Shown here in pieces: positions 1 to 25,999 of a DNA stretch of 25,999 nucleotides. Every line of letters starts with the position of its first letter. The first letter of the stretch is position 1. Position numbers and translations under genes: made by a program. The stretch comes from a virus. Location: positions 1 through 25,999 of the IMG/VR virus record IMGVR_UViG_3300020595_000172. The stretch is one strand, 5' to 3'. The notes beneath the pieces are model-generated. The model had not been told where the DNA came from. It did no database searches and worked only from the letters and a program-made list of their open reading frames with translations.

Positions 1-1
1 T

Positions 2-1264
2 AGTGAACGATATTCCCAAATAAAAAGTGATAGTAGAATCCATTCAAGTATGGTTCGTGTTTCAGATGTGAGAAGTTACTTTGAAAGTCCTTTCTGGAAA
101 AATACTAGAAGATTGTATGCTGGACAAAGTTGGATAACTAAAAAAACAAAATATGATATGTGTTTCCCTCATCACAAAACACATGCAGCTGCTGGTTTCT
201 ATACATCATCATTCCGAAAAGCAAATGTTATAGTTGTAGATGCAATAGGAGAATGGGATACCACTTCAATATGGTATGCCGATCAAGGTAATCTTCACCA
301 ACATAAAACACTAAAGAAAATATACTCTCGTAAGTATCCTTGGTCTTTAGGATTGTTATATTCAGCCGTTACAGAACTGTTAGGATATAAACCAAATGAA
401 GAAGAATATATTGTTATGGGTATGGCTGCATTTGGAGAACCTAAACACAAGACAATGTTAAAAAGAAGATTAGACAACAACAATAATCACTATGGGTTAG
501 ATATAAAGTTTACTGGTAAACCAGAAGATTTGGCTGCATCAGTTCAAGCAGTATACGAAGATGAATTACTAAGACTTGTAGAGAAATGCTCAGAAGAAAA
601 TTTAGTTATCATGGGTGGTTGTGCTTTAAACTGTGTTGCAAATAGTAAAATACAAGGTAAGAATATATGGATAATGCCATCCCCAAGTGATGCTGGGTCT
701 TCTTTAGGTGCGGCTGCAATGGTGTTTCAACAGAAACTAACATGGAGACATCCATATTTAGGATATGATATAAAAAGAGAAATAAATCCTAAAGAAGTTG
801 TCAAACATTTACTTAAACATAAAATGTGTGGTGTGGCAAATGGTAGGGCAGAGTTCGGCCCAAGAGCGTTAGGTAATCGTTCACTCATTGCTGACCCAAG
901 AGAACCAATTAAAGATACAGTTAATGAAGTCAAACGAAGAGAGAAGTTTAGACCCTTTGCTCCAGCAATACTAGAGGAATATGCAGAGGAATACTTTGAA
1001 GGCCCAATGAATCGATACATGCAATTTGTATCAAAATCAAAACACGACTACTCATCAGTGACACATGTAGATGGAACTTCAAGAGTTCAAGTTGTAGAAA
1101 AAGATTGTGTATCCGTAATTAGACCTATTCTAGAAGAGTGGTATGACAAAACTGGTTGTCCTATGTTGTTAAACACATCCCTAAATATAAGAGGAAAACC
1201 AATAGTTAACACATGGGAACACGCTAATGATTTTGAAAAAGAAACAAAAGTTAAAGTTTTTTAG
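2..1264 (+). CDS. Carbamoyltransferase, NodU/CmcH/TobZ family (5' end outside window)
   Basis: The family transfers a carbamoyl group from carbamoyl phosphate, through carbamoyl-adenylate, to a hydroxyl on a sugar, antibiotic or modified base. Family landmarks appear in order: HHKTHAAAGFY (about base 170), VVDAIGEWDTTS, MGGCALNCVAN, PSPSDAGSSLGAA, the C-terminal-domain signature GRAEFGPRALGNRSLIADPR, then RPFAP and LLNTSLNIRGKPIVN. The frame stays open to base 2, and the residues before the first ATG (base 50) read SERYSQIKSD, which resembles the family's N-terminal eER-s-iKhd motif. The gene therefore almost certainly starts left of the window and base 50 is an internal Met. The C-terminus ends shortly after the last motif, as in other phage members I recall, so I see no truncation there. 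The acceptor is unknown. Neighbouring glycosyltransferase and PP-loop genes suggest a glycan, and 5-hydroxymethylcytosine in DNA is a known acceptor for some phage members. Confidence 0.9.
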   Translation, partial: SERYSQIKSDSRIHSSMVRVSDVRSYFESPFWKNTRRLYAGQSWITKKTKYDMCFPHHKTHAAAGFYTSSFRKANVIVVDAIGEWDTTSIWYADQGNLHQHKTLKKIYSRKYPWSLGLLYSAVTELLGYKPNEEEYIVMGMAAFGEPKHKTMLKRRLDNNNNHYGLDIKFTGKPEDLAASVQAVYEDELLRLVEKCSEENLVIMGGCALNCVANSKIQGKNIWIMPSPSDAGSSLGAAAMVFQQKLTWRHPYLGYDIKREINPKEVVKHLLKHKMCGVANGRAEFGPRALGNRSLIADPREPIKDTVNEVKRREKFRPFAPAILEEYAEEYFEGPMNRYMQFVSKSKHDYSSVTHVDGTSRVQVVEKDCVSVIRPILEEWYDKTGCPMLLNTSLNIRGKPIVNTWEHANDFEKETKVKVF

Positions 1265-1344
1265 TAAATGGAAAATGAGATTCCTTTTATTCCTATCAAC
1301 ATTTAAAACTAAAAAAGAACGGCAAGAGAGGGGTGTAATATACG

Positions 1345-2880
1345 ATGAATGAGTTTGAAAGTTACGATGATTTCTGTAAATTTGTAAATAAGATCAGCAT
1401 TCAAAAACGGTATGTTAGTGGATTCAGACATAAAAAATATCCAGAAATAGTTTTTGGTGAAAAAGATGGGGGTGGGGGAAATATCTTTTGTCACATAGTT
1501 CATCTTCCTAAAAATATTAAATGGGATTGGAATATTCATGAGAATGCTCACACCACTTGGTTTAATACTGGTGGTGGACTTACTGGATGTGGTAGTGGTG
1601 CTCTAACTATCTGTTGTTGGAAAGATGAAGTTCATGACACGATATTAAATTTACCTAGTCATATTAAATATATTAGAATACTTAGATGTGGAATGAACTT
1701 TGCTGGACATGCAAATAAAACACCAATGTCATATTTCTTTGAGGACATTGCAAGGTGGGAGAGAAATGAAAATGACTATTGGGTTAAAGGACATATAATT
1801 GCAAAACCAGATAAACCAGCAAACTTACACGACCAAGATATAATTCTTAATAGAGAATGGTGGAACAAACTTGGTTCGCCTAAGATATTTAATTTGAGAT
1901 TTACAGACTACGAAAGAGCAGATACAAACTTTCATGATGACTATACACCACATTGGTTAAAACCGAAAGACTATCCAATAATTAGAAACTTTTCAGAAGA
2001 GGAAAGAAAGATAAAGGCGTTTTCTTATAATAGATATCCTAACGAACCAGTGACAAAAAAAACTGGAATACCTCAAAGGTATACATCTTTTAACGATGTG
2101 AGAAATAGTAACAAATACTATCCAGTAAATACAGAAACTATGTCTACATTTATGGGAGAGATGAAAGAACATAAGCAAAAGTTGGGTGGGTTTGATGTTA
2201 TTGTATCACCAACTGCTGGTCTTGTCACAGAATTTTTAGCAAAAGAACTTGACATTAAACATATAGTATTCTATGATATAACAGATATACACATAGAACT
2301 AAAGAAACAAGTAGTTGAACTTATTACTTCTGCTGATGAATTTGAATGGTGGGTAAAAAGCTGGAAGTCAAAAACACCAATAGATCCTTCTGCTATTGAA
2401 CACATTGGCACTCGGCCGAAGATAGTAAAAGATGGTCTAGGAATAGATGTTGCTGGGCCCAAAAATATAATTAAACATCCTAACGAACAAAGTGATCAAT
2501 TATACGGTGCTGAGGGAGAACTTACAATAAGGAATGGAACTTTAGAACAACAACTTGAAAATTTAGAATGGGCAAGAAATAATTGTAGAATAGATTATGT
2601 AAAGTTTGATTTACTAGAGGATCATTTTAGTGAGTTTTCAAAATATACAGATGGTAAAAAAGTGTTGTGGAACGCTAGTAATATATTTTCATTTGTGAAA
2701 ACTCATATAGTTTATAGACTACCTCAAATCATGACAAGATATAATCTCCTACAGAATTTTCTACAAGATTCAACGAAAGGATATATTTTTAAGGGGGCAT
2801 ATCCAAATAAAATACCAGTATTAATGAGTAGAGATGGATATATAAAAAATCCAAAAGGTGAAACTATAAAGGTAAAATAA
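1345..2880 (+). CDS. Two-domain protein of unknown function, possible methyltransferase-like C-terminus
   Basis: I do not recognise this 511-aa protein by name. Residues 1-210 form one region rich in Trp, His and Gly, with a patch near 150-205 (VKGHI, LHDQDIILN, then EWWNKLGSP) that resembles uncharacterised proteins of cyanophage and pelagiphage decoration clusters. Residues from about 283 look Rossmann-like: FDVIVSPTAGLVTEFLAKE followed by HIVFYDIT could be motif I and the acidic end of strand 2 of a class I SAM methyltransferase, and YVKFDLL (418-424) and VLWNASNIFSF (440-450) look like later core strands. The glycine-rich loop is not canonical, so activity is uncertain. A purine-rich GAGAGGGG lies about 11 bases before the ATG. 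The stop overlaps the next start (TAATG), which suggests coupling to the glycosyltransferase. Confidence 0.7.
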   Translation: MNEFESYDDFCKFVNKISIQKRYVSGFRHKKYPEIVFGEKDGGGGNIFCHIVHLPKNIKWDWNIHENAHTTWFNTGGGLTGCGSGALTICCWKDEVHDTILNLPSHIKYIRILRCGMNFAGHANKTPMSYFFEDIARWERNENDYWVKGHIIAKPDKPANLHDQDIILNREWWNKLGSPKIFNLRFTDYERADTNFHDDYTPHWLKPKDYPIIRNFSEEERKIKAFSYNRYPNEPVTKKTGIPQRYTSFNDVRNSNKYYPVNTETMSTFMGEMKEHKQKLGGFDVIVSPTAGLVTEFLAKELDIKHIVFYDITDIHIELKKQVVELITSADEFEWWVKSWKSKTPIDPSAIEHIGTRPKIVKDGLGIDVAGPKNIIKHPNEQSDQLYGAEGELTIRNGTLEQQLENLEWARNNCRIDYVKFDLLEDHFSEFSKYTDGKKVLWNASNIFSFVKTHIVYRLPQIMTRYNLLQNFLQDSTKGYIFKGAYPNKIPVLMSRDGYIKNPKGETIKVK

Positions 2881-3587
2881 TGGCAAAAATATTATGTGTA
2901 CGAATAGGTGAAAAGTACGGCCCAGACTACGAAACATATCTAGAGAAAAAACTACCAGAACATGAATTTATCTGGATACGACAACCGTATCACGATAGGG
3001 TTACTTTACAGTGGAATAAAATGTGGGGTATGCAACTCGACATTGATGAACCTATTTGTGTTATGGACATTGACATATTACTTACAAATGATTATAAGAA
3101 AGTGTTTGACTATCCTATAAAGAAAGGTGAGTTTCTTGCAATGCCTGGTTGGTGGAGAGATACTAATTCAGAGAACTACAAAATTAATGGTGGGTTCTTT
3201 AAATATTATCCAAAAGATTGTAGATACATCTATGATAAGTTTATGTCTGATATTCATAAATGGCAGAGACACTACATTGATAATGGAGTTACAAGTGGGC
3301 CTGTAAATGGAGAACAATACTTTGTTGAGGACAGTGTTAAAGAAAAATTAAAACTAAAACTTTTACCAGAAGCATGGTTTATTAGATGGGTTGCAAGTAC
3401 GAAACCATTACAAAATCATAAATCAGAAAAATTGTTTATGATAAAAATGACAGAGAAATATACAGAACTAACTGGAAATGAGTTTGCATATATGGGGGGA
3501 GAGTTTCACGAAGATATAAAATTTGTTCACTTTACACACTCTTCAAACAAACCACATGAATGGGCTGACTATGAAATTTTTAAATAA
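2880..3587 (+). CDS. Glycosyltransferase-like protein with DxD motif (GT-A fold)
   Basis: Probably transfers a sugar from a nucleotide donor to a glycan or other acceptor in the infected cell. The 235-aa protein opens with KILCVRIGEKYGPDY, typical of small phage GT8-like enzymes. It has a DxD metal/nucleotide site at D63-D65 in CVMDIDILLTNDY, an INGGFF turn near 101-106 where the family often has a substrate loop, GEQYF near 139, and a C-terminal FVHFTHSSNKPHEW resembling the family's late his-rich segment. It begins inside the stop of the preceding gene (TAATG), and its own end overlaps the next gene by 17 bases, so the three are probably translated together. Donor and acceptor cannot be read from sequence. 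Confidence 0.75.
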   Translation: MAKILCVRIGEKYGPDYETYLEKKLPEHEFIWIRQPYHDRVTLQWNKMWGMQLDIDEPICVMDIDILLTNDYKKVFDYPIKKGEFLAMPGWWRDTNSENYKINGGFFKYYPKDCRYIYDKFMSDIHKWQRHYIDNGVTSGPVNGEQYFVEDSVKEKLKLKLLPEAWFIRWVASTKPLQNHKSEKLFMIKMTEKYTELTGNEFAYMGGEFHEDIKFVHFTHSSNKPHEWADYEIFK

Positions 3588-5910
3588 TGGTATTAGAAAG
3601 TTTGTTAAGAAAGGAAACTATTATACTTATGGGTATGATGGTCAATCTGCTTCTGTCTTTATGAAAGACGGTAGATGGTCAGCAACTGTAGATCATTTTG
3701 CTACCACACAATTATTCTATTCAGACAATTTTATATCACCATCTTTTAAAGAGATAGTTGATGCAGAAAAAGAGTTAGGAACAAAACTAACTACGGATTG
3801 GATCACAACTGGACAATTAAAATATCTTAAACGACATACAGTAGGCCCAGGCACAATCTACAATCAAATCAAAAGAGTTGAAGAGGATTGGAAACCTTTT
3901 TTAAATCAAGATTTGATTGAGTATGATATGGAAGAGGAATATCAAAGATTTTGTTATCTGTTCGATTTACACAAAGATAAAGAAATAACAGTTGGACTAA
4001 GTGGTGGTAGAGATAGCGCTTGGTTAGTCATGTTTTTAAAACATAGAGGTTTCAATCCTAATTTAGTTCATGTCACAAGCCCTAATAACTATAACGGAAT
4101 AGATGATATATGCTGTGATAGGTATAGAAAAGAGGTGGGTTGGGAAATAGAAAACTTTGAGGTAGACTTTATACATGATGTTTACGAAGAAGAGGATAAG
4201 GTATTTACAGAGTTTTGGCCTGATTTAATTTATCCTCTAAAAAGTCATTCAGTATCAAAATATGGCGGTATAAAAATGTCTGGTGAGTCTAGTGAATCAG
4301 ACCATTCAAAAAAAACTCAATGGATGAGAGACATGGGTGTTATGGATGATGATATTTATATTACAAATTATATCAAAGATATGTATAATAATCGTGTATA
4401 TTATGGTAGGGGTATGGATAATTATGACCCACAAATATGGAAAGCACAAGATGAATCTATGGATTACATCTATGAATATTATAGAAACATATTAAAAGAA
4501 TTAAAAGACCATCCTTTAAAACATAATATCTTTTGGATACCATCTTATCAATCTTCAAGATTATATCAAGAGTCGCAAGACCCCAGAAACGAATGGTTTG
4601 CCCCATTTGCAGATCGTGAATTACAAAGAATTAATATTTTCAAAAAACAATCTAGACAAACTGGTAACACACAAAAAAAGTCTATGAAGAAAAAGAAAAT
4701 GTATAATATGGGTGAAAAATATTTTGGTAAAGAATGGAATAACCTTTCGTGGGATTATGATATTGTAGGAATGGGTATTCCATTTGATCTAGAACAGATG
4801 GAAAAAAGAAAAATATATACATCTAAAAAAGAGAAAGGATTGCGAGTAAGAAATAGTGGGATGAATCCACTAGGAGTATTCATTTTGAAAGATGCTAAAA
4901 CAGCACAGTATTTTGCAAATAATATTTGGATACAAAATGCTAAGTTCGATATCGTATCAGAAGATTATGAGTTTCCCAAAAATGAAAAACTTAGAGATAA
5001 GTTGTGGAAGGAAATTAGAGAAAATAAAACATTAATGATAATACCTCTTGGTATAACAGATACAGAAATATTCAAAAATGTAAAAAGTCCAAATGTAATG
5101 ACTGTATTTAATAATTTACTAAAGTCACAGATTAGATATGCTGACAAAGAACTGCCTACTCCTTTACCACTTGTTAATTCTATGAATATAATTAATCAAT
5201 CAATGAATGATACATTTCATCTAAATCTTACACCACAAAATTTAATGGTGTTAATAGAATTTGTTGGATTAAATCTTAAAGACCCAGATCATTTAAAAAA
5301 TACAACATTACCAGTTTATGATGACCTTCACAGTAGTTTTGATATGTGGGAATATGATAGAAAATCTAACACGGTTAAACCTTCTTGGAAAGGTATTTTA
5401 TCTTTAGGTGTAGACCCAGATATTATATATAAAGTAAAGGAAATAAATCATTTAGAAATACTTGAAGGTTGGAAACAACTCTGGCCTGATAGAAAAGATA
5501 TCCCAAGTGTAAGTACTTGGACTTTAATGGAAGAATGTTTTTTATATGATGATGTAGATGTTGTAAAAGACGCTATTGACCATGATATAAATATAAAGAC
5601 AACAGAATATGTCAACTACTATGGAGTGTATGATAATGAAAAATTAATTGGTGTGAATAGTGGACATAAAACCAGCCAAATCTCATGGCGCTCTAGGGGG
5701 CTGTGGGTTCACCCAAATTACAGAGGACGAAAAATTAGTAAGATGCTACTGAACGCTGTAGTAGATTCAGCACATACTCAATATGTATGGTCTGTTCCTA
5801 AAACAAAGTCAATGGCAGCTTATGAGAGTGTGGGGTTTATCAAAAGGAGTGACGAAATCGTGACAGACCAAGATAACAATTATATTGTGATTTTAACAAA
5901 AAACACTTGA
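3571..5910 (+). CDS. Asparagine synthetase-like PP-loop protein fused to GNAT acetyltransferase
   Basis: A 779-aa fusion. Residues 1-110 resemble the glutaminase half of asparagine synthetases (YDGQSASVF, then DHFATTQLFY matching the family's D-FGt-plyy turn), but there is no N-terminal Cys2 nucleophile, so glutamine hydrolysis is unlikely. The PP-loop ATPase signature SGGRDS is at 144-149, in VGLSGGRDSAWLV. A middle region (about 430-650) is unassigned. The last 120 residues form a GNAT domain: GLWVHPNYRGRKISKMLL carries the acetyl-CoA loop, and AYESVGF is motif B. A likely role is ATP-dependent amide or amidine formation plus N-acylation of an amino-sugar or similar group. I chose the ATG at 3571; the ATG at 3523 in the same frame would add 16 residues that look like read-through of the overlapping gene. 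The stop TGA lies inside the -35 of the next promoter. Confidence 0.8.
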   Translation: MKFLNNGIRKFVKKGNYYTYGYDGQSASVFMKDGRWSATVDHFATTQLFYSDNFISPSFKEIVDAEKELGTKLTTDWITTGQLKYLKRHTVGPGTIYNQIKRVEEDWKPFLNQDLIEYDMEEEYQRFCYLFDLHKDKEITVGLSGGRDSAWLVMFLKHRGFNPNLVHVTSPNNYNGIDDICCDRYRKEVGWEIENFEVDFIHDVYEEEDKVFTEFWPDLIYPLKSHSVSKYGGIKMSGESSESDHSKKTQWMRDMGVMDDDIYITNYIKDMYNNRVYYGRGMDNYDPQIWKAQDESMDYIYEYYRNILKELKDHPLKHNIFWIPSYQSSRLYQESQDPRNEWFAPFADRELQRINIFKKQSRQTGNTQKKSMKKKKMYNMGEKYFGKEWNNLSWDYDIVGMGIPFDLEQMEKRKIYTSKKEKGLRVRNSGMNPLGVFILKDAKTAQYFANNIWIQNAKFDIVSEDYEFPKNEKLRDKLWKEIRENKTLMIIPLGITDTEIFKNVKSPNVMTVFNNLLKSQIRYADKELPTPLPLVNSMNIINQSMNDTFHLNLTPQNLMVLIEFVGLNLKDPDHLKNTTLPVYDDLHSSFDMWEYDRKSNTVKPSWKGILSLGVDPDIIYKVKEINHLEILEGWKQLWPDRKDIPSVSTWTLMEECFLYDDVDVVKDAIDHDINIKTTEYVNYYGVYDNEKLIGVNSGHKTSQISWRSRGLWVHPNYRGRKISKMLLNAVVDSAHTQYVWSVPKTKSMAAYESVGFIKRSDEIVTDQDNNYIVILTKNT

Positions 5911-5935
5911 CATAAATGTAAAAATATGTTAAAGT
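5907..5935 (+). promoter_or_regulatory. Sigma70-like promoter before the transporter genes
   Basis: An exact TTGACA (5907-5912), a 17-bp spacer, and TAAAGT (5930-5935, four of six consensus bases) preceded by TG at the extended -10 position. The start site would be near 5942, about 26 bases before the signal-peptide gene. It overlaps the stop codon of the gene upstream. This is a host-polymerase type promoter, unlike the late promoters to the right, so it suggests expression of the transporter genes before late transcription. Confidence 0.6.
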
Positions 5936-5967
5936 GTATATTCATTTTAACCAACGGAGAAAGAAAA

Positions 5968-6351
5968 ATGAAAAAAGTACTAACAGCAGTTGCCCTTATG
6001 GCAATGACAACTACAGCAAATGCGACAGATATCGGTATGGGTATTGATCGTGAAACCAAATATAAGAACGGTGAGGGAACTACTGTAACCTATAACTATG
6101 CATTTGTACAACACAAGTGGAAAGACCTTGGTGGAATTACCACTAAAGCGACACACTCGCAAAATACAGAGACTAATACAACTAATTATAATGAATTGAA
6201 AATTTCAAAGGATTTTAAATTCAATGTTGCTGGTGACAGTAAAAATGCATTTAAAATCGTACCGTCTTTTCAAAGACGTTGGGATGGACAAGATGGTATT
6301 GGTGAAAAATCAAAAGACAACTTTAAAGTTGAATTTAAATATACATTCTAA
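5968..6351 (+). CDS. Small exported beta-rich protein, possible outer-membrane barrel
   Basis: A 127-aa protein with a clear signal peptide: MKK, a hydrophobic core, and an AxA site (ANA) predicting cleavage after residue 19. The mature 108 residues are rich in Thr, Lys, Asn and aromatic residues in alternating patterns, and the protein ends FKVEFKYTF. A terminal aromatic residue on an alternating strand is the usual signal for outer-membrane beta-barrel insertion. I know no named family. The start at 5968 is preferred over the in-frame ATG at 5926 because it begins the signal peptide and has GGAGA at 5956-5960, while 5926 lies inside the promoter. It is the first gene of a run with the TctC- and TctA-like genes, so it may help a substrate cross the outer membrane; that role is inference. 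Confidence 0.75.
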   Translation: MKKVLTAVALMAMTTTANATDIGMGIDRETKYKNGEGTTVTYNYAFVQHKWKDLGGITTKATHSQNTETNTTNYNELKISKDFKFNVAGDSKNAFKIVPSFQRRWDGQDGIGEKSKDNFKVEFKYTF

Positions 6352-6369
6352 GTGAGAAGGAAATAAAAG

Positions 6370-7434
6370 ATGAAAAAATTGATATTTGCAATTATATTCT
6401 CTGCTATGTCGTTTACGGCATATGCAGAGACTTTTACATATATTGTTCCAGCAGGGCCAGAGGGTGGTAATGCTAAATGGGCTCAAAGAGTCGTTAAGGA
6501 GTGGAACAAATATCTTGAAATGGATGGACACAAAGTAGTTCTTAGGTACATGCCTGGCGATCCAAAGAAAACATACGCTAAGTATAATAACGAACTTTCT
6601 AAGGATGGCAAGACTATGATCCAAAGTCGTGGTATGATTAAGTATATCACTTCTGGTGATGGTTGGGGTGGATTTGACCCTAAAGCATTTGCAACAATTG
6701 TTGCACATAATCAAGGAACTTTTGTTTTCTCAAAGAAAGATATTCCAGCAATTCCAGCCATTCATATTGGTGGTGGTTCAGAAACCATAGTTGATGCAAT
6801 GTCAATTGTTATGATGTTATGTGGGCCGATGGATTTTGATAAGTTGGTTGAATGTTCTAAAACTAATGTGAGACAAATCAAAGGTTGGAAAGGGTCTGGT
6901 GACAGACGAAAAGCCTTCCTTAATGGTGAGATTGATGTTTCAAGAGATGGGTTCTCTCATATGAAGAAAACCTATAAAGATGGTATCAAATCTGGAAAAA
7001 CTAAAGTCTGGTTTTCTCATGGGGTTTCTGTCGATGGAAAGATTGTAAAAGATCCAAACATGCCAGAAGCATGGTTCAACACTGCATACGAAAAGAAGTG
7101 GGGTGAAGCACCATCTGGTCGTTATTATGATGCATATGCACTTATTCTAAAAACAAGAAGTGGTTTAGGTAAAACTATATTTCTTTCAAAAGATAGTCCT
7201 CATATGGATGCTCTAGTTAGTTCGTTTACTATGATGTTAAATAACAAAACTAGTAAGAAACATCTAGATAAGAAGTTGGGTAAATACCCATGGGCGCTTG
7301 GTGAAGATGCAAATGATTCTAAACTTGCAATCTTTGATGCAATTAACAGTAAAGAATTGCTTAACGATGTAAAAACTTCAAGAGAAGTTTTTGGTGAAAA
7401 GGTGAATATCAAGTGGAGTCAATTCTTCAATTAG
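6370..7434 (+). CDS. tctC: TctC-like periplasmic solute-binding protein
   Basis: Predicted periplasmic binding component of a tripartite tricarboxylate transporter; this family captures carboxylates and related small acids and delivers them to TctA. The 354-aa protein has a 19-residue signal peptide ending AYA. The mature N-terminus reads FTYIVPAGPEGGNAKWAQR, matching the family pattern I-VP-apGG---D--AR, followed by a two-lobed length. The match to classical TctC/Bug proteins is distant after the first 60 residues, and the family assignment rests partly on the adjacent TctA-like gene. AAGGA lies 8 bases before the ATG. The end overlaps the next gene by 22 bases. The ligand cannot be inferred: the Asp normally seen after the GG motif is replaced by Asn/Lys context, so the specificity may be unusual. 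Confidence 0.7.
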   Translation: MKKLIFAIIFSAMSFTAYAETFTYIVPAGPEGGNAKWAQRVVKEWNKYLEMDGHKVVLRYMPGDPKKTYAKYNNELSKDGKTMIQSRGMIKYITSGDGWGGFDPKAFATIVAHNQGTFVFSKKDIPAIPAIHIGGGSETIVDAMSIVMMLCGPMDFDKLVECSKTNVRQIKGWKGSGDRRKAFLNGEIDVSRDGFSHMKKTYKDGIKSGKTKVWFSHGVSVDGKIVKDPNMPEAWFNTAYEKKWGEAPSGRYYDAYALILKTRSGLGKTIFLSKDSPHMDALVSSFTMMLNNKTSKKHLDKKLGKYPWALGEDANDSKLAIFDAINSKELLNDVKTSREVFGEKVNIKWSQFFN

Positions 7435-8912
7435 AAGAAGTCTATCAATGGGCCATCATAATCGCATTAGGTTGTGTTTATGGTGGTCTCATTGGTCTTG
7501 TACCTTCTGCTGGTGCTGGTAAAGCAATTCTACTACTCTTTGGAGTAGTAAGTTTTTTTGATGGGGCAGAGTATCTCTTTGTCCTTTTTTCTATGGTGAC
7601 AGTTGTTGCATGTTCCATAGGTGATTCATATGCAAGTGTTCTATTAGGTGTGCCTGGGGCAAACGGAACAGCTGCAACAATGGTGGATGGATATCCACTT
7701 GCAAAGAAAGGTAGAGCATCTTATGCTTTATCTTCTGCACTTTTCACATCAACCATGAATGGTTTAATCTTTGGATTTCTAGGGTTCTCATTCTTTCCAC
7801 TATACATGCAAATAAATGACGCTGTAAGAACACCAGAGTTAACTGGCATTTTATTCTTGTCATTTTGTCTAGTTGCTGTAATAACAAGTAAGCACACAAT
7901 AAGAAGTATAATTGCTGTATTGTTTGGTTGTTGGTTATCTCAAATAGGTTTGAATGAATGGTCAAATGAAACATATAATCTTGGTTGGACTTATCTAAAC
8001 GATGGGATTAAACTTGTTCTTGTAGGTGTAGGATTATTTGTTATACCAGAGATGATTGAAACACTAATTGCAAAACACGAATTTAAAAAGATAGAAATTA
8101 AAGAACACAACAAACAAACTTGGGAAGGTATTGTTGATGTTTGGAAATATAAGTGGACAGCGATGATTGGTGGATGGGTTGGTTTTATTGGTGGTATCAT
8201 GCCTGGCGGTGGTGGTGGAACTGGCGATTGGATGTCATACTCTATTACACGATCAATTCATAAAACAGAAAAATTTGGTAACGGAAATATCAAAGGTGTA
8301 ATCGGTTCAGAAGGAGCAAACAACGCTGGAAAGATTGGTGCATTACTTCCCACATTATTTTTTGGTATTCCAGGCAATAAAATGTATGCATATTTAGCTG
8401 CGCTTTGGGTATACTTAGGCTTTGATGTAGGCACTACAGACTTACTAGAGGATCAACAATTTTTTGAGACTATCTTCTGGGGATATATTCTGGGAACTAT
8501 AATCTCTGGAATTGTGTTGATATGGGGTGCAAGGTATCTTTCAAAGGTTTTATATATAAACCCATATTGGTGGATATTACCTCTGACACTACTGACCATC
8601 TACACAGCATTGTCGTACAGTGGGTGGATTACTTGGGAAGAGGATTTACTCATGATGTTTATTCTGTCCATAATTGGATGGGGTATGAGAACATATAAGT
8701 TTAGTAGACCAGCATTTATTCTGTCTTTCATTATATACGATCAGTTTTTATCTGGCGTAGAAAAACTACAAGGTATGTATTTTTATAATAATAAATATCT
8801 TAGTAACGATATTTGGTTTAATCATCCGACACTTACTATCTGTATTATTGTAGGAGTAGGTATTGTGTTATTTGGTTTACTAAATAAAAATGCAAGGATT
8901 GATTATGCATAA
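7413..8912 (+). CDS. tctA: TctA-like membrane permease of a tripartite carboxylate transporter
   Basis: Large integral-membrane subunit that moves the substrate across the inner membrane, driven by an ion gradient in known members. The 499-aa length is normal for the family and there are about ten hydrophobic segments. Signatures: GLIGLVPSAGAG near the N-terminus, then ASVLLGVPGANGTAATMVDG and YPLAKKGRASYAL (family: LL-tPGt-aa-at--DGyPmakkGrA), and in the second half GFIGGIMPGGGGGTGDW, GSEGANNAGKIGALLPTLFF and GIPGNKMYA (family: apEaaNNA-----liP-l-lGiPG). The start is GTG at 7413, inside the binding-protein gene, with AAGG about 12 bases upstream. No gene for the small four-helix TctB subunit lies beside it. 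Confidence 0.85.
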   Translation: MESILQLEEVYQWAIIIALGCVYGGLIGLVPSAGAGKAILLLFGVVSFFDGAEYLFVLFSMVTVVACSIGDSYASVLLGVPGANGTAATMVDGYPLAKKGRASYALSSALFTSTMNGLIFGFLGFSFFPLYMQINDAVRTPELTGILFLSFCLVAVITSKHTIRSIIAVLFGCWLSQIGLNEWSNETYNLGWTYLNDGIKLVLVGVGLFVIPEMIETLIAKHEFKKIEIKEHNKQTWEGIVDVWKYKWTAMIGGWVGFIGGIMPGGGGGTGDWMSYSITRSIHKTEKFGNGNIKGVIGSEGANNAGKIGALLPTLFFGIPGNKMYAYLAALWVYLGFDVGTTDLLEDQQFFETIFWGYILGTIISGIVLIWGARYLSKVLYINPYWWILPLTLLTIYTALSYSGWITWEEDLLMMFILSIIGWGMRTYKFSRPAFILSFIIYDQFLSGVEKLQGMYFYNNKYLSNDIWFNHPTLTICIIVGVGIVLFGLLNKNARIDYA

Positions 8913-9552
8913 ATTAGATTCTTTTGACAAAGTTCTGGTAAGTCTTTCTGGTGGAATAGATTCAGCAGCTCTACTTTATATGGTAGCAAAACAATATACA
9001 ATAACACATCGTACAACCGAAGTATATGCAATAACTGGATACGGTAAACCAGATACACTCGAGGCTGCTAAATTTGTCTGGGGATATGTTAAAAATAAAT
9101 TTGGAAATATAAATTGGAAAACACATTTTGATTATGATAACTACTATGATAAATCTTACTATTCACATAGGGGGAAAGCAGACCACGAACATAGAAGTAT
9201 CTTTATGGAAGAACATAACATCAAAGATGTATTGCATGGAAGAGTAAAGACAACTTTAACAGAAGAACAATTGAAACAGTGTGAAACTCAATATCCACAA
9301 GCAGTATCAAAACTTTTGTTAAATAGTCATGTTATAGAAACTAAGAAAACTTACATGCCACAGAACAGATGGGAATATACTATACATAGACCCATATCTA
9401 ATTATACAAAATCTATGGTAGTAGATTATATAAAAGAACACAACGCTAACGAACTACTAACAGAAACTATAAGTTGTTACAAACAGAAAAAAGAACCATG
9501 TAAACAATGTCCATCATGTCTTGAAAAGATGGATTTATTAGGACATTACTAA
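8905..9552 (+). CDS. queC: QueC-like PP-loop ATPase (7-cyano-7-deazaguanine synthase-like)
   Basis: QueC converts 7-carboxy-7-deazaguanine to preQ0 using ATP and ammonia, for tRNA queuosine or for 7-deazaguanine in phage DNA. The 215-aa protein has the PP-loop SGGIDS at 15-20 and a C-terminal four-cysteine zinc site, C191, C199, C202 and C205, with the spacing and position seen in QueC (SCYKQKKEPCKQCPSCLEK). Length fits. Central substrate motifs are less clear, so it could be a related enzyme on another substrate. I chose ATG 8905 because AAGGA lies 6 bases before it; ATG 8890 would add five residues without a site. It overlaps the permease end by 8 bases and its stop overlaps the next start (TAATG). 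No FolE, QueD or QueE homologue is visible in the window. Confidence 0.7.
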   Translation: MHKLDSFDKVLVSLSGGIDSAALLYMVAKQYTITHRTTEVYAITGYGKPDTLEAAKFVWGYVKNKFGNINWKTHFDYDNYYDKSYYSHRGKADHEHRSIFMEEHNIKDVLHGRVKTTLTEEQLKQCETQYPQAVSKLLLNSHVIETKKTYMPQNRWEYTIHRPISNYTKSMVVDYIKEHNANELLTETISCYKQKKEPCKQCPSCLEKMDLLGHY

Positions 9553-10298
9553 TGTTAAAAATACCACCACCAGCAGTTGAGGGAACTGGATATGTTCCAG
9601 ACTTTCTAGAACCAGAGGAACACAAATATCTATTAGATATTTACAATAATATGGAATGGGGTAAGATACATTCTTTTAAGTTATCTTCTAAACGACTAGA
9701 TATGGATGTAGTCAAAAAACATACTGGTATCGAAGAAAGACTTAGAAAACATTTTAAGAACTTTGAAATTGTTGCAGTAAATATGTATCAAGCAAATAAA
9801 CAACACAATCTTCATGTTGATTTAGGTAAGTTTTCTAAAGATCATGATCCTATGAAATGTGGATACGATTTTGTTATCCCTTTGTTGATTGAAGGAAATG
9901 GAACACAAGAGGAGTTACTTAGTGACCAAGTGATGATAACTTTTAATCAATATTATCCATATGGCCCATTTAAGTTTGTGCCTGGCAGTTGGGATGAAAA
10001 AACAAAAACAGTTCGTCCAGAGTTATCTAAATCATTTTCTAATATACCTTTCTCTTTAGAGAGAGTAAAAAAAGAAGTATGGAATTGGGCAGAGGGAGTA
10101 TGGCCTGATGAAGTTTGGCCAAAATACATGGACATGTATCCTAGAGAAATGCTAGAGGGATTTACAGTAGAAAATATCATCCCTTGGAGAATAGGTCATT
10201 GTATCGCATTACAAAGAACACAGATACACTCTGCAAGTAGATTCAGAAAAAAAGTAACAAAAAAGGTTGGATTACAAATACTGTGCTATCATGTGTAA
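9552..10298 (+). CDS. 2OG-Fe(II) dioxygenase-like protein
   Basis: Probable iron- and 2-oxoglutarate-dependent oxygenase, a class common in marine T4-like phages that hydroxylates protein, nucleic-acid or small-molecule targets. The 248-aa protein shows the facial triad HVD at H88-D90 (QHNLHVDLGK) and a distal His at 226 followed six residues later by Arg232 (HSASRFRKK), the usual place of the 2OG-binding Arg. An insert of about 60 residues rich in Trp and Pro (about 135-205) separates the two halves and is unassigned. It is coupled to the QueC-like gene by TAATG. A 37-base gap with a late promoter follows. The substrate is unknown; the neighbour suggests but does not prove action on a base or nucleoside. 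Confidence 0.65.
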   Translation: MLKIPPPAVEGTGYVPDFLEPEEHKYLLDIYNNMEWGKIHSFKLSSKRLDMDVVKKHTGIEERLRKHFKNFEIVAVNMYQANKQHNLHVDLGKFSKDHDPMKCGYDFVIPLLIEGNGTQEELLSDQVMITFNQYYPYGPFKFVPGSWDEKTKTVRPELSKSFSNIPFSLERVKKEVWNWAEGVWPDEVWPKYMDMYPREMLEGFTVENIIPWRIGHCIALQRTQIHSASRFRKKVTKKVGLQILCYHV

Positions 10299-10303
10299 AG
10301 TAT

Positions 10304-10311
10304 TATAAATA
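10304..10311 (+). promoter_or_regulatory. T4-type late promoter (TATAAATA) heading the structural module
   Basis: An exact copy of the T4 late -10 element in the 37-base gap between the oxygenase-like gene and the 119-aa gene. Transcription would begin near 10317, leaving a leader of about 19 bases that carries AGGAG at 10325-10329. It marks the switch from accessory to structural genes. Confidence 0.75.
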
Positions 10312-10335
10312 AGAGTATAAGATTAGGAGATAAAG

Positions 10336-10695
10336 ATGGCAAAAAAATATTCAAGATCGCCGATATTTTTTAGATACTTGGGTGGATTAGATGGAGATGC
10401 TGATGTTACTGATGCTGAAAAAGCAAGTATTACCACTTTCATGGATAGTAAATCTTCATCATATCTAAAATATGGTCTTGAGACTATATCTACTGGTGCT
10501 GAATGTTTAGTAGTTGAGTTTCGTGATGATGATGAAAAAGTAGAATTTACTACTCTAGTTTGGGATACGACTGCTAGAAGAACTGCCACAAACGGAACAC
10601 AACCATTTAAGAAAAAAGTCTCAACAAAAGATGGGCCTGGGCATCCAGCACACAAAGAAGATACTTTAGAAGAGATCTACGATATAGAGGAATAG
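10336..10695 (+). CDS. Conserved-looking hypothetical protein, first gene of the late run
   Basis: I do not recognise this 119-aa acidic, soluble protein. It has no signal peptide or membrane segment. The N-terminus MAKKYSRSPIFFRYLGG is basic, the middle has a strand-like stretch (CLVVEFRDDDEKVEFTTLVW), and the C-terminus is charged and probably disordered. It directly follows a late promoter with an AGGAG site and ends two bases before gp13, so it is probably made late and may be a virion or assembly protein. T4 has no matching gene at this spot. Confidence 0.75.
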   Translation: MAKKYSRSPIFFRYLGGLDGDADVTDAEKASITTFMDSKSSSYLKYGLETISTGAECLVVEFRDDDEKVEFTTLVWDTTARRTATNGTQPFKKKVSTKDGPGHPAHKEDTLEEIYDIEE

Positions 10696-10697
10696 AA

Positions 10698-11510
10698 ATG
10701 GCAATACCAATAACCAAATCTACATTCAAAGAATATTGCCTACGGAATTTAGGTAAGGGTGTAATTGATATCAATGTTAGTGATGACCAAACAGACGATA
10801 GAATAGATGAAGCGTTACAGTTTTTTGCACAATATCATTATGATGGTATTGAAAGAATGTATTTAAAATATAAAATGACTTCCACAGATATCGCAAGATG
10901 GAAAACAAATGAAACAACAACTGCAACTGACACTGCTGATAATACAGTAACGGCCTCTTTTGAAGAGGGTAAAAATTATATTCCAATGCCATCTGCTGTT
11001 GTTTCTGTTTTAAATATTTTTCCATTTGATGATTCATCTACAAACAGTATGTTTGATATCAGATACCAAATGAGATTAAATGACTTATATGATTTTAGTT
11101 CAACTTCAATTATATCATATGAAATGACTATGCAACAACTAGATCACTTATCTCATATTTTAGTTGGCGAAGTTCCAGTAAGATTTAATCAACACCAGAA
11201 CAGATTATATCTGGATATGGATGTTAGTGCTGTAACAGAAGATGAGTATTTAATCATTGAATGTTATAGAAAATTAGACCCATCAACCTATACAGATATA
11301 TTTGATGACATCTATCTAAAAAGATATGCAACGGCTTTGATAAAAAGGCAGTGGGGTGCAAACCTTAGTAAATTTAGTGGTGTCGCAATGTTAGGTGGTG
11401 TAACCATGAATGGGGAAACCATTTATTCACAAGCACAAGAAGAAGTTAATAAACTAGAAGAACAAATACAGTTGGCGTTTGAAACACCAGTTAACTACAT
11501 GATAGGATAA
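10698..11510 (+). CDS. gp13: Neck protein gp13
   Basis: Homologue of T4 gp13, which with gp14 forms the neck joining the filled head to the tail. The 270-aa protein (T4: 309) keeps the family's N-terminal block: FKEYCLRNLGKGVIDINVSD then a DQTDDRIDEALQFF helix, followed by YHYDGIERMYLKYK. The C-terminal half contains DIYLKRYATALIKRQWGANL and MLGGVTMNGETI, both typical of gp13-like and head-completion proteins. It starts two bases after the previous stop and ends three bases before gp14, inside one late operon. Confidence 0.92.
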   Translation: MAIPITKSTFKEYCLRNLGKGVIDINVSDDQTDDRIDEALQFFAQYHYDGIERMYLKYKMTSTDIARWKTNETTTATDTADNTVTASFEEGKNYIPMPSAVVSVLNIFPFDDSSTNSMFDIRYQMRLNDLYDFSSTSIISYEMTMQQLDHLSHILVGEVPVRFNQHQNRLYLDMDVSAVTEDEYLIIECYRKLDPSTYTDIFDDIYLKRYATALIKRQWGANLSKFSGVAMLGGVTMNGETIYSQAQEEVNKLEEQIQLAFETPVNYMIG

Positions 11511-11513
11511 ACT

Positions 11514-12413
11514 ATGGCTGTAAACAAAGCATTTCACACTAGTAATTTAACAACTATTGCAAGTGAAAGAAATCTATACAAAGACTTAATAAAAGAAGCA
11601 ATCCAAATACATGGACATGATGTTTATTATGTTGATAGAACTGCTGTAGCACTAGACAATGTTCTTGGTGAGGATGCTCTTGCAAAGTATAGAAATCAAC
11701 AACCCATAGAAATGTATGTTGAAGATGCTGAAAGTGGATACGCTGGTGATAAAGAATTAATGACACAGTTCGGTTTAGACAACAGAAATGAAATTACATT
11801 TGTTGTCCATAAAGAAAGATTTCAAGAATTAACAAAACAGTTCATAATAGAAGATGGTACAGACACCACTGGTGGTTCAATACAAATGGAAGATGCAACC
11901 ACAACTATTACAGAGGGAACTGTTTTTGAGACATTTGGAACAGATATATTTTATCTTCTAAATGAAACTGATGCTACGGATGCAGATAGACCTTTAGAAG
12001 GCGATTTGGTTTACCATCCAGTATTGGGAAAAATGTTTGAGATTGGTTTTGTTGACCATGATGCTCCATTTCATCAATTAGATAACAATCCAATTTACAA
12101 ACTAAGATGTAGACAGTATGAATATGATATGTCAAGACTAGATACTGGTATTGCTGCAATTGATTCTATTGAAGATTCAAACAGTACAGATGCTCTAGTA
12201 TATCAATTTACACTTGAAAACGAAATTGGTTCTCTACAATTAGAGAATGATGCTGATACTGGACTCGCTGGTTACTTAATTTCAGAGGAATATATAATAG
12301 GTGACATGGATACCGACAAGTCGGCACAAAATGAATTTATAACACAACAAATAACCAATGAGAATATTCTTGATTTTAGTGAGAAAAACCCATTTGGTGA
12401 TGCAGGAGCTTAG
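11514..12413 (+). CDS. gp14: Neck protein gp14
   Basis: Homologue of T4 gp14, partner of gp13 in the head-tail connector. The 299-aa protein is slightly longer than the T4 protein (256). The N-terminus carries the expected block LYKDLIKEAIQIHGHDVYYV, DNVLGEDALAKY and IEMYVEDAESGYAGDKEL, with FGLDNRNEITFVV soon after. A later QLDNNPIYKLRCRQYEYD resembles the conserved C-terminal half. It sits between gp13 and gp15, as in T4, with gaps of two or three bases. Confidence 0.92.
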   Translation: MAVNKAFHTSNLTTIASERNLYKDLIKEAIQIHGHDVYYVDRTAVALDNVLGEDALAKYRNQQPIEMYVEDAESGYAGDKELMTQFGLDNRNEITFVVHKERFQELTKQFIIEDGTDTTGGSIQMEDATTTITEGTVFETFGTDIFYLLNETDATDADRPLEGDLVYHPVLGKMFEIGFVDHDAPFHQLDNNPIYKLRCRQYEYDMSRLDTGIAAIDSIEDSNSTDALVYQFTLENEIGSLQLENDADTGLAGYLISEEYIIGDMDTDKSAQNEFITQQITNENILDFSEKNPFGDAGA

Positions 12414-12415
12414 AT

Positions 12416-13207
12416 ATGTTAGGACAACAATTTTACCACGAAAGTATGAGAAAAGTGGTTGTCGCTTTTGGTTCATTATTTAATAATATCAATATTGTTA
12501 GAAAAGATAATGCTGGAAAAGTGACCCAATCAATGAAGGTGCCATTGGCATATGGCCCCAAACAAAAGTTTTTAGCAAGACTAAATCAAGATCCAAGTTT
12601 AGCAGCTAAAGTTGCAATAACTCTACCTAGAATTGGTTTTGAAATTACTGGAATGACTTATGATCCAGCAAGAAAATTAAATCGTGTACAGAAATTTAAA
12701 AAAGTAAAGGATGGTGGTAGTGATGCTAAGTCAAATAGAATGGACACACAATATATGCCTGTTCCTTATAATTTAAGTTTCACACTATATATTATGGCAA
12801 AACAATCAGATGATGCATTGCAAATTGTTGAACAAATTTTACCATACTTTCAACCAGACTATTCACTAACAATTAATGATATGGTTGACATGGGAATCAA
12901 AAGAGATGTACCAATTGTTTTAAACAACATTAGTTACGAAGATAATTATCAAGGGGATTTTGCAGAACGAAGAGCAGTAATCTACAACCTTGACTTTACT
13001 TGTAAGTTTTACTTATATGGCCCAGTTACTTCACAGGCAGTTATTAAAACTGCAACAGTGGATCAATATACTGATATGCCAGTTAACACACCAACTAGAC
13101 AACAGAAATATAGTGTCACCCCATCACCAGCAACTGCGAGTGCAGATGATGATGATTTTGGGTTTAATGAAACATCCTCATTCTTTGAGGACGCTGGAAC
13201 TAGTTAA
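12416..13207 (+). CDS. gp15: Tail sheath stabiliser / tail terminator gp15
   Basis: Homologue of T4 gp15, the hexameric ring that caps the tail tube and sheath and binds the neck. The 263-aa protein (T4: 272) begins FYHESMRKVVVAFGSLFNNI, then KVPLAYGPKQKFLARL, LPRIGFEITGMTYD and a later VPIVLNNISYEDNYQGDF, which follow the T4 pattern of N-terminal F-Y-s--R----LFn-I and central iPR-g----d. The last 30 residues (DDDDFGFNETSSFFED) form an acidic tail that is probably flexible. It is three bases after gp14 and three before gp16. Confidence 0.92.
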   Translation: MLGQQFYHESMRKVVVAFGSLFNNINIVRKDNAGKVTQSMKVPLAYGPKQKFLARLNQDPSLAAKVAITLPRIGFEITGMTYDPARKLNRVQKFKKVKDGGSDAKSNRMDTQYMPVPYNLSFTLYIMAKQSDDALQIVEQILPYFQPDYSLTINDMVDMGIKRDVPIVLNNISYEDNYQGDFAERRAVIYNLDFTCKFYLYGPVTSQAVIKTATVDQYTDMPVNTPTRQQKYSVTPSPATASADDDDFGFNETSSFFEDAGTS

Positions 13208-13209
13208 TC

Positions 13210-13611
13210 ATGAGTAAAGAAATTGATGAAGCATTAGGTGCGCCACCATTTAAAATGCCTGCACAAGAACTTGTTAATACCAAACAAGCATATGATGTAG
13301 TTGCACAAAATGATGATGACGTAGACAATGATTACAAATATCAACGAGAGAACTTTTACGGACTTATAGAAAAAGGTTCTCATGCGATTGATGGTATATT
13401 AGAACTTGCAAAAGAATCTGATCACCCAAGAGCATACGAAGTTGCTGGTAATTTAATTAAACAAGTAGCAGAGGTAACGGAGAAGTTAGGTGACTTACAA
13501 GAGAAAATGCGAAAACTTAAAGAAGTACCTAGTAATGCACCCAAGAATGTTACTAACGCATTATTTGTTGGTTCGACTGCTGAACTCCAAAAAATGTTAA
13601 AGGGAAAGTGA
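13210..13611 (+). CDS. gp16: Small terminase subunit gp16
   Basis: Homologue of T4 gp16, the regulatory terminase subunit that recognises DNA and stimulates the gp17 motor. The 133-aa protein (T4: 164) has a mixed N-terminus, then YKYQRENFYGLIEKGSHAID and a long predicted coiled coil from about 75 to 125 (AYEVAGNLIKQVAEVTEKLG, LQEKMRKLKE) that forms the ring core in this family. It has the right place after gp15. It is separated from gp17 by a sulfotransferase-like gene, whereas in T4 the two terminase genes are adjacent. Confidence 0.9.
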   Translation: MSKEIDEALGAPPFKMPAQELVNTKQAYDVVAQNDDDVDNDYKYQRENFYGLIEKGSHAIDGILELAKESDHPRAYEVAGNLIKQVAEVTEKLGDLQEKMRKLKEVPSNAPKNVTNALFVGSTAELQKMLKGK

Positions 13612-13614
13612 TGT

Positions 13615-14592
13615 ATGAATTATTTAATATTAACCCCAGATGGTGTGGGTTCAACCTATTTACAAAGAAGTCTTACAGTATTTTTAAATAGTGCTGGATT
13701 AGATTATACTAATACACATGAAATAGCTGCAGGATTAGAATTATACAATAACAATATTGTAAAAATTGTACACAAAGTGCCTAGAGGCCCTGATTACACA
13801 TATATACGATATGGACAACCACTAGAAAGAGTTATACAACTTTTAGAAAACAATACTGGAAGTTCTTTAGTTTCTAGATTAGCACATTATGTGATGAAAG
13901 AAAGAGCTGTAATGGCTGGTAAAAAAGCTGGTGGTACAAGAGAGTGGTATCCTTTTTTAAACAGACATTATCAAAAGATTTTTTATTGTACAAGAGATCC
14001 ATTTGAATACGCTTTAAGTTGGGGTATTAGGGATACTAATAAGATTAGAAATGTTTTTAGTGTAGACGAACATAGGAATAATGTCAAAGATGAAAACTAC
14101 AAAGTTGATTTAAATTTATTTAATAGAAAATTAAAAATCTATCTTAGATATAAGTGGTGGGTAGATAAGTATTTTCCTACAGCTATTGAAGTTGATTATA
14201 ATGAATTTGCATACAATACAGACCATATGCTTTGGCAATTAACTGGAATAGAACATGAAATGAAAGGTATAAGTTTTGATGAATATAATAAGACAACATA
14301 CAATCTTAGTAATATTGGTGTTGATAATATTGGTTTAGGTTCGTTATTAAAATCTGTAAGGTTTGAAGAATATATAAGTACTCTAGTAAAGAACAAAAAA
14401 CTCTTGTGGGGTGTTCCATTAAAAATGAATACTTTACTTGATAAAAGAAATAAGATACAGAATTTTTCTGATTGTGTTGATAGATATAATGAATGGTGTA
14501 AAGAGAGTAATTATTATCAAAAAGTAACAACGGATATATTAGAAGAAAGAATAGAAAGAGAAAATAAATTTTATGGAAACTTATCTAGGTAA
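13615..14592 (+). CDS. Sulfotransferase-like P-loop protein inserted between terminase genes
   Basis: Looks like a PAPS-dependent sulfotransferase fold. The N-terminus has ILTPDGVGSTYLQRSL, resembling the 5'-phosphosulfate loop (TPrsGSt-lq) at residues 7-14. Residues 122-136 (IFYCTRDPFEYALSW) match the 3'-phosphate motif, with R127 and S135 in the usual places. The 325-aa length fits. The Lys or Arg commonly found in the first loop is replaced by Asp-Gly, so cofactor use is not assured. It could sulfate a glycan or another small acceptor. It starts three bases after gp16 and overlaps gp17 by 20 bases, so it shares the late transcript and is not an isolated insertion. Confidence 0.65.
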   Translation: MNYLILTPDGVGSTYLQRSLTVFLNSAGLDYTNTHEIAAGLELYNNNIVKIVHKVPRGPDYTYIRYGQPLERVIQLLENNTGSSLVSRLAHYVMKERAVMAGKKAGGTREWYPFLNRHYQKIFYCTRDPFEYALSWGIRDTNKIRNVFSVDEHRNNVKDENYKVDLNLFNRKLKIYLRYKWWVDKYFPTAIEVDYNEFAYNTDHMLWQLTGIEHEMKGISFDEYNKTTYNLSNIGVDNIGLGSLLKSVRFEEYISTLVKNKKLLWGVPLKMNTLLDKRNKIQNFSDCVDRYNEWCKESNYYQKVTTDILEERIERENKFYGNLSR

Positions 14593-16210
14593 TCCAAATC
14601 TTAAAAAAGCAAACGTACAGCAGGAGTGGACTAAACACGAACTGCAAGAATACGCTAATTGTATGGAAGATCCTATATACTTTATACAAAATTATGTAAG
14701 AATTGTATCACTTGATGAGGGTCTAATACCTTTTAAAATGTATCCATTTCAGAAAGAGATGGTTGGTACATTCCACAATAATCGTTTTACTATTTGTAAA
14801 CTACCCAGACAGTCTGGTAAGTCTACTGTTATGGTTTCTTATCTATTACACTATGCTTTATTTAATCCAGCAGTTAATATTGCTATACTTGCAAACAAGG
14901 CCGCAACTGCGAGAGATTTATTAGGGAGACTGCAACTTGCGTATGAACACCTTCCCAAGTGGTTACAACAAGGGGTCATGTCTTGGAACAAAGGAAGTCT
15001 TGAACTTGAAAATGGTTCTAAAATTTTGGCATCATCTACTTCAGCATCTGCCGTTCGTGGTGGTTCTTATAATATTATTTTCTTGGATGAGTTTGCATAT
15101 GTACCCAGCAACGTAGCAGAACAATTTTTTAGTTCTGTGTATCCCACGATTTCCTCTGGTAAAACAACTAAGGTTATGATTGTTTCCACACCACATGGTA
15201 TGAATATGTTCTATAAGATATGGACAGAAGCAGAAGAAAAAAGAAACAGTTACATTCCTATTGAAGTTCACTGGTCAGAAGTGCCCGGCCGTGATGAGAA
15301 ATGGAAGAAAGAAACTATTGCAAATACAAGTGAACAACAATTCAACACAGAATTTGAATGTGAGTTTCTAGGTTCTATTGATACTCTTATTACACCACGA
15401 AAACTAAGAACACTTACATATAAGACTCCGATACAATCTAATAAGGGTTTGGATGTTTATTATTCACCAGAAAAAGATCATACATATTATATTACAGTTG
15501 ATGTAGCAAGAGGAGTAGAGAGTGATTACTCTGCCTACATAGTTTTTGATGTAACACAGATACCATATAAAATTGTTGCAAAGTATAGAGATAACGAAAT
15601 AAAACCACTATTGTTTCCACAAAAAATATATGATGTTGCAAGAGCATATAATCAAGCATTTGTTTTAGTAGAAGTAAATGATATTGGAGAACAAGTTGCT
15701 AATACTTTACAATTTGATTTAGAATATGATAATCTTGTTATGGCATCAATGAGAGGACGTGCTGGACAAATTATGGGTGGTGGATTTAGTGGTGGTAAAG
15801 CACAATTGGGTGTACGGACAACCAAAGCTGTTAAGAAGATTGGTTGTTCTAATCTAAAACAAATGATTGAAGATGATAAGGTAATAGTAGAAGATTATGA
15901 TATGATAAACGAATTATCTACATTTGTAGTAAAAGGACAATCCTTTCAGGCAGATGAGGGTTGTAATGATGATTTAGTTGCATGTTTGTTTATGTTTGCA
16001 TGGTCAATTGACCAAACATATTTTAAAGAATTAACTAATATGGACATGCGAGAACGTATGTTACAAGAAAATAAAGATCAGATAGAACAAGACATGGCTC
16101 CTTTTGGGTTCATAGTGGACGGTTTAGAGGATGAAAACATTGGGGAGATGGTAGATGAATATGGAACAAAGTGGAATCCAATTGTTAGAGACTATTCATC
16201 CAATTGGTAA
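14573..16210 (+). CDS. gp17: Large terminase subunit gp17 (ATPase-nuclease)
   Basis: Packaging motor that pumps DNA into the prohead and cuts the concatemer. The 545-aa protein (T4: 610) has an N-terminal ATPase with Walker A PRQSGKST at 78-85, Walker B IIFLDEF with D172-E173, and coupling motif MIVSTPHGMN. The C-terminal RNase H-like nuclease shows three acidic sites: D310 in ITVDVARG, E367 and D370 in LVEVNDIGEQ, and D466/D467 in CNDDLVACLF. All catalytic positions are present. The ATG at 14573 lies inside the upstream gene. The C-terminus is overlapped by 56 bases by an oxygenase-like gene in another frame. Confidence 0.97.
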   Translation: METYLGNPNLKKANVQQEWTKHELQEYANCMEDPIYFIQNYVRIVSLDEGLIPFKMYPFQKEMVGTFHNNRFTICKLPRQSGKSTVMVSYLLHYALFNPAVNIAILANKAATARDLLGRLQLAYEHLPKWLQQGVMSWNKGSLELENGSKILASSTSASAVRGGSYNIIFLDEFAYVPSNVAEQFFSSVYPTISSGKTTKVMIVSTPHGMNMFYKIWTEAEEKRNSYIPIEVHWSEVPGRDEKWKKETIANTSEQQFNTEFECEFLGSIDTLITPRKLRTLTYKTPIQSNKGLDVYYSPEKDHTYYITVDVARGVESDYSAYIVFDVTQIPYKIVAKYRDNEIKPLLFPQKIYDVARAYNQAFVLVEVNDIGEQVANTLQFDLEYDNLVMASMRGRAGQIMGGGFSGGKAQLGVRTTKAVKKIGCSNLKQMIEDDKVIVEDYDMINELSTFVVKGQSFQADEGCNDDLVACLFMFAWSIDQTYFKELTNMDMRERMLQENKDQIEQDMAPFGFIVDGLEDENIGEMVDEYGTKWNPIVRDYSSNW

Positions 16211-16703
16211 AGTTAAATTAAATATACCTATTGAAAAAAGAAAACTAATAAAAAACATAATAAAAGATGATACTTACAGTTTAAAAACAATCGGTGGATT
16301 TAAATCTAATATTATTACAAATTACAGAACAACATGGCACATGCATGACATACATGAACTCTTTGGTGAGATATCAGATAAAACATTAGATATAGTAAGA
16401 GGATTCACTGGTAACGATAAATTTTATGCAAAAGAATGTTGGGGTGCAATATATCAAAAAGGAGATAAAGCAAAGTCACACATACATAGTGTTATATGGG
16501 CATGGACTTACTATGTAGAATGTTGTCCTAATTGTTCACCTTTAGTATTTAAAAGAAGAAATATAGAAATTAAACCAGAGGAAGATTATTTGATATTTTG
16601 GAATGGAATACTTCCAAATGATAAATACCATTATAACACACATTGTGTACCACCACAAGAATGTGAACATGGAAGAGTGATGATTGCTGGAAATATTGAT
16701 TAG
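16155..16703 (+). CDS. 2OG-Fe(II) oxygenase-like protein with HxH motif
   Basis: A 182-aa protein resembling the short double-stranded-beta-helix oxygenases of T4-like marine phages. The core reads CWGAIYQKGDKAKSHIHSVI, then LVFKRRNIEIKPEEDYLIFW, then HCVPPQECEHGRVMIAGN, matching the family order W-n-Y--gd---H-H, lFp, H-v-p, R-siagN. The first pair is H109-I-H111, where iron oxygenases usually have HxD; the distal His is 163 and the probable 2OG Arg is 174. It may be an oxygenase variant or a metal-binding cupin. Start 16155 has GGGGAG about 8 bases upstream, although it lies inside gp17. The stop overlaps, tail to tail, the stop of the minus-strand gene. Confidence 0.7.
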   Translation: MNMEQSGIQLLETIHPIGKVKLNIPIEKRKLIKNIIKDDTYSLKTIGGFKSNIITNYRTTWHMHDIHELFGEISDKTLDIVRGFTGNDKFYAKECWGAIYQKGDKAKSHIHSVIWAWTYYVECCPNCSPLVFKRRNIEIKPEEDYLIFWNGILPNDKYHYNTHCVPPQECEHGRVMIAGNID

Positions 16704-16999
16704 AGAAATTCTATTAAATCACTATCCAGTTTGATCCAACAATTAGAACAAACAACTTTAGAGTTGTCAATAAGTTCTTGGATTTGTTCTCTACTATCAT
16801 CGTTCATACCTTTTCTTTTGGTTTGAGAACGTATTACATTATCGTGAGGGTAAAATTTAAGACATACTGTTTCTGCCTCACCACAATGAACACAAGATTG
16901 ATCGCTCAGAATGTTATTTAACCAAACGCCTCGCTTTCGGTAATTTCTTCTTGCAACCTTCTTAATGGTGTCTTTGTATTTTTCATAGTGTGTTGTCAT
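16700..16999 (-). CDS. Degenerate HNH / zinc-ribbon protein
   Basis: The only convincing minus-strand gene. The 99-aa protein has a basic N-terminus (YKDTIKKVARRNYRKRGVW), a first CxxC (C36, C39 in SCVHCGE), a LKFYPHDN segment with H52 where HNH nucleases have their first core His, a helix (SREQIQELIDNS) and a second CxxC (C84, C87 in VVCSNCWIK). The pattern matches phage HNH proteins that end VLC-NCH, but the last His is replaced by Trp88. It may therefore bind zinc and DNA without cutting. The frame is open further upstream into gp18, but that extension reads only the gp18 complement, so ATG at 16999 is preferred. A minus-strand late promoter begins six bases before it. Confidence 0.75.
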   Translation of the reverse strand: MTTHYEKYKDTIKKVARRNYRKRGVWLNNILSDQSCVHCGEAETVCLKFYPHDNVIRSQTKRKGMNDDSREQIQELIDNSKVVCSNCWIKLDSDLIEFL

Positions 17000-17004
17000 G
17001 TAAT

Positions 17005-17012
17005 TATTTATA
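17005..17012 (-). promoter_or_regulatory. T4-type late promoter on the minus strand
   Basis: TATAAATA read on the minus strand, ending six bases before the ATG of the HNH-like gene. With the T4 spacing, transcription would begin at about the A of that ATG, giving a leaderless or near-leaderless message. It stands back to back with two plus-strand copies. Confidence 0.5.
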
Positions 17013-17024
17013 TGATTTATTGCA

Positions 17025-17032
17025 TATAAATA
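17025..17032 (+). promoter_or_regulatory. T4-type late promoter, distal copy before gp18
   Basis: Exact TATAAATA in the 124-base gap between the divergent HNH-like gene and gp18, 31 bases upstream of a second copy. The predicted start is near 17038. Confidence 0.6.
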
Positions 17033-17055
17033 TAGGTTTTTAAGAAACGGTAAAT

Positions 17056-17063
17056 TATAAATA
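17056..17063 (+). promoter_or_regulatory. T4-type late promoter, proximal copy before gp18
   Basis: Exact TATAAATA with predicted start near 17069, leaving a leader of about 55 bases that ends in the AAGGAG site before gp18. With the copy at 17025 it gives tandem late promoters for the tail genes, the most abundant tail products. Confidence 0.7.
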
Positions 17064-17123
17064 AAAGTAAGATTAAGTAAGAACAATGCTGAACGGGCAA
17101 ACTTAAAGGACAAGGAGTAAATC

Positions 17124-19298
17124 ATGGCATTTCTAGTATCACCTGGCGTCCAAGTTAAAGAGGTCGACTTAACAAATGTCGTTCCTGCTGTTGCAACATC
17201 TATTGGTGCAATTGCTGGGCCATTTGAAAAGGGGCCTGTCGGTGAGGTTACTGCAATTGGATCGGAAGAAGAATTAGTAAAAATCTTTGGAAAACCCAAT
17301 TCTAGTAATTACGAAACTTGGTTTACAGCCGCAAACTTTTTACAATATTCAGATGCTCTAAGAGTGGTTCGTGTCGAATCTGGTGTTTTAAACGCAACAT
17401 CAAAGGCGAGTGGACTACTAATAAGATCAACTGACCACTATACAACATCTTTTGCTGAGGGGCAAGGAACTGTTGGTTTGTGGGCATCAAGAACTTCTGG
17501 GTCAGAAGGAAATAGTATTGCTGTTTCTGTATGTCCTAGTGCAACTGCTTACGAACAAAATTTAACTACTGCAAATAAAATCGCTGCAACGGCCGCTTCT
17601 GGTGCAACTTCAATTACACTAGACGATGTTGACGCTGCCGATAACGAAATCAATGTTGGAGATATACTTTCGTTCTTCACAACTTCTGCATTTAGTACAC
17701 AAGTAAGTGGACATGAAGATAAACAATATGAAGTGACTGCAATTGATATCACTAACAACACTGCAACAATCAGAGAACTTGACAATGTAAACGGAACTGG
17801 TTTGGTTGCCGCACTTGCTTCTAATTCATTTATCAGACGTAGATGGAAATTCTATGACTTGTTTGATGGTGCCCCAGGCACATCTGCTTGGGCAACTCAA
17901 AATGGTAGAGGTACAGGCGATGAACTACACATTGTAGTTTTCGATACAACTGGAACTATTGCTGGTTTTGACAGTGATACAGCAGGACAAAGAACTCAAG
18001 GTGTACTTGAAACTTTTGCAAGTCTTTCCAAAAACGTAAATGGAAAAACTGCTCAAGGACAGAGTAACTATTATCCAGACGTAATCTACAGACAATCAAC
18101 TCTCATTTATTGGATGGATCATCCAGTAACTTCTGATATTCCAACAAGTAAATCAGATGAGATTACCTCAAGTGGAACTAATTGGGGAACAGATTTACAA
18201 ACTGGTAACGAAATATTATTGAACGGATCAGACTCCTCTGGTACTGACGAAGGTGACAATGTTATCTTAGATGGTACAGATGGTTCATCAACTGATGCTG
18301 GTAGTGATATTCTACTAGAAGAAGGTGGTGCATACACTGCTGTTACTGGTGCATATGAATCACAACTTAACGGTGGTGCAGATGACTTTAGTGTATCTGC
18401 TGGTGAAATTCAACTTGCATACGATAAGTTCAAAGATGTAGAGAGTATTGATATCAACCTAGTATTAGGTGGGCCGTCAAGTATCGCTGCTGATACTGAA
18501 ACTGGTATGGACACACATGTTACTATGATTACAGATTTATGTGAGTTTAGAAAAGATTGTGTAGGATTTGTATCACCCCACAGAACTGCTGTAGTTGGTG
18601 TTGCAGATTCGGTAACACAAACTGATAATGTTAAATCTGCATTTGATAACTGCCCATCATCATCTTACATGGTGTTTGACAGTGGTTACAAGTACATGTA
18701 TGACAAATACAATGACCAGTTTAGATTCGTTCCATTGAACGGAGACACTGCTGGACTATGTGCAAACACAGACAATGTTGCTGACCCTTGGTTCTCGCCA
18801 GGCGGTTTCAATAGAGGAAATGTTAGAGGCGCTGTAAAACTTGCTTACAATCCAAGTAAATCTCAAAGAGATATCTTGTATCGTGCAAGGATTAACCCAG
18901 TTGTTAACTTCCCCGGCCAAGGTGTTGTACTGTTCGGTGATAAAACTGCATTGGCTAAACCAAGTGCTTTTGACAGAATTAATGTTAGAAGATTGTTCTT
19001 GGTATTAGAAAAAGCAATCGCAACTGCCGCTAAGTTCCAACTCTTTGAGTTCAACGATGAATTTACAAGGGCGCAATTTAGAAACTTAGTAGAACCATTC
19101 CTTAGAGATGTTCAAGGTAGAAGAGGTATAACAGACTTTAAAGTTGTTGCTGACGGTACTAATAATACTGGACAAGTAATTGATAGAAATGAGTTTGTTG
19201 CAGATATCTTTGTTAAACCTAACAGAAGTATCAACTTTATTACTCTTAACTTTGTCGCCGTAAGAACTGGTGTCGCATTTACAGAGGTAGGAGGTTAA
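17124..19298 (+). CDS. gp18: Tail sheath protein gp18
   Basis: Contractile sheath subunit of the tail. The 724-aa protein (T4: 659) starts MAFLVSPGVQVKEVDLTN and then AIAGPFEKGPVGEV and EELVKIFGKP, a typical T4 sheath N-terminus. The conserved C-terminal domain includes YNPSKSQRDILYRARINPVV, GVVLFGDKTAL, RINVRRLFLVLEKAIA and FLRDVQGRRGI, which builds the sheath core. Residues about 345-405 hold a Gly/Ser/Thr/Asp-rich repeat insert, which accounts for much of the extra length and probably sits on the outer face. A strong AAGGAG lies before the ATG, and tandem late promoters lie upstream. Confidence 0.97.
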   Translation: MAFLVSPGVQVKEVDLTNVVPAVATSIGAIAGPFEKGPVGEVTAIGSEEELVKIFGKPNSSNYETWFTAANFLQYSDALRVVRVESGVLNATSKASGLLIRSTDHYTTSFAEGQGTVGLWASRTSGSEGNSIAVSVCPSATAYEQNLTTANKIAATAASGATSITLDDVDAADNEINVGDILSFFTTSAFSTQVSGHEDKQYEVTAIDITNNTATIRELDNVNGTGLVAALASNSFIRRRWKFYDLFDGAPGTSAWATQNGRGTGDELHIVVFDTTGTIAGFDSDTAGQRTQGVLETFASLSKNVNGKTAQGQSNYYPDVIYRQSTLIYWMDHPVTSDIPTSKSDEITSSGTNWGTDLQTGNEILLNGSDSSGTDEGDNVILDGTDGSSTDAGSDILLEEGGAYTAVTGAYESQLNGGADDFSVSAGEIQLAYDKFKDVESIDINLVLGGPSSIAADTETGMDTHVTMITDLCEFRKDCVGFVSPHRTAVVGVADSVTQTDNVKSAFDNCPSSSYMVFDSGYKYMYDKYNDQFRFVPLNGDTAGLCANTDNVADPWFSPGGFNRGNVRGAVKLAYNPSKSQRDILYRARINPVVNFPGQGVVLFGDKTALAKPSAFDRINVRRLFLVLEKAIATAAKFQLFEFNDEFTRAQFRNLVEPFLRDVQGRRGITDFKVVADGTNNTGQVIDRNEFVADIFVKPNRSINFITLNFVAVRTGVAFTEVGG
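18222..18338 (+). repeat. Imperfect 16-residue repeat inside gp18
   Basis: Consecutive units read NGSDSSGTDEGDNVIL then DGTDGSSTDAGSDILLEE, preceded by a weaker partial unit (SGTNWGTDLQTGNEILL). Each unit has a Ser/Thr-Gly-Thr-Asp turn followed by an Asp/Asn-hydrophobic strand, consistent with a small stacked beta surface. The DNA copies differ at many third positions, so the duplication is old or selected at the protein level. Confidence 0.6.
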
Positions 19299-19300
19299 TC

Positions 19301-19831
19301 ATGGCTAAAATAGACGATTTCAAAGCAAATCTTATCGGTGGTGGTGCTCGTGCCAACCAATTTAAAGTGACGTTAACTCCACCTTCTGAAATTACTACTG
19401 GATTAGATGTTCGTAGAACTTCTTTTCTAGTAACTGCAACTAACTTGCCTGCGAGTACATTGGGTGAGATTGCAATACCATTCAGAGGTAGAACCATTTA
19501 TATGGCTGGTGACAGACCTGCTCCAGAAACTTGGACAACTACTTTTTATAATGACACTGACTTTATGATTAGAAACGCAATGGAAAGATGGCAAAACGGT
19601 ATTAACAATTATGCCGATGCATCTGGATTAATTACCCCTGCTGGTTATCAAACTGATTTAACAGTTGAACAACTAGACAGAGATGATACAATCCTTAAAT
19701 CATACATTTTTAGAAATGCGTTTCCACTGACTGTTTCACAGATTGACTTAACAACTGCTGAAGCAACAGAAATTGAAACATTTGAGGTTACATGGCGTTA
19801 TCAACACTTTGAACCTTCAAATATACTATAG
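19301..19831 (+). CDS. gp19: Tail tube protein gp19
   Basis: Subunit of the inner tube through which DNA passes. The 176-aa protein (T4: 163) begins with DDFKANLIGGGARANQFKVT, a typical gp19 opening, followed by TNLPASTLGEIAIPFRGRTI and a central DRPAPETWTTTFYNDTDFM plus RNAMERWQNGIN, all conserved in tube proteins of this family. The C-terminus FEVTWRYQHFEPSNI also matches. It starts three bases after gp18 and would be translated from the same late message. A hairpin follows the gene. Confidence 0.96.
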   Translation: MAKIDDFKANLIGGGARANQFKVTLTPPSEITTGLDVRRTSFLVTATNLPASTLGEIAIPFRGRTIYMAGDRPAPETWTTTFYNDTDFMIRNAMERWQNGINNYADASGLITPAGYQTDLTVEQLDRDDTILKSYIFRNAFPLTVSQIDLTTAEATEIETFEVTWRYQHFEPSNIL

Positions 19832-19838
19832 TATTAAA

Positions 19839-19857
19839 CCTACTAAATAGTAGTAGG
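19839..19857 (+). repeat. Perfect 7-bp hairpin between gp19 and gp20
   Basis: CCTACTA, loop AATAG, TAGTAGG. It lies 8 bases after the gp19 stop. There is no following T-run, so it is not a classical terminator. It could limit read-through, protect a 3' end or be an RNA-processing site. No exact late promoter lies in this gap. Confidence 0.55.
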
Positions 19858-19874
19858 AAATTTGGAGTAATATA

Positions 19875-21521
19875 ATGGCGGAACTATTTGGATTTAAATT
19901 TGAGAAGATAAAAGACTCTGGTGGGGTAGAGAAATTTACCCCACCTAAAACTGATGACGGAACTATTGAAGTTGCTGGTGGGGGATTTTTCGGACAAGTT
20001 TTAGACACAGACGGTAGAGAACGGACTGAACAAGATCTCATTCGTAGATATAGAGACATTGCCCAACAGGCAGAGTGTGATGCTGCGATTGAAGATATTG
20101 TTAATGAGTCTATTGTTTCTAACGAAAGAGACCAAGCAATTCAAGTTACACTTGACAACCTTGGATATTCAGACAAAATCAAAAGAAGAATTAGAGAAGA
20201 GTTTTCAGAGGTCTTGCAACTACTAGACTTTGAAAGCAAAGGACACGACATATTTAGGCGTTGGTATGTTGATGGTAGATTGTTTTATCATAAAGTAATT
20301 GATAAAAAGAATCCCAGACAAGGTATTGTAGAATTAAGATATATCGATCCTAAAAAAATTAAAAAAGTAAGAGAAGTTAAAAAAGATAAAGGTAAGGGTG
20401 CAGCTTCCTCAATAGAACTCATTAAAGATATAGAAGATTACTATATGTATAATGAAAAGGGAATAGGTGTTGCTGGTGGTTCTAATCAAGGTATTAAAGT
20501 CGCTGCAGATTCAATCGCTTACTGCCCATCTGGATTAATTGACCAAAACAAAGGTCATGTACTTTCATACTTACACAAAGCAATCAAACCAGTTAATCAA
20601 CTTAGAATGATTGAGGATGCACTTGTTATCTATCGTATATCAAGAGCGCCTGAAAGACGTATCTTCTATATTGATGTTGGTAATCTACCAAAGATTAAAG
20701 CAGAACAATATCTAAAAGATGTGATGAATCGTTATCGTAACAAACTGGTATACGATGCAAATACTGGTGAAATAAAAGACGATAGAAATCACATGTCAAT
20801 GTTAGAAGATTTTTGGTTGCCACGAAGAGAAGGTGGTAGAGGAACAGAAATTACTACATTGCCAGGCGGTTCTAATCTTGGTGAGATTGATGATATAGAA
20901 TACTTTAAAAAGAAATTGTATCAATCATTAAATGTTCCACAAGCTAGATTAAATGCAGAAGAAGGATTTAGTTTAGGTAGAAGTACAGAGATTACAAGAG
21001 ATGAACTTAAATTTACTAAGTTTGTTCAAAGAATAAGAAAGAGATTTACACCACTACTAACAGATCTTCTAAAAACCCAATTACTATTAAAAGGTGTTAT
21101 TGGATTAGAAGATTGGCCAAAGATGGTAGAACATATTCAATATGATTTTCTACAAGATGGTCATTTTGCAGAATTAAAAAAGGCAGAATTGTTAGAGGGT
21201 AGATTGAACTCACTACAGACTATTGAACCATATATCGGTACATTTTTCTCAAAAGAATATGTATTGAAAAATGTGTTGAATATGACAGATGCCGAAATAG
21301 ATGATATGCAAATGCAGATTAAGAAAGAGGCTGGTATGGATGTTGATGATGGTGGAGTTAATGTACCAGATGCAACTGATGGAATCACTAGATACCCAAG
21401 TGTAGATGGTGGTGCTCTTCCTGCTGATGATGTTGCAAAATTTAGAGGCGAGGTAGAACCAGAAGGCGGTGATGAGAAACCAAAACCAAAACCAAATGGA
21501 GATGAAAATGGCGACAAGTAA
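19875..21521 (+). CDS. gp20: Portal protein gp20
   Basis: Dodecameric portal at the head vertex that nucleates assembly and channels DNA. The 548-aa protein (T4: 524) contains the family blocks IRRYRDIAQQAECDAAIEDI, VNESIVSNERDQAIQV, FRRWYVDGRLFYHKVID, GIVELRYIDPKKIKKVREV, PVNQLRMIEDALVIYRISRA, PERRIFYIDVGNLPK and LPGGSNLGEIDDIEYFKKKL. The last 60 residues are acidic, Gly/Pro/Lys-rich and probably disordered. The gp67-like gene starts inside the end of this gene with a 14-base overlap. Confidence 0.97.
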   Translation: MAELFGFKFEKIKDSGGVEKFTPPKTDDGTIEVAGGGFFGQVLDTDGRERTEQDLIRRYRDIAQQAECDAAIEDIVNESIVSNERDQAIQVTLDNLGYSDKIKRRIREEFSEVLQLLDFESKGHDIFRRWYVDGRLFYHKVIDKKNPRQGIVELRYIDPKKIKKVREVKKDKGKGAASSIELIKDIEDYYMYNEKGIGVAGGSNQGIKVAADSIAYCPSGLIDQNKGHVLSYLHKAIKPVNQLRMIEDALVIYRISRAPERRIFYIDVGNLPKIKAEQYLKDVMNRYRNKLVYDANTGEIKDDRNHMSMLEDFWLPRREGGRGTEITTLPGGSNLGEIDDIEYFKKKLYQSLNVPQARLNAEEGFSLGRSTEITRDELKFTKFVQRIRKRFTPLLTDLLKTQLLLKGVIGLEDWPKMVEHIQYDFLQDGHFAELKKAELLEGRLNSLQTIEPYIGTFFSKEYVLKNVLNMTDAEIDDMQMQIKKEAGMDVDDGGVNVPDATDGITRYPSVDGGALPADDVAKFRGEVEPEGGDEKPKPKPNGDENGDK

Positions 21522-21690
21522 AGATTTCGTTGATGCAGTTGTGAATAAAAATAACCTTGAAGCAGAAGATGCTTTTAAGGCTGCGATTCAAACTAAAGTT
21601 GGAGATGCTCTTGAAGCAAAAAGAAAAGAAGTAGCAAAAACTTTTGTTAAACATGAAACTCTTCCAGATGCAGACGAAGCAGAAGAATAA
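21508..21690 (+). CDS. gp67: Prohead core protein gp67-like
   Basis: A 60-aa protein in the place of T4 gp67 (80 aa), a small internal core protein. It shares the layout of T4 gp67: a helix near the N-terminus, a conserved basic helix (GDALEAKRKEVAKTFV, compare T4 IDLIKEEKIAIARNFL), and an acidic C-terminus (PDADEAEE). T4's acidic tail is longer. I chose ATG 21508 because GGAG at 21498-21501 precedes it; the in-frame ATG at 21469 would add 13 Asn/Gln/Met residues encoded by the complement-phase of the gp20 tail. Stop and next start overlap as TAATG. Confidence 0.8.
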   Translation: MATSKDFVDAVVNKNNLEAEDAFKAAIQTKVGDALEAKRKEVAKTFVKHETLPDADEAEE

Positions 21691-21932
21691 TGGAGTTTGA
21701 AGGTTTATACAGTACAGTTCTTGAAAAGGACGAACACAAAAAATCTAAGGAGTACAAGAAATTGTCGCCTAGGATGAAAAAAGCTGTGGACGGAATTTTC
21801 AAAGTTATGGACGATAAACCTTCCGATTTCCTAAATACTTTTGAAAAAACAATTAAAAATGTAGCGAAAAAAAATAGCGTTCCAGAGAAAGATTTAATCA
21901 AGTACTTTGAACGAGAGATTTTAGACATATAG
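21690..21932 (+). CDS. Small conserved-looking protein at the gp68 position
   Basis: An 80-aa charged helical protein. It contains KLSPRMKKAVDGIFKVMDD and then FEKTIKNVAKKNSVPEKDLI with a C-terminal YFEREILD. I recall similar short proteins beside portal and protease genes of marine T4-like phages, but I cannot align it to T4 gp68 (141 aa), so the link rests on gene order. It is coupled to the gp67-like gene by TAATG and ends nine bases before the next gene. A role in the prohead core or its assembly is inference. Confidence 0.7.
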   Translation: MEFEGLYSTVLEKDEHKKSKEYKKLSPRMKKAVDGIFKVMDDKPSDFLNTFEKTIKNVAKKNSVPEKDLIKYFEREILDI

Positions 21933-21941
21933 GAGAATAAA

Positions 21942-22514
21942 ATGGCGTTTAAAATGTTACGACACATTGGTAAAATCGTTCAGGCAAATGATAGCGCAGC
22001 CGCTTTAGTTCTAGGGCCATTAGGGCCAAGTTCTGCTATCAGAATTTCGGAACATGGTGGAGAGAATGGTTTTGTCAAAATAACACAAGAGGGTACGACA
22101 GTTACAGCAACTAACGGAAGTTTCGTAGATGGGAATAGTGTAATCACTATGATACCAGAAGAAAGACCAAAAGCAATTCAAATTACAGCTGCAAGTTCTG
22201 CTGACCCAGTGGTACTAACAGTTGCAGATAGAGGCGAAGGAAGTGGTATAAATCATCCTTTTGCTGTAGGTGATCAAATATCTGTAGTAGATGCTGATGT
22301 TTCTGCATGGAATACACTACTAACAAATGTTAATGTATCTGCAATAGGTTCTACAACAATTACACTTGGTGCTGTTGACGGTAGTTCAACTGCAACTTTT
22401 ACTGGTGATGCAACTGCAAGATCATGTTATAGTATTTCACACATAAATGAAACTGCTGGTTCTAATAGTAAAATCTATGTAGAAGAAATTGTTCAAGGAC
22501 AACCAGGCATATAA
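21942..22514 (+). CDS. Unknown virion-like beta-rich protein between core and protease genes
   Basis: I do not recognise this 190-aa protein. After a short basic start (MAFKMLRHIGKIVQ) it is dominated by small residues, Thr, Ser and Val in strand-like stretches: SSAIRISEHGGENGFVKITQ, EGTTVTATNGSFVDGN, AIQITAASSADPVVLTVAD and STTITLGAVDGSSTATFTGD. There is no signal peptide, Cys pair or catalytic motif. This composition is typical of phage decoration, fibre or spike domains. T4 has no gene at this point between 68 and 21. GGAG lies just before the ATG. It is followed by a gap with a late promoter for gp21, so it is probably the last gene of the gp20 message. Confidence 0.75.
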   Translation: MAFKMLRHIGKIVQANDSAAALVLGPLGPSSAIRISEHGGENGFVKITQEGTTVTATNGSFVDGNSVITMIPEERPKAIQITAASSADPVVLTVADRGEGSGINHPFAVGDQISVVDADVSAWNTLLTNVNVSAIGSTTITLGAVDGSSTATFTGDATARSCYSISHINETAGSNSKIYVEEIVQGQPGI

Positions 22515-22542
22515 TAAAAATAATTATAGAACATTTTATAAT

Positions 22543-22550
22543 TATAAATA
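22543..22550 (+). promoter_or_regulatory. T4-type late promoter before gp21
   Basis: Exact TATAAATA in the 66-base gap before the protease gene. The predicted start near 22556 leaves a leader of about 25 bases with an AAGG-type site. An AT-only inverted repeat (22520-22545) overlaps it. Confidence 0.7.
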
Positions 22551-22580
22551 AATATAATAAGTTTCGGAAAAGGTAAACAA

Positions 22581-23225
22581 ATGCGAACTGTTAAACTAAT
22601 TACAGAAGATATCCAAGACGTTCAATTCATTGCAGAAGATACTGCTGATGGTAAAAAGAACTATAAGATTCGTGGTGTTTTCATGCAGGCGGACATAAAG
22701 AACCGAAATGGCCGTGTTTATCCTATGGAAGTATTGACTAATGAAGTAAATAAGTATAGTAAAAACTTCATACAAAAAAAGAGAGCCTTTGGAGAGTTAG
22801 GTCACCCAGAAGGGCCGACTGTAAATCTGGAAAGAGCATCTCACTTGATAACATCATTAGTGCCCGAAGGTAAAAATTTTATCGGAGAGGCAAAAATAAT
22901 GGACACACCTATGGGTAAGATTGTAAAAAGTCTTATGGACGAAGGTGCTACATTAGGTGTTTCATCTAGAGGTATGGGTAGTTTGCAATCCAAAGGTGGT
23001 GCAAATTATGTAAACAAAGATTTCATGCTCGCAACTGCGGCTGATATCGTTGCTGATCCATCCGCTCCATCTGCTTTCGTAGAAGGTATCATGGAAGGAA
23101 AAGAATGGGTATGGGATAATGGAAGTTATCTTGAACCACATTTGGTGGAAATGAAACAAAGACTTGAAAGAGGAAAGGCTGCAAATCAAGCATTAGAATT
23201 TGCTAAGTTCCTCAAAATGTTGTAA
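22581..23225 (+). CDS. gp21: Prohead maturation protease gp21
   Basis: Serine protease that cleaves scaffold, core proteins and capsid protein during head maturation. The 214-aa protein (T4: 212) has the expected blocks: KIRGVFMQADIKNRNGRVYP, then FGELGHPEGPTVNL with catalytic His75, and TLGVSSRGMGSL with the nucleophile Ser in S128-S129. DIVADPSAPSAFVEGI completes the core, and the C-terminal helix is normal. Active-site residues are intact. It follows its own late promoter and lies between the core genes and the scaffold, as in T4. Confidence 0.96.
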   Translation: MRTVKLITEDIQDVQFIAEDTADGKKNYKIRGVFMQADIKNRNGRVYPMEVLTNEVNKYSKNFIQKKRAFGELGHPEGPTVNLERASHLITSLVPEGKNFIGEAKIMDTPMGKIVKSLMDEGATLGVSSRGMGSLQSKGGANYVNKDFMLATAADIVADPSAPSAFVEGIMEGKEWVWDNGSYLEPHLVEMKQRLERGKAANQALEFAKFLKML

Positions 23226-23227
23226 TT

Positions 23228-23235
23228 TATAAATA
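23228..23235 (+). promoter_or_regulatory. T4-type late promoter before gp22
   Basis: Exact TATAAATA two bases after the gp21 stop. The start would be near 23241, giving a leader of about 35 bases with AAGGAG before the gp22 ATG. It probably serves both gp22 and gp23, since no exact copy lies in the 29-base gap before gp23. Confidence 0.72.
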
Positions 23236-23275
23236 ATAGTTAATAACCATAGAGTTAAACAAAGGAGATAATCCC

Positions 23276-24571
23276 ATGGCTGATCAATTAGACAAAACCA
23301 TTGAGGAATTGGAAGCTGAAGTACTTGGTGAATTAGAAGAAGCCAACGGTGCCGATGCTCCTATGAAAAACGCTGCAAAAGCAGAAAAACAAGAAGCAGT
23401 TCCAAGTGACGGAGCTACTGGTAAGGCCGATGTCGGTGGTGCAAAACCAGAAGGAAAAGTACAAAAGGATGCAACCAAGGCAGTCAACGACCCTGCTGAT
23501 GCAATTGGTAAAAAAGCATCTGCACAAGCAAAAGAAGTTTCAGGCGACGCTCAACAAAAAAGTGAGGGAAAACCAGATGCAATGCCGGTTGCAAAAGGTG
23601 ATGCAAAAGAAAATAAACCCCTTGCTGCTGGAGATGAGAATGTCCAAGGCGAAGAAGAAATTGTCGAAATGACCAAAATGGAAATGAAAGACAAAATGAT
23701 TAACGCAATGGCATCCATGAATAAAGAAAAAATGGAAAAACTCATGGCCATGTACAATAAGATGGACGAAATGGACATGGACGAAGCCCAAAAAGAAAAA
23801 TCAGAGAAAGTCGAGAAAAGAGTAGCAGACATTGATGTTAAAGAACATGTCGATGCACTTATGAACGATGAAAATTCTGAATTAACAGATGAATTTAAGA
23901 AAAAAGCTGCAACAGTATTTGAAGCTGCAGTTAAATCTAAAGTGAGAGAAGAAGTAGAACGTCTTGAAGAAGAATACAAGAACGAACTTACTTCTGAAAT
24001 TAATGAAACCAAAGAAGACCTATCAGAAAAAGTTGACAACTACTTAAACTATGTTGTCGAAGAATGGATGAAAGAGAATACTCTTGCAATCGAAAGAGGC
24101 CTAAAAGGCGAGATTGCTGAGGACTTTATCTCTGGATTGAAACAACTCTTTGAAGATCATTATGTAGACGTGCCTGACGAAAAGTACGATGTACTTGAGG
24201 CACAATCAGACAAGATTTCTAAACTAGAAGGTAAACTGGACGAAACTATCCAAAAGGTAGTAGAGGCTAAAGAACAGAATGCCCAACTAGTGAGGGAAAA
24301 GGTCATATCAGAAAGTGTTTCTGATTTGGCTGAAACTGAAATTGAAAAGTTTCAATCATTAGTTAGAGAAGTTGACTTTACTGACGAAGCATCATTTAGA
24401 GAAAAAATTGATACTCTAAAAGAAAGTTATTTTCCAAGAACTAAAGTAGAGATGAAAGAAACAATTGATGATGTAGAAACTGGCACCGTAAAGGACATTG
24501 ACACATCTGATGCAATGAATGTCTACATGACTGCAATCGGCAGAAGTGTCAAGAGTGCGAATACGAAATAG
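23276..24571 (+). CDS. gp22: Prohead scaffold core protein gp22
   Basis: Main internal scaffold of the prohead, degraded by gp21 during maturation. The 431-aa protein is much longer than T4 gp22 (269). The first 130 residues are Ala/Lys/Gly/Asp-rich and probably disordered (AKAEKQEAVPSDGATGKADV is typical). Residues 130-175 are a Met/Lys/Glu helix. From about 190 a long charged coiled coil runs through REEVERLEEEYKNEL to IQKVVEAKEQNAQL. The motif FISGLKQLFEDHYVDVP and the C-terminal VYMTAIGRSVK match T4-like scaffolds. Several hydrophobic-x-Glu sites could be gp21 cleavage points. Confidence 0.93.
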   Translation: MADQLDKTIEELEAEVLGELEEANGADAPMKNAAKAEKQEAVPSDGATGKADVGGAKPEGKVQKDATKAVNDPADAIGKKASAQAKEVSGDAQQKSEGKPDAMPVAKGDAKENKPLAAGDENVQGEEEIVEMTKMEMKDKMINAMASMNKEKMEKLMAMYNKMDEMDMDEAQKEKSEKVEKRVADIDVKEHVDALMNDENSELTDEFKKKAATVFEAAVKSKVREEVERLEEEYKNELTSEINETKEDLSEKVDNYLNYVVEEWMKENTLAIERGLKGEIAEDFISGLKQLFEDHYVDVPDEKYDVLEAQSDKISKLEGKLDETIQKVVEAKEQNAQLVREKVISESVSDLAETEIEKFQSLVREVDFTDEASFREKIDTLKESYFPRTKVEMKETIDDVETGTVKDIDTSDAMNVYMTAIGRSVKSANTK

Positions 24572-24600
24572 TAACGTAAACTGTTAAAAAGGAGAGACAC

Positions 24601-25932
24601 ATGTTTCAAACAGAACATTTACAAGAAAAGTGGCAGCCAGTCCTAGAACATCCAGAATTACCAAAAATTTCGGATAGTTACAGACGGGCAGTTACTACAA
24701 TTATTCTAGAGAACCAAGAGAAAGCTCTTAAAGAAGATAAAGCTTTCATGACAGAAGCCGCTCCAACAAACTTTGTTGGTGGTAACGCTTCTCTAGACAC
24801 ATGGGATCCAATTTTGATTTCCCTAGTAAGACGATCAATGCCTAATTTGATTGCATACGACATTTGTGGTGTGCAACCGATGACAGGCCCAACTGGTTTA
24901 ATCTTTGCAATGAGAGCAAGATTTGCATCAATGGATGGTGCAGAAGCTCTTGTTGATGAGACAATGCCAGACTTTTCAAACCAAGACGCTGGTGGTGACA
25001 CTGGTGGTGGTGACGTAACAGACACAGCAACTAACCCTGCCGTTCTTAACGACAGTCCTGCTGGAACATACGAAACTGCAACTGGTATGACAACAGCACA
25101 AGGTGAAGCACTTGGAGATACTACTTCTAATGCTTTCGCTGAAATGGCGTTCTCAATTGAGAAGCACACTGTTACTGCTGTAACACGTGCTCTTAAAGCA
25201 GAATACACTATGGAACTTGCTCAAGACCTTAAAGCAATCCACGGTTTAGATGCTGAGACAGAACTTGCAAACATCCTATCTGCTGAAATCCTTGCTGAGA
25301 TCAACAGAGAAGTTGTAAGAAACATCTATGTTTCTGCTGTAAAAGGTGCTCAAACTAATACAACCAACGCTGGTATCTTTGACTTGGATACTGACTCAAA
25401 CGGTAGATGGTCAGTTGAGAAGTTTAAAGGTTTGATGTTCGCTCTTGAAAGAGATGCAAACGCAATCGGTCAACAGACAAGAAGAGGAAAAGGTAACATG
25501 ATTATCTGTTCCGCTGATGTCGCATCCGCCCTTCAAATGGCTGGTGTTCTAGACTATACTCCTGCTCTAAATAACAACTTGAACGTAGATGACACATCAA
25601 CTACTTTCGCTGGTGTTATGAACGGTAGATTTAAAGTCTATGTAGACCCATACTCTGCAAACGTATCTGACTCACAATACTATGTCGTGGGTTATAAAGG
25701 TACATCACCTTATGACGCTGGTATGTTCTATTGCCCATACGTTCCACTACAAATGGTTCGTGCAGTTGGTGAGAACACATTCCAACCAAAAATTGGTTTC
25801 AAAACTAGATACGGTATCGCTGCTAATCCGTTCCACACTGGAACAGTTGCTGCGGCTGCTAACGGTGCAATCAGTATCAGTTCTGCAACTAATAAGTACT
25901 ACAGAAAAGTTAAAGTTTCAAACTTAATGTAA
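24601..25932 (+). CDS. gp23: Major capsid protein gp23
   Basis: Main head shell protein with the HK97 fold. The 443-aa precursor is shorter than T4 gp23 (521), as in other marine members. The propeptide contains YRRAVTTIILENQEKAL. A site FMTE-AAP near residue 52 fits the gp21 cleavage rule (hydrophobic-x-Glu, then Ala). Mature-protein blocks include LDTWDPILISLVRRSMPNLI, YDICGVQPMTGPTGLIFAMR, FSIEKHTVTAVTRALKAEY, RGKGNMIICSADVASALQM, KVYVDPYS and NPFHTGTV. GGAG lies seven bases before the ATG. There is no exact late promoter immediately upstream, and a strong terminator follows. Confidence 0.98.
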   Translation: MFQTEHLQEKWQPVLEHPELPKISDSYRRAVTTIILENQEKALKEDKAFMTEAAPTNFVGGNASLDTWDPILISLVRRSMPNLIAYDICGVQPMTGPTGLIFAMRARFASMDGAEALVDETMPDFSNQDAGGDTGGGDVTDTATNPAVLNDSPAGTYETATGMTTAQGEALGDTTSNAFAEMAFSIEKHTVTAVTRALKAEYTMELAQDLKAIHGLDAETELANILSAEILAEINREVVRNIYVSAVKGAQTNTTNAGIFDLDTDSNGRWSVEKFKGLMFALERDANAIGQQTRRGKGNMIICSADVASALQMAGVLDYTPALNNNLNVDDTSTTFAGVMNGRFKVYVDPYSANVSDSQYYVVGYKGTSPYDAGMFYCPYVPLQMVRAVGENTFQPKIGFKTRYGIAANPFHTGTVAAAANGAISISSATNKYYRKVKVSNLM

Positions 25933-25949
25933 TATTTAAAAAGAATACT

Positions 25950-25976
25950 AAAAGGGGGGTTCGCTCCCCTTTTTTT
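25950..25976 (+). terminator. Rho-independent terminator after gp23
   Basis: Stem AAAAGGGGGG with CTCCCCTTTT (one G-T wobble) closing a TTCG tetraloop, followed by more T residues. It lies 17 bases after the gp23 stop and would end the head-gene transcript. It is the only strong classical terminator that I see in the window. Confidence 0.9.
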
Positions 25977-25981
25977 AGCGT

Positions 25982-25989
25982 TATAAATA
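25982..25989 (+). promoter_or_regulatory. T4-type late promoter at the right edge
   Basis: Exact TATAAATA five bases after the terminator T-run. It would start a new late transcript for genes beyond the window; gp24 or another head gene is expected there from T4 order. Confidence 0.65.
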
Positions 25990-25999
25990 AAGATATAAA

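Follow-up and report, generated by a model that had tools for sequence, protein, structure and literature searches.

A T4-like phage encodes a probable two-component TTT importer behind a conserved host-type promoter

The described systems closest to the locus studied here are transporters of the TTT type (TctA/TctB/TctC; TC 2.A.80). Genes of this kind have surfaced on viral contigs in passing: the portions of two reports considered here mention a viral tctA domain match of unassigned role on a SUP05 contig (PMC4164917) and, in a passing note, genes for tricarboxylate transport in a myovirus norB/nirK island (PMC8115048). Viral nutrient-uptake genes also include pstS (reviewed in PMC6359870) and, in PMC8115048, amtB with glnK and a porin; the Melnitz paper (PMC9004378), in its excerpted text, treats curli genes and not a TctA/solute-binding protein (SBP) cassette. 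In the literature searched, we found the passing viral tctA mentions and no description of an SBP-TctA pair.

The stretch of DNA analyzed here (the window; 25,999 nucleotides, positions 1 to 25,999 of IMG/VR record IMGVR_UViG_3300020595_000172) stems from a virus of bacteria, and an open reading frame (ORF) check returned the ORF positions first given for it. The relevant features are the following.

5907..5935, + strand: sigma-70-type promoter with extended -10; TTGACA, 17 bp, TGn TAAAGT; 10/12 matches, TG present
5968..6351, + strand: small signal-peptide protein, 127 aa, C-terminus KVEFKYTF; predicted beta-meander, possible outer-membrane barrel
6370..7434, + strand: TctC/Bug-type periplasmic SBP, 354 aa, by predicted fold and profile comparison; signal peptide by eye
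7413..8912, + strand: TctA permease, 499 aa, GTG start; PF01970
8890..9552, + strand: QueC-like PP-loop protein; PF06508 (E 2.3e-11), phrog_1550 (E 1.6e-14)
10304..10311, + strand: T4-late-type TATAAATA box opening the structural module after the cassette; shuffle test, kept in 4/4 relatives examined

The TctA start (7413) overlaps the SBP stop (7434), as does the start of the QueC-like gene (8890) the TctA stop (8912), and the QueC-like gene is perhaps part of the same transcript as TctA. In L002, L006 and L009, genes other than the QueC-like one occupy the position after TctA. Upstream of the cassette lie a carbamoyltransferase and proteins without an assigned family.

The 7413-8912 product matched PF01970 over its full length (E 1.1e-79; 268.6 bits, the family cut-off being 28.9; profile positions 3-423 of 423), so that the TctA-signature permease claimed in a first-pass annotation of this DNA is borne out by HMM search. 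Relative to L006, its dN/dS is 0.070, which denotes strong purifying selection, with 0.207 for the SBP, 0.165 for the small protein, and 0.090 and 0.105 for two neck genes; TctA values are 0.036 against L003, 0.083 against L004 and 0.21 against L016. In L009, TctA is broken into two frames. A PDB sequence search found no TctA relative, no PHROG was found for the 34 TctA rows searched, and distant TctA matches (≤31% identity) occurred in seven cultured-phage records of Escherichia, Salmonella or human faecal origin.

The 6370-7434 product matched no Pfam, NCBIfam or PHROG family; its only Pfam rows, Lpp-LpqN (0.046) and SLT_4 (0.18), were both under cut-off, and PF03401 (TctC) gave no match at E values up to 1. 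Within a set of 38 SBP family rows, including one bacterial row (L118), PF03401 matched two, not individually named (E up to 0.1; best E 1.3e-8). With a structure model of pLDDT 91.1 and pTM 0.88, the first 11 PDB entries were all TctC/Bug-type (Z 17.7-19.6 at an rmsd of 3.4-4.0 across 264-274 residues, against Z 12.3 for the entry that followed), their titles including Bug27, BugD, TctC, TphC, MatC and terephthalate- and oxoadipate-binding proteins; we take all 11 to be TTT binding proteins. Profile comparison by hhalign against TctC proteins gave Prob 98.3 and E 1.7e-14 over 284 columns with the 38-row alignment, and Prob 94.6 and E 6.7e-8 with ten viral SBP rows, the template consisting of 16 SAR11 ORFs (TctC by gene position) plus two rows chosen by the same SBP model, which favors a match. 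The TctC-type assignment made in the first-pass annotation is thus retained on account of predicted fold and profile comparison, but the HMM search did not furnish the PF03401 match. A PDB sequence search with the SBP yielded chance-level rows only, and no SBP match occurred in 50,697 cultured-phage records.

For the small upstream protein, the start codon at 5968, with GGAG just upstream, is most likely by eye, the one at 5926 being disfavored because it overlaps the -10 box. The product matched nothing in Pfam, PHROG or NCBIfam. Its model (pLDDT 77, built from five rows) has seven strands and a terminal F; Foldseek found nothing under 1e-3 with it, and a VIA search gave weak matches (Z ≤6.9), many of them outer-membrane barrels with unrelated folds mixed in. 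On this model, the protein is perhaps an outer-membrane barrel. It is present in only 6/80 TctA loci (the best 80 of 340 viral stretches), and a viral scan with it returned seven loci, six in or near the group of the window plus L125, which shares its contig with L027, where a homologue lies directly beyond TctA. In L124, one of the seven, the small protein occurs without an SBP-TctA pair after it.

The putative promoter consists of TTGACA (5907-5912), a 17-bp spacer carrying TG, and TAAAGT (5930-5935). Such a site alone is no proof, since promoter-like sites occur at a frequency no higher than chance (103 observed versus 94.6 in shuffles, sd 10.8). In an alignment of the window with five related contigs, in which L002 and L006, two of the six sequences, are identical, TTGACA is invariant, the second box reads TAAAGT or TATAGT, and the spacer has diverged. 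Conservation of both boxes around a divergent spacer agrees with the earlier claim that the cassette has its own host-like TTGACA/extended -10 promoter, and suggests that host RNA polymerase would read the cassette from this site ahead of the late genes. Intergenic TATAAATA late boxes on the + strand number six in the window, versus a shuffle mean of 0.35 with 0/1000 shuffles as high, and precede structural genes. A further TATAAATA box at 5586, within the preceding ORF, is kept in 4/4 relatives examined, so the cassette may be transcribed late.

With two short patterns, we retrieved 340 viral stretches encoding TctA relatives from IMG/VR and viewed the best 80. If the importer reading is right, the trait may thus be common among viruses, but the remaining 260 could include ordinary TctA. 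Among these best 80 of 340, the SBP accompanies TctA in 76 loci, within 100 bp in 62 of them, with the SBP first in 27 and TctA first in 49; the four loci in which no SBP was seen are located at the end of a contig or have 640 bp of flanking sequence. The phage-borne transporter first described is not a lone acquisition by one phage, since the pair recurs across viral contigs.

In the TctA tree, viral rows and a single bacterial-looking MAG row form a 100/100 clade whose sister group comprises bacterial TctA-TctB fusions, a row being called fused on its length or, where the end of the locus truncated it (nine rows), on a longer re-fetched region. L226 was labeled by kinship only, L207 (648 aa) was taken as canonical, and L116 and L117 had been placed with the viral rows ahead of any reading of their context. 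The tree program flagged meeting long branches (L215 with the side of the window; L218 with L220). In just 14% of 200 bootstrap trees did the fused rows make up one side of a branch. In the SBP tree, viral and bacterial rows fall on two sides of one branch, parallel to the TctA split; this tree has no outside group and therefore gives a split, not a rooted clade. Judged by these sequences, a viral TctA branch this deep represents more than recent borrowing from a host. A recent gain of a bacterial gene was not seen in trees or identities.

The bacterial TctA scans covered 297 order and 398 phylum genomes of the Pelagibacter MAG, together with 285 genomes from the phylum to which the Omnitrophota MAG belongs; in two of these scans, MAG G054 alone returned a viral-clade-like score (1.3e-215; next best 1.2e-129). 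The bacterial SBP search covered 398 and 197 genomes, and a genome-contig scan with two narrow patterns gave 51 stretches and three relatives. In the comparison with SAR11-type sequences that the first-pass annotation had suggested, some SAR11 genomes contain sister-group members, but at only ~30% TctA identity to the phage, so that a recent acquisition from SAR11 is not in evidence. SAR11 also has canonical sets in 16 loci (L140-L155), with a ~307 aa ORF, a 4-5-TM ORF and TctA side by side. In most sister bacterial operons, SBP and TctA are adjacent and a PrpF gene is nearby, as detected by a model made from 16 of the very regions in which it was then searched (PF04303 itself was tried on two).

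No TctB had been noted in the window, and none was detected: PF07331 matched 0/49 viral records including the window at E up to 1, no record being known to be complete and all possibly being fragments. As a control, the profile matched 12/14 genomes, three of them over cut-off; TctB is a short, divergent family, which limits this search. Full-length viral TctA measures 473-522 aa, versus 649-683 aa in the fused bacterial relatives with their TctB-like tail (TctB-like hhalign rows were chosen from their size, number of helices and position rather than from a Pfam match). Because the nearest sampled bacterial relatives are TctA-TctB fusions, TctB may have been lost on the viral lineage and not simply be missing as a neighbor gene. 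The original alternatives of a borrowed or dispensable TctB fit its apparent absence but left out such a loss. A short 2-TM protein (DUF6552 in L076) lies near the SBP-TctA pair in some loci and is absent from the window.

The contig of the window carries T4-like terminase, neck, sheath stabilizer, sheath and major head genes, with gp23 at E 3.6e-147. Its terminase is 71% identical to that of Melnitz and 69% to that of HTVC008M, followed by cyanophages (up to 68%), and its gp23 is 74% identical to that of Mosig and 73% to that of Melnitz. By sequence, the source is a T4-like phage related to marine myophages, and the carrier phages are apparently marine, judging from cultured relatives. The cassette does sit beside a T4-like structural module, as first annotated, and the arrangement is repeated in related contigs: L003 and L004 have the same genes flanking the cassette as the window, and L002, L006 and L009 the same structural genes after it. 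gp23 was found on the contigs of the window, L003, L004, L006 and L009. A tRNA scan of two related contigs gave two weak or single genes and no pointer to a host.

Based on sequence comparisons and predicted structures, carboxylate uptake during infection is supported as the likeliest role of the cassette, and we consider it probable that it encodes a two-component TTT importer, working either without TctB or with a borrowed one and preceded by a host-type promoter that relatives conserve. The SBP would bind a carboxylate in the periplasm and then dock on TctA, which would bring it into the infected cell by symport along an ion gradient, with no phage-encoded TctB; the small barrel-like protein may help passage across the outer membrane. 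PrpF is an isomerase family known for aconitate-type acids. Its occurrence near most of the distant sister operons makes an unsaturated or oxo tricarboxylate our best guess for the substrate, at low confidence. A broader scenario, in which apparently marine phages possess their own TTT branch, separated for long from the bacteria sampled, that has lost TctB and acts as a two-part importer, with an outer-membrane barrel or porin completing the uptake route across the envelope in some lineages (the present one among them), a host-type promoter here and a tricarboxylate-like cargo, is more tentative, and we would put it at somewhat under even chances.

The phage subunits might instead not be self-sufficient, forming a hybrid with host TctB or receiving substrate from host binding proteins. 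Two membrane proteins, TctA and TctB, are described for TTT systems in the part of PMC5812351 consulted, SAR11 genomes have the canonical sets described above, and the Pelagibacter MAG has a PF07331 match elsewhere in its genome. However, the TctB-like tail of the nearest relatives is fused to their TctA, so that this subfamily would inherit no free TctB partner, and the same part of PMC5812351 reports archaeal TctA homologues without TctB or TctC; we regard such dependence as unlikely. Less probable still are envelope proteins for superinfection exclusion or an altered cell surface rather than nutrition. In favor of this, the neck genes come directly after the cassette, whose place is taken by oxygenase genes in HTVC008M and by tail-fibre genes in Melnitz, and the carbamoyltransferase and unassigned proteins stand upstream, but purifying selection over the whole permease, SBP-TctA pairing across differing gene settings and the TctC/Bug fold of the SBP all fit transport better.

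A last alternative is that faulty assembly fused bacterial DNA to a phage contig, or that bacterial contigs were miscalled viral. An Omnitrophota MAG contig whose genes look bacterial carries one member of the clade, and 36/49 viral records have neither a gp23 match nor a terminase match under 1e-40, terminase alone being weak viral evidence because phrog_2 also matches 11/14 control genomes (gp23, 0/14). For the window, however, the repeated synteny and the gp23 genes on the same contigs contradict misassembly, and TctA identity to the window is only ~30% for the bacterial sister rows and 39% for the Omnitrophota MAG row. With structural genes on the same contig and the arrangement repeated in relatives, misassembly or contamination of 5.9-8.9 kb is very unlikely for the window, and we attach next to no probability to this explanation.

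If the phage importer is real, infected bacteria take up organic acids via virus-made machinery, and the open question of whether TTT systems need TctB at all becomes testable, since a selected viral lineage seems to manage without it. Like TTT systems (TC 2.A.80), the viral locus has TctA (PF01970) and a TctC/Bug-type SBP in neighboring genes; unlike them, it is phage-borne, no TctB gene or domain was found, its SBP falls below every Pfam cut-off, and gene order differs among viral loci. The bacterial operon of an SBP and a fused TctA-TctB (SAR11 and other Pseudomonadota; L172-L189, L191), sister to viral TctA in the tree, differs in its 649-683 aa TctA with a TctB-like tail and ~30% identity to the phage TctA. 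The earlier viral mentions (PMC4164917, PMC8115048) share a tctA domain or tricarboxylate transport genes on marine viral contigs, but the portions considered contain nothing on a paired SBP, a clade, loss of TctB or a promoter. The pstS and amtB cases are alike in that viruses supply envelope uptake parts, and the amtB case couples an inner-membrane transporter with a porin, but both belong to transporter families other than TTT.

Re-reading of the open reading frames in the window confirmed the gene layout described in the first-pass annotation and bore out its assignment of the third frame to TctA:

5907, start of a sigma-type promoter (TTGACA, 17 bp spacer with TGn, TAAAGT)
5968-6351, + strand, small signal-peptide protein (127 aa, terminal F; 5968 is the best start)
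6370-7434, + strand, TctC/Bug-type solute-binding protein (SBP; signal peptide recognized by eye, identity from fold and profile comparison)
7413-8912, + strand, TctA permease, full-length (PF01970, E 1.1e-79, covering 3-423 of the 423 profile positions)

The SBP gave nothing above cut-off in Pfam, NCBIfam or PHROGs. Its structural model, built on a 38-row alignment (mean pLDDT 91.1, pTM 0.88), retrieved TctC/Bug-type binding proteins as the top 17 PDB chains in Foldseek and as the leading 11 entries in VIA (Z 17.7-19.6; following entry, 12.3). The matches include Bug27, BugD, TphC, MatC and Polaromonas TctC, and some of the matched PDB entries are ones that we take to be of TctC/Bug type. Profile comparison with a TctC template yielded Prob 98.3 (E 1.7e-14) for the 38 SBP rows and Prob 94.6 (E 6.7e-8) for ten viral rows, values biased toward a match by two of the 18 template rows having been chosen with the same SBP model; PF03401 was matched by 2 of the 38 rows. 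Based on the fold matches, the profile comparison and these two rows, the TctC label given at first pass is correct in kind, with a sequence that falls below the family model. The small protein was modeled with seven strands (pLDDT 77, five-row alignment); outer-membrane barrels were prominent among its weak and mixed structural matches, and we treat it as a possible outer-membrane barrel.

The cassette lies on a phage contig, directly upstream of the neck genes, together with terminase, sheath stabilizer, sheath and major head proteins (gp23, E 3.6e-147). The phage's nearest relatives in culture are Melnitz, which infects OM43, and HTVC008M and Mosig, which infect SAR11; cyanophages are close behind, and the host is therefore likely a marine bacterium. 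The flanking genes are kept in loci L003 and L004, and in L002, L006 and L009 the cassette recurs with the window's structural genes behind it; these five come from differently numbered and possibly independent data sets. In L009 (148-kb contig), TctA occupies two overlapping frames at 6001-7499, reflecting decay or sequencing error. Elsewhere, the window encodes a NodU-type carbamoyltransferase (50-1264; PF16861, E 7.3e-48; PF02543, E 2.3e-34; phrog_1601) and a 795-aa protein with a C-terminal acetyltransferase domain (3523-5910).

The TTGACA/extended -10 promoter proposed earlier at 5907 also held up: both boxes are conserved across six aligned sequences while the spacer has diverged, although promoter-like sites of this kind occur in the window DNA at a frequency no different from chance. 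T4-late-type TATAAATA boxes number nine over the two strands of the window together (3.73 expected; that count was reached in 1 of 100 shuffles), and six are intergenic on the + strand (0.35 in shuffles; 0 of 1000 reach six):

10304, 17025, 17056, 22543, 23228, 25982, + strand, intergenic T4-late-type TATAAATA boxes, most directly preceding structural genes

Structural genes, unlike the cassette, thus tend to come after TATAAATA boxes. Together with the conserved promoter at the cassette, this arrangement suggests that the transporter genes may be transcribed by host polymerase ahead of the virion genes. However, a TATAAATA box at 5586, within the preceding gene, is conserved in all four relatives examined, counter to such early transcription.

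Two patterns derived from nine viral TctA matched 446 IMG/VR stretches, 340 of which encode TctA relatives; the best 80, each with at least 39% identity, were analysed. The set contains redundancy: with three genome_contigs rows added to the pool, its full-length TctA come to 72 distinct sequences, which group into 30 clusters at 90% identity. An SBP is present in 76 of the best 80 loci, at most 100 bp from TctA in 62 of the 76, preceding it in 27 and following it in 49; the remaining four either run up to the edge of a contig or have 640 bp of flanking sequence. The absence of TctB remarked on at first pass extends to 49 viral records, none of which yielded one; of these 49 records, many of which are short, 13 have a gp23 match or a terminase match below 1e-40. 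The SBP had no match in 50,697 cultured-phage records.

Among the same best 80 loci, 48 have a methyltransferase-like gene of about 225 aa near TctA or the SBP, as at L067:5194-5874; other methyltransferases flank the pair in L116. The small protein is recurrent, not universal (6 of the best 80); its homologue lies downstream of TctA in L027, and in L124 it occurs without the SBP-TctA pair behind it. L033:2693-7569 encodes, one after another, a Gram-negative porin (PF13609, E 2.2e-22), a pair of unlike binding proteins of TctC type, and TctA, joining outer-membrane, periplasm and inner-membrane parts on one viral contig. In L007, a protein of Phage_OMP type (PF24653, E 1.8e-6) is encoded at some distance upstream. 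Viruses carry other kinds of binding protein too, as in L059 (80-kb viral contig), where a family-3 ABC-type protein (4357-5403; PF00497, E 1.4e-13) lies two genes ahead of TctA. In L076, a 73-aa two-helix membrane protein (8476-8694; DUF6552, PF20189, E 5.4e-10) follows the binding protein, and similar short two-helix frames lie near the pair in several loci; the L076 protein might conceivably substitute for TctB. Genes downstream of TctA in L008 (7617-8914) and L010 (8874-10363) resemble, by eye, the curli-pore genes csgF and csgG that are known from pelagimyophages.

In the TctA tree, 24 phage-labelled rows form a single clade (100/100; stem 1.83 changes per column), and in the SBP tree, which is unrooted for want of an outside group, a 100/100 branch separates the 25 viral-group rows from all others. 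One of the viral-group rows looks bacterial in its setting:

L116:3168-5675, clade member from an Omnitrophota MAG, on a contig whose neighbouring genes look bacterial (DnaJ, four methyltransferases, B12 radical SAM)

It is the sole such case among 285 genomes of that phylum; L117, a 7.9-kb contig of a Pelagibacter MAG, has phage-like neighbours. The sister group of viral TctA is a bacterial operon in some SAR11 and other Pseudomonadota, comprising a binding protein and a TctA of 649-683 aa, with PrpF nearby in most. In the additional 164-185 C-terminal residues of this TctA there are 3-5 hydrophobic segments, and hhalign matches this tail to TctB-like rows (Prob 94.9, E 4.6e-8); Pfam TctB reached 0.0036, below cut-off, in one of four scanned. 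Because both the sister TctA and that of L205 (679 aa), which branches outside, are long, TctB loss in the viral line is the simpler history, with moderate support; the underlying branching has values of 90/81 and drew long-branch warnings from the tree program.

Relative to L006, dN/dS indicated strong constraint on TctA (0.07) and moderate constraint on the SBP (0.21) and small protein (0.165); two neck genes gave 0.09 and 0.105. As read from the sequences, the cassette is best explained as a phage-supplied, ion-driven importer, whose SBP and TctA would bring a carboxylate into the host. Of 20 regions fetched, each about 8-10 kb long, 17 contain a PrpF-type frame; 19 of the 20 are bacterial, and the other, the phage-like contig of the Pelagibacter MAG, has no such frame. 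Nor does any of the best 80 viral loci (stretches up to 13.6 kb). A tricarboxylate may be the substrate, a weak guess that leans on the role of PrpF proteins.

Among the papers listed by our literature searches, which covered mainly openly accessible articles, we found none that describes SBP and TctA paired in a virus. PMC4164917 gives tctA on a SUP05 viral contig as a domain match without assigned role, as restated in a review (PMC6359870). The main text of PMC7029224, on pelagimyophages, contains neither tricarboxylate nor TctA, although the paper implies that marine members have substrate-transport genes, which it leaves unnamed. In PMC5812351, on tripartite tricarboxylate transporters, TctAB fusions are rare and archaeal TctA occurs without TctB or TctC. 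At the pre-neck site that carries the cassette in the window, HTVC008M has 2OG-Fe(II) oxygenase and ferrochelatase genes and Melnitz has tail-fibre genes. PMC8115048 notes tricarboxylate transport next to norB/nirK in a myovirus and a viral amtB that adjoins a porin, a neighbourhood that can be compared with the cassette-family loci bearing envelope parts, namely the small protein, the L033 porin and the L007 Phage_OMP-type protein.
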